This document shows positions 1-64,000 of a stretch of 64,000 nt of DNA, one piece after another. Numbering within the stretch: the first letter of the stretch is position 1; the number at the start of each line of letters is the position of its first letter. The notes under the pieces are model-generated. The model ran no database searches, was not told where the DNA came from, and worked only from the letters and a program-made list of their open reading frames with translations. The position numbers and the translations under genes are program-made. The stretch lies in contig NZ_CP100445.1 in NCBI RefSeq assembly GCF_024227435.1, forward strand, positions 2,105,369 to 2,169,368, read 5' to 3'. This DNA is from Natrinema caseinilyticum. GTDB taxonomy: Archaea > Halobacteriota > Halobacteria > Halobacteriales > Natrialbaceae.

Positions 1-594
1 ATCGAGCTACGGAACGAGACACTCGTCGTCGAGCGTGAGTCGAATCAACTCGACGAGTTGGCCATCGGGTTCTCCGAGGTTCTCGGCCGATTCGACATTA
101 AGCACGTCTACATCGCGGGGTACGTCTCCATACTCGCTGGTCGGGCACGCTCTACCGAAGACGTTGATATCCTCATCGAACGAATCGACGAGGAAACCGC
201 CGACAGACTCGCCACGACGCTCGACGAGGAGGAATTCTGGGGACCGGCGATGCCACTCACGTCGATGTACGAGATGCTCGACAACGGCGACAATATCTGG
301 GTCGCCCCGGAAGACCAGATTACGCCTCACCTCGAAGTCAAGTTCGCGCGCGACGAGTTCGATCGGGGATCTCTCGAAAACGCGATCACGGCCCGGATCG
401 GTGGTAAGACGATTCCGATAGGCCCCTTAGAGCTCCAGATCGCGTATAAACTCTACCTCGGTGCGCAAAAGGACGTCGAGGATGCAGTCCACCTCTACAC
501 GCTTTTCGAGGAAAGTCTTAGTGTGTCCCGCCTCGAAGAGTGGGTAACGCGACTCGACGTCGAAGCCGAATATGAGCGACTCAAACGCGCGTGA
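1..594 (+). CDS. Nucleotidyltransferase-fold protein (DUF6036/AbiEii-like), 5' end outside window
   Basis: The frame is open from the first base, so the true start lies upstream and about 197 residues are visible. The N-terminal part has the Pol-beta nucleotidyltransferase signature: a glycine-containing segment (IAGYVSILAGR), then STEDVDIL, whose D-V-D pair would bind the catalytic metal. Proteins of this shape in haloarchaea are usually annotated as DUF6036 or AbiEii-type nucleotidyltransferases, a family that includes toxin modules. The stop overlaps the start of the next gene by 23 nt, so the two are probably co-translated. The family call is good. The substrate and any toxin role are inference. 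Confidence 0.75.
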   Translation: MELRNETLVVERESNQLDELAIGFSEVLGRFDIKHVYIAGYVSILAGRARSTEDVDILIERIDEETADRLATTLDEEEFWGPAMPLTSMYEMLDNGDNIWVAPEDQITPHLEVKFARDEFDRGSLENAITARIGGKTIPIGPLELQIAYKLYLGAQKDVEDAVHLYTLFEESLSVSRLEEWVTRLDVEAEYERLKRA

Positions 595-835
595 ACACCT
601 CGACACGAAGCACGAACGCAACCGTGAGCAGCGCATCGAGGGCATCAAACGCTGGGTCGAGTACATCGAGTCCGAACCGCCCGAGACGTGGGGGCCACAG
701 CAGAACGCGGTCGTCAACGACCAACTCGGTGCGGCCCAAAGCGTACAGACGTCGGCGGATCACCAGCAGCACGTGGAAGACGTAGCAGCGGAGATCCTCG
801 AAGTGAGCGACGAGTCCAACGCCGATTCGAAGTAA
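572..835 (+). CDS. Small acidic partner protein of the nucleotidyltransferase (hypothetical)
   Basis: This 87-residue ORF starts at an ATG inside the 3' end of the preceding gene, a 23-nt overlap that suggests translational coupling. The protein is hydrophilic and rich in Glu, Asp, Gln and Arg, with a likely helical middle (about residues 15-35), and has no membrane segment or cysteine. I recognise no domain. Its size and overlap with a nucleotidyltransferase fit an antitoxin-like or accessory subunit, but only context supports that. Confidence 0.6.
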   Translation: MSDSNAREHLDTKHERNREQRIEGIKRWVEYIESEPPETWGPQQNAVVNDQLGAAQSVQTSADHQQHVEDVAAEILEVSDESNADSK

Positions 836-934
836 CACGGGTTTCTCGCGGCCTCACCCGAAACGAGGCCGTTCAAGGTAGCACCAGTTACTTCTACCAG
901 CATCTATATATGAGACTATGGAAAAGTGGTGGAA

Positions 935-956
935 CCCAAGACAACGTCGTCTTGGG
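935..956 (-). terminator. Hairpin terminator downstream of tRNA-Cys
   Basis: The 22 bases form a perfect 8-bp inverted repeat (CCCAAGAC / GTCTTGGG) around a 6-base loop. On the minus strand it lies 20 nt past the tRNA-Cys 3' end and a T-rich stretch follows within about 15 nt. It is probably the end of the rRNA/tRNA-Cys transcript. Confidence 0.5.
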
Positions 957-975
957 CTTTAGGGTATCGTGTGAG

Positions 976-1051
976 AGCCAAGGGCCGGATTTGAACCGGC
1001 GGTGGGCGGCTCTGCAGGCCGCTGCGTTCGGCCGGACTCTGCCACCTTGGC
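976..1051 (-). tRNA. tRNA-Cys (GCA)
   Basis: The minus strand folds as a tRNA. The acceptor is GCCAAGG paired with CCUUGGC with discriminator U. A 7-base anticodon loop CTGCAGA, closed by CGGC/GCCG, gives anticodon GCA. The T arm is GCCGG-TTCAAAT-CCGGC. U at position 73 is the known cysteine identity base. CCA is not encoded. tRNA-Cys after 5S rRNA is the usual haloarchaeal arrangement. Confidence 0.96.
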
Positions 1052-1076
1052 GCAATATATCGTTGTTTCTGCGGTC

Positions 1077-1086
1077 GTTTAAGCAT
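1077..1086 (-). promoter_or_regulatory. Putative TATA box of tRNA-Cys
   Basis: On the minus strand ATGCTTAAAC is centred about 30 nt upstream of the mature tRNA-Cys 5' end, the spacing expected for an archaeal TATA box with a start a few bases before the tRNA. It lies downstream of a strong hairpin that follows 5S rRNA, so tRNA-Cys may be transcribed independently as well as by read-through. Confidence 0.45.
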
Positions 1087-1148
1087 AGCGGTACGACGTA
1101 ACCGGAGAGGTATCGTTCCGCGATCTGGACGCTGGCAGCAATGCAAAA

Positions 1149-1190
1149 CGCCCCCGCGGGAGACCGCCGGTGCGGTCGCTCGTGGGGGCG
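1149..1190 (-). terminator. Strong GC hairpin plus T-run after 5S rRNA
   Basis: A long imperfect inverted repeat (outer arms CGCCCCC / GGGGGCG, inner arms ACCGC / GCGGT) is followed on the minus strand by TTTT. This is an intrinsic-like terminator about 22 nt beyond the 5S 3' end, before tRNA-Cys. Confidence 0.55.
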
Positions 1191-1212
1191 AAAGAGAGTA
1201 CGAGTATGAGTG

Positions 1213-1334
1213 GTCGGCGGCGAAACGGGGTTCCCAGAGGCTCGCGCACTCCAGTACTGGCCGTAACGCAGGCGAGCTTATCTTCCGTGTTCGGGATGGG
1301 TACGGGAGGTACCTCGCCGCTGTGGCCGCCGTAA
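1213..1334 (-). rRNA. rrf: 5S ribosomal RNA
   Basis: The minus strand matches haloarchaeal 5S rRNA: a 5' segment beginning TTACGGCGGCC, the conserved central CCCGTACCCATCCCGAACAC block, the CAGTACTGGAGTG stretch and the closing GCCGCC helix. The length of about 122 nt is normal. The ends are set by helix I pairing and may be off by a few bases. Confidence 0.93.
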
Positions 1335-1411
1335 CGCCGATCGACGGAATCGAACCGCCGTCATGCCAATATCGGTGATACGGTGTCTGCGTGCTCGTGT
1401 CTGTGACCGTT

Positions 1412-1443
1412 GTGTATGTGTAGTCCAGTTTGCGTCCGGACCC
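1412..1443 (-). other. 23S rRNA processing stem, 3' (trailer) strand
   Basis: This block is complementary to 4452-4483 in the precursor transcript. It gives a long helix enclosing 23S rRNA, interrupted by a three-base bulge on each strand (ACU on the leader side, AAA on the trailer side), like the bulge-helix-bulge cut by the archaeal splicing endonuclease EndA, which is also encoded here (26559-27653). Confidence 0.65.
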
Positions 1444-1483
1444 GTTCGCGCGTCACGGATCCAATGCGATGATGTTGTAGTTA

Positions 1484-4402
<2,919 letters not shown>

Positions 4403-4451
4403 TTCATCGGATCGGCGTTGCGACAGAGTCGCAACATCGTGACCCGGGAAC

Positions 4452-4483
4452 GGGTCCAGTGGACGCCTGGACTACACGTACAC
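4452..4483 (-). other. 23S rRNA processing stem, 5' (leader) strand
   Basis: It lies about 50 nt upstream of 23S rRNA and pairs with 1412-1443, with only one C-A mismatch plus the two bulges. It is the leader half of the bulge-helix-bulge processing stem. Confidence 0.65.
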
Positions 4484-4630
4484 ACGGTCTCATCTGCGCG
4501 CCGGTAGACGGCCGGCCCGCATTAACCCTTCCCACCCACGTTTGCACGGGGTGGTGCATCGGTTCGTTCGGATTCAATCCTCGGGCCGTCTCCCACTTAA
4601 GGGACACGATCCGAGATTTCCTCCGAGACA

Positions 4631-4702
4631 TGGACCCACAGGGATTCGAACCCTGGGCATCCTCCTTGCAAAGGAGGCACTCTACCACTGAGCTATGGGC
4701 CC
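4631..4702 (-). tRNA. tRNA-Ala (TGC)
   Basis: On the minus strand the acceptor GGGCCCA pairs with UGGGUCC and has discriminator A. The loop TTTGCAA, closed by CCTCC/GGAGG, gives anticodon TGC. The T arm is CAGGG-TTCGAAT-CCCTG. A G-U pair is present at position 3-70, the alanine identity element. The location in the 16S-23S spacer is standard for haloarchaea. Length 72 nt, CCA not encoded. Confidence 0.97.
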
Positions 4703-4704
4703 AC

Positions 4705-4726
4705 GCCCGCCTCGTGAGAGGCGGGC
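4705..4726 (-). other. Hairpin between 16S rRNA and tRNA-Ala
   Basis: A perfect 8-bp inverted repeat (GCCCGCCT / AGGCGGGC) with a 6-base loop lies directly 5' of tRNA-Ala in the precursor transcript. It is probably a spacer structure used in separating 16S and tRNA. Confidence 0.4.
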
Positions 4727-4792
4727 AGGGAGTTGGGTGTTAGCCCTGGTAGTTCTGAGGTGCCCGATCGGCCAGTCGAGTGACTGTATCGA

Positions 4793-4801
4793 TCGAACGT
4801 G
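4793..4801 (-). other. Possible 16S processing stem, trailer side
   Basis: The nine bases TCGAACGTG are the reverse complement of CACGTTCGA at 6418-6426 in the 16S leader, so the two can form a helix around 16S rRNA. A second short complementary patch (CTGT) flanks it. The stem is much shorter than the 23S one as read here. Confidence 0.35.
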
Positions 4802-4865
4802 TGCGGTTCGAAAACCGCGATCGCGATCCGCAGTGAGCCAGGCGCGTCGGCCTGGTCTCGGTCTG

Positions 4866-6340
<1,475 letters not shown>

Positions 6341-6659
6341 GAATGCTATGTCTCCCCGAGATGTGCTCGGGGTCTGGCGGTGAATGTTGTACACACTCAC
6401 ACATTTGGTAAATGGTCCACGTTCGACGACGACAGCCGGTCGCGACGACCGGTCGGGCGTCACCGAACTACCAGGGCTAACATCAGATCCCATCTATACG
6501 GCGGACCGCAGGGGTAGGATCCTCATTTCCTTCGGACGTATTCGTAAGCTGTCTGGGGTACATAACCCCTTCGAACTCACGTCGCCCGAGATGACGGCCC
6601 GAGTTGAACGGGCCGTCGATCACGCGTTTGTTGCGTTCATATCCAACTGCCCTCGTACA
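6341..6659 (-). other. rRNA operon 5' leader (non-coding)
   Basis: This is the transcribed leader between the promoter nearest 16S and the 16S 5' end. It holds a 7-bp hairpin at 6354-6372 (CCCCGAG / CTCGGGG) and the 16S-flanking complementary block 6418-6426. I see no credible gene. Confidence 0.6.
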
Positions 6660-6677
6660 TATAAGGGCGTCGGATCG
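6660..6677 (-). promoter_or_regulatory. rRNA promoter repeat, copy nearest 16S
   Basis: Read on the minus strand it is CGATCCGACGCCCTTATA: a conserved upstream element fused to a TATA-like CTTATA. It is one of four near-identical copies upstream of 16S, matching the tandem-promoter design known for haloarchaeal rRNA operons. Confidence 0.75.
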
Positions 6678-6739
6678 AACCCGCGCCGAAAATCGCATCC
6701 GGCGAGGGCGTGTGCGATCCGAACTGAGTGCCCATACAC

Positions 6740-6757
6740 GTATAAAGGCGTCGGATC
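6740..6757 (-). promoter_or_regulatory. rRNA promoter repeat, second copy
   Basis: The minus strand reads CGATCCGACGCCTTTATA, differing by one base from the copy at 6660. It lies 80 nt upstream of it. Confidence 0.75.
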
Positions 6758-6812
6758 GCCGTGACCGGGAATGCCGGCCACGGACACATCCTTTGGGAAA
6801 CGCCCATATACT

Positions 6813-6830
6813 TATAAGGCCGTCGGATCG
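6813..6830 (-). promoter_or_regulatory. rRNA promoter repeat, third copy
   Basis: The minus strand reads CGATCCGACGGCCTTATA, 73 nt upstream of the second copy. Confidence 0.75.
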
Positions 6831-6947
6831 GACCGACAACCTGTCCGAGGGTGGATATGATACCTGCCTCCGTGCCGGGTCGCGGCCGGAGGGGACGTGG
6901 CGGCGTGCGCCACGTCGTTCGCATTAGTTTCGAACGCCGGGTTAGTA

Positions 6948-6965
6948 TATAAGGCCGTCGGACCG
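6948..6965 (-). promoter_or_regulatory. rRNA promoter repeat, most distal copy
   Basis: The minus strand reads CGGTCCGACGGCCTTATA, 135 nt upstream of the third copy. The region beyond it (6966-7248) shows no gene. Confidence 0.7.
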
Positions 6966-7248
6966 GAAGCGCATCGGAATCCGGTACCATGGCACGGTTT
7001 TCCACGAGATGATAGCAGCAATGACATTAATAAACGATATCGCGTGGTCGGACGGCTCTCGGCGGTCCGAAAATGTCACGCGGGCGGAGGTCGGCCGGTC
7101 ATCCCACCCTCGAAGGTACGGTCGGGCCGGATGATACCCGCGTGGTCGACGTCAAGCGCGCACGCGCAAGAAGGTGTCGTGTGAAGTCGGCGAGCGGTGG
7201 GAAACGCATCGATGCCGATAAACCACGTGCGTTGTAAGGGGAAATTGA

Positions 7249-7626
7249 ATGGTCCGGGACCCGTTCGCTTCGGAGTCAACCCCGTCCGCAGAGGAGATCT
7301 GCTCTGCGCTGGACGATCCCGACTGCCGCGAAATTATTCGAAAGCTCGAGGAACCCATGACGGCCTCAGAGCTAACGAAAGAGTGTGACATCCCTCAGTC
7401 GACGTTATACCGAAAGCTCGAATTGTTGACCGACGCGACGCTGCTCGAGGAGTCGACGGAGATTCGACAGGACGGCCACCACGCCAGCAAGTACTCGATC
7501 GCGTTCGACGAGATCACGCTCGGCCTGGACGAGGAACGGGCACTATCGGTTCAGATCGAGCGGCCAGCCCGGACGGCGGACGAGCGACTCGCGGAACTGT
7601 GGTCGGAGGTGCGAAGAGAGACATGA
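7249..7626 (+). CDS. Winged helix-turn-helix transcriptional regulator (ArsR-like)
   Basis: The protein has 125 residues. Residues about 13-75 read as a winged HTH: AEEICSALDDPDCREII, the PMTASELTKECDIPQSTLYRKLELL recognition helix and a wing around LEESTEIRQDGHHASKY. This is the layout of haloarchaeal ArsR-type or 'HTH domain' regulators. No metal-binding cysteine pair is seen (the single Cys are in helix positions), so metal sensing is unlikely. The stop overlaps the start of the next gene as ATGA, so the regulator and a small membrane protein form a two-gene unit; the regulator may control that unit. Confidence 0.85.
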   Translation: MVRDPFASESTPSAEEICSALDDPDCREIIRKLEEPMTASELTKECDIPQSTLYRKLELLTDATLLEESTEIRQDGHHASKYSIAFDEITLGLDEERALSVQIERPARTADERLAELWSEVRRET

Positions 7627-7919
7627 ATCCGTTTCCCGCTGGAGCGCCCGAAACGATGCTCGCACTGGCCATCGTCAAGACCCTCGTTCTCCTCGTCGGA
7701 GGCGTCATCACGTACTTCTCGTTCAAAGCCTACCGCCGGACCCGACAACGAGCGCTGGGGTATCTCGCGGCCGGATTCGGCCTCGTCACGCTCGGTCTGG
7801 TGCTCGCGGGGATGCTGTACGAGGTGCTCGGCGTCGAACTCGCGACGGGGATTCTGCTCGAGAGCTGTCTGGTACTCGTCGGCTTTCTGGTGATCGCCTA
7901 CTCACTGTACGTGCAGTGA
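7623..7919 (+). CDS. Small three-helix membrane protein (DUF7521-like)
   Basis: The chosen ATG overlaps the regulator's stop by 4 nt, and an ATG eight codons earlier lies inside the regulator. The 98-residue protein has three hydrophobic spans: about 15-33 (LAIVKTLVLLVGGVITYFS), 45-64 and 72-95, with a basic loop (KAYRRTRQR) after the first that suggests a cytoplasmic side. The pairing of an HTH gene with this type of membrane protein is frequent in haloarchaea. Function unknown. Confidence 0.75.
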   Translation: MNPFPAGAPETMLALAIVKTLVLLVGGVITYFSFKAYRRTRQRALGYLAAGFGLVTLGLVLAGMLYEVLGVELATGILLESCLVLVGFLVIAYSLYVQ

Positions 7920-8118
7920 GTGGCGAAGGCGGATCGGTAACGAGAGATTGGGACGGACGTCGTCGCTGCCGGTGTGGCGGTAAAACGCGGTTATCCTCCC
8001 GACGAGGTGCAGAGCGAACGTGTCCGGGCCAGCGGCCGGATCGGTGCGACTCGACGGGAAGCGAGCGGCGAATGCGCAACGTCGCGTCGCCGAACGCGAA
8101 CCACCGGCGATTACCACG

Positions 8119-9588
8119 TTACCGGTTCAGGGTGTGAATCGCGTGTCCGAGTGCGTTCTCGGCGGCTTCCATCACCGACTCCGAGAGGGTCGGATGGGCG
8201 TGGACTGTTGCGGCGACGTCCTCGAGCGTGGCACCCAGCTCGATCGCGAATCCGAGTTCCGCGATCAGTTCAGAGGCTTCCGGGCCGACGATCGACGCGC
8301 CGAGGAGGTAGCCGTCGGCGTCGTCGGCGACGATCTTCACGAAGCCGTCGCTGTGGCCGGTCGTCAGCGCGCGGCCGCTGGCCCGGAACGGGAACTGGCC
8401 GACGGTGGTCTCGAAGCCGGCTTCGCTCGCTTCGGACTCGGTCATGCCGACGGTGGCGATTTCGGGGTCGGTAAAGACGACGGCCGGGATCGCCTGCTGG
8501 TCGAGCATCGCGGGTTCGCCGGCGATCACTTCGGCGGCGACTTTTCCCTCCGTACTCCCCTTGTGAGCCAGCATGGGTTCGCCGGCGACGTCGCCGACGG
8601 CGAAGATGTGGTCGATAGTCGTTCGTGCGCGCGAATCCGTGACGATGAAGCCTCGATCGTCGGTCTCGACGCCAGCGGCGGACAGGTCGAGCGTGTCCGA
8701 AACCGGCTCGCGGCCGACGGCGACCAGCACGGAATCGACGTCGAACTCGAGGCGTTCGTCGACGAGTTGCTCGGCCTCGTTCCCACCATCGGCGGCGGCC
8801 CGATCGGCCGGCTCGGCGACGACGCGGATCCCGCCCTCGTCGCGGTCGTGCCAGTTCGACGCGGTGTAGCCGAACTCGAAGTCGATCCCGAGGTCGGTCG
8901 CTCGTTGCTTCACGGGGCGTTTGAGGTCCTCGTCGTAGCCGGGAAGGATCGAGTCGAGCATCTCGATGACGGTCACGTCGGTCCCGAGTTTGGCGAAAAC
9001 GCTCGCGAGTTCCATCCCGATGTAGCCGGCGCCGACGACGACCAGCGAGTCGGGGACGGACGTGAGAGAAAGCGCCTGTCTCGAGTCCAGAACGGGCTCG
9101 TCGTCGAACTCGAAGTTCGGTATCTCGATGGGGCGAGAGCCGGTCGCGACGATCGCGTGTTCGAATTCGACGCTCTCCGATCCCTGCCCCTCGCCGCTGT
9201 GAGAGACGCGGACTGTATTCTCGTCCGCGAAGCGAGCGGTGCCTTCGAGCAGAGTCACGCCATTTGCCTTGCAAAGTTTCTCGACGCCGCCCGTGAGTTG
9301 GTCGACGACACCGTCTTTCCAGTCGATCATCCCGGCGAGATCGATCGCGGGGTCGGCGTGGATCCCCATCTCCTCGGCGGTCGCGGCCTCGTGGGCGACG
9401 TCCGTGGCGGTAATAAGCGCTTTCGAGGGAATACAGCCGTAGTTCAGACAGGTCCCGCCGTAGGCGTCTCTCTCGACGAGCGTCACGTCCAGATCGAGTT
9501 GGCCGGCGCGGATCGCGGCAACGTAGCCAGCGGGGCCTGCGCCGACGACCAGGACGTCCGTCCCGGTGGTGACATCTCCGACGACCAT
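8119..9588 (-). CDS. lpdA: Dihydrolipoyl dehydrogenase (E3)
   Basis: This 489-residue flavoprotein re-oxidises the dihydrolipoyl arms of the oxoacid dehydrogenase complex with NAD. It has an FAD-binding GAGPAG (residues 16-21), the redox disulfide in GGTCLNYGC (Cys47, Cys52), the NAD-binding GAGYIGMELA and the C-terminal HAHPTLSE with the catalytic His-Glu pair. It is the last gene of the minus-strand cluster E1 alpha-E1 beta-E2-E3, 112 nt after E2, so it may also have its own transcript. The length is standard. Confidence 0.96.
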   Translation of the reverse strand: MVVGDVTTGTDVLVVGAGPAGYVAAIRAGQLDLDVTLVERDAYGGTCLNYGCIPSKALITATDVAHEAATAEEMGIHADPAIDLAGMIDWKDGVVDQLTGGVEKLCKANGVTLLEGTARFADENTVRVSHSGEGQGSESVEFEHAIVATGSRPIEIPNFEFDDEPVLDSRQALSLTSVPDSLVVVGAGYIGMELASVFAKLGTDVTVIEMLDSILPGYDEDLKRPVKQRATDLGIDFEFGYTASNWHDRDEGGIRVVAEPADRAAADGGNEAEQLVDERLEFDVDSVLVAVGREPVSDTLDLSAAGVETDDRGFIVTDSRARTTIDHIFAVGDVAGEPMLAHKGSTEGKVAAEVIAGEPAMLDQQAIPAVVFTDPEIATVGMTESEASEAGFETTVGQFPFRASGRALTTGHSDGFVKIVADDADGYLLGASIVGPEASELIAELGFAIELGATLEDVAATVHAHPTLSESVMEAAENALGHAIHTLNR

Positions 9589-9699
9589 CAGCTATCGGTC
9601 TCCATCGTGCGTGTGATTGCTCTCATGTTCGGTATCTCTGGTTTCGATCGGTCTGCAGTACGTTCGTCTCGCATTCGTATTCAAAACTCCCGTCTTCGG

Positions 9700-11334
9700 T
9701 CACTCGAGCAAGAGGAGGTTCGGGTTCTCGAGGTACTCCATGACCGTATTCGTGAATCGAGCACCGACGGCCCCGTCCAACAGCCGGTGATCGAACGACA
9801 GCGAGAGCGTCATCACCGAACGGGGTTCGATCGATTCGGCGCCGTCGTCGTCGGTGACGACCCGCGGTTTGCGCTTGATCTCGCCGATCGCGAGGATCCC
9901 GGCTTCGGGATAGTTGATGATCGGGGTGGCGTACTCGCCGCCGATGCCGCCGACGTTGGTGATCGTGAACGTCGAACCGCGCAGTTCGCCGGGGCTGATC
10001 GTCCGGTCGCGGGCCTTCTGGACGAGTTCGTTCATCTCCGAAGAGAGTTGCAGGAGGCCCTTCCGGTCGGCGTCTTCGACCACCGGGACCATCAGTCCGA
10101 CGTCGGTCGCGGTCGCGACCCCGATGTTGTAGTAGTCGCGGTAGACGATCTCTTCGTTCGCGTCGTCGATGACCGCGTTCATCTCGGGATGGTCTTTCAG
10201 CGCCGCGACGACGGCCTTCATGATGAAGGGCATGTAGGTCAGCCGGATCCCACGGTCCTCTGCGCGCGGTTTGAGCTCGTCTCGCGCGGCCACGAGCGCG
10301 GTGACGTCGACCTCGTCGTGGTGCGTGACGTGCGGCGCGGTGTACTTCGACTCGACCATCGCCTCGGCGATGCGTTTGCGGACGCCCGTGAACGGTTCGC
10401 GGCGTTCGCGCTCGCCCTCGGCGACGTCCGGGCCCCGCGTCCCGACCCGCTCGCCCGCTTCGACCGCCTCGCGGTCGGCTTCCTGCGCTCGCTTCTGTAC
10501 CTCAGCGTACTCCCTGATGGCCGCTGGCGTGACGAACGCCTCGCCGTCGCGTTCTTCGACGGCGGGCACGGCGTCGATGTCGATGCCTTCCTCCTCGGCG
10601 AGTCGCCGAGTCGCCGGCGCGGCCAGCGTCCTGTCACGATCGGCCGCGTCACCCTGCGACGGGGGTTCGGACCGGCGAGACCGCGAAGGTCCCGTCGCGG
10701 TCTCCGGAGACGGTTCCGCGGCGGGTTCTTCGCCGTCGCCGGTCTCGCTCGACTCACCCGGTTCTCCCTCGTCGGCGGTCGGTGCGGGCGTCTGTGACTG
10801 GGGCTGGCCCCGTTCGGCGGCGGATTCGACGCCGTTCGCCGCCTGCACGTCGGCCGCGGTGATCCGACCGCCGGGACCGCTTCCGTCGATCCTCGAGAGG
10901 TCGATCCCGCGCTCGCGCGCCGTGCGACGGACGCGCGGCGGTGCGAAGACGCGGTCGTCGGGCGTGGAACCCGCCTCGGTTTCGGTCTGGGCCTCACCGG
11001 GACGTTCTGGGGCTTCACCGCCGGTCGTCGAGTCCGCTCCATCGGCCGCAGCGGATTCCTCCTTCGTCGCTGCGGGAGGTTCGGTCGCGGGTTCACCGGC
11101 TTCGTCGAACGAGATGATCACCGTCCCGACCGGGACGATTTCTCCCTCCGCGACGTGCAACTCGCGGACGGTGCCGTCGACCGGTGCGGGAACCTCCACG
11201 AGCGCCTTGTCCGTCTCGACCTCCGCGACCGACTGGTCCTCCGAGACCTCGTCGCCTTCCTCGACGAGCCAGGTGACGAGTTCACCTTCCGCGACGCCCT
11301 CGCCGACGTCCGGCAGTTCGAACTCCCTGACCAT
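9700..11334 (-). CDS. Dihydrolipoamide acyltransferase (E2) of 2-oxoacid dehydrogenase complex
   Basis: The protein has 544 residues. Residues 1-80 are one lipoyl domain with the modified lysine Lys43 in ETDKALVEV. A Glu/Ala/Pro/Ser-rich linker follows, then a subunit-binding domain (APPRVRRTARERGIDL), a second linker, a second subunit-binding-like domain (APATRRLAEEEGIDID), and the C-terminal acyltransferase core ending in DHRLLDGA (catalytic His and Asp). Two peripheral-subunit-binding domains are more than the usual one. The core transfers the acyl group to CoA, but the substrate (pyruvate, branched-chain or another oxoacid) cannot be read from sequence. It lies 1 nt from E1 beta. Confidence 0.94.
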   Translation of the reverse strand: MVREFELPDVGEGVAEGELVTWLVEEGDEVSEDQSVAEVETDKALVEVPAPVDGTVRELHVAEGEIVPVGTVIISFDEAGEPATEPPAATKEESAAADGADSTTGGEAPERPGEAQTETEAGSTPDDRVFAPPRVRRTARERGIDLSRIDGSGPGGRITAADVQAANGVESAAERGQPQSQTPAPTADEGEPGESSETGDGEEPAAEPSPETATGPSRSRRSEPPSQGDAADRDRTLAAPATRRLAEEEGIDIDAVPAVEERDGEAFVTPAAIREYAEVQKRAQEADREAVEAGERVGTRGPDVAEGERERREPFTGVRKRIAEAMVESKYTAPHVTHHDEVDVTALVAARDELKPRAEDRGIRLTYMPFIMKAVVAALKDHPEMNAVIDDANEEIVYRDYYNIGVATATDVGLMVPVVEDADRKGLLQLSSEMNELVQKARDRTISPGELRGSTFTITNVGGIGGEYATPIINYPEAGILAIGEIKRKPRVVTDDDGAESIEPRSVMTLSLSFDHRLLDGAVGARFTNTVMEYLENPNLLLLE

Positions 11335-11335
11335 C

Positions 11336-12328
11336 TTAGAACCCCACCGCGTTCCGAATCCCGTCCTCGATGCGAGCCGGTTCGGGCAGGTAGTAATCCT
11401 CGAGCGCGTACAGCGGGAACGGCGTGTCGAAGCCCGTGATGCGCTCGACCGGCGCTTCCTGGTACAGGAGGGCCTCCTCCTGTAGGGTCGCGGTTATTTC
11501 GGCGCCGAGACCGCCCGTCTTCGGTGCTTCGTGGACGACAGCAGCGCGGCCGGTTTTCTTGAAGGAGTCGACGATTGTCTCCTCGTCCAGCGGCGACACC
11601 GTCCGCAAGTCGACCACTTCGACGTCGATCTCGCCGGCGAGGTTCTCCGCGGCCTCGAGGGTCGGTCGGGTCATCGCGCCCCAGGTGTAGACCGAGATGT
11701 CCGAGCCCTCGCGGCGGACGGCCGCCTCGCCGATCGGCACGGCATACGAGTCCGCCGGCACTTCCTCACGGAACGCTCGGTAGATGAGCTTCGGCTCGAG
11801 GAAGATCACCGGGTCGGGACTCCGAACGGCGCTGGCCAGCAGCCCCTTGGCGTCGGAGGGAGTCGAGGGGATGACGACCTGCAGTCCCGGCTGGTGGACG
11901 AACATCGCCTCCGTCGACTCGGAGTGGTGTTCCGGTGCGCGGATGCCCCCGCCGTAGGGAGCCCGGACGACCAGCGGACAGGTGAATCGTCCGCGCGAGC
12001 GCGTCCGCAGGCGCGCCGCGTGCGAGACGATCTGATCGAACGCGGGGTAGATGAAGCCCATGAACTGGATCTCGGGTATCGGCCGCATTCCGTAGGCGGC
12101 CATCCCGATCGCCGTCCCGACGATCCCCGACTCAGCGAGGGGAGTGTCGATCACGCGGTTCTCGCCGAATTCGTCGTACAGCCCCTCGGTCGCGCGGAAG
12201 ACGCCGCCGTTCCGGCCGACGTCCTCGCCCATGACCACGACGTCGTCGTCGCGTTCCATTTCGGTGTGCAACCCGTCCTGTACCGCCTGTACCAGCGTGA
12301 GGTCTTCCGCTCGTGATTCTGCTGCCAT
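11336..12328 (-). CDS. 2-oxoacid dehydrogenase E1 component, beta subunit
   Basis: The 330-residue transketolase-like beta chain of a heterotetrameric thiamine-diphosphate E1 has the conserved GEDVGRNGGVFRAT, TPLAESGIVGTAIGMA, the PYGGGIRAPEHHSES loop and the C-terminal transketolase domain (VVHEAPKTGG). It starts 1 nt after the E1 alpha stop and ends 1 nt before E2, so the genes are co-transcribed and probably coupled in translation. Confidence 0.95.
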   Translation of the reverse strand: MAAESRAEDLTLVQAVQDGLHTEMERDDDVVVMGEDVGRNGGVFRATEGLYDEFGENRVIDTPLAESGIVGTAIGMAAYGMRPIPEIQFMGFIYPAFDQIVSHAARLRTRSRGRFTCPLVVRAPYGGGIRAPEHHSESTEAMFVHQPGLQVVIPSTPSDAKGLLASAVRSPDPVIFLEPKLIYRAFREEVPADSYAVPIGEAAVRREGSDISVYTWGAMTRPTLEAAENLAGEIDVEVVDLRTVSPLDEETIVDSFKKTGRAAVVHEAPKTGGLGAEITATLQEEALLYQEAPVERITGFDTPFPLYALEDYYLPEPARIEDGIRNAVGF

Positions 12329-12329
12329 G

Positions 12330-13439
12330 TTAGCCCTCCAAGAGCGCGTCGTCGCCGTAGTCCTCGCGGATCGATTCGAAGTACTCGAGTTGGTCCTGTA
12401 GTCGCCGCGGCATCCCTTCGTAGACGTGTGCGAAAATTTCCTCGGGATCGGGCCGTTCGGCCGACTCGGCCGCGTCGATGGCGTCGGCGACGTCGTCTTC
12501 GATCCGGGATTCGATCGCGTCGACTCGCTCGTCGTCGAGCATGCCGTTCGACCGCAGGTACGTCTCGAGTCGCGGGATGGGATCCTTCTGTTTCCAGCGT
12601 TCGACCTCCTCGTCGGGCCGATAGACGGAGGGATCGTCGGCGGTCGTGTGGGCCCCGAAGCGGTACTGGACCGCTTCGATCAGCGTCGGCCGCAGTTCGC
12701 CCGCATCGGGGTTTTTCGCCTTCTCGACGGCGTCGCGGGTGACCTTGTAGACGGCGAGCGGATCCATCCCGTCGACCTGAACGCCTTCGAATCCGTAGGC
12801 GGTCGCCTTCTGGGCGAGGGTATCGCTCGCCGTCTGGCGCTCGCGCGGCACGGAGATGGCCCACTGGTTGTTGTTACAGAAGAAGACCGTCGGCGTATCG
12901 AAGACGCCGGCGAAGTTGAGCCCCTCGTGGAAGTCGCCTTCCGAGGTCGCGCCGTCGCCGAAGTAACAGACGAACGCTCGGTCCTCGTCGCGGAGTTTCG
13001 AGGCCCAGGCTGCACCGGTCGCGTGGGGGATCTGAGTCGCGATCGGAACGGCGACGGAGAAGATGTTGACGTCCGCGGGCACGTAGTTACCCTGCTCGTG
13101 GCCCATCCAGTAGAGCAACGTCCGTTCGAGGGAGAGCCCGTGAACCAGTCCGACGCCGTGTTCGCGGTAGCTGGGGAAGACCCAATCGTCGGCATCGAGC
13201 GCGTGTGCGCTGCCGACCTGTGCGCCCTCCTGTCCGGACAGGGGCGGATAGGTTCCCATCCGTCCCTGACGCTGGAGGCTGACGGCCCGCTCGTCGAAAC
13301 GACGGACGAGTCGCATCTGTTCGTACATTTCGACGAGCTGGTCCTCGGAGAGGTCCGGGACGTCGGCGCCCTCTCTGACCCTGCCCGCCTCGTCGAGAAC
13401 CTGTACTCGTTCGCGGGGATCGCGCTGTATCGTGCTCAC
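12330..13439 (-). CDS. 2-oxoacid dehydrogenase E1 component, alpha subunit
   Basis: The thiamine-diphosphate-binding motif [13 protein letters not shown] ... CNNNQWAIS and the phosphorylation-loop-like [14 protein letters not shown] identify an E1 alpha chain. The frame is open further upstream, but residues before [15 protein letters not shown] look non-coding, and homologues start with that segment, so I choose the GTG at 13439 (369 residues). Haloarchaea oxidise pyruvate mainly with a ferredoxin oxidoreductase, so this complex may serve other oxoacids. That is family knowledge, not visible here. Confidence 0.92.
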
Positions 13440-13719
13440 GGGAAGACCCACCTGCACATATCTCACTAATCTATCGCTCACGGTAAAGGAGTTTCCCAAA
13501 TAGTTTACTATCAGTGAGATTCTTGCCAGTCGTTCGTGGAACCACGGTGAGTCAGTCGACAGGAGTGGACGAGAGTGGTCGAAAGTAACCATTTTTTGCC
13601 ATTCGTCGAATTCAGACGGGAGAGGGGAGAGAAGACTGGACGAAATCGAAGTTCGATGGAGCAACCACGTGGGCGGTCGAGAGCGGGCGGAGAGGGGCGG
13701 GTACGCGCGGGGCGATCGG

Positions 13720-14694
13720 TTAAGATTCGGTCCGCTGTGGCCGCGTCCGGCGCGCGTCGGCCCTCGCCGCCGCGACGCTCTTGCCTTCCCGCAAGACGGC
13801 GTCGACGAACAGTTCGCCGGCTTTGTACGACGACCGCACCATCGGTCCGCTGGCGCAGTACAGGAAGCCTAACTCCTCCTCGGCGACGCGACGCCACGTC
13901 TCGTACTTGTCCGGATGATCGTAGCGACGAACCGCGAGGTGGTCGCGCGACGGCCGGAGGTACTGGCCGAGCGTCACGATGTCGACGCCGCGTTCGCGCA
14001 GATCCGCGAGCGTCTGGTAGACCTCGTGGTCGTACTCGCCGTGGCCGAGCATGATCGAGGTCTTCGTGTAGATGTCCGATTCTCGCTCGACGCACTCGAG
14101 GACCGAGAGGCTCTGCTCGTAGCCCGCGCGGCGGTCGCGGACGGGAAATTGCAGGCGTTCGACGGTTTCGACGTTGTGGGCGATCACGTCCGGTTCGGCG
14201 TCGATTATCTTCCGGACGAGCCGTCGTTCACCCCGGAAGTCGGGAATGAGTACTTCGACGAGGATGCCGGGGTGGCGAGCTTTGATCTCGCGGATCGTCT
14301 CGGCGAAGTGACCGGCACCCTGATCCGGAAGGTCGTCGCGGTCGACGCTCGTGAGGACGACGTAGTCGAGGCCGATCTCGGCGATGGCGCTCGCGACATT
14401 TTCGGGCTCGTCGGGATCGAGCGGCTCCATCCCGCCCGTTTTCACGTCGCAGAAATTGCAGGCTCGAGAGCAGCGATCACCCATCAGCATGAAGGTGGCC
14501 GTCCCGCCGCCGTCCGTGTGCCCGCTGCCGTCGGCCCCGTCGCGGCCCGACCAGCACTCGCCCAGGTTGGGGCAGTTCGCTTCCTCACAGACGGTGTGCA
14601 AGTCGTGTTCGCGCAGCGTCTCCCGAATGCCGGCGAACTCCCGGCCCGACGGTGGTCGACTCTTCAGCCAGTCGGGCTTGCGCGAACGACTCAT
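13720..14694 (-). CDS. lipA: Lipoyl synthase
   Basis: This radical-SAM enzyme inserts two sulfurs into octanoyl-protein to make the lipoyl cofactor of E2. The auxiliary cluster cysteines are Cys36, Cys41 and Cys47 ([12 protein letters not shown]). The radical-SAM triad CSRACNFC is Cys75, Cys79 and Cys82. The conserved RSSY near the C terminus supplies the serine ligand of the auxiliary cluster. A Gly/Asp-rich insert (about residues 50-64) separates the two motifs. The chosen ATG ([10 protein letters not shown]) is 14 codons inside the longest frame. It lies about 280 nt upstream of the E1 alpha start on the same strand, matching its role for that complex. Confidence 0.95.
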
Positions 14695-14923
14695 ACGTCG
14701 ATTATCGGACCGGGCGGTGAAAACCGTGGTGGTCACGCGTCCGATCCGTGGCGGTCACGCGGTCCGCCTGCGACGACAGCACGACGGCCTCGGAGCGACC
14801 TCGCGATCGGTCCGAAGACGTGGCCAGTAGGGACCGTCAAACCGCCTGAAACGACGTAGCACTGGTGGTAACCGGCCCGTTACCCCGATAGGTTTACGGA
14901 CGGGTGCAGAATAACCGAGGCCG

Positions 14924-15439
14924 ATGGCCTTCGGCTCGACGCCCGACTGGTTCCACCTGAGCGACGACGAGGACATCGTCTGGGAGAGCCGTCCGCACCC
15001 GATCACGATGGGGCCCTGGTTGCCGGTCGGCGTCGCGCTCGCACTGGTCGGGTTTCTCGTCGCCGGCTGGAGCGGAACCGGCGGCGTCGGTCTCCTGACG
15101 TTTCTCGGCGTTTTCGTCACGGTCGTCGGCGCGGCCGTCGCACTCGTTCGCTACCTCGTCTGGACGAACACCCGCTACGTCATCACCACCTCGGAACTCT
15201 ACAAGAAACGGGGGATCGTCTCGAGGGACGTGACCCAGTTCCGTCTGGATCGCGTCCAGAACATCAGCCTACGACAAACGGGGATCGGTCGCCTGCTGGG
15301 ATACGGCGACCTGACGGTCTACACCGCCGGGTCCGGCGATCCGGAACTGACGTTCGAACGCGTTTCACAGCCGGAACGGGCCAGCAGCCGGCTAAGCGAC
15401 CAGCTCGAGGAAATTGCGACCGATACGTCGGCTATCTAA
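14924..15439 (+). CDS. PH domain-containing membrane protein (bPH2/DUF304)
   Basis: The protein has 171 residues. Two hydrophobic helices (about 30-50 and 57-77) are followed by a PH-like beta domain with the typical TNTRYVITTSELYKKRGIVSRDVTQFRLDRVQNI and GYGDLTVYTAGSGDPELTFE pattern of the bacterial-PH family. The family is membrane-associated and of unknown specific function. It is divergent from lipA. Confidence 0.85.
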   Translation: MAFGSTPDWFHLSDDEDIVWESRPHPITMGPWLPVGVALALVGFLVAGWSGTGGVGLLTFLGVFVTVVGAAVALVRYLVWTNTRYVITTSELYKKRGIVSRDVTQFRLDRVQNISLRQTGIGRLLGYGDLTVYTAGSGDPELTFERVSQPERASSRLSDQLEEIATDTSAI

Positions 15440-15467
15440 TCGATATCCGTTCATATCGTAAGATCCA

Positions 15468-15475
15468 TTATATTA
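15468..15475 (+). promoter_or_regulatory. TATA box of the 15498 gene
   Basis: TTATATTA is centred about 26 nt upstream of the ATG at 15498, in an AT-rich stretch. The spacing implies a leaderless transcript, common in haloarchaea. Confidence 0.5.
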
Positions 15476-15497
15476 ACGCACATCCGTATTTGACGAA

Positions 15498-16109
15498 ATG
15501 GCGTCACAGTCGGCAGCAGTTGGGACCGCCGCCGGATCGCGCAGTTCGAACGTCACGGCGAGTGCGGGATCCGGGGTATTCGCCGCCGTAATCGGATATC
15601 TCGTGACGTACGCGCTGGTCAGCGGCGAGATTCGCCAGAACGTCCCCGATTTCGTCGCCGAAAACCTCGCCGAATGGAAGGGAGTCGCCTGGTACTTCTT
15701 CAACGCCCACATGGTCGACGTCGAAACGACCGGTAGCGTCGGATCGTTGGGGGGGACGGATACCGTGAACTTCATCGCCGAGTCGAGCAGTTCGAACGCC
15801 GATCTGTTGTACTTCGTGCCGCCGCTCGTGTTACTCGCGGTCGGAGTGTTCCTCGCCGTGCGGTGGGACGTTACAGATTTCGCCGACGCGGTCGTCGTCG
15901 GCGCGCCCGTCGCGATCGGGTACACCGTGGTACTGGGCATCGGTGCGATCGTGTCCGAGTTCAGCGTCGAAGGCTCCGCGTTCGGAATCGAGGCGAGCAG
16001 TTCGTTCGCACCCGCACTCGTGCCCGCCGTTTTGCTCGGTGGAATTATCTACCCGCTGGTGTTTGCCACCGGCGGGGCGGCGCTGACCGTCGCCGTCCGC
16101 GAGCGGTAA
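15498..16109 (+). CDS. Multi-pass membrane protein, hypothetical (DUF7978-like)
   Basis: The 203-residue protein has a Ser/Ala-rich cytosolic start and about four hydrophobic spans (near 27-44, 102-120, 131-150 and 170-198). An extracellular-looking segment between the first and second spans carries WYFFNAHMVDVE and a Ser/Asn-rich stretch. I recognise no catalytic motif. Proteins of this form are common in haloarchaea and of unknown function. Confidence 0.75.
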   Translation: MASQSAAVGTAAGSRSSNVTASAGSGVFAAVIGYLVTYALVSGEIRQNVPDFVAENLAEWKGVAWYFFNAHMVDVETTGSVGSLGGTDTVNFIAESSSSNADLLYFVPPLVLLAVGVFLAVRWDVTDFADAVVVGAPVAIGYTVVLGIGAIVSEFSVEGSAFGIEASSSFAPALVPAVLLGGIIYPLVFATGGAALTVAVRER

Positions 16110-16326
16110 TCGATCCCGCGAGAGTTCGCGTCGCCGATTCGAGAACGGATCCGGTCGCGGCCGCGACTCGAGCGCACCGCGCCGAACCGGGCGGTCGGGA
16201 CGCAGCGACGAACGAGGCGGCCGTCGCGCCCGGTAAAAGGGCACGGCATGGCGCCGGATCGGCCGCGGCCGCCGAAACAGACCGGGACAGAAACGCCTTT
16301 CACCCGGCACTTCCCGTGTCCGTGTG

Positions 16327-18678
16327 ATGGAGGTCGCCGAGGTTCTGCCCGAATTTGCCGACGCCTTCGCCTTCGACGAGTTCAACCGGATGCAACGCGA
16401 GGCGCTGCCCGCACTGCTCGAGCGAGACGAGAACGTCGTCGCGAGCGCGCCGACGGCCTCGGGGAAGACCGCGCTCGCGGAACTGGCGATCTGCAAGGCG
16501 CTTTCCGACGGCGGAACGGCGCTGTTTATCGCGCCGCTGCGAGCGCTCACGAACGAGAAGGAAGACGACTGGGACCGCTTCGAGTCGCTCGACTACTCGG
16601 TCTACGTCGTCACCGGCGAGCGGGACCTGAACCCGCGGCGCGCGCGCCGGGCGGACATCCTCGTGATGACCCCCGAAAAACTCGACTCGGCGACCCGGAA
16701 ACACGATTCGCGACGGTACGACTTCGTCACCGACATCGACGTCTGCGTCATCGACGAAGTTCACTTGCTCGACGCCGACCGCCGCGGGTCGGTCCTCGAG
16801 GTGACGATCTCCCGTCTCCGCCGGCTCTGTGAGCCCCGCATCGTCGCGCTGTCGGCGACGATGCCGAACGTCTCCGACGTGGCGGCGTGGCTCGACGCCC
16901 CGGCGGAGACGACCTTCGAGTTCGGCGAGGAGTACCGCCCGGTCGACCTCAACGCGGGGGTCAAGACGTACACGCACGGGGAGAACTCCTTCGCGGACAA
17001 ATACCGCCGCCTCTACCGGGCGCTCGACCTCGCAGAGCCCCACCTCCGCGAGGACGGCCAGTCGCTGGTGTTCGTTTCCTCCCGGCAGGACACCGTTCAG
17101 GCCGCGAAGAAGGCCCGCGACGAGGTCGCCGAACGCGACGTCCCGATGGGGGTCCGCGGCGACTACGATTTCCACACCGAATCGAAGGAACTCGACGATT
17201 CGACGCTGCGAAATTCGGTCCTCGACGGCGTCGCGTTTCACCACGCGGGGCTCTCGAAGAACGATCGCGACCTGATCGAGGAGTGGTTCAAACAGGGCCA
17301 CGTCGAACTGCTCTTTTCGACGTCGACGCTGGCCTGGGGGGTCAACCTGCCCGCTCGCTGCGTCGTCATCCGCGATACGAAACTCCACGATCCGCTCGAG
17401 GGCGAAGTCGACATGAGCCCCCTGGACGTCCTCCAGATGCTGGGCCGCGCCGGTCGGCCGGGGTACGACGACGTCGGATACGGCTGGGTCGTCTGCGACG
17501 CGGCCGAGGCGGACAAGTACCGCCGGCTGCTCCGCGACGGCAAGGAGATCGAGTCCCGCCTCGCGGAGAGTCTGGAAACCCATCTCAACGCCGAGATCGC
17601 GATGGGGACGATCACCGACCTGGAGGACGTGATGGACTGGCTCGAGACGACGTTCTACTACGTCCGCGGGCAGTCGCGGCCCGACGACTACGACTTTCCG
17701 AACCTTCGCACGCGCGTCCGCGACTGCCTCGAGGGACTCGTCGAAGAGGGATTCGTCGAGACCGGGGACGACCTCTCGATCGAGGCGACGCCGCTGGGCG
17801 TGCTCACCTCGAAGTACTACCTCCGACTCGACACGGCGGCGCACTTCGCCGCGCTCTGCGATCGGGCGGCGTCGGGCGGACTCGAGGCCGAGGACGTCCT
17901 CGAGACGGTCGCGACCGCCGAGGAGTTCGACTCGGTTTCGGCCCGTCAGGACGAACGCGACGCGGTCGACGCGGTGCTCGTGGGGGCGGACACGGCGGAT
18001 CTCGGCGCGGGCGAACGCAAAGTGCTCGCGATCCTCCGCGGTGCGGCGAGCGGAAGCACGCCCGCGGAACTCCGCAGCGACGCCTGGGTCATCCGGCGCA
18101 ACGCCACGCGACTCGTGTCCGCGCTCGGGGCCTTCCTCGATCGGTTCGTCGGCCCCCACGCCGCGAACCTCGCGCGTCGCGTCGAGGCTCGCATCGAGAA
18201 CGGCGTCGCCGAGGACGCGGTCGGGCTGACCGCCATCGACGGCGTCGGGCCGGGCCGAGCCAGCAAACTCGCGAAGGAGGGGGTCACGACCCCCGGCGAC
18301 GTCGTCGACGCTGGCGTCGACGGGCTCGTCGATGCGGGGCTCTCCGACGGCGTCGCCGAACGCGTCTACGAGGGGGCGCAGTCGCTCCCCTCGATCGAAC
18401 TCGAGTGGGGGCAGTTCCCCGACGCGATCGCGACGGGCGAGAACGAGGTCCGCGAAGTCACGGTTCGGAACGTCGGCGAACCGGCGCGGGCCGGGATCCG
18501 AGTGACCGTCAACGGGGTGGAGATGACGAGCACGAACACCTACCTCCGCGACCAAGAAACCGTCCCCGTCGGCGTTTTCGGTGCCGACGCCGACGCGCTC
18601 GAGTTCACCGTCAGCGTCGCCTTCCCCGAGACGCCGCTGGTGCCGCTCGAGGCGAGTCGGACGGTCGACGTTCGGTAG
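16327..18678 (+). CDS. Ski2-family DEAD/DEAH helicase (Hel308-like paralogue) with C-terminal beta domain
   Basis: The protein has 783 residues from the ATG at 16327 (a GTG one codon earlier is an alternative). The Walker A is APTASGKT (residues 41-48), motif II is DEVH (142-145), motif III is SAT, and motif VI is QMLGRAGRPGYDD, with the Ski2/Hel308 order and a winged-helix/ratchet region after it. A helix-hairpin-helix follows around residues 635-690 (IDGVGPGRASKLAKEG), as in Hel308. The last roughly 80 residues are an extra beta-rich segment (VTVRNVGEPARAGIRVTVNGVE) resembling CARDB/immunoglobulin-like folds. It likely unwinds branched DNA or RNA, but its specific role is unknown. Confidence 0.9.
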   Translation: MEVAEVLPEFADAFAFDEFNRMQREALPALLERDENVVASAPTASGKTALAELAICKALSDGGTALFIAPLRALTNEKEDDWDRFESLDYSVYVVTGERDLNPRRARRADILVMTPEKLDSATRKHDSRRYDFVTDIDVCVIDEVHLLDADRRGSVLEVTISRLRRLCEPRIVALSATMPNVSDVAAWLDAPAETTFEFGEEYRPVDLNAGVKTYTHGENSFADKYRRLYRALDLAEPHLREDGQSLVFVSSRQDTVQAAKKARDEVAERDVPMGVRGDYDFHTESKELDDSTLRNSVLDGVAFHHAGLSKNDRDLIEEWFKQGHVELLFSTSTLAWGVNLPARCVVIRDTKLHDPLEGEVDMSPLDVLQMLGRAGRPGYDDVGYGWVVCDAAEADKYRRLLRDGKEIESRLAESLETHLNAEIAMGTITDLEDVMDWLETTFYYVRGQSRPDDYDFPNLRTRVRDCLEGLVEEGFVETGDDLSIEATPLGVLTSKYYLRLDTAAHFAALCDRAASGGLEAEDVLETVATAEEFDSVSARQDERDAVDAVLVGADTADLGAGERKVLAILRGAASGSTPAELRSDAWVIRRNATRLVSALGAFLDRFVGPHAANLARRVEARIENGVAEDAVGLTAIDGVGPGRASKLAKEGVTTPGDVVDAGVDGLVDAGLSDGVAERVYEGAQSLPSIELEWGQFPDAIATGENEVREVTVRNVGEPARAGIRVTVNGVEMTSTNTYLRDQETVPVGVFGADADALEFTVSVAFPETPLVPLEASRTVDVR

Positions 18679-18778
18679 TGCCCGCGAATACGAGACGAGT
18701 GTGGGCGCGGCCGCGAGAACGACGAGAGCGCAGTTGCGAGCGCGAGCCTCGTGGCCGTTCGGGCGTTCGAAAACGCGG

Positions 18779-19435
18779 CTATTGCTCGGTCGTCAACTCG
18801 AGGACGCACTCTCGAAGCGCCGCGGGCGAGTCGACGATCTCGTCCGCGGGCGAGCGATCGATGTCGCCGTGGGCGTCGATCCGGTACGCAATAACGATCG
18901 TCCCGGCTCGAGCGGCCGCTTCGATCCCGTTCGCGGAGTCTTCGACGACGACGCATTCCGCTGCCGGAACGCCGATTTCGTCGGCCGCGTGCGCGAAGAC
19001 GTCGGGGGCCGGCTTGCTCGCACCGTCGATGTCGTCGGCGCTGATGACGCGATCGAACGATCCCTCGAGGTCGAAGCGCTCCGTGACCATCTCGATCCAG
19101 TCGTGGGGCGACGAGGAGACGAGCGCCGTGGGGACGCCGCGGTCGTCGAGTTCGGCGAGGAGGTCGTGGAGACCGTCCAACAACTCCGCACGTTCGGTGT
19201 AGATCTCCCCGGCGGCCTCGTTGAACCGCTGGACGAACTCCTCGCGGGAGATGGCCGTGCCGTACTCGTCGTCGAGATAGTCGTATATTTCGCGGAAGTT
19301 CATCCCGCTCGTCTCTTCGAGATCGACGTCCGCATCGGGGACGGCCGCAGGAAAGAGTTCCTCGCGCTCGACGTCGACCCAGTAGTCTTCGCTGTCGACC
19401 AACACGCCGTCCATATCGAACAACACAGCAGCCAT
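18779..19435 (-). CDS. HAD-superfamily hydrolase (beta-phosphoglucomutase-like)
   Basis: The protein has 218 residues from the chosen ATG (MAAVLFDMDG). Motif I is DMDGVLVDS, motif II is the SSS after TALV, motif III is the lysine in ASKPAPDVF, and motif IV is VVEDSANG. A helical cap lies between motifs I and II. These are the marks of subfamily IA phosphatases or phosphomutases. The substrate is not determinable. It is convergent with the helicase gene. Confidence 0.88.
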   Translation of the reverse strand: MAAVLFDMDGVLVDSEDYWVDVEREELFPAAVPDADVDLEETSGMNFREIYDYLDDEYGTAISREEFVQRFNEAAGEIYTERAELLDGLHDLLAELDDRGVPTALVSSSPHDWIEMVTERFDLEGSFDRVISADDIDGASKPAPDVFAHAADEIGVPAAECVVVEDSANGIEAAARAGTIVIAYRIDAHGDIDRSPADEIVDSPAALRECVLELTTEQ

Positions 19436-19557
19436 GTACGACAGGGTAGTCGATCGTCTCGTATAGCCGTTTGGCACGCAATCGTGTGCCGGCGGGTTCG
19501 GTCCCGCGGATCGCGGTCAACCGCGGACCCGCAGGGATCACCGCGAACCCGCCGAGA

Positions 19558-20199
19558 TCACTGCGAACCGAGAACCTCGCCACGCCGTTCGTGGACCATC
19601 CGCTCGGCGACCTCGGACGCCACGTCCTCGCCGAACTCGCGCTCGAGCACCCAGAGCGCCAGGTCGATCCCCGAGGTGACGCCGCCGGCCGTGAGGACGT
19701 CACCGTCGTCGACGACGCGCTCGTCGACCACGTCCGCACCGGCGGCGTCCAGGTCCGCGGTGGCGACGGCGTGCGTGGTCGCAGGCCGGCCCTCGAGCAG
19801 TCCCGCTTCGGACAGCACCATCGCGCCGGTACAGATCGACGCGATCGTCGTGCCCCGCGAGTGCAGATCACCGACGGCGGCCGGCAGAGCCCCGTCCTCG
19901 ACGGCGGCCCGGACCCCGCTCCCGTCGCTGGTCCACCCGCCACCGGGAACGAACAGGAGATCCGGCTCACCGAGCGCCCCCTCGGGTTCGACTCGGAGAC
20001 CGTGGCTCGCCCGCACGAGATCCCATCCGTCTGACGCTCCGTCGAGCCCGTTCGCGTCCGAGTCCGACTCGAGCGAGACGAGTCGCGTCTCGAGCGACGC
20101 GCCGGCCCGGGCCCCGTTCTCGAGGACCTCGTAGGGACCGATCGCGTCGAGTTCGTCGAACCCGTCGAACAGCACGATTTCCGCAGTCGTGTCGACCAT
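19558..20199 (-). CDS. DJ-1/PfpI family protein
   Basis: The protein has 213 residues from the ATG in MVDTTAEIVLFDG. It has the family's FDELDAIGPYEVL start, the VPGGGWTS turn and the nucleophile elbow ASICTGAMVLSEAGLL with its reactive cysteine, followed by GVTSGIDLALWVLEREFG. The AraC-like/isonitrile-hydratase-type subgroup of DJ-1/PfpI has this pattern. It may be a hydratase, glyoxalase or chaperone-like enzyme; the substrate is unknown. The longer open frame upstream looks non-coding. Confidence 0.88.
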   Translation of the reverse strand: MVDTTAEIVLFDGFDELDAIGPYEVLENGARAGASLETRLVSLESDSDANGLDGASDGWDLVRASHGLRVEPEGALGEPDLLFVPGGGWTSDGSGVRAAVEDGALPAAVGDLHSRGTTIASICTGAMVLSEAGLLEGRPATTHAVATADLDAAGADVVDERVVDDGDVLTAGGVTSGIDLALWVLEREFGEDVASEVAERMVHERRGEVLGSQ

Positions 20200-20593
20200 G
20201 CGTCGGTGATCGTCACCGGGCCGGATACTCGTTGCGGGCGGACACGCCCGCCAGGTGTCGGACGTCGGACCGGTCGAAATCGCACGATTGAACGGCGAAT
20301 ATCGAACGGAAGTGGCCCTCGAACCACGGACGTCCGAAAGCAATCCACACCCATCGAACGGGATCTCGCTCGGGGCGTGAGCGGGGTCGATACGCGCGCG
20401 CTGGACCGGGCCGGTCGCGCCGCTCGCAGGGTTCTCGTCTCACCGGCGAGCCGTCGGCCCAACCTCGTTCGATGGGCGTTGAACGGCGACAAACCGACGA
20501 AAACGTCCGTCAAATGGCCTCAAATGCTCGAAAAGCGGGTTCACGGCACTCCCCCTTCAAGTCGATCCGGCCACCGAGAGTCGGATGCGAGCT
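20200..20593. other. Intergenic region without a recognisable gene
   Basis: About 390 nt lie between the divergent DJ-1 gene and the secreted repeat-protein gene. Open frames here are short and Arg/Ser-rich, as expected of GC-rich shadow frames. It presumably carries both promoters. Confidence 0.5.
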
Positions 20594-21127
20594 ATGAAAC
20601 GAACAACGCTCATCGCAGCCGTGTGCGCAGTGCTGGTACTGGCAACCGGATTCGCCGCCGCAGCGCCGGGAAACGTCCCCGTGTCCGTGGACACAGGCGC
20701 GGACGATGCAGACGACCAACGCGCCACCGGCGAAGAGCAACGGCGCGCAAACGAGCACAGCAATCAGAGTGAGTCCGGGACCGCCGCCGACGGTGTTGCC
20801 GACGAACGCACCAGTCGAGGACCGAGCGTCGACCTCCCCGAGCACGTTCCCGATCACGTCTCCGCGATCCACGACCGGATCTCTGCGTTCCTGAGCGGCG
20901 ACCTCGAGGGATCGCTCGGCGACGCGATAAGCGAGATCACGCCGGATGACGGTGACGAAGCGGGCGACGACGCCGACGGGTCCGACGCCGAGCGGAACGA
21001 ATCCGACGACAGCGGAACCGAATCCGACGACAGCGGAACCGAATCCGACGACAGCGGAACCGAATCCGACGACAGCGAAACCGAATCCGACGATAGCGAA
21101 ACCGAATCGGTCGAGTCCGACGAATAG
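20594..21127 (+). CDS. Secreted acidic protein with Ser/Asp/Glu tail repeats (hypothetical)
   Basis: A signal-peptide-like N terminus (MKRTTLIAAVCAVLVLATG, then FAAAAPG) is followed by a hydrophilic body of about 110 residues and a C-terminal tail of five tandem 7-residue units ESDDSGT/ESDDSET. It is probably exported and extracellular or wall-associated. An alternative ATG three codons upstream exists. No catalytic domain is recognised. The next gene is a membrane protein 18 nt downstream. Confidence 0.65.
   Translation: MKRTTLIAAVCAVLVLATGFAAAAPGNVPVSVDTGADDADDQRATGEEQRRANEHSNQSESGTAADGVADERTSRGPSVDLPEHVPDHVSAIHDRISAFLSGDLEGSLGDAISEITPDDGDEAGDDADGSDAERNESDDSGTESDDSGTESDDSGTESDDSETESDDSETESVESDE
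20999..21103 (+). repeat. 21-bp tandem repeat, five copies, in frame
   Basis: Five units of GAATCCGACGACAGCGGAAC(C) run head to tail. The first three are identical and the last two carry GGA to GAA (Gly to Glu) and a silent C to T. The near identity at base level suggests recent expansion. Confidence 0.9.
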
Positions 21128-21145
21128 ACCGCCACGTAACACACT

Positions 21146-21520
21146 ATGCCCCCATTCGCTCAGCCAGCGCCGATCGGACTCGAGGACCGACTGCTCCCGT
21201 TCGCCGTGAGCCTGCTGGTCGGCGGTGCCGCCCTTCACGCTGGCACCTACGTCGTCTCCGACGCTCGGGACTACGCCCACGCGGTGCTGACCGCGCTGTT
21301 CGGCGCGCTGGTCTGGGCCGTTCTCGAGCCGATACCGCTGCTCGGTGGACTGCTGGCGCTCGTCGCGTGGGTCGCGGTCCTCAGGTGGCGCTACCGACTC
21401 GGCTGGTGGCGGTCGGCCGGCGTGGGCGTCGTCGCCTGGGTCGCAGCGGTCGTCGTCCTCGCGGCCCTCGAACTGGTCGGTATCGGTTCACTCCAGGCGC
21501 CCGGCGTGCCGGGTGCCTGA
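21146..21520 (+). CDS. Small multi-pass membrane protein (hypothetical)
   Basis: The protein has 124 residues and is almost entirely hydrophobic, with about four helices: near 17-34, 45-60 (ALFGALVWAVLEPIPLLGG), 64-80 and 92-115. A basic loop (RWRYRLGWWRS) separates the last two. It starts 18 nt after the secreted repeat protein, so they may be co-transcribed. No family is known to me with certainty. Confidence 0.75.
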   Translation: MPPFAQPAPIGLEDRLLPFAVSLLVGGAALHAGTYVVSDARDYAHAVLTALFGALVWAVLEPIPLLGGLLALVAWVAVLRWRYRLGWWRSAGVGVVAWVAAVVVLAALELVGIGSLQAPGVPGA

Positions 21521-21731
21521 CGCGAAGCCCGTCGACGGGTGTCCGCCGCTTTCGTCCCCCCTGACGCGTCCTTCCACTCCCCCTCAAACGATGTCCCGTT
21601 CCCCACGTCTTTTCGAGTCCGCTCCGAGTTTCGAGTCGATCACCGCGACCCGACGACGGTTAGTGCGTCGGATACTGACACCGAGGACCGACTTTCGTGT
21701 GGTTTAAGCGATGGTGCGCTCATCCAGCGGT

Positions 21732-22865
21732 ATGAACGGTCGCGTCGGCGTCACGATCGTAATCGTGGCGGTACTGGTGACCGGTTTCGGGCCGGCCGTC
21801 GCCGCCAGCCAGGCCGCGGATCCGGGAGGGTCACAGTCGAGTCCGTTTACCCTCCAGCAGGATCAGATCGACGCCGACGAGGTGCGGATCGACGCGACTA
21901 TCCGACCTGACGGGACCGCCGAGTGGACCCTCGAGTTCTGGGTCCGACTCGACGACAACGAGAGCGCGGCGGCGTTCGAGTCGCTCCAGAACGACGTCCG
22001 GGACGACCCCGAGAACTACACGCGGACGTTCGCCGACCGGATGACCGAGACGGTCGCGACGGCGAGCGACGCAACGGGGCGTGACATGAGCGCCGACGGG
22101 TTCGACGTGAGTACCGATCGACAGTCGTTCGCGCGCACGTACGGCGTCGTCAGGTACACGTTCAGCTGGCACGGGTTCGCCGCCGTCGACGGCGCCGAAC
22201 TGCGTGCCGGCGACGCGATCGAGGGGATATACCTCGACGACGGGACGCGGCTCTTGATCGAGTGGCCGGACGGCTACGAGCTGACGTCGGTTACGCCGGA
22301 CCCGGACGAGGAACGCGACGATGCCGTGATCTGGCGCGGCGGCGAAACGGACTTCATCAGCGGGGAACCGCGAGTCGTCGTCACCACCGCCGGAAGCGGG
22401 CCCGCCACCGGGATCGTCGCCGGGCTCGCGATCGCGGTTATCGGGGTCGGCGTCATCGGCGGCTGGTGGTACCGCAATCACGCGTCGACGGCGGATCAGC
22501 CGGCCGGCGCACCCGACGATTCCGACGGCGATTCCGACCCCGGTTCCGCGGCCGCGGCCGATCCGGACACCGCCGCGGCGTCGACGGCGGGCGGCGCTGC
22601 GAGCGCGAGCGGTTCACCGGAGATGGAACTGCTCAGCAACGAAGAGCAGGTCCTCCGACTCCTCCAGGACCGCGACGGGCGGATGAAACAGCAGGACGTC
22701 GTCGAGGAACTCGGCTGGACCGACGCGAAGACCAGCAAGGTAATCAGCGGGATGCGAGAGGAGGGAACGGTCGAGTCGTTCCGCCTCGGTCGCGAGAACG
22801 TGCTCTCGCTCCCCGAGGGAGACGGCGAGCGGACGGACGACGCCGCAGGTGACGAGGAGAAATGA
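21732..22865 (+). CDS. Membrane-tethered winged-helix protein (DUF7345/DUF7343-like)
   Basis: The protein has 377 residues from MNGRVGVTIV (an upstream ATG adds 7). Residues 1-26 are a signal or anchor. Residues about 40-210 are an exported beta-rich domain (IDATIRPDGTAEWTLEFWVRL ... YTFSWHGFAAV). A transmembrane helix lies at about 217-236 (IVAGLAIAVIGVGVIGGWW). A low-complexity Asp/Ser/Ala linker follows, then a C-terminal winged-HTH (LLSNEEQVLRLLQDRDGRMKQQDVVEELGWTDAKTSKVISGM) that would be cytoplasmic. The architecture is that of a one-protein membrane sensor and DNA-binding regulator. The signal and targets are unknown. It is followed by another exported haloarchaeal protein. Confidence 0.8.
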   Translation: MNGRVGVTIVIVAVLVTGFGPAVAASQAADPGGSQSSPFTLQQDQIDADEVRIDATIRPDGTAEWTLEFWVRLDDNESAAAFESLQNDVRDDPENYTRTFADRMTETVATASDATGRDMSADGFDVSTDRQSFARTYGVVRYTFSWHGFAAVDGAELRAGDAIEGIYLDDGTRLLIEWPDGYELTSVTPDPDEERDDAVIWRGGETDFISGEPRVVVTTAGSGPATGIVAGLAIAVIGVGVIGGWWYRNHASTADQPAGAPDDSDGDSDPGSAAAADPDTAAASTAGGAASASGSPEMELLSNEEQVLRLLQDRDGRMKQQDVVEELGWTDAKTSKVISGMREEGTVESFRLGRENVLSLPEGDGERTDDAAGDEEK

Positions 22866-23037
22866 CACGAATGCGGACGTGCTGCGAACCGAATCGGACG
22901 ACCGGGGTAGTCCGGTCGAACTCGTCGAAATCGACGGACAGCACCGGGTCGAAAACGGCGTTGAATGGCGTTAATCGACGTTGGACCCACGCCAACGTCT
23001 CGAGCGTATATCACCGAGCGAATACGAGATCACACCA

Positions 23038-23808
23038 ATGAATCGAATCACGACGATCACGCTGGCGACGATGCTCGTCGTCGCGGCGATCGCCGTCCCA
23101 CTCGCTGCGGCGAGCGTCGTCTCGAGTAGCGGATCACGGGAGATGACCGACTCCGAAGCGGGGAACGAATCGATCGAGCCGGGCGAGCAGTTCGCAGCCG
23201 CGCTCGGCGTCCAGAACGCCGAGATCGAGGGCGACGTCTCCAATCGAGCCTACGGCGTCAGGATCGCGAACGCCGAGACGGACCGGGCGAAAGCGGCGAT
23301 CGCCGCGGACCAGTTCGAAGAGACCGAAACGCGTCTCGCCGACCTCGAGGCCAGACTCGAGGCGTTGAACGAGTCACGAGCGGCCGGCGAACTCGGCGCG
23401 GGACGCTATCGCGCGGAAGTCGCGACGACCGTCGCCGAGATGCGGACGGTCGAGCAGCAGGCTGCCGCGGTCGAGCGGACCGCGGCCGGATTACCCGAGG
23501 CGGTGCTCGCCGACCACGATATCGACGTCGAGTCGGTCCAAACGCTTCGAGACCGTGCCGGCGACCTCGGGGGCCCGGAAACTGCGGCGATCGCTCGGTC
23601 GGTCGCCGGCGACGAGATCGGCCGGTCGATCGGAACGGATCGCGAGTCCGGCGCTCCGATCGGAACCGACGGTGAGGAGCGAGACGACGGGCGAGGTCAC
23701 GGCAGCGAAAACGAAACGACCGCGGAGTCGACCGACGAAACGACCGGATCGACCGCCGATGGAGAGGTGACTGATTCGCGGTCGGAAGACGGTCCCGAGT
23801 CCGGATAG
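23038..23808 (+). CDS. Exported coiled-coil protein (DUF7096-like)
   Basis: The protein has 256 residues from the ATG before NRITTITLATM (the longer frame adds 19 residues). A signal peptide spans about 1-27. Residues 75-170 are helical and Ala/Glu/Arg-rich (FEETETRLADLEARLEALNE ... RTVEQQAAAVERTA), predicted coiled coil. The C terminus is a disordered Ser/Thr/Glu/Gly tail. It commonly lies beside the membrane HTH protein in haloarchaea, which hints at a shared envelope role. Function unknown. Confidence 0.75.
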   Translation: MNRITTITLATMLVVAAIAVPLAAASVVSSSGSREMTDSEAGNESIEPGEQFAAALGVQNAEIEGDVSNRAYGVRIANAETDRAKAAIAADQFEETETRLADLEARLEALNESRAAGELGAGRYRAEVATTVAEMRTVEQQAAAVERTAAGLPEAVLADHDIDVESVQTLRDRAGDLGGPETAAIARSVAGDEIGRSIGTDRESGAPIGTDGEERDDGRGHGSENETTAESTDETTGSTADGEVTDSRSEDGPESG

Positions 23809-23989
23809 GCGTGTCGCTGCCCGGGGGCTGCGGGCTGACAGGCGGTGAGCCGCTCGAGGGAACCGATGGCGTGCAACTGGGTCGGGGAACTCGACGACGC
23901 TGCGGCCCGTCGGGAGAATCGACGGCGGGACCGCCGACATCGCCGGTCACACTTCCGTTTTTTGCCGCTCGGAAACGAAGCGTCGAGAA

Positions 23990-24220
23990 ATGGTGTACGC
24001 GTATACGACGGTCGATGCCGCGACCGGAACGTCCGACGAAGTCTGTGAGGCACTGACAGAGGTCGATGGCGTCGTCGATGCGCACGTCATCGCGGGAGAC
24101 TTCGACGTGATGATCGAACTGGAAGGCGAGACCCCCCACGACGTGCTCAGGACCGTCACATCGTCGATCCGCCCGCTCGAGGGCGTCGGGACGACGCGAA
24201 CGTACATCTGCATCGACTGA
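23990..24220 (+). CDS. Lrp/AsnC ligand-binding (RAM) domain protein
   Basis: The protein has 76 residues and consists only of the Lrp/AsnC effector-binding alpha-beta sandwich (MVYAYTTVDAATG ... VVDAHVIAGDFDVMIELEG ... VGTTRTYICID), with no HTH domain. Stand-alone RAM domains are known in archaea and may bind amino acids or form mixed oligomers with full Lrp proteins. Confidence 0.88.
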   Translation: MVYAYTTVDAATGTSDEVCEALTEVDGVVDAHVIAGDFDVMIELEGETPHDVLRTVTSSIRPLEGVGTTRTYICID

Positions 24221-24410
24221 CAGAATCGGCGACTCGGAGAAATCGTCCGAGTCTGGCTCGGCGAGGATCGACGACCCCGACCGAATCGCCCCGTCTTGTA
24301 AAATAATCTGCCGACAGGTCCGGCACACTGGACGTCCTTCCAGATGATCCGATAAAATCGTAATATGTGATTAAGACCTACGGGAACCTACTCGTAACCG
24401 AGGAAGGACG

Positions 24411-25037
24411 ATGACACCAGACGAGCACCGCCAGCCTGCAGCGGAACGGAAAGGAGAAATGGAACACGGCGTAGACGCGGGAGAACACCTCGAGTTCATC
24501 GACTGGGTGGAAGCAAATCCGGACGAGGCCACGCTCGAATTCCGCGCCTCGGGGGTCACCGAAGAGGTGGCGAATCGGACCACCGCGACGATCGGCGAGT
24601 GGGCACTCGGGGGCGAAGAGATGGGTGCGGATCGCGAACACACCCTCGAATTCGGCCTGCCGCCGGAACTCGAGGACGCGATGGGATATCTCGAGCCGAC
24701 CGACCGCTACGAAGCAGTCGAGGGCGCGCTGGCCGGCCTCACGGCGTGTATCAACGGAACGGTCGTCTTCAACGCGATCCGGGAAGGGATCGAGATCGAC
24801 GACGTGACCACGACGGTTCGCGCTCCGATCGACCTTCGGATGCTCTTTGGCATCCGCGACGTCGACAGCGCCCACGAGATGTACGGCGAACTCGAGATCG
24901 ACATCGCGGTGACGGGCGATCTCACCGACGCGGAAAAAGCGGCCGTTCGCGAGTACTACAAACGCTCGCCCGTCTACAACCTCGTGACGCTCGAACACCC
25001 CAACAGGCCGAAGACCGATTTCAGCGCGACCGCCTGA
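24411..25037 (+). CDS. OsmC-like family protein
   Basis: The 208-residue OsmC/Ohr-fold protein has the central helix EAVEGALAGLTACING with one conserved cysteine (Cys113). The position where peroxidatic OsmC proteins carry the second cysteine reads KRSPVYNLVT, with Ser and Tyr, so the two-cysteine thiol peroxidase cycle looks incomplete. It may use a partner thiol or have another role. An upstream AT-rich stretch (about 24356-24375) could hold its promoter. Confidence 0.88.
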   Translation: MTPDEHRQPAAERKGEMEHGVDAGEHLEFIDWVEANPDEATLEFRASGVTEEVANRTTATIGEWALGGEEMGADREHTLEFGLPPELEDAMGYLEPTDRYEAVEGALAGLTACINGTVVFNAIREGIEIDDVTTTVRAPIDLRMLFGIRDVDSAHEMYGELEIDIAVTGDLTDAEKAAVREYYKRSPVYNLVTLEHPNRPKTDFSATA

Positions 25038-25098
25038 CGGGGTCCGGGAGACGTTCGGATCCGATCGATTTTTTGTTCGCGCTGGAGCGACACCGAAC

Positions 25099-25389
25099 GT
25101 GGACGAACAACGGGACGTTGCGGAATTCATCGAAGCGAACGACCTCGAGACGCCGCCGGCGTTCAGGCTCCTCGATCTCGTATCGGAGGTCGGAGAACTC
25201 GCGGAGGAGGCGAACACGTCGACAGAGTACGGATCCTCGCCAGCCGATCTCGAACTCGGGGACGCTCTATTCGCGCTGCTTGCAGTCTGCGAGGCGCTCG
25301 AAATCGACGCTTCCGATGCGCTCGCGGACGCTCTCGAGAAGTACGAAAATCGCATGGAGGACAGTTCGACGCCCGGGTCGGGGAGGTGA
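25099..25389 (+). CDS. MazG-like nucleotide pyrophosphohydrolase
   Basis: The protein has 96 residues with a GTG start. It has the all-alpha NTP-PPase signature: EVGELAEE (metal-binding E-x-x-E) in the second helix and ELGDALFALL (E-x-x-D) in the third. It is single-domain, like house-cleaning MazG/MazG-like enzymes that hydrolyse non-canonical NTPs. It lies 61 nt after the OsmC gene, same strand. Confidence 0.85.
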   Translation: MDEQRDVAEFIEANDLETPPAFRLLDLVSEVGELAEEANTSTEYGSSPADLELGDALFALLAVCEALEIDASDALADALEKYENRMEDSSTPGSGR

Positions 25390-25497
25390 TCGGAGGCGGG
25401 TTCACAGGTTGTCGAGGCGGATGCCACGGGGCGTGACCCCGAGGCGGGTGACCGTTTCATCCTCGAGTTTAAGTACGAAACCGGGGCCAACGGTCCT

Positions 25498-26274
25498 ATG
25501 ATCGACGACGCGATCCGCGTCCTCGCGGGCGACTGCACCGTTATCGCCGAAGATGCGGACCGGAAGGAGTACCGCGGTCGAGTAACCACGATCGTCAAAC
25601 CGGACAACACCGTGCTGGTCCACGACATCGACGGCTATCAACCGGTCGCCTGGATCACCCGCGCCGACAGCCTCTCGAGCAATCGGCGGGGCGACTTCAC
25701 GCTCGTGGCGAAGAAAGACACCCAGACGTTGCGGATCGCGGCCCACGAACAGGACGGCTTCGCACACTATCCGACCTCGGCCGCCGGGACGCCTGTCGGG
25801 GCGTGTCCCGACTGTGACGGCGCGCTCGTGCGCTCGAACGGCGTCCACTGCGTCCGATGCGGCGACCGCTACGGCGTGCCGGCGGACGCGACCATTCGAG
25901 ACGGACAGGGCGATTGCGACTGTGGCCTCCCCCGGATGCGCGTCGAACGGGGCCTCGCGTTCGACGTCTGTCTCGACCGGGCCTGTGAGTCACTCGACGC
26001 GGCGGTCAGTCGGGCCTTCGATCGCCAGTGGGCCTGTCCCGAATCGGAGTGCGACGGCGACCTCAGGATCCTCCGTCGGGGCGGGCTCATCGCTGGCTGC
26101 GAACACTATCCCGACTGCGACACCGGCTTCGCCGTTCCCGCCGGCGTCGTCGACGGCGAGTGTGGCTGTGGCCTGCCGACGTTCGAAACCGCTCGCGGCA
26201 CCCGGTGTCTCGACACGAGCTGCGATCGAGCGCTGGATGGAGTGCTCGAGGCCGAATCCGCGGCGGACGACTGA
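25498..26274 (+). CDS. NucS-like N-terminal domain with C4 zinc-finger repeats
   Basis: The protein has 258 residues. Residues about 1-95 (LAGDCTVIAEDADRKEYRG ... VKPDNTVLVHDIDGYQPVAWI) resemble the N-terminal DNA-binding/dimerisation domain of endonuclease NucS. The RecB-like nuclease half of NucS is absent. The remainder is a series of Cys-pair zinc ribbons (CPDCDG ... CVRCG, CDCG ... C, CPESEC ... CEHYPDCD, CGCG ... CLDTSC) like topoisomerase IA C4 fingers. It is probably a nucleic-acid-binding protein without nuclease activity. The start is the ATG at 25498. Confidence 0.78.
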   Translation: MIDDAIRVLAGDCTVIAEDADRKEYRGRVTTIVKPDNTVLVHDIDGYQPVAWITRADSLSSNRRGDFTLVAKKDTQTLRIAAHEQDGFAHYPTSAAGTPVGACPDCDGALVRSNGVHCVRCGDRYGVPADATIRDGQGDCDCGLPRMRVERGLAFDVCLDRACESLDAAVSRAFDRQWACPESECDGDLRILRRGGLIAGCEHYPDCDTGFAVPAGVVDGECGCGLPTFETARGTRCLDTSCDRALDGVLEAESAADD

Positions 26275-26558
26275 ACGGACCGGCACAACCGCCGTCCCGT
26301 AGCCCACCAATCAGCCGCCGCTGCGGTGGGCGGGACTGAAAGGGGCTGGCGCGGTGGACGAACCACGACGACGCAAGGACCGCAGGAGTAACGCGATGAG
26401 GACCGCAGCGAGTCGTGGGAGTCGAGGCGCCAGGGGCTTTCCAGGCGGTCTCAGAGGTGGAGTTTCCGAAGCAGCCTCGGGGGGAGGAGCGGACGCGACC
26501 ACAGCGAACGCGAGGAATCGATCCGCAGTCACTTAGTCCCGGCCGGCAAAGACCAGCT

Positions 26559-27653
26559 ATGGCACTCGAGGGGCGATTAGACGACGGCGTCGTCCGCGTC
26601 GGCGGCGACGCACGCCAGCGGTATCACGACTCGCGGGGCTATGGCTATCCGCTCGACGGGAACGAAATCGCGCTCGCTCCCGTCGAGGCGGCCCACCTGC
26701 TGTACCGGGGAGATCTCGAGGCCATCGTCGACGTTGATCGCGACCAGCGCCTCGAATTCCGCGATTTCATGGCCCGCGAACCGGGCCGAGACTTCGGAGT
26801 TCGCTTTCTCGTCTACGCGGATCTGCGATCGCGGGGATTTTACCTCTCGCCGGCCGCGGAGCCGTGGATCCCGGTCCCGCCGAGCGGCGAGGCCGACTTC
26901 GCCGTGTTCCCGCGCGGAAAAGGACCGAGAGACGGCGAAATCGCCTACGCGTTGCGGATCGTCGGTGAACGAACCGATATCCCGGCGAGCGAACTCCGGG
27001 AGGGCGTGCTGGCCGTGGTCGACGAGGAGAGCGAAATTACGTACTTCGAGGTCGGCCGCCGCGACCCGTCGGGAACGTCGGGCACCGACGCCGCGTTGCC
27101 GTCGAACTGCGAGGCCGACCTGCTGGCCGATCGGGTCGTGGTCTGGGATCCGCCGCTGGAACTCTACGAGAAACGGTTCTACGGCCAGCCACTCGAGGGC
27201 AGAGAGTACGAGCGGCCGACGCTGCAGTGTTCGCTGCTCGAAGCGGCCTACCTCGCCGAACGGGGAGCGCTGTCCCTCGATCCCGAAACGGTCCGCAAAC
27301 GGGGCCGCGAGGTCGAGGGCGAACGGTTCGATCGGCGGCTGACCGTGTACACGGTCCTGCGAGAGCGCGGACTCGTCCCGAAGACGGGGTACAAGTTCGG
27401 CGCTGATTTCCGCACGTACGCCGACGTGACGTCAGTCGACGAACTGGGACACTCGGAGTTGTTGATTCGGGTCCATCCCGGGGCGCACGTATTCGAGCCG
27501 CGCGATCTGGCGCTCGACGTTCGACTCGCTCACGGCGTCCGAAAGACGATGGTGTTCGCACTCGTCGACGACGGACCCGGTCACGACGGAGAGCGCGAGG
27601 CGGACGAAACCGGCGGTATCGAGTGGTGGTCACTCGAGCGGCTCACGCCGTAG
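26559..27653 (+). CDS. endA: tRNA-splicing endonuclease EndA
   Basis: This enzyme cuts bulge-helix-bulge motifs in pre-tRNA and pre-rRNA. The 364-residue protein is the haloarchaeal tandem form with two fused EndA repeats. The C-terminal repeat carries the catalytic triad Tyr287 (FRTYAD), His298 (GHSELL) and Lys329 (HGVRKTMVF). The N-terminal repeat (VRFLVYADLRSRGFYL ... FPRGKG) is structural and lacks the triad. The ATG at 26559 starts MALEGRL; the longer frame upstream is Arg/Gly noise. Confidence 0.94.
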   Translation: MALEGRLDDGVVRVGGDARQRYHDSRGYGYPLDGNEIALAPVEAAHLLYRGDLEAIVDVDRDQRLEFRDFMAREPGRDFGVRFLVYADLRSRGFYLSPAAEPWIPVPPSGEADFAVFPRGKGPRDGEIAYALRIVGERTDIPASELREGVLAVVDEESEITYFEVGRRDPSGTSGTDAALPSNCEADLLADRVVVWDPPLELYEKRFYGQPLEGREYERPTLQCSLLEAAYLAERGALSLDPETVRKRGREVEGERFDRRLTVYTVLRERGLVPKTGYKFGADFRTYADVTSVDELGHSELLIRVHPGAHVFEPRDLALDVRLAHGVRKTMVFALVDDGPGHDGEREADETGGIEWWSLERLTP

Positions 27654-27791
27654 GAACCGGCGCGGTCCGCACGGCGCCGGAATTCGACGAGGTGAGCAGG
27701 CGACGGGCCAGCGGTCGCCCGCCTACGGGCGACGCGTCCGTCACGGCGCAGTCCGTCCTCCATCGTGCGGCGCGGATCGCGGTCCGCGACC

Positions 27792-28187
27792 CTACCGCTC
27801 GCCCGGGATCGCCGCCCCTTCGTGTTCGAGCAATCGGCGTTTGAGATCCAGCCCGCCCGCGTATCCGACGAGCGAGTCCGCGCCGACGACCCGATGACAG
27901 GGAACGATCACCGGAATCGGATTGCGACCGCAGGCCTGACCGACCGCGATCGGCGCGGTCTCGAGGTCCGCGGCGATCTCCCCGTAGGTACGAGTGTCGC
28001 CGGCCGGAATCTCCGCCATCGCCCGCATCACGCGGCCCGTGAAATCGTCGGGGTAGGCGATCTCGACGTCGAACGCCCGGCGCTCACCGGCTTCGTATTC
28101 ACGCACCTGTTCGCGGATCGTCGCCCCATCGGCGTCGATCCGCGAGTCGTCGATCTCCCGCTCGTGCCCGAGTACCTGAATGCGCAT
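27792..28187 (-). CDS. ogt: O6-alkylguanine-DNA alkyltransferase-like protein
   Basis: The protein has 131 residues and contains the C-terminal DNA-binding and catalytic domain of methylguanine methyltransferases: VPCHRVVG with acceptor Cys97, preceded by the helix-turn-helix TYGEIAADLETAPIAVGQACGRNPIPVI with the intercalating arginine region. The N-terminal domain of longer relatives is nearly absent, so it is a minimal form. It repairs alkylated guanine by suicidal transfer if active. Confidence 0.88.
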   Translation of the reverse strand: MRIQVLGHEREIDDSRIDADGATIREQVREYEAGERRAFDVEIAYPDDFTGRVMRAMAEIPAGDTRTYGEIAADLETAPIAVGQACGRNPIPVIVPCHRVVGADSLVGYAGGLDLKRRLLEHEGAAIPGER

Positions 28188-28313
28188 CGGTGATCGAACG
28201 TCGGCGCGAACCCACTTTAGTCTCGACGACCGGTGAGGCGTCCCGGTCGACGATGATTTCGTCGACGCCGAAGCCGAAGGCTTTTGCGCGCTGCAGCGCC
28301 AACCCGCACACTA

Positions 28314-29948
28314 ATGACTGGAGACGACCCACTCGAGGAGTCCGAGCCAGGGGAACCGACGACAGGGGAACCGCTCACGGATGGCGGGGCGGCCGGAGCT
28401 GACGACGTGGCGCTCGACCCGTGGGGCTCCTCGAGCGTCTCCGACTACCGGAAGCTCTTCGAGGAATTCGGCATCGAGGAGTTCGACGACGTTCTCGAGG
28501 AGGTCCCGAACCCCCACTACCTGATGCGCCGGGGCGTCATCTTCGGGCATCGAGACTATCGGCCGGTCGCGCGGGCGTTGCAAAACGACGAGCCCGCAGC
28601 GGTCCTCTCCGGATTCATGCCGACGGGCGATCCGCACATCGGCCACAAGCTGGTCTTCGACGAGATCATCTGGCACCAACAGCAAGGGGCCGACGCCTAC
28701 GCGCTGATCGCCGACCTCGAGGCCAACTCGGCCCGCGGGATGAGCTGGGAGGACATCGACGAACACGCACGTGACTACCTGCTCTCGTTGCTCGCGCTCG
28801 GATTCGACCCGGAAGAAGGGACGCTTTACCGCCAGTCGACCAATCGGGAGCTGCAGGACCTGGCGTTCGAACTCGGCGCGGAAGCGAACTTCTCGGAGCT
28901 GCAGTCCATCTACGGCTTCGACGGGGAGACGGACGTCTCGCACATGCAATCGGTCGTCACCCAGATGGCCGACATCCTCTACCCGCAACTCGAGGAGCCG
29001 AAGCCGACCGTGATCCCCGTCGGCCCGGACCAGGACCCCCACGTCCGGTTGGCCCGGGACCTCGCCGAGCGGATGCGCTTTTTCGGAGTGACGGACGCGT
29101 ACGCGAGTTTCGAACTCGAAGACGACGAGCGGGTCGTGGTCGCGGATGCGTACCGGACGCTCGAGGAGATGGCCGGTGAGAACGACGAAATCAGGTGTCT
29201 CGACGCCGCGGTGCTCGTCGAAGATGGGCCGGAAGCGGTTTCGTTCGACGACCGCGATCGACCAGAAGAAACGTTCGCCGCCGCGGCCGACGCGCCCGCG
29301 GAGACCCGAGCGATGGCGAAACTGAAGAACGCGGGGATGGAACCGCTGCGCCCGCGAACCCGATTTTTCGATCGACGAGCGACGGACGAGGCGTTCGACG
29401 CGCTGATCGACGCGATCGAAGGCGAAAAGCGAGTCTACGAGAATCACATCGACGCCTTCGAGATCGACCGCGCGGACGCCGAGGAACTCGCCCGCGAGGT
29501 CGAAGTCGACACCGGCGGCTACGGCTTCCGGCCGCCGTCCTCGATCTACCACCGATTCATGACCGGTCTCACCGGCGGCAAGATGTCTTCCTCGATTCCG
29601 GCCAGTCACATCTCGTTGCTGGACGATCCCGAGGAGGGCTACGACAAGGTGAAAGCGGCGACGACCGGCGGCCGCGAGACTGCCGAAGAGCAGCGCGAGA
29701 AGGGGGGACGGGCCGACGAGTGTCCAGTCTACGAACTCTACGCCTATCTGCTGGCCGGCGACGACGACGAGTTCGCAAAGCGCGTCTACGACGAGTGCGT
29801 CGGCGGCGAACGCCTCTGTGGAGACTGCAAGGAACAGGCCGCACAGCTCATGCGGGAGTTCCTGGACGAACACCAGGCGAAACGCGAGGAGGTCGAGGAC
29901 GTGCTCGCGGCGGCCGACATCGAACTCGAGTCGCCGCGGCGTCGCTGA
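28314..29948 (+). CDS. trpS: Tryptophan--tRNA ligase
   Basis: The 544-residue class Ic synthetase has an acidic 35-residue N-terminal extension, the ATP-binding PTGDPHIGHK (HIGH) and GGKMSSSIP (KMSKS). The archaeal/eukaryotic TrpRS pattern QSVVTQMADILYPQ and PVGPDQDPHVRLARDLA supports Trp over Tyr. The C-terminal part has a haloarchaeal insertion and a CxxC-like C-G-D-C. The chosen ATG (MTGDDPLEES) is 10 codons inside the longest frame. Confidence 0.94.
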   Translation: MTGDDPLEESEPGEPTTGEPLTDGGAAGADDVALDPWGSSSVSDYRKLFEEFGIEEFDDVLEEVPNPHYLMRRGVIFGHRDYRPVARALQNDEPAAVLSGFMPTGDPHIGHKLVFDEIIWHQQQGADAYALIADLEANSARGMSWEDIDEHARDYLLSLLALGFDPEEGTLYRQSTNRELQDLAFELGAEANFSELQSIYGFDGETDVSHMQSVVTQMADILYPQLEEPKPTVIPVGPDQDPHVRLARDLAERMRFFGVTDAYASFELEDDERVVVADAYRTLEEMAGENDEIRCLDAAVLVEDGPEAVSFDDRDRPEETFAAAADAPAETRAMAKLKNAGMEPLRPRTRFFDRRATDEAFDALIDAIEGEKRVYENHIDAFEIDRADAEELAREVEVDTGGYGFRPPSSIYHRFMTGLTGGKMSSSIPASHISLLDDPEEGYDKVKAATTGGRETAEEQREKGGRADECPVYELYAYLLAGDDDEFAKRVYDECVGGERLCGDCKEQAAQLMREFLDEHQAKREEVEDVLAAADIELESPRRR

Positions 29949-30168
29949 CCGCCGCTCGCGCGACGGGACCGCTGGCGCGGCCACCACCGGCCGAGCCACA
30001 GGACGCCGACACGACCGATACGAACCGCGTGAGAGACCGGGGGACGGGTCGCTCGCGGCCGCGGGCGTGCCGGCGAAGAAACCGGGCGGACGTTTCGGAC
30101 GCGGTCGGGGTTGCGTTTTGGTGTCTGACGAAGATATATACGCCCGGTTGTGGAAGCCGGGGATATCG

Positions 30169-31374
30169 ATGGCCCTGTATCCGCGTGATTCGGACGACGA
30201 CCTGCTGGTCTGTGCCGACGTCCTCGGTGCGTTCGGCGTCACGGCGACGGACATCGAACGGGAATCGACCGGCGAGGAGACCCTCGAGGCGGTGCTCGCC
30301 GACGCTTTCGCCGACAGGATCGATCGGAGGACGGTACTGCGGCGGCTGATCGCCCGGTGCGATCGCGGAGTCTCCTGTGCGGCCCGGTACTCACAGGCCG
30401 ACCTCGAGCGCGAACTCGAGGCCGTGTTCGAGTCGGTCGGGTGGTCGCTTACGATCACGGCAACCCGGACGAACTGGGAGGTCTCCGCCACCGATCCTCG
30501 CGGTCGTCACCGCGAGGCGTCGGTGACCTACCCCGAGACGCCGCTCGGATCCCACAACCTGCCCGCAGTGCTTCGGGCGCTCTCCGAGACGCTTCTCGCG
30601 GGGACCGGCGTCCGATTCGTCCTCCTCTCGTCGGGGAGCGACCGCTGGCAGGCCGCGCTGATCGAAACCGGCGAACTCGAGCACCTCCGCGGTCGGTACG
30701 GCCGGCGGATCGACGCGGTCGATCGGCCGTTGTTACCCGAGAACGGACTCGAGGCGTACGTCCCGACGGACCGTTCGAAGCCGAATTTCGAACCGTCCGG
30801 GACGGCGGCGGGGGCCGACGCCGATACCGGGACCACCCCGTGGCCGTCGTGGGCGCTCGAGGAGGGCGGACGGGGGACGATCGACGGGACCGAGAGCGTC
30901 GAGTCGCTGATCGAGGAAGCCGAGTGCGAGCAACGCGACGAGCAAAAAGAGAGGCCGAGAGAGGCCGTCTCCGGCGGCGCGGGTGCGACGCGGGACGCGT
31001 CGGCCGCCGCACCGGCGACGGCGGGCCGGACGGCCACCGATGGCGACTTCGGTACGCTCTCGGGACCCAGCCCGACCGAACGCGTCGCGAACGACGCGTT
31101 CGGAACCGACGTCGGATGCCAGTCGGACGGGGACTCCTATCGCGCACTCGGGGCGGCACTCGACGCCGGCGGGACCGTCGCGTCGCGAGGACTGCTCGCG
31201 AACGACGCGTTTTTCCCGACGCTGCCGACCGCCGAACTCGAGGAGATCCGCATCGAGTTCGCCGACGAGTTCGATCCCGCGGCGGTCCGCGACGCGAAAT
31301 CGACAGCGGATCGATCCGGCTTCGAGTGGGTCGATGCCAGTTCGCTCGAGCCGACGCGAGCCTCGAACAGCTAG
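30169..31374 (+). CDS. Hypothetical haloarchaeal protein
   Basis: The 401-residue acidic soluble protein starts at an ATG 27-33 nt after a TATA-like AGATATATA (30132-30140), a leaderless arrangement. The N-terminal 170 residues look folded (DLLVCADVLGAFGVTATDIER ... WSLTITATRTNWEVSAT ... RFVLLSSGSDRWQAAL). A long Gly/Ala/Glu/Arg linker follows (about 220-310), then a conserved-looking end (GLLANDAFFPTLPTAELEEIRIEF). There are no cysteine clusters or membrane segments. I do not recognise the family. Confidence 0.75.
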   Translation: MALYPRDSDDDLLVCADVLGAFGVTATDIERESTGEETLEAVLADAFADRIDRRTVLRRLIARCDRGVSCAARYSQADLERELEAVFESVGWSLTITATRTNWEVSATDPRGRHREASVTYPETPLGSHNLPAVLRALSETLLAGTGVRFVLLSSGSDRWQAALIETGELEHLRGRYGRRIDAVDRPLLPENGLEAYVPTDRSKPNFEPSGTAAGADADTGTTPWPSWALEEGGRGTIDGTESVESLIEEAECEQRDEQKERPREAVSGGAGATRDASAAAPATAGRTATDGDFGTLSGPSPTERVANDAFGTDVGCQSDGDSYRALGAALDAGGTVASRGLLANDAFFPTLPTAELEEIRIEFADEFDPAAVRDAKSTADRSGFEWVDASSLEPTRASNS

Positions 31375-31459
31375 ACGACCTGCGCTGCCGAGATGTCGTG
31401 CGATGCGGAGTCGAGACGAGGCGGCGATCCGCTCCCCTCGTTCGTCGTGAACGCGAGCG

Positions 31460-32383
31460 TCAGCCGGTGGGACCGGACGGCGAGACGAGGGCGCCGACCG
31501 CGCCCCCGACGGCCGAGAGTATGACGAAGTACGCGGTGAGAAGCGCGGCGGTCCACGGGAGGTAGTCGACGAACGCGCCCGCGAACACGAAGAGGACGGC
31601 GACCGTGATGAGAACGATCACGATGAGCGTGAGCGACGTCGCGATCACGCCGGACGCGGCGCCGAGGAGCGCTCCGCGGCGCCACCCGCTTCGCTCGAGA
31701 TATCCCGTGGCCACACCCCCGACGAAGGGTGATCCCGGAACGAAGAAAATCGCGGTCGAAAGGGCGCTTCCGATCAGGACGGGTGCGATCGAATAGCGGT
31801 CGGCAACCGATTCGGCGTCGCGATCGCTCGCGTTTCGCCCGCTGCGTGAGCGCGTCGACCGATCGTTCGACGAGTGAACGCCGTCGGTCGTCGCAGTCGG
31901 TATCCGGTCGCCGGCGCGTTCGGAATCGGCGGAGTCATCGCGTTCGTCGGCCGCGTTCGTCCGGGCCGATCGCTCGAGTTCCCGACGGAGTACCGCACCG
32001 AGGAGCCCGCCGAGTCCCCCGAAAATGATCGCGAGAAGTCCGACGACGATGACGGCGAGAAACAGGGCGGCGATCCCGAGACCGGCGCCGCCGGTCGTCG
32101 TCGGCTGGGTTTCGAGCCAGGTGACGAAGAACGCGACCGATCCGACCGCGACCGTCAGGCCGAGTAGGACCCCGAGAACGGCGCCGAAACGGCGTCGACA
32201 ACGCGCGAAAAACGCCGCAACGGCGCTCCCGACCGCCGGCGGAACGACGGCCGCCAGAACGATCCGCGACGAGGCGAGAGCGGCGACGGCGACCACGCCG
32301 ATCACGACGAGTCCGAGGAGAGACGAACCGACGAGACGACGGACGGCCGGTCCGGACGAGCGATCGACCGAACGAGAGCCCAT
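31460..32383 (-). CDS. DUF5518-type multi-pass membrane protein
   Basis: The protein has 307 residues from the ATG in MGSRSVDRSS (10 codons inside the longest frame). There are seven or so hydrophobic helices in two bundles separated by a charged cytosolic-like stretch (RSARTNAADERDDSADSE and beyond). The second bundle has Gly-rich helices with FVPGSPFVGGVATGYLERSGWRRGALLGAASG, the pattern of DUF5518 proteins. Function unknown. Confidence 0.8.
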   Translation of the reverse strand: MGSRSVDRSSGPAVRRLVGSSLLGLVVIGVVAVAALASSRIVLAAVVPPAVGSAVAAFFARCRRRFGAVLGVLLGLTVAVGSVAFFVTWLETQPTTTGGAGLGIAALFLAVIVVGLLAIIFGGLGGLLGAVLRRELERSARTNAADERDDSADSERAGDRIPTATTDGVHSSNDRSTRSRSGRNASDRDAESVADRYSIAPVLIGSALSTAIFFVPGSPFVGGVATGYLERSGWRRGALLGAASGVIATSLTLIVIVLITVAVLFVFAGAFVDYLPWTAALLTAYFVILSAVGGAVGALVSPSGPTG

Positions 32384-32875
32384 GATCGGCCCATCGGAAG
32401 ACGTGTATATCAATCTAGGTGAACGATGGCGTGTCGACGCATCGGGCGCACGAGACGGGCGAGAGCACCAGTTTCGGATCGATCTCGCGCTCTCGAACTA
32501 CGCGCGACGACCGCAGTCCTGTACCGGGCCGGTCGACGACCGACTGCCGTGGGATCGACCCGCAAGGTTTTTGCATCGACCCCGATTTTTGCCCCGTATG
32601 GCACTCGAATCCCACGGTGTCCGCGTCTTCTCGAGGACTTCGAGACGAGACACGGGACACGAGCGAAGTGCGTGTGCCGGTGTCGGCGATCAGCCACGGC
32701 GACTGCGGACGGGATTCGGCTTCTTTTTTGCCCGGTGAATTCCGGGCCGGTGGAACCGCACGCGCTCACACCGGGCGTTCGCGGCGAAACCGACCGTTCG
32801 ACGGCCCTGCCGGGGGCGGCCCCGGGCAGTATCGGAACCGCTAACTGACCGACACGCAGCCATAGGAACAAGCGA
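32384..32875. other. Intergenic region before pheS, no firm gene
   Basis: About 490 nt. It contains two T-runs (about 32569-32592 and 32722-32728) and a possible 46-codon ORF 32599-32739 that I could not match to anything. It probably holds the pheST promoter and perhaps an attenuating leader. Confidence 0.4.
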
Positions 32876-34402
32876 ATGCAACTTCCAGCACAACAGGTCG
32901 CGGTCGTAGAGACCGCGAGTGCGGACGAGGCAACGTCCGTCGACGCCCTCGCCGCGGCGACAGAACTCCCCCCTGAAACCGTCACCGGGGCGGTCTTCGA
33001 ACTCGAGGACGAGGGGCTGGTCGCCGTCAGCGAACGCGTCGACGAAACGGTCGCACTGACCGACGAAGGTCGAGACTACGTCGAGGACGGGCTCCCCGAG
33101 GTTCGGCTCTACGAGGCCGCTCTCGAGGCCGGTGCCGACGCCGACCCCGTCTCGATGGGACGGGTCATCGGCGCCTCGGGCCTCGAGGGCGACGCGGTCG
33201 ACATCGCGCTCTCGAACTACGCGCGCAAAGGGTACGGCAGCATCGACAGCGGCGAGATTACCGCAGATCCCGACGCTGATCCCGAAACGGATGCCGAGGC
33301 GACGGCACTCGCGGCACTCGCCGACGCGGACGACGCGCCGATCGACAGCGTCGACGTCGATACCGAGACCATCGAGCAACTCGAGCGACGCGGCCTGATA
33401 GAGCGCCGCGAATCGACGGTCCGCGAGGTGACCCTGACCGAACTCGCCGTCACCGAACTGATGGCGGGGATCGAAACGGCCGAGACGGTCGGGCAGGTCA
33501 CCCCGGAACTGCTGACGAGCGGCGAGTGGGAGGACGTCGAATTCGCCGAGTACAACGTCGAGGCCGACGCCGAGCGGTTCGAGGGAGGCAGGGTCCACAT
33601 CCTGCGCCAGACGGCCGAACGCGTCAAGGACGTCCTCGTCGGGATGGGCTTTCAGGAGATGGAAGGCCCGCACGTCGACGCCGACTTCTGGATCAACGAC
33701 TGCCTGTTCATGCCCCAGGACCACCCCGCGCGGACCCACTGGGACCGGTTCGCGCTGGACCAGCCCACCCACATCGACGACCTCCCCGAGGACCTCGTCG
33801 AGCGGGTCGAACGCGCCCACCGGGAGGGCGTCGGCGAGGACGGCGAGGGATATCACTCGCCGTGGGACGAGGACTTCGCGCGCGCACTCGCGCTCCGCGG
33901 CCACACCACGTCGCTGTCGACGCGCTACCTCTCGGGCGAGGAGATCGGACGGCTGGAACCGCCACAGCGGTACTTCAGCGTCGAGAAGGTGTACCGAAAC
34001 GACACGCTCGACCCGACCCACTTGCTCGAGTTCTTCCAGATAGAGGGCTGGGTGATGGCCGAGGACCTCTCGGTTCGGGACCTGATGGGCACCTTCGAGG
34101 AGTTCTACTCCCAGTTCGGTATCACGGACATCGAGTTCAAACCGCACTACAACCCCTACACCGAGCCGAGCTTCGAGCTGTTCGGGACCCATCCGACGAC
34201 CGGCGAACTCGTCGAGATCGGGAATTCTGGGATCTTCCGCGAGGAGATGCTCGAGCCCCTCGGCGTCGAGTGCGACGTGATGGCCTGGGGACTCGCCCTC
34301 GAGCGGCTGCTCATGCTGATGTACGGCTTCGAGGACATTCGGGACATCCACGGGACGCTGTGTGACCTGCAACTGCTTCGCGAGACGGAGGTGACCTACT
34401 GA
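32876..34402 (+). CDS. pheS: Phenylalanine--tRNA ligase alpha subunit
   Basis: The 508-residue catalytic subunit is of archaeal/eukaryotic type. The N-terminal winged helices (residues 1-150, VETASADEATSVDALAAATEL-like) bind tRNA. The class II core follows, with motif 2 around TTSLSTRYL ... RYFSVEKVYRNDTLDPTHLLEFFQIEG and motif 3 GLALERLLMLMYG. Its TGA overlaps the ATG of pheT (TGATG), so the two subunits are translationally coupled. Confidence 0.96.
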   Translation: MQLPAQQVAVVETASADEATSVDALAAATELPPETVTGAVFELEDEGLVAVSERVDETVALTDEGRDYVEDGLPEVRLYEAALEAGADADPVSMGRVIGASGLEGDAVDIALSNYARKGYGSIDSGEITADPDADPETDAEATALAALADADDAPIDSVDVDTETIEQLERRGLIERRESTVREVTLTELAVTELMAGIETAETVGQVTPELLTSGEWEDVEFAEYNVEADAERFEGGRVHILRQTAERVKDVLVGMGFQEMEGPHVDADFWINDCLFMPQDHPARTHWDRFALDQPTHIDDLPEDLVERVERAHREGVGEDGEGYHSPWDEDFARALALRGHTTSLSTRYLSGEEIGRLEPPQRYFSVEKVYRNDTLDPTHLLEFFQIEGWVMAEDLSVRDLMGTFEEFYSQFGITDIEFKPHYNPYTEPSFELFGTHPTTGELVEIGNSGIFREEMLEPLGVECDVMAWGLALERLLMLMYGFEDIRDIHGTLCDLQLLRETEVTY

Positions 34403-36165
34403 TGCCCACGGTCGACATCGACCCCGACGAACTGCGCGAACTGACCGGCCACGACGAGAAGAGCGACGACGAACTGAAGGAGGATCTGTTCGGCCTCGGC
34501 CTCGAGTTCGAGGGGCGGACCGAAGCGGGCGCGTTCGAACTCGAGTTCGCGCCCGATAGGCTCGATCGGCTCTCCGTCGAGGGGGTCGCCAGATCGATGC
34601 GGTATCAGTACGGCGACTCGCGGGGGATTCACGTCCCCTCCCCGAACAAATCGGGGTGGACGATCGAAGTCGACGAGTCGGTGCCCGGCGAGCGCCCGTA
34701 CGTCACGGGAGCGGTGATCCGCGACATCGATCTCGACGAGGACGGACTGGACTCGCTCATCCAACTTCAAGAGAAGCTCCACGCGACGATGGGGCGAAAG
34801 CGCGCGAAGGGTGCGATCGGGATCCACGACCTGACGATGCTCAGGGGGAGCCCCGCTACCGAAGGGAACCCGACCATCGAGTACGTCGGCGTCGAACCCG
34901 ACGGGGACCGATTCGTCCCGCTCGATTCGGACGAGGAAATGACGCCGGGAGAGGTGCTCGAGCGACACCAGACGGGACAGACGTACGCCGATCTCGTCAG
35001 CGGTTACGAGCGGTATCCGGCTATCTACGACGATCTCGGGCTGTTCTCGTTCCCGCCGGTGATCAACGGCCGACGCACCGAGGTGTCGACGGACTCGCGT
35101 GATCTCTTCGTCGAGATGACCGGCACCGACCAGTGGACGATCGACAAAATGCTCACCATCGTCTGCTACGCGCTCGCGGCACGGGGTGCTACGATCGAGG
35201 AGGTCACGATCGAGTATCCGGATAGCGAGTCCGCGAACGCGGACTCGGACGGGAGCCGGACGAACTCCGGCGGACGCGAAATAGTACGTCCGGATCTCTC
35301 GACGAAGACCAAGACGGTCGCTCACGACCGCATCGAGACCATCCTCGGAATCGGACTCGATCCCGACGAGGTGATCGACCTCGCCGAGCGCTCGGGCCTC
35401 GAAGCGGAGAAAGCGGAGGCCGACGACGGAGCACTCGTCTACGAGGTGACGATACCGCCGTATCGCGTCGACGTCCTCCACCCGCTCGACGTCATCGACG
35501 ACCTCGGTCGGGCATACGGCTTCAACGAGCTCGAGCCGCGCTATCCCGACGTCGGGACCGTCGGCGGCCGCCACGAGCGCTCCCGCCTCGAGAACGCCGC
35601 CCGCACCCAACTGGTCGGGCTGGGCTTCGAAGACCTGCTGAACTTCCACATGATCAGCGAGGCGGAAAATTACGACCGGCTCGACCTCGAGCCGGGAGAG
35701 GACGTCTACGGGGCCGGCGAGCCCGCGACGATCAAAGAGCCCTACAGCGAGGACTTCACGATGCTTCGGACGTGGGTCCTGCCCTCGCTTCTGATGGTCT
35801 TAGAGCGGAACACGCACCGGGCCTATCCGCAAAACCTGACGGAAATCGGCTTCACCGCCGAGAGAGACGAGGCCGAGAACACCGGCGTCTCGGAGGGACG
35901 ACGCGTCGGTGCCGTCCTCGCGAGCCACGAGGCCGGCTACGAGGACGCCAAGGCACGACTGCAAGCGCTGGCCCGCGACTTCGGCGTCGAACTCGAGACG
36001 CCGCCGGCCGACCACCCGACCTTCATTTCGGGTCGAACGGCCGCCGTCGTCATCGACGGCGAGGAGGTCGGCGTGATCGGTGAAGTTCACCCGAAAGTGC
36101 TCGTCGAACACGATCTCGAAGTGCCGGTCTCGGCGTTCGAGTTCGACCTCGAGGCGCTGCGATAG
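34402..36165 (+). CDS. pheT: Phenylalanine--tRNA ligase beta subunit
   Basis: The 587-residue archaeal-type beta subunit is shorter than the bacterial one. It has a B3/B4 editing region (about 110-290), B5 domains (KTVAHDRIETILGIGLDPDEV ... YEVTIPPYRVDVLHPLDVIDDLGRAYGFN) and a catalytic-like core without active residues (YSEDFTMLRTWVLPSLLMVLERN). It forms the (alpha-beta)2 enzyme with pheS and clears mischarged Tyr. Confidence 0.96.
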   Translation: MPTVDIDPDELRELTGHDEKSDDELKEDLFGLGLEFEGRTEAGAFELEFAPDRLDRLSVEGVARSMRYQYGDSRGIHVPSPNKSGWTIEVDESVPGERPYVTGAVIRDIDLDEDGLDSLIQLQEKLHATMGRKRAKGAIGIHDLTMLRGSPATEGNPTIEYVGVEPDGDRFVPLDSDEEMTPGEVLERHQTGQTYADLVSGYERYPAIYDDLGLFSFPPVINGRRTEVSTDSRDLFVEMTGTDQWTIDKMLTIVCYALAARGATIEEVTIEYPDSESANADSDGSRTNSGGREIVRPDLSTKTKTVAHDRIETILGIGLDPDEVIDLAERSGLEAEKAEADDGALVYEVTIPPYRVDVLHPLDVIDDLGRAYGFNELEPRYPDVGTVGGRHERSRLENAARTQLVGLGFEDLLNFHMISEAENYDRLDLEPGEDVYGAGEPATIKEPYSEDFTMLRTWVLPSLLMVLERNTHRAYPQNLTEIGFTAERDEAENTGVSEGRRVGAVLASHEAGYEDAKARLQALARDFGVELETPPADHPTFISGRTAAVVIDGEEVGVIGEVHPKVLVEHDLEVPVSAFEFDLEALR

Positions 36166-36209
36166 GTCCGCGAACGCATCGGTTCCACAGCGGCCGGATC
36201 TCGCCGCAA

Positions 36210-39101
36210 CTATCGACTCTCGCCGTCGGTTCGAACGAGTTCGCCGTCGGCGTCGGAGCGCCGCTGTTCGAAGCCGAGTGCGTTGCACACGAGCGTGTGG
36301 CCCATACAGGAGAGGGCGTAGTCGGCCATCCCGAAGGGGTGGAGTTCGGTCTGTTGGGCGGGCGGAAGCGCCGAGCCGAGCACGGTGATTTCGGAATCAC
36401 CCGCGGAGAGCGTTCCGGCGCCGACGCCGGATCCGGTGGGGACGGGTTCGCCGTCGTCGAACGTCCAGCCCAACAGGGAGCCCGCGACGGAGCCGCCGGC
36501 CGCCGTGAACGCGTCGTGGTCGACTATCGTCGCCGGCTGGTCGATCCCCGTCGTGTAACCGAGCTGTGACCCCTTCCAGATTTCCTGTTGTCGGGGTCTG
36601 ATTCCGGCGAGTAACGGATGGTCGAGGTCCCTGTCCTCGAGGACGGCGAACAGCATCTCGACGTCGTGAACGTCGTCAGGTTCGATCGACGCGGCGTCGC
36701 CGACGTCGAGTTCGCCGAGCACGTTCACGCCCGCGTCGGTGAGCACGAGATCGCCGCCGAGTTCGACGAAGGCTTCGATCGCGCTGACGTACGCCGGGTG
36801 ATCGAGACAGACGTCGTGCGAAATGACGAGCGTGTCGTATCGACACGCCGTCGCGTCGCCCCAGAACAGTCGGCCGGCGACGATCTGAAAGACGTTCATC
36901 CCGGTCACGTCACCGTCTTCGAGGAAGGGCTCGAGGTCGGCAAAGAACTGCATCGGGTTGACGGTGTACTCGCGCTGTTCGTACCCGAGTACGGCTTCCG
37001 GGTCGGGGACGTCGCCGTCGACGTCGATCATCGTCGTCCCGACGTGAACGTCGACGTCACAGTCGACCTCGATGTCCCATCGGCCTGCCTGCGGTCGGCG
37101 GACGAACACGTCCTCGAGGTCGTGTTTTCGCGCCGTCGAATCGATCGGGTCCGCTTTTGCGGCGAGATCGATCTCCCGAACGACGGACCCGTTCGGATCC
37201 GTGACGCGTACGGTTCCGTCCGTGGCACGACGGACGCCTGCGAAGTGGACGAAGAGGGAGTGTGTCGTGTCAACCGCGTTCGCTCCGACACGCGAGGGCC
37301 CCGTCGGACCGGGTCGGACGACGTCGTGAGTACGACGCACCTCGGTTGCGCTATCGGCTCCGGTGTCGCTGGCACGAACGGGCTGTTCGTCGGTGTGTGG
37401 AAGATCCGCCGACGAGCGCGTAAGTGCGTCGGCGGTGACGTACGCGGTGTCCCGTCCGCCGGTCGCGACGGTGGCGTTCGTCTCCCGAGCGATCATCTCG
37501 GCACACGTACGCATCGAGATCCGGTAGGCCGTGACGTAGTGGCGCGACGAGTACGGTTTCCACTCTTTTTGTGCCGCAACCAGATGGTTCGAGAGGATGA
37601 CCTCCGGCGATACCGCGATCGTTCCGAGTCCGCCGAAGGATTCGGGCTGTCCCGCCCAGTCTGCGAGTCCACCCGTTATCTGATAGTTGATCGAATCGTA
37701 CGTCGTTCCCCAGTCGAACAGACCGTCGTAGCTCTCGCCGTCCGGGACGGCCTCGTCCCCGTCGTCTACCCAGTCGTACATTTCCTCGACGGCGGTGGCG
37801 ATGTCGTCTTCGATCGCACCGATACCGCCCCAGTGAGCCCGCATACCCTCGGCGATGGAGACGTTGATACGGTCGAGATCGTGGGCCTCCCCGTGATCGA
37901 ACGGCGCGTTCGACTCGAGGTTGAAGACCATCTGATCCGAGGTGTACATGCCGTGGTAGTCACAGAAGAACGCCGCGTTGTCGTACTCGCGGAAGTGGTC
38001 GACGATCCCGAGCGCGTCGGGTACGAGTTCCGCGAACTCGTCGGGTGCACCGTTCGGTTCGGCCGGCCGAAAGCTGGGGTCGATCCACCCGATCGTCGGA
38101 TACTGGCGGTTGGTATCCACGGGCTGTCCGTCGAAGACGCTCGCGTTGCCGCGCTGGAAGTTCGTGTCGTGAGTCTCGACCCACGGGATCGGGGTTTGTG
38201 GCTTCCGCGCGATCCAGCCATCGGGGTTGGCGAACAAAAACAGGACGGCGATGTCGTCGAGCAGGGGCTCGAAGTCGTCCGCTCGGCCCGTTGCGATGTC
38301 CTCGACGAGTCGACACCCGGTTTCCGCCCCGGCCCGTTCGTCGCCGTGAATCGAGAGGGAATAGATCACCTTCTCCTTCTCGGTGAACGACTCCTCGTCC
38401 CGTACGTTCGCCGTCACCTCGGCCACGTAGACGGGTTGCGAATCGGGATCCTCGCCCGTGAACCGATTCTCCCAACCCGGTGACTCGCCGACCGATCGGA
38501 CACGCACGCGATCGGGATGGGTGGATTCCAGGTGATCGAGTCCCTGGACGAGTTCCTCGTACGCGACGTAGTTACGTGCGTCCTCGACGGGAGGAAAGAC
38601 GCGGTCTTCGTAGGGCGACTCGAGCGTCCACCACGGGTTTGCGCCGGGTGAGAAGTCGACTCGCTCGATGCCGTCCTGTTCGAGGACGTCAGCGGCCTCC
38701 GCGGCCGTGAGGCGGGCGTGCGCTGCGGGTGCGGGCGAGTTTCGGGTGACCGCTTTCGGTGCCCGGGAGAGATCGGGATCGGGGTCCGACACGTACTCGT
38801 CCGCAAACGTCGCGAGCGCATCCTGGTCAGCGAACTCGATGATCGTCGCCGCCTCGTACTCGTCCGGCGTGTGATTGACGACGAACTCGTACTCGTCGGT
38901 CGTCGGCTCGCCGTGGACGTCGGCGGTGGCGGCTCCGGGAAGCGTGAGTGAGGCCCCCGTCGTCGCAGCGAGGGTCAAAAACGTTCGCCGATCGATGACG
39001 CCGTCTGCGAACGCGTCGGCCGATCCGTCGATATCGGCGCTCGAGTCGGTAAAACGAGGATCGACCCGTGATCGGGCCGAGTTGTAATTTCCATTGGACA
39101 T
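36210..39101 (-). CDS. Tat-exported M14-family zinc carboxypeptidase
   Basis: The protein has 963 residues. Residues 34-60 are a twin-arginine signal (VIDRRTFLTLAATTGA, Arg38-Arg39). An N-terminal propeptide-like region follows, and then the M14 domain with zinc ligands His252 and Glu255 (IHGDERAG), the substrate-binding Asn-Arg (VDTNRQYP, about 331), and a third ligand His383 (FCDYHGMY). After the peptidase core there are beta-rich segments and a ThuA/GATase-like stretch (MNVFQIVAGRLFWGD ... VELGGDLVLTDAGVNVLGEL). It is about three times the size of a simple carboxypeptidase and probably digests peptides outside the cell. Confidence 0.9.
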   Translation of the reverse strand: MSNGNYNSARSRVDPRFTDSSADIDGSADAFADGVIDRRTFLTLAATTGASLTLPGAATADVHGEPTTDEYEFVVNHTPDEYEAATIIEFADQDALATFADEYVSDPDPDLSRAPKAVTRNSPAPAAHARLTAAEAADVLEQDGIERVDFSPGANPWWTLESPYEDRVFPPVEDARNYVAYEELVQGLDHLESTHPDRVRVRSVGESPGWENRFTGEDPDSQPVYVAEVTANVRDEESFTEKEKVIYSLSIHGDERAGAETGCRLVEDIATGRADDFEPLLDDIAVLFLFANPDGWIARKPQTPIPWVETHDTNFQRGNASVFDGQPVDTNRQYPTIGWIDPSFRPAEPNGAPDEFAELVPDALGIVDHFREYDNAAFFCDYHGMYTSDQMVFNLESNAPFDHGEAHDLDRINVSIAEGMRAHWGGIGAIEDDIATAVEEMYDWVDDGDEAVPDGESYDGLFDWGTTYDSINYQITGGLADWAGQPESFGGLGTIAVSPEVILSNHLVAAQKEWKPYSSRHYVTAYRISMRTCAEMIARETNATVATGGRDTAYVTADALTRSSADLPHTDEQPVRASDTGADSATEVRRTHDVVRPGPTGPSRVGANAVDTTHSLFVHFAGVRRATDGTVRVTDPNGSVVREIDLAAKADPIDSTARKHDLEDVFVRRPQAGRWDIEVDCDVDVHVGTTMIDVDGDVPDPEAVLGYEQREYTVNPMQFFADLEPFLEDGDVTGMNVFQIVAGRLFWGDATACRYDTLVISHDVCLDHPAYVSAIEAFVELGGDLVLTDAGVNVLGELDVGDAASIEPDDVHDVEMLFAVLEDRDLDHPLLAGIRPRQQEIWKGSQLGYTTGIDQPATIVDHDAFTAAGGSVAGSLLGWTFDDGEPVPTGSGVGAGTLSAGDSEITVLGSALPPAQQTELHPFGMADYALSCMGHTLVCNALGFEQRRSDADGELVRTDGESR

Positions 39102-39374
39102 TAGTGGTCGTGGGAATATTCCACGCCACGATCAACAATAAGTTCAAACAAATAACGTCAGGAACAAGCGGATCTGGCTGAGAAACGAATATTTAGGGAG
39201 GCGGACGTGACAGGTTCGACGCCCGTTTCGGGTCCGAGAAGGCAAGTTCGCCGAAGGATGGACCGACGCCAGAACGAAGCGAACAGTTCCGCCTGGCAAT
39301 ACACGGACGGTCCGCGCGGTGATTCGACGGCGATGACGGCACCGTGTCTGGCGAGAGAAGCGTGCAGTGAGTCG

Positions 39375-39572
39375 CTAGAATTCGTGTTCGACGTCTTCTT
39401 CGTCCGCCTTCTGGATGATGATTTTGCCGTCTCGAACGCGGACGAAGACCTCGTCGCCGATATCCATGCCCGCGACTGCGAGTTCATCCTCGTGAAGGTT
39501 GAGGTGGACGTTGTGGTAGTTACCGTTTTCGTCTTTCGCACCGCTTGGACTCAGCTTCTTTTTCCGTACCAT
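39375..39572 (-). CDS. Small AbrB-like swapped-hairpin protein
   Basis: The protein has 65 residues with a basic start (MVRKKKLSPSG) and the AbrB/MazE-like strand pattern VHLNLHEDELAVAGMDIGDEVFVRVRDGKIIIQKAD. A TATA-like box lies at 39605-39614. It could be a DNA-binding regulator or chromatin-associated protein. No toxin partner lies next to it. Confidence 0.82.
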   Translation of the reverse strand: MVRKKKLSPSGAKDENGNYHNVHLNLHEDELAVAGMDIGDEVFVRVRDGKIIIQKADEEDVEHEF

Positions 39573-39604
39573 CGCGGGATTCTACCCCGAACTTCGCCGT
39601 AGGA

Positions 39605-39614
39605 TATACTTAAG
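39605..39614 (-). promoter_or_regulatory. TATA box of the AbrB-like gene
   Basis: On the minus strand CTTAAGTATA lies about 37 nt upstream of the ATG at 39572, with the AAAACA-rich stretch before it. Confidence 0.5.
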
Positions 39615-39764
39615 TGTTTTCGACGCCCAAGCGCTAGTCCTTGTTACACAGGCGGGGTGGTACCAATGCGGGAACCCGCCCCTCCTCGCGTAAGATAGTG
39701 TGATATGGTAGCGTACGCGAACAACTTAAAGATTCCGGCGCAGTCCATCGATTTTCGGGGATAT

Positions 39765-39774
39765 CTTTATATCG
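39765..39774 (+). promoter_or_regulatory. TATA box of the MC1 gene
   Basis: CTTTATATCG is centred about 38 nt upstream of the MC1 start, giving a short leader. A Shine-Dalgarno-like GGAGG (39796-39800) is 7 nt before the ATG, a clear ribosome site in a genome where many messages are leaderless. Confidence 0.6.
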
Positions 39775-39807
39775 GACCGTGCGTTGAATTGACACGGAGG
39801 CGAAATC

Positions 39808-40116
39808 ATGGTACGCGAAGACGGTAAACGAAACTTTGCACTGCGCGAATCGGGCGGTGACGAATCGAGCGTCTTCTCGGGCAACACGCCCCGGCAGGCG
39901 GCGCTCAAGGCGGCCCGACGGCTCGAGCCCGGCTCGAGCGAGGAGTCGGCGGAACGCATCGAGCTCAAATTGCGCGAGAAGGGGACGGACAAGGTACACA
40001 TCTACGACGGCTGGGCTTGGGAGGAGACGGCGCCGAGCGACAAGCCGAGCTGGATGCCCGACGAAATTACGGAAGCGAACGTCTCGAAGAAAGGAATCGA
40101 ACACCTGGACGAATAA
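39808..40116 (+). CDS. Non-histone chromosomal protein MC1
   Basis: The 102-residue monomeric DNA-bending protein matches MC1 throughout: NFALRESGGDESSVFSGNTPRQAALKAARR, KLREKGTDKVHIYDGW and PSWMPDEITEANVSKKGIEHLDE. Chromatin compaction by MC1 is known from methanogens and haloarchaea. It has a strong-looking TATA box and ribosome site (39765-39800), as expected of an abundant protein. Confidence 0.95.
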   Translation: MVREDGKRNFALRESGGDESSVFSGNTPRQAALKAARRLEPGSSEESAERIELKLREKGTDKVHIYDGWAWEETAPSDKPSWMPDEITEANVSKKGIEHLDE

Positions 40117-40489
40117 TTCGACCGAACAGTCGCTTTCTCCGGGACGGATTCGACGACGAGCGACGTCGTTTGATCGCCCGAGGTCGAAGAGTGCGTACCG
40201 GTGAGCGGTCGGCGAGGCCGATTCGTCGGCCTCGAACTCGCGTTCCGTGATTCGCCGGTGAGTTACACCGGATAGCGACCGGGCACCCCATCGGTCTGCT
40301 GTCCGCGTGGGTACACCAGCCTCGCATCGCCGCCCGTGCGACCGAACACGGTTTCGTCGACTCGAGTGGCCCCGACCGGGACGGTGAGCGACGATCGATT
40401 CCGCTGAGTCCAGCGCGCCGTACCGTTCGGTCGAGTACGGGCCGCGAAACCCGACGGTCTTTTGACCCGTAACCCACTAGCAACGAGCA
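40117..40489. other. Intergenic region between MC1 and pheA
   Basis: About 370 nt with no convincing gene. It contains the hairpin at 40213-40234 and ends with CTTTTGACCCG about 25 nt before the pheA ATG. Confidence 0.5.
40213..40234 (+). terminator. Strong hairpin downstream of MC1
   Basis: A perfect 9-bp stem (CGAGGCCGA / TCGGCCTCG) with a TTCG tetraloop lies about 100 nt after the MC1 stop. It has no T-run after it, so it may be a terminator or an mRNA-end stabiliser. Confidence 0.4.
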
Positions 40490-41302
40490 ATGGCTGCAGT
40501 CACGCTCGGCCCCGAAGGCACCTATTCTCACAGAGCGACGAGTGCGATCGCCGACGACGACGAGATCGACTTCCGACAGTCGGTCACGGCGATCGTCGAC
40601 GCCGTCGCCAGCGGCGAGTACGATCGCGGTGTCATCCCGATCGAAAACAGCATCGAAGGCAGCGTCACGGAGAGCCTCGACGCGCTCGCCGACTACGACG
40701 TCGCCGTCGTCCGCGAAATCGTCACGCCGATCAGACACGCGCTGTTCGCCCAGGGGCCGGCGTTCGAGACGATCGCCAGCCATTCGCAGGCGCTGGCGCA
40801 GTGTCGAACGTACCTCGAGCGCGAGTACCCCGAGGCGACCCTCGAAGCCGTCGCGAGCACGGCCAAAGGTGTCGAATTCGCCCGCGAAGACCCCTCGGTC
40901 GCGGGGATCGGCCATCCGGCCCTCGGCGGCGACGGCCTCGAACTCCTCGCCGAGGACATCCAGGATCAGGACTCGAACGCGACGCGCTTCTTCGCGATCG
41001 CACCGGCCGAAGAGCGCTCGAAGGGAGGCGGAAAGACCTCGCTGGTGGTGTATCCGAACGCGAACTATCCCGGACTCCTCCTCGAGTTGCTCGAGCCCTT
41101 CGCGGATCGCGACATCAACCTGACCCGCGTCGAGTCGCGGCCGAGCGGCAGGCGGCTGGGTGATTACGTGTTCCACGTCGACTTCGAGGCCGGTCTCTAC
41201 GAGTCGCGAACGAGCGAGGCGGTCGAAGACCTCGAGGCGCTCGCGGAAAACGGCTGGGTTCGGCGCCTCGGCTCGTACGATACCGAACACGTCGTCGAGT
41301 AG
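40490..41302 (+). CDS. pheA: Prephenate dehydratase
   Basis: The 270-residue enzyme converts prephenate to phenylpyruvate in phenylalanine synthesis. It has GPEGTYSHRA at the start, the IPIENSIEGSV loop, the catalytic TRF motif (NATRFFAI) and a C-terminal ACT domain with the Phe-binding ESRP (VESRPSGRRLGDY), so feedback inhibition by phenylalanine is likely. There is no chorismate mutase domain. Confidence 0.95.
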   Translation: MAAVTLGPEGTYSHRATSAIADDDEIDFRQSVTAIVDAVASGEYDRGVIPIENSIEGSVTESLDALADYDVAVVREIVTPIRHALFAQGPAFETIASHSQALAQCRTYLEREYPEATLEAVASTAKGVEFAREDPSVAGIGHPALGGDGLELLAEDIQDQDSNATRFFAIAPAEERSKGGGKTSLVVYPNANYPGLLLELLEPFADRDINLTRVESRPSGRRLGDYVFHVDFEAGLYESRTSEAVEDLEALAENGWVRRLGSYDTEHVVE

Positions 41303-41342
41303 TGAACGCGACGGCCCGAGACGAAAACGGAGTCGGAGACGA

Positions 41343-41501
41343 TCAGTCGGAAGTCGGTGCAGCGTCGGAATCGAACCACGCCCGGATTCGATCGGCGTAC
41401 GTCGCGAGACCGAGTCCCGTGACGAACATGAGAAACGACGGGACGAGTATCCACAGAAGGTCGGGATGAGACGAGCCTGTATGAAGTATCGGATCTACCA
41501 T
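41343..41501 (-). CDS. Very small single-helix membrane protein
   Basis: The protein has 52 residues (MVDPILHTGSSHPDLLWI...) with one hydrophobic helix at about 15-36 and a basic/acidic C-terminal tail (ADRIRAWFDSD). The longer frame upstream reads as Arg/Pro/Ser noise, so the ATG at 41501 is chosen. Short proteins with this composition occur widely in haloarchaea. Function unknown. Confidence 0.6.
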   Translation of the reverse strand: MVDPILHTGSSHPDLLWILVPSFLMFVTGLGLATYADRIRAWFDSDAAPTSD

Positions 41502-41793
41502 ACGATAGCAGAGGAGAGGGGAGTAGCTTAAGCCGACTGGCAGGGGCAGAAGTAGCCGCGATCGAATCGATTCAACTCCGCTGCGAACGGGTCGTCTCCG
41601 AATTTCTGCCGGGCTCGAGCGAGAGAACGGACGGAGAAAGGGAATCGGACGGAGAGATGGAACGGATCGGGTGAGGAACGTGCGTCTGCCGACGAGGCCT
41701 TGGATCGTAGTCACCGCGCTAATCTACAACGGGCGGGTCGTCGCACCGAGGGTACACCACAAACGATTTTTCGTGTCCCACGGTATCACGGGT

Positions 41794-42249
41794 ATGCCAC
41801 TCGCTGCAGGCGACGACGCCCCGACCGTGACCGCGCACAACCAGGACGGGGACGCGCTCACCCTCACGTTCGAGGAACCGACGGTCCTCTACTTCTATCC
41901 GCGAGACGAGACACCGGGCTGTACGGTCGAGGCGAACCAGTTTCAGCGCGAACGCGAGACCTATCGAGAGGCGGGCGTCGACGTCTACGGCGTCTCGACG
42001 GACGACGTCGAGTCTCATCGATCGTTCTGCGACGCCGAGGGCCTCGAGTTCGACTTGCTCGCGGATCCCGACGCACAGCTCGCGGAGGCCTTCGGCGTCG
42101 ACCTCCGGGACGGCACGGCCGCGCGGACGACGTTCCTGCTCGCCGACGGTGAGGTGTCGGCCGTCTACGAGAGCGTAACCCCCGACGGCCACGCCCGCGA
42201 CGTCCTGCTCGATGCGCTCGAGGACGGGCTCGTAACCCTCCCCGAATAG
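41794..42249 (+). CDS. bcp: Peroxiredoxin, Bcp/PrxQ type
   Basis: The protein has 151 residues. The thioredoxin fold carries the peroxidatic cysteine in YPRDETPGCTVEANQF (Cys43), and a second cysteine (Cys79, RSFCDAEGL) lies farther along. The chosen ATG (MPLAAGDDAP) agrees with the family start. It reduces H2O2 and organic peroxides with thioredoxin-like donors. Confidence 0.94.
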   Translation: MPLAAGDDAPTVTAHNQDGDALTLTFEEPTVLYFYPRDETPGCTVEANQFQRERETYREAGVDVYGVSTDDVESHRSFCDAEGLEFDLLADPDAQLAEAFGVDLRDGTAARTTFLLADGEVSAVYESVTPDGHARDVLLDALEDGLVTLPE

Positions 42250-42313
42250 CGTCCGGCCTTCTGTCGCATCGCGTCGGGCAGAATTTATCCCGGTCGGGGT
42301 CCTACGTGGCGAC

Positions 42314-42733
42314 ATGCGACGAAATCCGTTCGACGATATCGAGGAGTTGCTCGACCGCCTCAGTCGACAGGTCGAGGAGGGAATGACAGCCGGCGGCCTG
42401 CAGGTCCCGGGATCGGTCCCGGTCGACGTCGCCGACACGAACGAGGAGTACGTCGTCACGGCCGACCTGCCCGGCTACGAAACCGACGATATCGATCTGA
42501 CGCTCTCGGAGGGGACGCTGCGCCTCGAGGCGAACCGGACGGACGAAGACACGCACGCCGAGCGGCGGTACCTTCGTCGCGAACGGACGAAGACGTCGGC
42601 GAGTCGGCGGATCCGCCTGCCCGAACCGGTCGACGAAGCCGCGGTGGCCGCCGGATTCGAGAACGGCGTGTTGACGGTTCGGTTGCCGAAGGTCTCGAGC
42701 GGCGAAGACTCTCGACAGATCGACATCGAGTAG
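42314..42733 (+). CDS. Hsp20/alpha-crystallin small heat-shock protein
   Basis: The protein has 139 residues. The alpha-crystallin domain begins near PVDVADTNEEYVVTADLPGYETDDIDLTL and includes the GVLTVRLPK signature. A short helical N-terminal arm precedes it (MRRNPFDDIEELLDRLSRQ). It holds unfolded proteins, ATP-independent. It lies 64 nt after the peroxiredoxin. Confidence 0.94.
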   Translation: MRRNPFDDIEELLDRLSRQVEEGMTAGGLQVPGSVPVDVADTNEEYVVTADLPGYETDDIDLTLSEGTLRLEANRTDEDTHAERRYLRRERTKTSASRRIRLPEPVDEAAVAAGFENGVLTVRLPKVSSGEDSRQIDIE

Positions 42734-42982
42734 CCGTCGACGGCAGGCCGCTCGAGTCCGGGCCGGGGGAGGGCACACGGCGTCGGTCGTCCGAATACGG
42801 TCCCAGTATGACCGCACGGCGTCGGTCGTCGGTCCGGCCGAGCGAGACTCGAGTCGCCGACCGAACGGTGAGGATCGACAGCCGCTGCGGTCCGCGCAGT
42901 CGCGTCGCCGGTTCGCCGTCCCGACCGGTCCCGATCGGTTTCTTTCGTGCATTTATTATACCTCGGTGATAGCTCCTCGCCT

Positions 42983-43798
42983 ATGGTCCAGTTGATCGCC
43001 CTCGTTTTCGCGGGGATCTTCGTTTTTTTCGGCGGGATCGTTCTGTCACGAGCGAGCGAGGTCCACGAACGGTACACGACGATCGAGGAGCTAGAGGAGT
43101 CGGATGACGGCCCGATCGAACCGGGGCGTGAGACGACGATCAGCGGCCCAGTGAGCGTCTTCGAGCCAGCGACACCGGGCCGGAACCCCGCCGACCTGAA
43201 CGCGGGCGCTGCGCCCGCCCTCTGGGCGTGGCGGGTCCGCCAGAAGGAGGATACGGGTGGGCAAGGCGGGAGCCGATGGCGAACCGTCGACGGCGAGTTG
43301 GCAGTCGGCGAGTTCGCAATCGATCACAATTGGGACCGGGTCCGCGTGGACGCCGCGATGCTCGAAGCCGGGCGGGATGACGGCGTGACCGATCCCTTCG
43401 ACTCGTCGCAGTGCTATCTTGGCGAGCCGGCGGAGGACGTCTACCTCGGCGAACTCGGGCCGGTCAATCGGTTCCTCGAGCGGACGGGGCTGGCGAGCGA
43501 GGACGGCGTGCTGAGCGACGTCGAGGTCACGGTCAGCGTCGGTAGCAAAACCAACATGCCCGACAAGTATCAGGCAACCGTCGTTCGGGACGGCGACGAA
43601 CTACTGGTTCGCGGCGAATTGACCGAGACGGCCGACGGATACGTCCTCCGCGGAACCGAGGAGACGCCGCTGGTGATCGCGGCCGGTGACCTCGAGCAGC
43701 AGCGGGATCGGGTCCGCTCGGAGGTCCGCATGCGACGGATAGTCGGCGGTGTGCTCGTCGCTCTCGGCGCGTTCGTCGCGATCGTCGGCATCCTGTGA
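42983..43798 (+). CDS. Two-helix membrane protein, GIDE-like architecture (hypothetical)
   Basis: The protein has 271 residues from the ATG in MVQLIALVFA. It has an N-terminal membrane helix (about 2-22), a soluble middle (about 45-245) starting with a beta-rich block (ETTISGPVSVFEPA) and ending with a tryptophan-free beta region, and a C-terminal helix (about 250-270, IVGGVLVALGAFVAIVGIL). The layout resembles the GIDE/BAM domain of MUL1-type proteins, with no RING finger seen. Function unknown. Confidence 0.75.
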   Translation: MVQLIALVFAGIFVFFGGIVLSRASEVHERYTTIEELEESDDGPIEPGRETTISGPVSVFEPATPGRNPADLNAGAAPALWAWRVRQKEDTGGQGGSRWRTVDGELAVGEFAIDHNWDRVRVDAAMLEAGRDDGVTDPFDSSQCYLGEPAEDVYLGELGPVNRFLERTGLASEDGVLSDVEVTVSVGSKTNMPDKYQATVVRDGDELLVRGELTETADGYVLRGTEETPLVIAAGDLEQQRDRVRSEVRMRRIVGGVLVALGAFVAIVGIL

Positions 43799-43844
43799 AC
43801 CGCCACAGACACCTTCGCTCGGTCTGCGGGCTTCACTTCGTCGA

Positions 43845-43987
43845 GGGGCCGTCGGACTGACCCGACGACGGGCAGACCGCGACCGGGAGGGGCCGGCGGA
43901 CTGACCCGACGACGGGCAGACCGCGACCGGGAGGGGCCGGCGGACTGACCCGACGACGGGCAGACCGCGACCGGGAGGGGCCGGCGG
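43845..43987. repeat. 44-bp tandem repeat, 3.25 copies, between convergent genes
   Basis: Three head-to-tail 44-bp units begin at 43845, 43889 and 43933, and a partial one follows at 43977. Units two and three are identical, and unit one differs by one base (GGCCGTCGG for GGCCGGCGG). Each has the core ACCCGACGACGGGCAGACC. The array fills the space between the stops of two convergent genes (43798 and 43990). No spacers separate the units, so it is not a CRISPR array. Confidence 0.9.
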
Positions 43988-43989
43988 CG

Positions 43990-44760
43990 CTAGTACCACG
44001 CCCCGCCAGAGGAGACGTTGATGTCCTGGCCCGTGACATGGCGCGATTCCGAACTCGCGAGGTGGACGCACAGTTCGGCGACTTCCGCCGGCGGGACCAG
44101 TTCGTCGAGCGTGAGGGCCTCGCGAACCTCTGCTTCGACGTCCGCTGGGGCGACGTCGTTTTGCTCGGCCTGTCGTTCGAAGACGTTCCGAATGCGATCG
44201 CCCTCGACGGGGCCGGGACAGATCGCGTTGACCGTCACGCCGTCGTCACCGAACTCGGCGGCCAGCGCGCGGGTCAGTCCGATGACGCCCATCTTCGAGG
44301 CGGCATAGGGCGTCCGGTTGGCGTACGGCCGTTTACCCCCGATCGAGGAGATGTTGACGACGCTCCCTCGATCCGACTCGCGGAGGTGCGGGGCGGCCCG
44401 TCTCGTCACGCGAGCGACGCCGACGACGTTGACGTCGAGCGTCTCGAGCCACTCGTCGTCGGTCGTCGCCTCGATCGGCGCGGTGGGGCCCGCGATCCCC
44501 GCGTTGTTCACGAGACAGTCGAGTCCGCCGAAGGTCTCGACCGTCTCGTCCATCGCATCGGCGACCGACTCGGAATCGGTCACGTCAGTCTCGAGGGCGA
44601 GCGTTCGGTCGGGCGCGTCGACGAGCGCTTCCGTTTCGTAGATGCCGTCGCTTCGGGCCGCGAGGACGACGTTCGCACCGCGGTCGGCGAACGCGACGGC
44701 TATTTCGCGGCCGAGTCCTTGGCTGGCGCCCGTCACGAAGACGGTGGAATCTGCTACCAT
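43990..44760 (-). CDS. Short-chain dehydrogenase/reductase
   Basis: The protein has 256 residues from the ATG in MVADSTVFVTGASQ. It has the cofactor motif TGASQGLG, NNAG, the catalytic Ser in NISSIGG and Tyr-x-x-x-Lys in TPYAASK, ending with GQDINVSSGGAWY like 3-oxoacyl-ACP reductase (FabG)-type SDRs. An Arg in VLAARSDG suggests NADP preference. The substrate cannot be read from sequence. Confidence 0.92.
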   Translation of the reverse strand: MVADSTVFVTGASQGLGREIAVAFADRGANVVLAARSDGIYETEALVDAPDRTLALETDVTDSESVADAMDETVETFGGLDCLVNNAGIAGPTAPIEATTDDEWLETLDVNVVGVARVTRRAAPHLRESDRGSVVNISSIGGKRPYANRTPYAASKMGVIGLTRALAAEFGDDGVTVNAICPGPVEGDRIRNVFERQAEQNDVAPADVEAEVREALTLDELVPPAEVAELCVHLASSESRHVTGQDINVSSGGAWY

Positions 44761-44932
44761 ACGCCGCAATCAAAGGAGATGCGGATAAAACTTCCCGCGA
44801 TTGAACCGACGAGGCGACGGGTGTCGACAGAATGAACCGGAGATAATCGACACGCGCGAGACGGCGAACTGCTCCCTCGCTCGACAAAAGTATGGAAAGC
44901 TATAGGGCGGCGTCATCCCCATATATAAGCAA

Positions 44933-47629
44933 ATGAGCGACGCGGGATACGACCACGCGACGGTCGAACGACGCTGGCAAGAGGCGTGGGACGACGCGAA
45001 CGTCTACCGGACGCCCGACGACGTCGACGATCCGACGTACGTCCTGGGGATGTACCCGTACCCGTCCGGCAAGCTCCACATGGGTCACGTCCGCAATTAC
45101 ACGATTACGGACGCGTACGCTCGCTATCGCCGGATGCGCGGCGATGAGGTCCTCCACCCGATGGGGTGGGACGCGTTCGGCCTCCCGGCCGAGAACGCGG
45201 CGAAAGAGCGCGACACCAATCCCCGCGACTGGACGTTCGACTGCATCGAGACGATGCGCGACCAGATGACCGCGATGGGCTTTGGCTACGACTGGGACCG
45301 GGAAATCGCGACCTGCACGCCGGAGTACTATCAGTGGAACCAGTGGCTGTTCGAACGGTTCCACGAGGAGGGCCTGGTCGAACGCCGCGATGCCGAAGTC
45401 AACTGGTGTCCCAACTGCGAGACCGTCCTCGCCGACGAGCAAGTCGAAGGCGAGGACGAACTCTGCTGGCGCTGTGACACCCCCGTCGAGCAACGCGTCC
45501 TAGAGCAGTGGTTCCTGAAGATCACCGAGTACGCCGACGAACTGCTGGAAGCGATCGACGACCTCGAGGGGTGGCCGAACTCGGTTCGGCAGATGCAGCG
45601 CAACTGGATCGGCCGCCAGTACGGGACGGAACTCGAGTTCGAAGTGAGCGAGGCACCACGCGCCTCGAACGAACGCCGCGAGGGGAGTGAGCCGCGGGAG
45701 TACGGATCGGTGGAGGCCTTCACGACCCGCGTCGACACGATATACGGAGCGACGTTCTTCGCGCTCGCACCGGATCACCCGATCAGCGAGGAGTTGGCCG
45801 ACCGTGACGACGCGGTCTCCGAGTTCGTCGAACACGAGGCGGATCCGGAGGGCGACGAACCGAACGGCGTCGAGACGGGCCTGACCGCGACGAATCCGGT
45901 CACCGGGGAAGAGATCCCCGTCTACGTCGCCGACTTCGTCCTCTCGGACGTCGGGACGGGCGCGCTGATGGCGGTCCCGGCCCACGACGAGCGCGACCAC
46001 GCCTTCGCCGAGAAGAAGGGAATCGAGATCAGGCCCGTCATCGCCCCCGAACCCGACGGCGACGAGGCGCCGACTGCACCCGACGTGAGCGAGGAGGCGT
46101 TCACCGACGACGGCGTCCTGATCGACTCCGGGGAGTACAGCGGGCTCGACAGCGAGACGGCCCGCGAACGCCTGACCGAGGACATCGAGAGCGCCGCGGA
46201 GGCCACCCAGTACCAACTGCGCGACTGGGGCATCTCCCGGCAGCGCTACTGGGGGACGCCGATTCCGGTCGTCCACTGCGACGACTGCGGCCCCGTCATG
46301 GTTCCCAAATCCGAGTTACCGGTCGAACTCCCCGAGTTCATCAACACGACCGGGAATCCGCTGGACGCCGCCGAGGAGTGGAAGCAAACGACCTGTCCCG
46401 ACTGCGGCGGCGACGCCGTTCGCGAGACGGACACGATGGACACGTTCGTCGACTCGTCGTGGTACTTCCTGCGGTACGTCTCGCCGGACGCGGACGACGC
46501 TCCCTTCGACCGCGAGCGGGCCAACGACTGGATGCCCGTCGACCAGTACGTCGGCGGCATCGAACACGCCGTGATGCACCTGCTTTACTCGCGATTCTTC
46601 ACGAAGGTGCTGGCCGACTACGAAGACCTGGACCACCGCGAACCGTTCACGAACCTGCTCGCGCAGGGAATGGTTCAACTCGAGGGCGAAAAGATGTCCA
46701 AATCGAAGGGGAACGTCGTCTCGCCCCAGCGGATCGTCGACGAGTACGGGGCGGATACCGCCCGCCTGTTCATGATGCAAGCCGCCCAGCCGGAGCGCGA
46801 CTTCGACTGGAGCGAGGAGGGTGTCAGATCGACGAACGCCTTCTTGACTCGGCTCAAGGGGATGGTCGAAGCGTACCGTGAGACGGAACCGGACGGCGAC
46901 GACGACGCGGTCGCGAGTTACGTCGCCAGCGAGATCGATGCGACGATCGCCATCGCGACCGGCGAGTACGACGAATTGACGTTCAACAGGGCGCTTCGCG
47001 AAACACAGGATCTGACCCGAACGCTGCGCCAGTACGCCGACTACACCGAGCCCCACGCCGACACGTACGCGCGCGGGCTGTCGGCGGTCGTCCGCCTGCT
47101 CGCGCCGGTCGCACCGCATCTGGCCGAAGAGCTGTACGACGAACTCGGACGGGACGGGTTCGTGGCCGAGGCCGACTGGCCGACGGCCGAGGTCGACCGC
47201 GACCGGGTCGCAAAGCGGCGCCGACTGGTCCAGAACACCCGCGAGGACATCCGCGACATCGTCGAGGTCGCGGGCATCGAGGACCCGGACGCGATCGACG
47301 TCGTCGTCGCCCCCGACTGGAAGTACGACGCCCTCGAAATCGCCATCGAAAGCGACGCCGACAACCTGATCGGCGAACTCATGGGCGAATCCCACATCCG
47401 CGAACACGGCGACGACGCAGCCAGCTACGGGCAGGACCTCCAGGCCGAGCGCGAGGCCCTGACGATGACGCTCGAGTCGGACGACGAGTACGCGACCCTC
47501 GAGTCGGCCGCGTGGTTGATCGAACGCGAGTTCGACGCACCGGTTCACGTCGTCAGCGCCGACGAAGCGAGCGACGACCTTCTCACGAACGCAGAACCCG
47601 GTCGCCCGGCGATCGAAATCGACGACTGA
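44933..47629 (+). CDS. leuS: Leucine--tRNA ligase, bacterial type
   Basis: The protein has 898 residues. The HIGH motif is HMGH (49-52, YPSGKLHMGHVRNY). KMSKS is at residue 587 (EGEKMSKSKGNVVSP). It has the CP1 editing domain (about 230-410) and an anticodon-binding domain. The sequences NWCPNCETVLADEQV and CWRCDTPVEQR, and the overall length, match the bacterial LeuRS class rather than the larger archaeal/eukaryal one. Haloarchaea are known to carry it. A leaderless start is likely (AT-rich sequence directly before the ATG). Confidence 0.96.
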   Translation: MSDAGYDHATVERRWQEAWDDANVYRTPDDVDDPTYVLGMYPYPSGKLHMGHVRNYTITDAYARYRRMRGDEVLHPMGWDAFGLPAENAAKERDTNPRDWTFDCIETMRDQMTAMGFGYDWDREIATCTPEYYQWNQWLFERFHEEGLVERRDAEVNWCPNCETVLADEQVEGEDELCWRCDTPVEQRVLEQWFLKITEYADELLEAIDDLEGWPNSVRQMQRNWIGRQYGTELEFEVSEAPRASNERREGSEPREYGSVEAFTTRVDTIYGATFFALAPDHPISEELADRDDAVSEFVEHEADPEGDEPNGVETGLTATNPVTGEEIPVYVADFVLSDVGTGALMAVPAHDERDHAFAEKKGIEIRPVIAPEPDGDEAPTAPDVSEEAFTDDGVLIDSGEYSGLDSETARERLTEDIESAAEATQYQLRDWGISRQRYWGTPIPVVHCDDCGPVMVPKSELPVELPEFINTTGNPLDAAEEWKQTTCPDCGGDAVRETDTMDTFVDSSWYFLRYVSPDADDAPFDRERANDWMPVDQYVGGIEHAVMHLLYSRFFTKVLADYEDLDHREPFTNLLAQGMVQLEGEKMSKSKGNVVSPQRIVDEYGADTARLFMMQAAQPERDFDWSEEGVRSTNAFLTRLKGMVEAYRETEPDGDDDAVASYVASEIDATIAIATGEYDELTFNRALRETQDLTRTLRQYADYTEPHADTYARGLSAVVRLLAPVAPHLAEELYDELGRDGFVAEADWPTAEVDRDRVAKRRRLVQNTREDIRDIVEVAGIEDPDAIDVVVAPDWKYDALEIAIESDADNLIGELMGESHIREHGDDAASYGQDLQAEREALTMTLESDDEYATLESAAWLIEREFDAPVHVVSADEASDDLLTNAEPGRPAIEIDD

Positions 47630-47908
47630 CGGCTCACCGCCGAACCTCGAGACCGGCGACGCGACGGTCCGTTGTCACACCCCGGTTCGGATCGAACCGG
47701 ACGCTACCGTCCGTACAGCGAGTAAGCGTTGCAGAGCGGATCGCGTGCGAAATCGCCGATAACCGCCGCAATCGGTTATGGCCGGTGAGTAATAGTATTA
47801 ACAATTTAGCTAATAATCAAAGCAACCATAACGTTCAATAATCCTGAAAAAACAGTACAGGGAAAGCACTGGGCAGTTCCGAACTGTTCGAGCCACCCGT
47901 GTGATAAT
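47630..47908. other. AT-rich upstream region of the transducer operon
   Basis: About 280 nt with no gene. The part from 47785 to 47860 is strikingly AT-rich (runs such as AACAATTTAGCTAATAATCA) in a GC-rich surrounding and probably carries the promoter of the transducer/rhodopsin-like pair. I found no clear Bat-type upstream element. Confidence 0.5.
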
Positions 47909-50164
47909 ATGTCATTGGAGGATACTATCCCAGATCGACTCAGAGAAACGTACAGTGCGAAGATAGGGCTTATTTTCGTGGTGGTCGTCGTGACGACGGT
48001 TCTCGTCGCCGCGCTCTTTTTCACCTACGTCTCCAACACGGTGGGACCGGCCACGGAAGAACGGTTCATCGACGGAACTGACGACCGGAGCGACGTCGCA
48101 GCAGCCTGGCTCGAAACGAACGCGGAGACGGCGTCGGGACTCGCCACCGATGCGACCATCGAAGGGGGGACGAGCGGGGAAATCAACGAACGGCTCGCGA
48201 CGGCACAGTCCGATCGGGGGGATCGGATCGCCGAAGTTCACTATCTCGACAGCGACGGAGCCGTCTTTGCGAGTAGCGGGGAGGGCGCGAACGGCCAGAA
48301 TTTCTTCGAGCAGACCGGTATCGACGGCGAAACCGACGGTCCGAGCGGCTCCCACCAGGGGCTGACGACCAACGAAACGGTCCTCTCGTTCGTCAGCAGC
48401 GTCGAACGCTCCGATGGAAGTCTGCGATACGTGGCCGTCTCAGTTCCCGCCGACAGGTTCGCGTCTCTCCTTCAGACGGACGAATCTAGCCGAACGATCG
48501 TCACGAACGCTGACGGCGAATCGGTCGCGGCGGTCGGCGAGGAAGCAGCGGTCGGCGACGACGCGGTCCTGGCGGCAATCTCGCCGAGTTCGGACGACTT
48601 CGCTACCGGCGTCCCCGACGGGACCGACACGGAGTACGCGGCGACGTCGGCGACGATCGACGTCGGCGACAGTTCGTTTACGGTCACGACGTACGATACC
48701 GCGGCGACAGTCTACGGGCCACAAAACGCCGCTTCGTCGGCGTTGCTCGGCTTGCTGTTTATCTTCGTCCTCCACCTCGGGCTCGTCGGAATCGTCCTCG
48801 GCGGCAACATCTCCCTGAACCTTCGCCGGCTCGCGAACAAAGCCGAACGAATGGGGGACGGTGATCTCACGGTCGACCTCGAGACCGACCGGGTCGACGA
48901 AGTGGGAATCCTCTACAGATCGTTCGCGACGATGCGGGACTCGCTCAAGACGACGCTCGACGATCTGGAAGAGCAACGCGAACGCGCACGCGATGCCCAG
49001 CAACAAACCGAACAGCACAATGACGAACTCGTGGCCGAAGCCGAACGGTACAGCGAAGTCATGTCGGCGTGTGCCGACGGTGACCTCGAGCGCCGTCTCG
49101 AGTCCGAAACGGACCACGATGCGATGGTGTCGATCGCCCGGGCGTTCAACGAGATGATCGCGGACCTCGAGAAGGCGGTCGCACAGGTCAAATCGATCTC
49201 GGCGGACGTCGCCAGGACGAGCACCGAGGTTCAGACCAGTTCCGACGAGATTCGGCGGGCGAGCGCGGAGGTTACCACGTCGGTCCAGGAGATTTCGAAC
49301 GGGTCCGCCAAACAGGCGGAGGATCTGTCCGTTGCGACGACGGAAGTCAAAGAGATGTCCGCGACGGTCGAGGAGGTCGCCGCCGCGACGAGCAACATCG
49401 CCAAGCAGTCCAACCAGGTCGACGAACTGGCGGCGGACGGCCAGCAGGCGGCCGAGGAAACGACGATGGAAATGCACACGGCGAGCGAACAGACGGAGGC
49501 CGTCGCGGAGACGATCCGCGCGCTGGACGAGGAAGCGGACCAGATCCAGGAGATCGTCGAACTGATCGACGAGATCGCCGGCCAGACCAATATGCTCGCG
49601 TTGAACGCGGCCATCGAGTCATCGCGAACGCAAAGTGCTTCGAACGACGGCGGCGGTTTCCAGGCCGTCGCCGACGAGGTCAAAGAACTCGCAACACAGA
49701 CGCAAGCGGCGGTCGAGGACGTCGAAACCATGATCGAATCGATACAACAGCGGGCGGCGAAAAGCGCGGCGCAGATCGAGGAAGCCGAAACGGTGATCGG
49801 ATCGGCAACCGACGGGGTCGACGATCTCTCGCGAAAACTCGACCGGATCGCGACAGAAATCGAGCAGGTGGCTGCGGGGGTCGAAGAGATCGATCAGGCG
49901 ACCGACGAACAGGCCGGGTCCGCCGAAGAGTTGGCGACGATCGTTCAGAACGTCGCGAGCGTCGCCGACGAGACGACCTCGCAGGCACAGCAGGTCGCCG
50001 CGGCCGCCGAGGAGACGACCGCGACGATCAGCGACGTCTCGACCGAAGCGACGCGCCTCGACGATCGAGCGACGGATCTCGCGAATGCCGTCGACGAGTT
50101 CACCGTCTCGGAGTCGCCGGCCGATCCGACGAACGCGGCCGTCTGGGACGGTGATTCGCGATGA
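47909..50164 (+). CDS. Halobacterial transducer (methyl-accepting, Htr-like)
   Basis: The protein has 751 residues. It has TM1 at about 19-41, an extracellular sensory domain of about 230 residues (42-275, Cache-like, with IAEVHYLDSDGAVFASSGEG) and TM2 at about 276-300 ending GIVLGGN. Two HAMP-like segments follow (about 301-350 and 385-435), then a long methyl-accepting signalling domain with the hairpin tip EIAGQTNMLALNAAIESS, which contacts CheA/CheW, and several Glu/Gln methylation-type pairs. The stop overlaps the next gene by 4 nt. The gene order transducer then opsin matches htrI-sopI and htrII-sopII. The large extracellular domain recalls Halobacterium HtrII, a combined light and amino-acid sensor. 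Confidence 0.9.
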   Translation: MSLEDTIPDRLRETYSAKIGLIFVVVVVTTVLVAALFFTYVSNTVGPATEERFIDGTDDRSDVAAAWLETNAETASGLATDATIEGGTSGEINERLATAQSDRGDRIAEVHYLDSDGAVFASSGEGANGQNFFEQTGIDGETDGPSGSHQGLTTNETVLSFVSSVERSDGSLRYVAVSVPADRFASLLQTDESSRTIVTNADGESVAAVGEEAAVGDDAVLAAISPSSDDFATGVPDGTDTEYAATSATIDVGDSSFTVTTYDTAATVYGPQNAASSALLGLLFIFVLHLGLVGIVLGGNISLNLRRLANKAERMGDGDLTVDLETDRVDEVGILYRSFATMRDSLKTTLDDLEEQRERARDAQQQTEQHNDELVAEAERYSEVMSACADGDLERRLESETDHDAMVSIARAFNEMIADLEKAVAQVKSISADVARTSTEVQTSSDEIRRASAEVTTSVQEISNGSAKQAEDLSVATTEVKEMSATVEEVAAATSNIAKQSNQVDELAADGQQAAEETTMEMHTASEQTEAVAETIRALDEEADQIQEIVELIDEIAGQTNMLALNAAIESSRTQSASNDGGGFQAVADEVKELATQTQAAVEDVETMIESIQQRAAKSAAQIEEAETVIGSATDGVDDLSRKLDRIATEIEQVAAGVEEIDQATDEQAGSAEELATIVQNVASVADETTSQAQQVAAAAEETTATISDVSTEATRLDDRATDLANAVDEFTVSESPADPTNAAVWDGDSR

Positions 50165-50901
50165 TTCCCCCGGAAACGCTCTACCGGATCATGTTCTACG
50201 CGATGGCGGTGGCTGCCGGGTTCTTCCTGGTCTGGATCTCGCGGTTACCCCAGGAAAAGCGCCGATACTACCTCATCATCCCGATCATCTGCGGGATAAC
50301 GTCCCTCGCGTACTTCAGCATGTCAACGCAACAGTTTTTCGTGACGAACCCGACCGGCCAACCGGTTCAGGTGGGTCGCTACATCGAATACTTCACCGTG
50401 GGACCGATGATGGTGACCATCACGTGCATGGTCGCCGGCGCATCGCGCCGGCAGTTGATCGCCACCAACGCCGTCATGGTGTCGTGGACGAGCGCCACGG
50501 TCGCCGGCTACTTCCTCACGGAACCGGCGGTGTACGCGGCGAATATCGCCAATTTCGCGCTCCTGGGCTTGCTCGCGTATATTCTGGTCTGGCCGATCAC
50601 GCGCCAATCCGGCAAACAGGGCGGCGAGCGCGTCCTGCTCTACGGGAAACTGCGAAACCTGCTGTTGATACTCTTTGGCGGCTACCTCGTCCTCGGCCTC
50701 CTGTCGCGACAGGGATTCGGACTGCTCGACGCATTCAGCGGAATCTTCCTCGGGATCTACCTCGACGCCCTCACTCGAATCGGATTCGGCGTGCTGGTGT
50801 TCCGGGCGACCGACGCGACCGACCAACTGATCGCCGAGATCGGATCGGACGACGCGGGTGACGGCGGGGTCACCCTCGAGAAGGGCGACCCGGCCGACTG
50901 A
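50161..50901 (+). CDS. Sensory-rhodopsin-like protein lacking the retinal lysine
   Basis: The 246-residue seven-helix protein is homologous end to end to sensory rhodopsin II (RRYYL, then YIEYFTVGPM in helix C, KLRNLLLIL in helix F, YLDALTRIGFG in helix G). Aligned with the N. pharaonis protein, Lys205 is Arg206 (codon CGA at 50776-50778), Asp75 is Glu76, Trp76 is Tyr77, Trp171 is Phe and Trp178 is Gly. Tyr174, Tyr199, Asp201 and Thr204, used for structure and transducer signalling, are kept (175, 200, 202, 205), as is Arg72 (Arg73). No lysine falls in any predicted helix. It starts inside the transducer's last codons. The family is certain. Retinal binding looks impossible by the normal Schiff base. 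Confidence 0.88.
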   Translation: MIPPETLYRIMFYAMAVAAGFFLVWISRLPQEKRRYYLIIPIICGITSLAYFSMSTQQFFVTNPTGQPVQVGRYIEYFTVGPMMVTITCMVAGASRRQLIATNAVMVSWTSATVAGYFLTEPAVYAANIANFALLGLLAYILVWPITRQSGKQGGERVLLYGKLRNLLLILFGGYLVLGLLSRQGFGLLDAFSGIFLGIYLDALTRIGFGVLVFRATDATDQLIAEIGSDDAGDGGVTLEKGDPAD

Positions 50902-51040
50902 GGATCCCCGTCGCGACCGGCCGCGTCGGACGCGACGACGCCTCCCGAACGACGGAACCACCACCGGATTTGACAGCTGACTAGCCATTATATACGTCAG
51001 TACGTCGTACGGATGTCCACAGTATTTGTTGATACAGAGG

Positions 51041-51799
51041 ATGAACGAACAACGTACGGATCTGCTTCGGCGGGCGGTTGCAGGTGGGTCGTCGTCGAAC
51101 GTCACACACGTCGCATCCATGACATGGCGCGACGGATTGTTCATACACTGGCCGGTCGATCCGGACCAGCTCCGCCCGCATATTCCGGGGCAACTGACCC
51201 TCGAGACGCGTGACGGACGGGCCTGGGTGAGCGCCCTCCCGTTCGTCCTGACGAACGTCGGATTGCGGGGGACGCCGTCGATAACGCGGCTGGCATTCGC
51301 CGGAATCGGCGTTCGGACGTCCGTCCGACGGCGGGGCGAGAGGGGCGTCTACTTCTTCAGTATCGATATCGGAAACTCGTGGATCGCGTCGACCGTCGGT
51401 CGGGCGGTGAGACTCCCCGTCTCCCGCGCCCGAGTACGAGTCGGCGCGACCGAAGACAATCACGTCGCGTTCTCGTGCGAACGGCTGAGACGAGACGCCG
51501 ACGTCCCCGCCAGGTTCGCCGCATCCTACCGCCCCGACGGGGAGACGTTCACTGCCAGACCGGACACGCTCGCGTACTGGCTCACCGCGCACCGGCGGTT
51601 CTACGGGTCGACCGAGAGCGCCATACTGACCGGCGAGATCGCCCACGATCCGTGGCTGCTCCAACCGGCCGCTGCGACGATCCACGAGAACACGATGCTC
51701 GAGACCAACGGCCTCCCGGCGCCGACCGGCGAACCGGTCGTCCACTACGCCGACGAACTGTCGATGACCGCCTCGGTGCCGCGTCGGATGCGAACGTAA
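51041..51799 (+). CDS. DUF2071 family protein
   Basis: The protein has 252 residues from the ATG in MNEQRTDLLR (an in-frame ATG 15 nt earlier is possible). It has the DUF2071/YqjF pattern MTWRDGLFIHWPVDPDQLRPHIPGQLTLETRDGRAWVSALPF and FYGSTESAILTGEIAHDPWLLQPA. The family has an acetoacetate-decarboxylase-like fold and no assigned reaction. It lies 140 nt after the rhodopsin-like gene on the same strand, with a TATATA at about 50990, so it probably has its own promoter. Confidence 0.85.
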   Translation: MNEQRTDLLRRAVAGGSSSNVTHVASMTWRDGLFIHWPVDPDQLRPHIPGQLTLETRDGRAWVSALPFVLTNVGLRGTPSITRLAFAGIGVRTSVRRRGERGVYFFSIDIGNSWIASTVGRAVRLPVSRARVRVGATEDNHVAFSCERLRRDADVPARFAASYRPDGETFTARPDTLAYWLTAHRRFYGSTESAILTGEIAHDPWLLQPAAATIHENTMLETNGLPAPTGEPVVHYADELSMTASVPRRMRT

Positions 51800-51880
51800 C
51801 CGGAACCGGGACCGGGACTCGAGGCGTGCCTCCGCGTCGGCGGTCGACGGCCTGGATCGGGATCGAACCGCGGACGGGCA

Positions 51881-52873
51881 CTACTGGCCGGTATCGACGA
51901 TCGCGAACTCGTAGCCGGCGTCGTTCTCTCGGGCAGTTTCGTACACGACACGGGCGGCCGCGACATCCTGGATCGCGAGTCCGGTCGAGTCGAAGACGGT
52001 GATGCCGGTGTCGTCCGTTCGGCCCGCTTTCGCACCCACGACCAGTTCGCCGATTTCGCCGTGGATGTCCGCATCGGTCAGCGTTCCCGCCCGGTAGGGG
52101 ACGTTGATCTCGCCCGAGTGAGTACACTGCTCGTGGTCGTCGATGACGACCGTCGCCGCCTCGAGTAACTCGTCGGCCAGTTCGTGTTTCCCCTCGGCAT
52201 CCGCCCCGATGGCGTTGACGTGCGTGCGATCGCCGACGTCCGCGCGGCCAACGATCGGCTCTCTGACGGGCGTCACCGTCGACAGAACGTCGCAGTGCCC
52301 GGCCTCGGAAATCGAGCCGCCGCGGACGTCGAACCGGTCCTCGAAGGCCTCGACGAACCGCGTCACCCGCTCGTCGTCGGGATCCGAGACGACGACCGTC
52401 TCGATCGGGCGCACCTCGCTGATCGCCTCGAGTTGCGTATAGGACTGGACGCCGGCCCCGACGAGTCCGAGACTCGAGGCGCCGTCGACGGCCAGGTGGT
52501 CGGTCGCGACGGCGGCCGCCGCGCCGGTTCGTTTCATCGTGAGGGCCGTGCCGTCCATGATCGAAAGCGGGAACGCGGTCTCGGGGTCGGAGTAGATCAT
52601 CGTTCCCAGGACCGTCGGCAGGTCGTGGTCGGCGGGATTGTCCGGATGGACGTTGACCCACTTTACTCCGGCGGCGTCCCACTCGCCCGTATCGAGGTAC
52701 GCGGGCATCGAGCGGAAGTCGCCGTTGTACTGCGGCAGGTCGATGTACGATTTCGCGGGCATCTGCGTCGTGCCGTTCTCGAAGGCCGCGAATGCCCGCT
52801 CGACGGCGTCGATGACGGTATCGAGTCGCGCGTATTCGTCGACGTCGTCGCCGTCCAGAAGGAGCGTGTTCAT
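51881..52873 (-). CDS. Ornithine cyclodeaminase/mu-crystallin family protein
   Basis: The 330-residue NAD-dependent family member has GVKWVNVHPDNP with the substrate lysine near the start, the dinucleotide-binding GLVGAGVQSYTQLEAI and a C-terminal VFDSTGLAIQD. Relatives act as ornithine cyclodeaminase, alanine dehydrogenase or ketimine reductase, and sequence alone does not choose among them. Confidence 0.9.
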   Translation of the reverse strand: MNTLLLDGDDVDEYARLDTVIDAVERAFAAFENGTTQMPAKSYIDLPQYNGDFRSMPAYLDTGEWDAAGVKWVNVHPDNPADHDLPTVLGTMIYSDPETAFPLSIMDGTALTMKRTGAAAAVATDHLAVDGASSLGLVGAGVQSYTQLEAISEVRPIETVVVSDPDDERVTRFVEAFEDRFDVRGGSISEAGHCDVLSTVTPVREPIVGRADVGDRTHVNAIGADAEGKHELADELLEAATVVIDDHEQCTHSGEINVPYRAGTLTDADIHGEIGELVVGAKAGRTDDTGITVFDSTGLAIQDVAAARVVYETARENDAGYEFAIVDTGQ

Positions 52874-53647
52874 AGTGGCGAATATTGCGGGAGCCTACTT
52901 AATTCGTCGTGAATCGGTGCAGCGAGCGCGATACCGACGGCGAGCAGCGACGAAACGAGCACGATCGGACCCCTCGTTCGGAAGGGACAGCGACTGAGAC
53001 GAACAGTTCCAGCGATCTCGGTACCGTCGAGACGGCCAGGAGTGTGCCTCCCGGAGCGGCGGGCGGTCCGCCGCGTGAAACCGGAGGCGGTCACACCGTG
53101 TAGCCGTCGGTGGTCGTCGAATCGGCTCCCGCCCACCACGGAGGTGAACGAGTACGTCAGCGAGGGGTCTGACCGTCCCATGCGGTACGTCACGTGCCAG
53201 TCGTCGTACCCGTCCACGAGCGACTGATCGAACGCGCTCGCCGCCGTGAGACCGACCGTGAAATCGGGTTCGAACGGACGAGTGTCGCGCTGGTCCGATC
53301 CCGGGAGACTTCGGCGTTCCCGGTTGGACGGGGGAAAATCACCGCCGCAGTCGAGTGTGACGGACCGAACGAAGAGCACACCCAGCGAGAACCGCGTTCA
53401 CGGGTACCGTCGAAAGAGTTCGCAGGCACCGTCGAAAGAGGAATAAACGTGGACAGACGTCGCGGTCATCTGCCTACCGACCTCGTCCAGTGTCGAGCAA
53501 CGGTAAACGAGTGGTTCGGAGAACCCGAGGGGTGAGCGGTTCTCGCTCTCTGCGCTCGCTTCGAACCGCTAGAAAGCGACCGGGGAACGGGTGACCCGAG
53601 GGCGATACCGTTCACCGAGCGACCGGCGGGAGCGAGGCGGCTTTTAC

Positions 53648-53698
53648 ACTGAATTTTGCCGAGGGCGAGCGTCGCTGGCCCGTAGAGCAAAATTCAGT
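53648..53698. repeat. Perfect 12-bp inverted repeat, AT-rich arms
   Basis: ACTGAATTTTGC (53648-53659) and GCAAAATTCAGT (53687-53698) are exact reverse complements separated by 27 nt. It could be a terminator or a remnant of a mobile element end, about 85 nt downstream of the thermosome stop on the minus strand. Confidence 0.6.
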
Positions 53699-53753
53699 CT
53701 CACATCGCGGGTCGCTTCGTTCCCCGCTCGTGTCTACGTGGTTCGAGCGAGCA

Positions 53754-53774
53754 TCGCGAGGAAGAACCTCGCGA
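53754..53774 (-). terminator. Hairpin after the thermosome gene
   Basis: A perfect 8-bp stem (TCGCGAGG / CCTCGCGA) with a 5-base loop lies 7 nt beyond the stop on the minus strand. It is a likely transcription terminator or 3' stabiliser. Confidence 0.5.
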
Positions 53775-53781
53775 ACCTCGC

Positions 53782-55461
53782 CTACATCATGCCGCCCATG
53801 CCGCCGCCCATGCCGCCCATGCCGCCGCCCATGCCGCCGCCGGGGCCGCCGGGCATCTCTTCTTCGTCGTCGTCGTGAGAGACCGCGAGGTCGCCCGCGG
53901 CGATGACGTCGTCGATGCGCAACAGCATGACGGCCGCCTCGGTGGCGGACTCGATGGCCTGGGTCTTCACGCGAAGCGGCTCGTACACGCCCTCGGCGTC
54001 CATGTCGATGGTGTCGCCGGTGTAGGCGTCGAGACCGGCACCGGTGTCGCCGCCGTCGTGGGCGCTTCGGAGTTCGACGAGCGAGTCGATGGGGTCCAGT
54101 CCGGCGTTCTCGGCCAGGGTGCGCGGGATAACCTCGAGCGCGTCGGCAAAGGCTTCGACGGCGAGCTGTTCGCGGCCGCCGACGGAGTCGGCGTAGTCAC
54201 GGAGCGCGAGCGAAACGTCGATCTCGGGTGCGCCGCCGCCGGCGAGAACCTTGCCGTCCTCGATGGTCGTCTGGACGACGCCGAGGGAGTCCTCGATCGC
54301 GCGGTCGACCTCGTCGATGACGTGTTCGGTTCCGCCGCGGAGGATCAGCGTGACGGCCTGGGCGTCGTCGACGTCCTCGACGAAGATGCGCTGGTCGCCA
54401 GCGATCTCCTTCTGTGCGACGCTGCCGGCGAATCCGAGGTCGTCCTCGGAGAGGTCATCGACCGTCGAGACGGGAGTGGCACCGGTCGCTCGGGCCAGCT
54501 GCGACTGATCGCTGGACTTGACGCGGCGAACCGCGATGATGCCCTCCTTCGCGAGGTAGTGCTGGGCCATGTCGTCGATACCGCCATCGACGAAGACGAC
54601 GTCGGCGCCGACGTCGGCGACCGTCTCGGCCATCTCGCGGAGCTGCGCCTCTTCCTGCTCGAGGAACTGCTCGAGCTGATCGGGATCGGTGACGTTGACC
54701 TCGGCGTCGATCTCCGTCTCCTTGATCTCGAGGGCACCGTCGACGATCGCGACCGAGGCGTCCTCGGCGAAGTACGGCATGTTTTCGGAGACGCGCTCCT
54801 TGTCGACGATGACGCCCTCGACGAGTTCGGAGTTCTCGATGGACCCGCCGACGACCTTCTCGACTTTGATGTTGTCCGTCTCGACGCCGTCGTCGTCGGC
54901 GACGGCCCGGACGGCTTCGACGACCAGTTCCGAGAGCAGGTCCTTGGCGCTTTCCGCACCCTTGCCCGTCATCGCCGTCGCGGCGATCTGCTCGAGGACG
55001 TCCGTGTCGTCCTCGTCGACGTCGATGGCGATCTCCTCGAGCGCGTCGGTCGCTTCTTCGGCGGCCTCGCGATACCCCTGGGCGAGGGTGGTCGCGTGGA
55101 TGTCCTGATCGAGCAGGTCTTCGGCCTGACTGAGGAGTTCACCGGCGACGACGACGGCGCTGGTGGTGCCGTCTCCGACCTCGTCTTCCTGCGTTTCCGC
55201 GACTTCGACGATCATGTCGGCCGCGGGGTGGTCGATCTCCATCTCCGAAAGGAGTGTGACGCCGTCGTTCGTGACGATGACGTTGCCCGAGGAGTCCACG
55301 AGCATCTTGTCCATCCCCTTCGGACCGAGTGTCGTCCGTACCGACTCGGCGACGGCCTTCCCGGCCTGAACGTTCATCGACTGCGCATCTTTGCCGGAGG
55401 TCCGCTGGCTGTCCTCCGACAGTACGATGAGGGGCTGGTTGCCCATCTGCTGTTGAGCCAT
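53782..55461 (-). CDS. thsA: Thermosome subunit
   Basis: The 559-residue group II chaperonin is chosen from MAQQQMG (two codons inside the longest frame). It has the nucleotide-binding [26 protein letters not shown] and the [16 protein letters not shown] and DDVIAAGD segments. The C terminus is a flexible Gly-Met tail ([11 protein letters not shown]) that lines the cavity. The length and motifs are standard. It folds proteins in an ATP-driven double ring. Confidence 0.96.
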
Positions 55462-55650
55462 AGTCAACTGGTGGATTGATTGCTATTCTATATAACTCTT
55501 ATGCTACTCGTCGGGTAGGAATCGGCGAGCAGACCCCCGTCTGGCGGTTCCGACCCGACAGGTGACGGAGTATTTATAGCTGATCGGTGCTCGAGCGACC
55601 GACCGAGCGGTCGAACGAATCGAATACCTGCCGAAAAGTATCGGACAGCG

Positions 55651-56208
55651 TCAGGACTGGTTGCCCGGGAATCGATGATACTCCATTCCCTGGTGTTTCA
55701 TCTCGTTGTGTTTCTCCTCGAGGAAGGAGTAGACTGCGCCGTGAGGGGCGCCGTCCAGGAGCATCTCGGCGGCGCTGCGGACGGCGTCGACTTCCTGTGG
55801 CGCGCCGATAATACCGAGCGTCGAGCCGTAGATGACGACGTCCGCGCCGGTCAGTTCCTCCATCAACTCGCGGGTTCGGCCGCCCTCGCCGATGAGGCGG
55901 CCCTTCTTTCGTTTCATGTCGTTTTTGTTGCGCGACGCGGCGTCGATGTCGACGATGTCGAACAACATCATGTCGTCCTCGAGCAATCGCAGGGCGTCTT
56001 CGGGTGCGAACCCGCGTCCGATGGCGCGAACGATTTCGGGACCCTTGAGGCCGCGGACGGGGTCCCCGACAGTCTCGACGGCGACGGAGCCGTTCTCCGA
56101 GTCGATGTCGAGTCGCACTTCCGCTTCCGCCTCGATCTCGCGCATCGTCTCGCCTCCTTCACCGATAAGAACACCGACGCGGTCCTGCGGAATCTTCACG
56201 TGCTGCAT
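55651..56208 (-). CDS. KH-domain RNA-processing protein (Pno1/Krr1-like)
   Basis: The protein has 185 residues from the ATG in MQHVKIPQDRVG. It has two KH folds: the first with GVLIGEGGETMREIE and the second with RLIGEGGRTRELMEEL (GxxG loops). Archaeal proteins of this form are relatives of Pno1/Dim2, a ribosome small-subunit assembly factor. The gene order KH protein then RIO1 nearby supports ribosome biogenesis. Confidence 0.9.
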   Translation of the reverse strand: MQHVKIPQDRVGVLIGEGGETMREIEAEAEVRLDIDSENGSVAVETVGDPVRGLKGPEIVRAIGRGFAPEDALRLLEDDMMLFDIVDIDAASRNKNDMKRKKGRLIGEGGRTRELMEELTGADVVIYGSTLGIIGAPQEVDAVRSAAEMLLDGAPHGAVYSFLEEKHNEMKHQGMEYHRFPGNQS

Positions 56209-56375
56209 ACGGGCTGGTACTGGCTGAGTGAGGTTAAGACCTTGGTCCGCGAGAACCGAGTGCGGTCCGTTACCGACGCACGGGGTCGGTCGACCCGCGA
56301 ATCGAGACACGCGGACGGCGTTCGGCGGACCGCAGGCGTCAGTCAGCAAGCGAGGAATCGAACCCGCAGCCGAAC

Positions 56376-56879
56376 CTACTCGAGAACCGACCGGAACCGC
56401 ACCGATTCCGACAGCGTGTCGAGGATTGCAACGCTTCGGTCCTCGTCGGTCTTCGTCAAGAAGTGAGCGCCGGGATTGAGTACCGTCGTCCGACCGTCCT
56501 CGGAGAGTTCGCGTTGATGGTGGTGGCCGTAACAGACGAAGTCGTACGTCTCGCCGGCGGCAATCGCCTCGACCTCCGCTTTCTGCTCACCGTGAAGCGC
56601 TGCGATAGAGAGGCCGTCGAACTCGAGGTCGGCGAAGCGGCCGTGAAGCTGGCTCTCGCCGCCGAGCGAGTCGAACGCCGCCTGGAGATTGGCCGCGTCG
56701 CCGTCGTTGTTCCCGAGGACGCCGTGGAGTTCGAACTCGTCGAAGTAGGGGACCATCAGCGGCGCGACGAAGTCGCCGCAGTGGATGACGACCTCGACGC
56801 CGGCGTCATGAAAGATTTCGACCGCACGTTCGGTCGCCGCCGCGTTGTCGTGTGTGTCCGAAATGATACCGATGTTCAT
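56376..56879 (-). CDS. Metallophosphoesterase (YfcE/MJ0936-like)
   Basis: The protein has 167 residues. The calcineurin-like motifs are in order: IISDTHDN (Asp8, His10), HCGDFVAP, VLGNNDGD, and ALHGEQ then YGHHHQRE. The fold binds two metals. Relatives are phosphodiesterases with poorly defined natural substrates. Confidence 0.93.
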   Translation of the reverse strand: MNIGIISDTHDNAAATERAVEIFHDAGVEVVIHCGDFVAPLMVPYFDEFELHGVLGNNDGDAANLQAAFDSLGGESQLHGRFADLEFDGLSIAALHGEQKAEVEAIAAGETYDFVCYGHHHQRELSEDGRTTVLNPGAHFLTKTDEDRSVAILDTLSESVRFRSVLE

Positions 56880-56970
56880 ACTCGTTTCCGCGAGGGCGAG
56901 TCACTAAGGCGTTCGGGAGTGGTGAGCATCGGATCCGACGACGTAATTCGCGGGACCGCCACTTCACAAA

Positions 56971-57014
56971 GATGCAAGGAGGAAGCCCACGGCTTTAGCC
57001 GTGGGAGGAATCTG
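56971..57014 (+). mobile_element. Solitary IS200/IS605-type right-end hairpin (TnpB-associated)
   Basis: The hairpin CCCACGGCT/AGCCGTGGG (56986-57005), preceded by GGAGGAAG and followed by GGAATCTGAC, is the sequence that follows tnpB genes of IS1341-type elements in haloarchaea and forms the 3' part of the guide-RNA scaffold. No tnpB or tnpA is present on either side, so it is a solitary end, a PATE-like relic or an unrelated copy of the hairpin. Confidence 0.5.
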
Positions 57015-57056
57015 ACACAGCGATGTGTCGTATTTCGGAGATCGCGGAGGCCCGAA

Positions 57057-57926
57057 TTAGTCTCGAGACGGATCCGGCTCCGGACTCGTGACGAACTCGA
57101 GCAGGTCGGCTTCGGTCACGTCCAGCCCCTGACGGGAGAAAAACGAGACGACGTTCCGACAGTCTCGCTCGAGAAAATCCCGGCTGTTGGGGTGGTGGAC
57201 GGTGACGGCCTGTCCGAGGTCGATGATTACGAGCTGGCCCTCGTCGAAGACGACGTTGTACTCGCTCAAGTCACCGTGGATCAGCCCGGCCGAGTAGAGT
57301 CGGCGCATGTACTCGCGCATGACCTCGTAGGCCGTTCGGGGATTCTCGATGTGGACCTCACCGAGCCGTTTCGCGCGGCCGTCCTCGTTACCGATGTACT
57401 CCATGACCAGCACGTTGCGCTCGGCGGCGATCGGTTCGGGCACCCGCACGCCGGCCGCCTTCGCGCGTTCTAGGTTCGCCAGTTCCTTTCTGGTCCAGGC
57501 GAGGACGACGTCCTTCTTCTTTCCACCCAGGCCCTCGAAGCGCGGGTCGCCCTCGAGATAGTCGCGCATCTGCCGGAAGTTCGAGGCGTTGATCCGATAG
57601 ATCTTGACCGCGACCTCGCGGTCGTCGCCCAGCGCGTGGTAGACGTTGGCCTCCTTGCCCGTCGACAGCGGGCCGCCGAACGCCTCGACGTAGCCGTCCT
57701 GGACGAGCTTGTACAGCGCCGCGAAGGTCGCGTCGTCGAACACCGACTGCTCGACCTTGAACTGGTCGGCGTCCTTGATCCGCTCCTGGAACTGGTCGAA
57801 CTCGCGGTCGCGCTCCCGGGCGATCCTGTCCGCTTCCGTGTCCGAGACGTCGATCTCCTCCCACTCGTCCCCGGGGGTATCGGCGCCCTCCCTGTCGACC
57901 AGCCCGTATTCCGTTCCCTGTCCCAT
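57057..57926 (-). CDS. rio1: RIO1-type serine protein kinase
   Basis: The protein has 289 residues. The flexible nucleotide loop is STGKEANVY (about 88-96), the catalytic lysine is Lys108 (VAVKIYRI), the loop is IHGDLSEYN (Asp219) and the metal motif is DLGQAV (236-241). The N-terminal acidic arm precedes the kinase fold. RIO1 acts in maturation of the small ribosomal subunit. Confidence 0.95.
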   Translation of the reverse strand: MGQGTEYGLVDREGADTPGDEWEEIDVSDTEADRIARERDREFDQFQERIKDADQFKVEQSVFDDATFAALYKLVQDGYVEAFGGPLSTGKEANVYHALGDDREVAVKIYRINASNFRQMRDYLEGDPRFEGLGGKKKDVVLAWTRKELANLERAKAAGVRVPEPIAAERNVLVMEYIGNEDGRAKRLGEVHIENPRTAYEVMREYMRRLYSAGLIHGDLSEYNVVFDEGQLVIIDLGQAVTVHHPNSRDFLERDCRNVVSFFSRQGLDVTEADLLEFVTSPEPDPSRD

Positions 57927-58120
57927 CTGTCCGCGCCTACGGGTCGGATGCGGGTAAAGACTGGGTATCCGCCGACCGCGCTCGGAGTCGCGCCGCCGGT
58001 CCCGTCGGCGGCGGTCGAACGAGAGTCGACGAGAGTCGGGTCCACCCTTTTGGCCCTCTCGATCGTACCCCCGACTATGAGAACCGTGGGCGAACGCCGG
58101 CGAACGGTGGTGGACGACCG

Positions 58121-58633
58121 ATGACGCGCTACGACGTCACCCTCGAGTGGACCGGCGGGCCCACCCGGACGATCGAGGTCGCGGACGACGAAACGGTCCT
58201 CGAGGCGGCCCAGCGAGCGGGCGTTCGGCTGCCGTCCGACTGCCGGAAGGGAACCTGCACCACCTGCGTCGGTCGGCTGCTCGCGCTCGAGAGTGGCCCA
58301 CCCGACACCGACGGCGACACTGACGCAGACACCGACGGCGACACTGACGCAGACACCGACGGCGACACTGACGCAGACACCGACGGCGACACTGACGTGG
58401 ACTCCGACGTCGGCACCGACGCGGACTTCGACGATGACGAGGGCGAGGAGGGAACGGATCGACCGCTCGACGCCGCCGACGGGTTCACCTATCGACGGCC
58501 GCCGCAAGCGCTGACCGACAGCGAAGGGGCGCAGGGGTACGTCCTGCTCTGTATCGCGTCGCCGCGGGCCGACTGCCGCATCGAGGTCGGCCCGCGGGTG
58601 CGCGCCGCGGTCGGAGACAGCCCCTGGGCCTAA
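58121..58633 (+). CDS. 2Fe-2S ferredoxin with Asp-rich repeat insert
   Basis: The protein has 170 residues. The plant-type ferredoxin fold has ligands Cys41, Cys46, Cys49 and Cys144 (CRKGTCTTC then LLCIAS). Between the third and fourth ligands an Asp/Thr/Gly insertion of about 55 residues is present, including tandem DTDGDTDA units encoded by a 24-bp repeat. A second ferredoxin with the same C-terminal layout follows 1.5 kb later (60146-60541), with a selenium-binding protein between. Confidence 0.85.
   Translation: MTRYDVTLEWTGGPTRTIEVADDETVLEAAQRAGVRLPSDCRKGTCTTCVGRLLALESGPPDTDGDTDADTDGDTDADTDGDTDADTDGDTDVDSDVGTDADFDDDEGEEGTDRPLDAADGFTYRRPPQALTDSEGAQGYVLLCIASPRADCRIEVGPRVRAAVGDSPWA
58304..58397 (+). 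repeat. 24-bp in-frame tandem repeat in the ferredoxin gene
   Basis: Three identical copies of GACACCGACGGCGACACTGA(CGCA) start at 58304, 58328 and 58352, then a partial copy with a GTGGA ending. It encodes DTDGDTDA repeats, an acidic linker. Confidence 0.9.
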
Positions 58634-58727
58634 CGGGCCTGGACGGGACCGCTCTCGGCTCGGCATCGATCGGACGAGGTCACCCGGCCGGACTAACCTT
58701 TTGTTCGCCCCCGTGGTGGAGCCCCTC

Positions 58728-60146
58728 ATGAGTGATAGGAGCGCGACGGACGACGGCGAGGCGGACCACGAACACGGGCACAGTCATCACCTCGAGGGGC
58801 CCGGCTACGCGACGCCGCAGGCCGCAATCGAGGACGGCAGTCGCGAGAAACTGGCCTACGTGATGAGTCTCTACGTCGGGACTGACGTCGACGCGCCGGA
58901 CTTCGTCGCGGTCGTCGATCTCGATCCAGACTCGGACACGTACTCCGAAATCGTCGACCGGGTCGAACTCCCGAACCGTGGGGACGAACTCCATCACTTC
59001 GGGTGGAACGCCTGTTCGTCGTCGTGTCACGTGGATGAACTCGAGCGGCGACACCTGATCGTCCCCGGACAGCGTTCCTCGCGGATACACGTGATCGACG
59101 CGAAAGACCGTCGGAACCCGGAACTGATCAAGGTGATCGAACCCGAGGACGTCTTCGAGTACGACCTCTCCGCGCCCCACACCGTCCACTGTATCCCGGA
59201 CGGGCAGATCCTGATCAGCATGCTCGGGGACGCCGACGGCGAGCTTCCGGGCGGGTTCCTCGAACTGAACGAGGACTTCGAGATCGAGGGACGGTGGGAC
59301 CAGCCAGGCGATATCGAGATGAACTACGACTACTGGTACCAGCCGCGCCGGAACGTGATGGTCTCCTCGGAGTGGGCCGCACCGGAGACCTACTACCCGG
59401 GGTTCGACCTCGACGACGTGGAGGCCGGAAAGTACGGACGGAAGCTCCACTTCTGGGACTGGGAGGCCGGGACCGTCGAGCAGACGATCGATCTCGGCGA
59501 GGAGGGACTGATCCCGCTCGAGGTGCGATTCCTCCACACGCCCGAGTCGACCCACGGGTTCGTGGGGGCCGCGCTCTCGTCGAACGTCTTTCACTTCTGG
59601 CGAGACGCCGGTGCGAACGGCGGTGCGGGCGAGTACCGCGCCGAGAAGGTGATCGATTTCGAGAGCCGCGAGCATCCGGACTGGGACATGCCGGTGCCAG
59701 CGCTGCCGACCGACATCCTGCTTTCGATGGACGATCGCTACCTGTTCGGCTCGAACTGGCTCCACGGCGAGGTCTGGATGTACGACGTCTCGGACCCGTC
59801 GAACCCGCGGCGGGCCGACTCGCTCTCGGTCGGCGGCACGTTCGGCGAGATCCGGGAGGTACAGGGCCGCGAGCTGGCGGCCGGACCGCAGATGCTGCAG
59901 CTCTCGCTCGACGGTGAGCGCCTCTACTGGACGACGTCGCTGTTCTCCTCGTGGGACGAGGAGTTCTACCCGGAGGAGGGCGAGCGGGGATCGGTGATGC
60001 TCAAAGCCGACGTCGATCCCAGAGCGGGCACCCTCGAACTCGACGAGGACTTCCTCGTCGACTGGGGCGACTGCCCGGCGGGACCGGCCCGCGCCCACGA
60101 AATCCGGTGGCCCGACGGGGACTGTACGAGCGACGTCTGGCAGTGA
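58728..60146 (+). CDS. Selenium-binding protein SBP56 (methanethiol oxidase family)
   Basis: The protein has 472 residues from the ATG in MSDRSATDDG. It has a His/Glu-rich start, then the SBP56 pattern DELHHFGWNACSSSC (Cys96, Cys100), PHTVHCIPDGQILISMLGD, DYWYQPRRNVMVSSEWA, RFLHTPESTHGFVG and CPAGPARAHEIRWPDGDC. Bacterial and human members oxidise methanethiol, and copper is implicated. The gene is flanked by two 2Fe-2S ferredoxins and overlaps the second (TGATG), suggesting an electron-transfer relationship. Confidence 0.9.
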   Translation: MSDRSATDDGEADHEHGHSHHLEGPGYATPQAAIEDGSREKLAYVMSLYVGTDVDAPDFVAVVDLDPDSDTYSEIVDRVELPNRGDELHHFGWNACSSSCHVDELERRHLIVPGQRSSRIHVIDAKDRRNPELIKVIEPEDVFEYDLSAPHTVHCIPDGQILISMLGDADGELPGGFLELNEDFEIEGRWDQPGDIEMNYDYWYQPRRNVMVSSEWAAPETYYPGFDLDDVEAGKYGRKLHFWDWEAGTVEQTIDLGEEGLIPLEVRFLHTPESTHGFVGAALSSNVFHFWRDAGANGGAGEYRAEKVIDFESREHPDWDMPVPALPTDILLSMDDRYLFGSNWLHGEVWMYDVSDPSNPRRADSLSVGGTFGEIREVQGRELAAGPQMLQLSLDGERLYWTTSLFSSWDEEFYPEEGERGSVMLKADVDPRAGTLELDEDFLVDWGDCPAGPARAHEIRWPDGDCTSDVWQ

Positions 60147-60541
60147 TGGCCCGGACGACGCACTCATCGAGCCACGACGTCCGCCTCGAGTGGCCCGACG
60201 GTCGGACGCGGACGATCGACGTCCGCGAGGACCAGACGGTCCTCGAGGCCGCCACGTGTGCGGACATCGCGCTTCCGTTCGGCTGTCGCATCGGCGCCTG
60301 TGCGACGTGTACGGGTCGGCTGCTCGAGGTCGACGAGCCGGACGCACCCGACGGTGACGACGACCGAGGAGCGGTCGACGTCGAGGACGCGTTCGAGTAC
60401 CGCCAGCAACCGCGAGCCCTGAAAGATCGACACCGGGACGACGGCTACGTGCTCCTGTGTCTCGCCTCGCCGCGAGTCGACTGTCGGATCGCCGTCGGCT
60501 CGAGCGTGCACACCGAACTGGTCGACAACCCGTGGAAGTGA
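60146..60541 (+). CDS. 2Fe-2S ferredoxin
   Basis: The protein has 131 residues. The ligands are Cys47, Cys52, Cys55 and Cys105 (GCRIGACATC then LLCLAS), with a 49-residue spacing between the third and fourth, longer than the roughly 30 of plant ferredoxins. It is similar throughout to the first ferredoxin of the cluster but lacks its DTDGDTDA repeat block. Its start overlaps the stop of the selenium-binding protein, so the two are translationally coupled. Confidence 0.88.
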   Translation: MARTTHSSSHDVRLEWPDGRTRTIDVREDQTVLEAATCADIALPFGCRIGACATCTGRLLEVDEPDAPDGDDDRGAVDVEDAFEYRQQPRALKDRHRDDGYVLLCLASPRVDCRIAVGSSVHTELVDNPWK

Positions 60542-60631
60542 CGGGACGCGACGGGCTCGAGACGACGGCGGGGAAGCGCGCTCGAAACACAGTCAGTAAC
60601 GTTAACGGGTCCAGGCGGCTACCCTCGAGCA

Positions 60632-62710
60632 ATGGCAGCAGCCGACGAGGACGAAGAGAACCCGTATCTCCGAAATCCGCCGACGGACTTCGCGCCGATC
60701 GGGGACCTCTCCGAGGACCAGGCCGAGCGGCACGTGGAACTGCTCCGCGAGGCCATCCGCGAGCACGACCGCCGGTATTACGTCGAGAGCGAGCCGCTGA
60801 TCGCCGATCGAACCTACGACGCCCTGTTCGCCCGGCTGCGCGAGCTCGAAGAGGCCTTCGACCTCACCCATCCCGACAGCCCAACGCGGAGCGTCGGGGG
60901 GGAACCGCTCGAGGAGTTCGAGACGGTCTCCCACGTCGCGCCGCTGCTCTCGATCGATCAGAGCGGCGAGGCCGAGGACGTCCGGGAGTTCGGCGACAGG
61001 GTCGAGCGGGAAGCCGGAGCCGTGAGGTACGTCTGCGAACCCAAGTTCGACGGGGTCTCCATGGAGTTCGTCTACGAGGACGGCCGCCTCGAGCGCGCGG
61101 TCACCCGCGGGGACGGCCGGGAGGGCGACGACGTGACCCGCAACGCTCGCACCATCGGCTCCGTCCCGCAGCGTCTCCACGGGGACTATCCGGACTTCCT
61201 CGCGGTGCGCGGCGAGGTCTACATGCCCAAAGACGCGTTTCAGGAGCACAACCGCGAGCGCATCGAGCGCGGCGACGAGGCGTTCGCGAACCCGCGCAAC
61301 GCCACCGCCGGAACGATCCGGCAGCTCGACCCGTCGGTCGTCGCGGAGCGCCCCCTCGAGGTCTTCTTCTTCGACGTCCTCGACGCCAGCGACCTCGAGG
61401 AATCTCACTGGGCGGAGCTCGAACGGTTTCCCGAGTACGGCTTGCGAACGAACGATCGCGTCGAACTGGTCGACGACGTCGACGGCGCCATCGACTACCG
61501 CGACCGACTGCTCGAGATCCGCGACGACCTCGACTACGAAATCGACGGCGTCGTGCTCAAGGTCGATTCGCGAGACGCCCGGGAGGAACTCGGCCGGACG
61601 GCCCGCCACGACCGGTGGGCGTTCGCCTACAAATTCCCGGCCCGGGCCGAGGTAACGAGGATCGCCGACGTGGCGGTCCAGGTCGGTCGAACCGGGCGTC
61701 TCACCCCCGTCGCCCTGCTCGAGCCCGTCGACGTCGGCGGGGTCACCGTGTCGCGGGCCAGCCTCCACAACCCCGAGGAGATCGCCGAAAAGAACGTCAA
61801 CGTCGGCGATACCGTCCGCGTCCAGCGCGCTGGCGACGTTATTCCCTACGTCGAAGAAGTCGTCGAGAAAGGAAGCGAGGGGCACTACGAGATGCCCGAC
61901 GCGTGTCCCGTCTGTGACAGTCCCGTCGAGCGCGACGGCCCGATCGCGTTCTGTACCGGCGGGCTGGGATGTGAGGCCCAGCTCCGCCGATCGATCGAGT
62001 ACTATGCGGGCGACGACGGTCTCGACCTGGAGGGCCTCGGCGAGGAGAGCGTCCGTCAACTCGTCGACGCCGGATTGCTCACGACAGTCGCGGATCTCTA
62101 CGAACTCGACGAAGAGGAGCTCACCGACCTCGAAGGGTGGGGCGAAACCAGCGCCGAAAACCTGCTCGCGGAGATCGATGCCAGCCGCGAGCCGCCGCTC
62201 TCGGACTTCGTCTCCGCTCTGGGGATCCCCCACGTCGGCCCGACGACGGCCCGCGAACTGGCCCGCGAGTTCGCCACGTTCGACGCCTTCCGCGAGGTCG
62301 CAGAAACCGAGCCCGAGCGACTCGAGGGGGTCAGCGACGTCGGCGAAACGGTCGCCGAGACGATCCACGACTTCTTCACCAGCGAGGCCAACACCACCGT
62401 GGTCGACGACGTCCTCGATCACGTCTCTCCGCAGGAAGCCGATGCCGCCGCCGGTGGCGACGAACTCGAGGGGCTCACGTTCGTCTTTACCGGCTCGCTC
62501 GAGGACGTGACCAGAAGCGACGCCCAGGAGCTCGTCCAATCCCACGGCGCGAACGCGACGAGCAGCGTCTCGGGCAATACGGACTACCTCGTCGTCGGCG
62601 ACGATCCCGGCACGACGAAACGCGAGGACGCCGACGCCAACGACGTTCCCATCATCGACGAGGACGAGTTCCGAGCGCTGCTCGAAGACGAGGCGATCGA
62701 CCTCGAGTGA
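60632..62710 (+). CDS. ligA: NAD-dependent DNA ligase
   Basis: The protein has 692 residues. It has an N-terminal Ia domain (RYYVESEPLIADRTYDAL) for NAD recognition, adenylated Lys138 in CEPKFDGVSM, an OB fold (VQVGRTGRLTPVALLEP), a zinc finger CPVC ... FCTGGLGC, HhH repeats and a C-terminal BRCT (LTFVFTGSLEDVTRSDAQELV). This bacterial-type ligase is known in haloarchaea alongside the ATP-dependent one, evidence of old transfer. Confidence 0.96.
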   Translation: MAAADEDEENPYLRNPPTDFAPIGDLSEDQAERHVELLREAIREHDRRYYVESEPLIADRTYDALFARLRELEEAFDLTHPDSPTRSVGGEPLEEFETVSHVAPLLSIDQSGEAEDVREFGDRVEREAGAVRYVCEPKFDGVSMEFVYEDGRLERAVTRGDGREGDDVTRNARTIGSVPQRLHGDYPDFLAVRGEVYMPKDAFQEHNRERIERGDEAFANPRNATAGTIRQLDPSVVAERPLEVFFFDVLDASDLEESHWAELERFPEYGLRTNDRVELVDDVDGAIDYRDRLLEIRDDLDYEIDGVVLKVDSRDAREELGRTARHDRWAFAYKFPARAEVTRIADVAVQVGRTGRLTPVALLEPVDVGGVTVSRASLHNPEEIAEKNVNVGDTVRVQRAGDVIPYVEEVVEKGSEGHYEMPDACPVCDSPVERDGPIAFCTGGLGCEAQLRRSIEYYAGDDGLDLEGLGEESVRQLVDAGLLTTVADLYELDEEELTDLEGWGETSAENLLAEIDASREPPLSDFVSALGIPHVGPTTARELAREFATFDAFREVAETEPERLEGVSDVGETVAETIHDFFTSEANTTVVDDVLDHVSPQEADAAAGGDELEGLTFVFTGSLEDVTRSDAQELVQSHGANATSSVSGNTDYLVVGDDPGTTKREDADANDVPIIDEDEFRALLEDEAIDLE

Positions 62711-62781
62711 GACTCACCGATCCGCGGACGCGAGCGGTTTGCATCCACAAAACGTATCCCAACCGGACGGGTGCGACCGGA

Positions 62782-62982
62782 TCACTCGATTCGGACGAGC
62801 CGTTCGTTCCAGCACTCCCGACAGGTCGTATTTTTCGTCTCGTACGTACACCCGCAGTTCGAGCAGCGATAAATCCGCTCCGCCGGTTTCTTTCGGTACA
62901 GTCGTCCCAGGTACTTCTCGAGGCGCTTCACGTGGATCAGTAGCGTGCCAGCTACAGCGAGTAACAGCCATGAAACCGACAT
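62782..62982 (-). CDS. Small membrane-anchored zinc-ribbon protein
   Basis: The protein has 66 residues from MSVSWLLLAV. An N-terminal helix (about 3-17) is followed by a basic region (VKRLEKYLGRLYRKKP) and a rubredoxin-like zinc ribbon YRCSNCGCTYETKNTTCRECW (Cys-x2-Cys, Cys-x2-Cys). The longer frame upstream reads as noise. Function unknown. Confidence 0.7.
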   Translation of the reverse strand: MSVSWLLLAVAGTLLIHVKRLEKYLGRLYRKKPAERIYRCSNCGCTYETKNTTCRECWNERLVRIE

Positions 62983-63172
62983 AAGCTTCGTGGCTAGTGT
63001 CAGATTGTAATCAGTAAGTCGCAACGGAGAGATCCGGTCATCGTTCCGGGGTCGGCAGCGTGGGATCGACACGCGGTGGTCCTCGCCGCACCGAGTGAGC
63101 GAGCGGACGTCGTGGCCCGCGACGGACGAACGCGATTCGAACCCGCGGCGCGGAAATCGACGACCGACGGTC

Positions 63173-63361
63173 CTACCCTCTGCGGGAGAGGACCACGAAG
63201 ATTGCGAGTATGGCGGCGACGACTCCGAGAATCGTCGGAACGAGTTGTCCCGAACCCCACTCCCAGCCGAGAACCTGGGTTCCGATGATCGCGACGAGGG
63301 CAAACGCCACGCCGATCGCCGTCACGAGCGGGGACGAACTTCGGCCGAACGAAAGTGACAT
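63173..63361 (-). CDS. Small two-helix membrane protein (hypothetical)
   Basis: The protein has 62 residues with two hydrophobic helices (about 11-30, VTAIGVAFALVAIIGTQVLG, and 39-58, LVPTILGVVAAILAIFVVLS) and a basic tail LSRRG. An AT-rich stretch lies just before the start (63362-63390). Function unknown. Confidence 0.65.
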   Translation of the reverse strand: MSLSFGRSSSPLVTAIGVAFALVAIIGTQVLGWEWGSGQLVPTILGVVAAILAIFVVLSRRG

Positions 63362-63421
63362 GCCATAATGTAAGTTTTACAACAGTATAAGTGCAGCGGT
63401 CGCCCCCCTCGGCCCTGCGCT

Positions 63422-64000
63422 TCAGTTCGGGAGCCGGTCGGCGATCACCGCGAGCGGCTCGCGCCCCTGTGCTTCCCCCTCGAGGTCGGGCACCGTCACC
63501 ACGTCGAGATTCGGAAACGTGGTGCGGATCTCGGCCAGTCGTTCCTCGTGGCGCTGTTTGCGCGACCGACAGCGCGGACACCCCTCGTGGGGGCCCTCGA
63601 GGACCCGATTGACGACCAGTCGCTCGACCGGCACGTCCGCCTCGCGGAGTCGCTCGACCAGCCGTTCCGTCTCGGCGATGGCCATCGACTCCGGGATGAG
63701 CACGACGCGGAACTCGGTCCGCTCGGGATCGACGAGGAGGTCGCGAGCCCGCTCGAGACGAGCCTGAAACGCCGCGAGGTCGTCCGCCTCGTCACGGTCG
63801 CCGGTCATCACCGAGATCGGCCCGAGAAACGCCGTTCGGGCGGCCGATCCGATCCGCCGAACCTGCCCGCGCAGCGACTGGGCCGTCTCGAGCGCCAGGC
63901 CCATCACCTCGGGCATGTCGAACAGCCGCAACGTGTGGCCCGTCGGTGCGGTGTCGAAGACGATGGTCTCCCACTCGCCCGAGTCGACGTACTCGACCAG
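63422..64000 (-). CDS. arsA: ArsA/Get3-type ATPase, C-terminal part
   Basis: The frame runs out of the right edge, so only the C-terminal 192 residues are seen. They contain the signature FDTAPTGHTLRLFDMPEV, which with the unseen P-loop defines the ArsA/Get3 family, a helical segment (LAAFQARLERARDLL), and a CPRCRSRK zinc-type pair like the metal-binding site in Get3 dimers. The family includes arsenite-pump ATPases and tail-anchored-protein targeting factors. The archaeal role is uncertain. Confidence 0.88.
   Translation of the reverse strand: MVEYVDSGEWETIVFDTAPTGHTLRLFDMPEVMGLALETAQSLRGQVRRIGSAARTAFLGPISVMTGDRDEADDLAAFQARLERARDLLVDPERTEFRVVLIPESMAIAETERLVERLREADVPVERLVVNRVLEGPHEGCPRCRSRKQRHEERLAEIRTTFPNLDVVTVPDLEGEAQGREPLAVIADRLPN

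Follow-up and report, generated by a model that had tools for sequence, protein, structure and literature searches.

The window analysed here, a stretch of 64,000 nucleotides from Natrinema caseinilyticum, contains a two-gene unit in which a transducer gene lies directly upstream of an opsin gene, with the stop codon of the transducer overlapping the start codon of the opsin (ATGA). The two genes and their main features are as follows.

47909..50164, plus strand: cognate HtrII-type transducer, 751 aa (HAMP 4.6e-17, MCPsignal 5.1e-32)
48041..48712, plus strand: extracellular domain of the transducer, approximately residues 45-268, predicted dCache fold (AlphaFold2 and Foldseek)
48722..48949, plus strand: second membrane segment (TM2) and HAMP of the transducer, aligned to 2f95_B and 5jjn_B without gaps
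49427..49963, plus strand: MCP signalling domain of the transducer, residues 507-685 (Pfam MCPsignal)
50161..50901, plus strand: type 1 opsin of 246 aa with seven helices and no retinal lysine, an opsin-related protein (Pfam Bac_rhodopsin 6e-21)
50386..50388, plus strand: Glu76 at the counter-ion/proton-acceptor position (D75 of sensory rhodopsin II, SRII), acidic in 23/23 clade members (18 Asp, 5 Glu)
50764..50766, plus strand: Asp202, invariant within the clade, at the site of the second counter-ion (SRII D201)
50776..50778, plus strand: Arg206, codon CGA, at the position of the Schiff-base lysine (SRII K205) by alignment, Arg in 23/23 clade members

The opsin has the seven-helix Bac_rhodopsin domain of the microbial (type 1) rhodopsin fold family and is nearest to SRII both in sequence and in predicted fold. 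Its AlphaFold2 model had a mean pLDDT of 95, and the best Foldseek matches were crystal structures of SRII and of SRII/HtrII. The original prediction held that the retinal lysine of this protein is replaced with Arg206. The helix-G string on which it relied, YLDALTRIGFG, was found to match the translation of the open reading frame exactly, and in an alignment that was gap-free across helices F and G, K205 of N. pharaonis SRII fell on Arg206. The opsin lacks the helix-G Schiff-base lysine of a functional SRII and also its pocket aromatics, since W76, W171 and W178 of SRII correspond to Tyr77, Phe172 and Gly179, the three tryptophan changes that had been predicted. The assignment of Glu76 to the proton-acceptor Asp was likewise borne out by alignment with SRII D75. 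The claim that no other helix contains a lysine needed correction: lysines 33, 152 and 241 lie in loops or the tail, and Lys163 lies within predicted helix F. This sole helix lysine is at the cytoplasmic end, outside the pocket; the possibility of another lysine taking over was therefore rejected, and none can stand in for the missing one. The missing lysine together with the rewritten pocket indicates loss of covalent retinal binding, as had been proposed, and we infer that no retinal is bound in the window opsin itself.

The transducer consists of TM1, an extracellular dCache-like domain, TM2, HAMP and an MCP signalling domain. Its TM1 and TM2-HAMP segments align with crystallised NpHtrII, and together with the position beside a sensory opsin this makes it an HtrII-type transducer. 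Gly83 of NpHtrII corresponds to a GG pair, and with the numbering set by the G83F mutant of 5jjn, Asn74 of NpHtrII was matched to His289; every Natrinema member has His at this site, and those of the clade's other two genera have Asn. AlphaFold2 predicted the fold of the extracellular domain with good confidence, and Foldseek gave dCache matches to KinD, CtaA, PctA and Tlp3 (E 1e-8 to 1e-9). On its predicted fold the transducer has the double-Cache extracellular domain of dCache chemoreceptors, and by sequence no Pfam Cache match was found for this domain at E 0.001. The transducer was directly upstream of the opsin, with overlapping frames, in the window and in all 21 orthologous neighbourhoods fetched, and every window-clade transducer examined has an extracellular domain of about 230 residues. 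The window genome also encodes CheW, seven MCPs and an archaellin. A large extracellular domain was seen also in the transducer of a Lys-bearing sensory rhodopsin (L075), so this combination of an opsin and an extracellular sensor occurs on the photoactive side as well.

Lysine-less haloarchaeal "opsin-related proteins" (ORPs), including Arg-bearing ones linked to HAMP/MCP transducers, have been described (Becker et al. 2016, PMC4915679). The window opsin belongs to a clade of 23 proteins, with 14 further Natrinema orthologues (53-88% identity to the window opsin) and eight members from two other genera, Haloterrigena and one more; Haloterrigena salina JCM 13891 is the source of one of the proteins. 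Arg was present at the lysine site in 23/23 members through three codons (CGG, CGA and CGC). With Arg in 22 orthologues as well, the replacement is beyond chance; from the codon of the window gene it had been argued that a single sequencing error cannot account for it. Among the closest pairs in the clade dN/dS was 0.10-0.48 (about 0.1-0.5), and as judged from the coding sequences the clade is under purifying selection. The close relatives are thus neither Lys-bearing nor under relaxed selection, either of which would have spoken against the original prediction. In a tree of 84 opsins, a 100/99 branch split the 66 lysine-less proteins from the 18 Lys-bearing ones and the window clade (n=23) was a 100/100 group, apart from the group A (100/99) and group B ORPs of Becker et al.; the tree did not resolve the order of its deep branches, and with long branches in this region deep placements call for caution. 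The window opsin is in this sense a haloarchaeal ORP, a lysine-less opsin homologue in a clade apart from the Lys-type proteins.

Some lysine-less opsins had other residues at this site. Four with His (L103, L109, L110 and L111, one of them from Halorientalis salina) had the reversed gene order, the opsin coming first and the transducer, which has a large extracellular domain, second. Two further lysine-less opsins of archaeon QS_1_68_20, L019 and L049, have Val and Thr, respectively; beside L049 lies a transducer resembling that of the window (48% across its full length), and L019 has none nearby. The frames of L019 and of another homologue, L064, were unusually long (466 aa) and fusion-like at first sight, and we think that this length reflects extension from stop to stop in GC-rich DNA rather than fusion.

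We compared across the groups the 19 positions that we take, on the basis of bacteriorhodopsin structures, to hold retinal in Lys-type opsins. Five changes, namely W76Y, V108W, P175L, W178G and K205R (SRII numbering), were each present in 23/23 window-clade members, and F127 was replaced with Asn, Gly or Thr in most of them. Within the window clade the pocket positions varied less than the rest of the helices (0.59 vs 1.02 bits, permutation p 0.004), a modest statistic that depends on this choice of positions. Group B had no comparable constraint at the 19 former pocket positions. Trp109, at the SRII 108 position, seems to plug the site of the retinal ring in combination with the Gly at 178. 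Three separate fillings of the empty retinal cavity are suggested by such changes: V108W in the window clade, T80Y with G112Y in group A and T80W in most of group B.

The charged residues of the former Schiff-base region varied together between the groups. An acid at SRII position 75 was found with Arg at 205 in 23/23 members of the window clade; group A carries its acid one position further on, at 76 (21/21), and in group B both were lost, with Gly at 75 and Leu, Phe or Met at 205 (24/24). This fits an Arg-acid pair replacing the protonated Schiff base and its counter-ion, and as it comes from few independent lineages the correlation is a pattern and not a test. The SRII residues R72, Y174, Y199 and D201 were invariant in the window clade and T204 was kept in 20/23 members, whereas Y174 and T204 were lost in groups A and B. 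In SRII the hydrogen bonds T204-Y174 and Y199-Asn74 of HtrII are reported to matter for signalling or binding, and helices F and G with the FG loop between them form the face that binds HtrII (PMC3274258). These same parts, plus helix B, were the most conserved of the window-clade opsins. Loss of the lysine, a conserved and rewritten pocket and an invariant transducer partner can all be read from the sequences themselves.

Next we considered the distribution of the pair and of retinal supply in 29 Natrinema genomes. The opsin and the orthologous transducer occurred together in 15 genomes and both were absent from 14, in which the best transducer matches were just about 25-38% identical. The retinal-forming enzyme Brp/Blh was found in 19/19 genomes with a Lys-type rhodopsin and in 0/10 others; two of the 29 had neither an opsin nor Brp/Blh. 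In eight of the 15 opsin-bearing genomes the Arg opsin was the only opsin and Brp/Blh was absent. The Arg opsin thus persists, as far as gene content tells, in genomes without the retinal-forming enzyme, and as the eight genomes take two separate places on the gene tree, this persistence probably was not a single event. Species that have ORPs only have been reported to lack crtY and brp (Becker et al. 2016, PMC4915679), and the eight genomes repeat this pattern for the window clade. However, a missing Brp/Blh does not prove that retinal is missing, as a bacterium without a known retinal gene still makes working rhodopsins (PMC7734400). The window genome itself has Brp/Blh, clustered with a bacteriorhodopsin and a second pump-like opsin, probably a halorhodopsin (G000:C1:2022256-2026066, outside the window), so that retinal is available there.

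Taken together, the window pair is probably a chemotaxis receptor complex derived from SRII/HtrII, in which the opsin serves as a retinal-independent seven-transmembrane (7TM) partner, either sensory or structural. The opsin would sit as a retinal-free subunit on TM1 and TM2 of the transducer via helices F and G in an SRII-like manner, and a physical complex of the two proteins is what this arrangement implies. The permanently charged Arg206, facing Glu/Asp76 and Asp202, would replace the lysine-retinal Schiff base and could pair with them in a buried, fixed salt bridge that preserves the charge pattern, with Trp109 apparently filling the site of the retinal ring. As to the nature of the stimulus to the pair, which we infer, the dCache domain of the transducer would be the likely sensor, with signals passing to CheW/CheA and the archaellum. 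The opsin may provide a second input if its ion pair changes, without photochemistry, in response to pH, membrane state, an ion or a small ligand.

Within such a retinal-independent partnership, we regard a sensory and a structural role of the opsin as about equally likely. It is quite conceivable that the opsin senses nothing and is a structural subunit only, kept because the membrane segments of the transducer have come to depend on it for their folding, their stability or their packing in the array, with the dCache domain as the sole sensor. Conservation is highest where the opsin faces the transducer, in helices F and G and the loop that joins them, which agrees with this, as do the seeming filling of the ring site by Trp109 and the dCache fold, which gives the transducer a likely ligand site of its own; the HtrII of Halobacterium, too, is also a serine chemoreceptor (PMC3274258). 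However, pocket positions in helices C-E alone, which lie away from the transducer, were likewise conserved above the level around them (0.82 vs 1.34 bits, p 0.02), and the relay residues R72, Y174 and T204 are kept, though possibly for folding. Moreover, adjacent transducers in groups A and B lack a large extracellular domain, and there the opsin is the only obvious sensor. The opsin itself may instead sense a stimulus other than light, as a chemosensory 7TM subunit comparable to a GPCR, its core rebuilt from Arg206, Glu/Asp76, Asp202 and Trp109, in which case the transducer would have two independent inputs, dCache outside and the opsin in the membrane; this we put forward tentatively.

Continued light sensing by means of a non-covalently held retinal or another chromophore is improbable. 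It would accord with the retention of W171 or Phe, Y174, R72, the acid at D75 and D201, with the retinal-forming enzyme of the window genome and with the finding that lysine-less opsins can work, at reduced efficiency, when retinylidene amines are added (PMC4915679). Yet the ring-site residues have been replaced and the site is apparently filled (V108W, F127 to Asn, Gly or Thr, W178G and P175L), the gene is under selection in eight species without Brp/Blh or another opsin, and two related ORPs that were expressed with retinal gave no absorption peak at 480-580 nm (PMC4915679). A decaying pseudogene or a sequencing error, which the loss of the very residue that defines the canonical function might suggest, is ruled out by Arg in 23/23 orthologues, reading frames open throughout, dN/dS below 1 and the conserved overlap with the transducer.

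The role of opsins without retinal has been a standing question since haloarchaeal ORPs were described. The window clade makes this question testable, as its two-gene operon always occurs together and eight Natrinema species have the Arg opsin as their sole opsin and no known retinal-forming enzyme, so that an opsin phenotype in these species could not be confused with that of another rhodopsin. If the opsin senses another stimulus, it would be a light-receptor scaffold turned chemoreceptor, a prokaryotic parallel to GPCR diversity.

Earlier work (PMC4915679) has already described lysine-less haloarchaeal opsins, their linkage to transducers and the Arg type, and has reported for two of the proteins that retinal is not bound. 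The open-access literature searched yielded no account of the window clade as a type of its own, of its transducer with a dCache domain, of the exceptionless co-occurrence of opsin and transducer, or of the eight Natrinema species that keep the Arg opsin as their sole opsin and lack Brp/Blh. The group A ORPs of Becker et al. (2016), found in Halorubrum and others, come closest, as they also have Arg at the lysine site and an adjacent HAMP/MCP transducer gene, transducer first, and are in one lysine-less clade with the window protein. However, group A has W76D, R72Q, Y174L, W178A and T204L, whereas the window clade keeps R72, the acid at 75, Y174 and T204 and has W76Y, V108W and W178G. Of the group A signature W76D, Y174L, W178A and M108, none was found in the window clade, in which Y76, Y174, G178 and W108 are present in 23/23. 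The group A transducers are NpHtrII-like, with HAMP near residue 75-150 and without a large extracellular domain, in contrast to the domain of about 230 residues in the window clade. The differences in signature residues, transducer architecture and tree placement speak against simple membership in group A, although a joint Arg clade of the two was not rejected (AU p 0.26). One group-A-like Arg opsin (L089, G136:C1:2559000-2568000) had no transducer gene within the 9 kb fetched.

Group B ORPs resemble the window clade in being lysine-less and often transducer-linked, with Tyr at W76 and mostly Gly at W178. They differ in having Leu, Phe or Met at the lysine site, Gly at D75 and Leu or Met at Y174, where the window opsin has Arg at the lysine site and Tyr at 174, and in directly adjacent transducers that lack a large extracellular domain. 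In four group B cassettes (L082, L083, L106 and L112) a single short transducer stands between two different lysine-less opsins, an arrangement that looks as though the two opsins shared it.

The window pair shares with NpSRII/NpHtrII the gene order and overlap, as in Lys-type loci, the fold, the TM1/TM2/HAMP parts of the transducer, the interface residue Tyr199 and the relay residues, and differs in the absence of the Schiff-base lysine, the rebuilt pocket and the dCache domain between TM1 and TM2. HsHtrII of Halobacterium salinarum is both a sensory-opsin transducer and a serine chemoreceptor (PMC3274258), and is comparable in that respect; its partner is a true retinal photoreceptor, unlike the window opsin. 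The Rh-noK proteins of algae and bacteria and the fungal ORPs (PMC7714340) have, like the window opsin, a microbial-rhodopsin fold without the retinal lysine, but are not described as partners of HtrII-type transducers, and the lysine losses outside haloarchaea were judged separate by Becker et al. (PMC4915679). The window clade is a distinct branch of the known lysine-less ORPs, with a different receptor partner.
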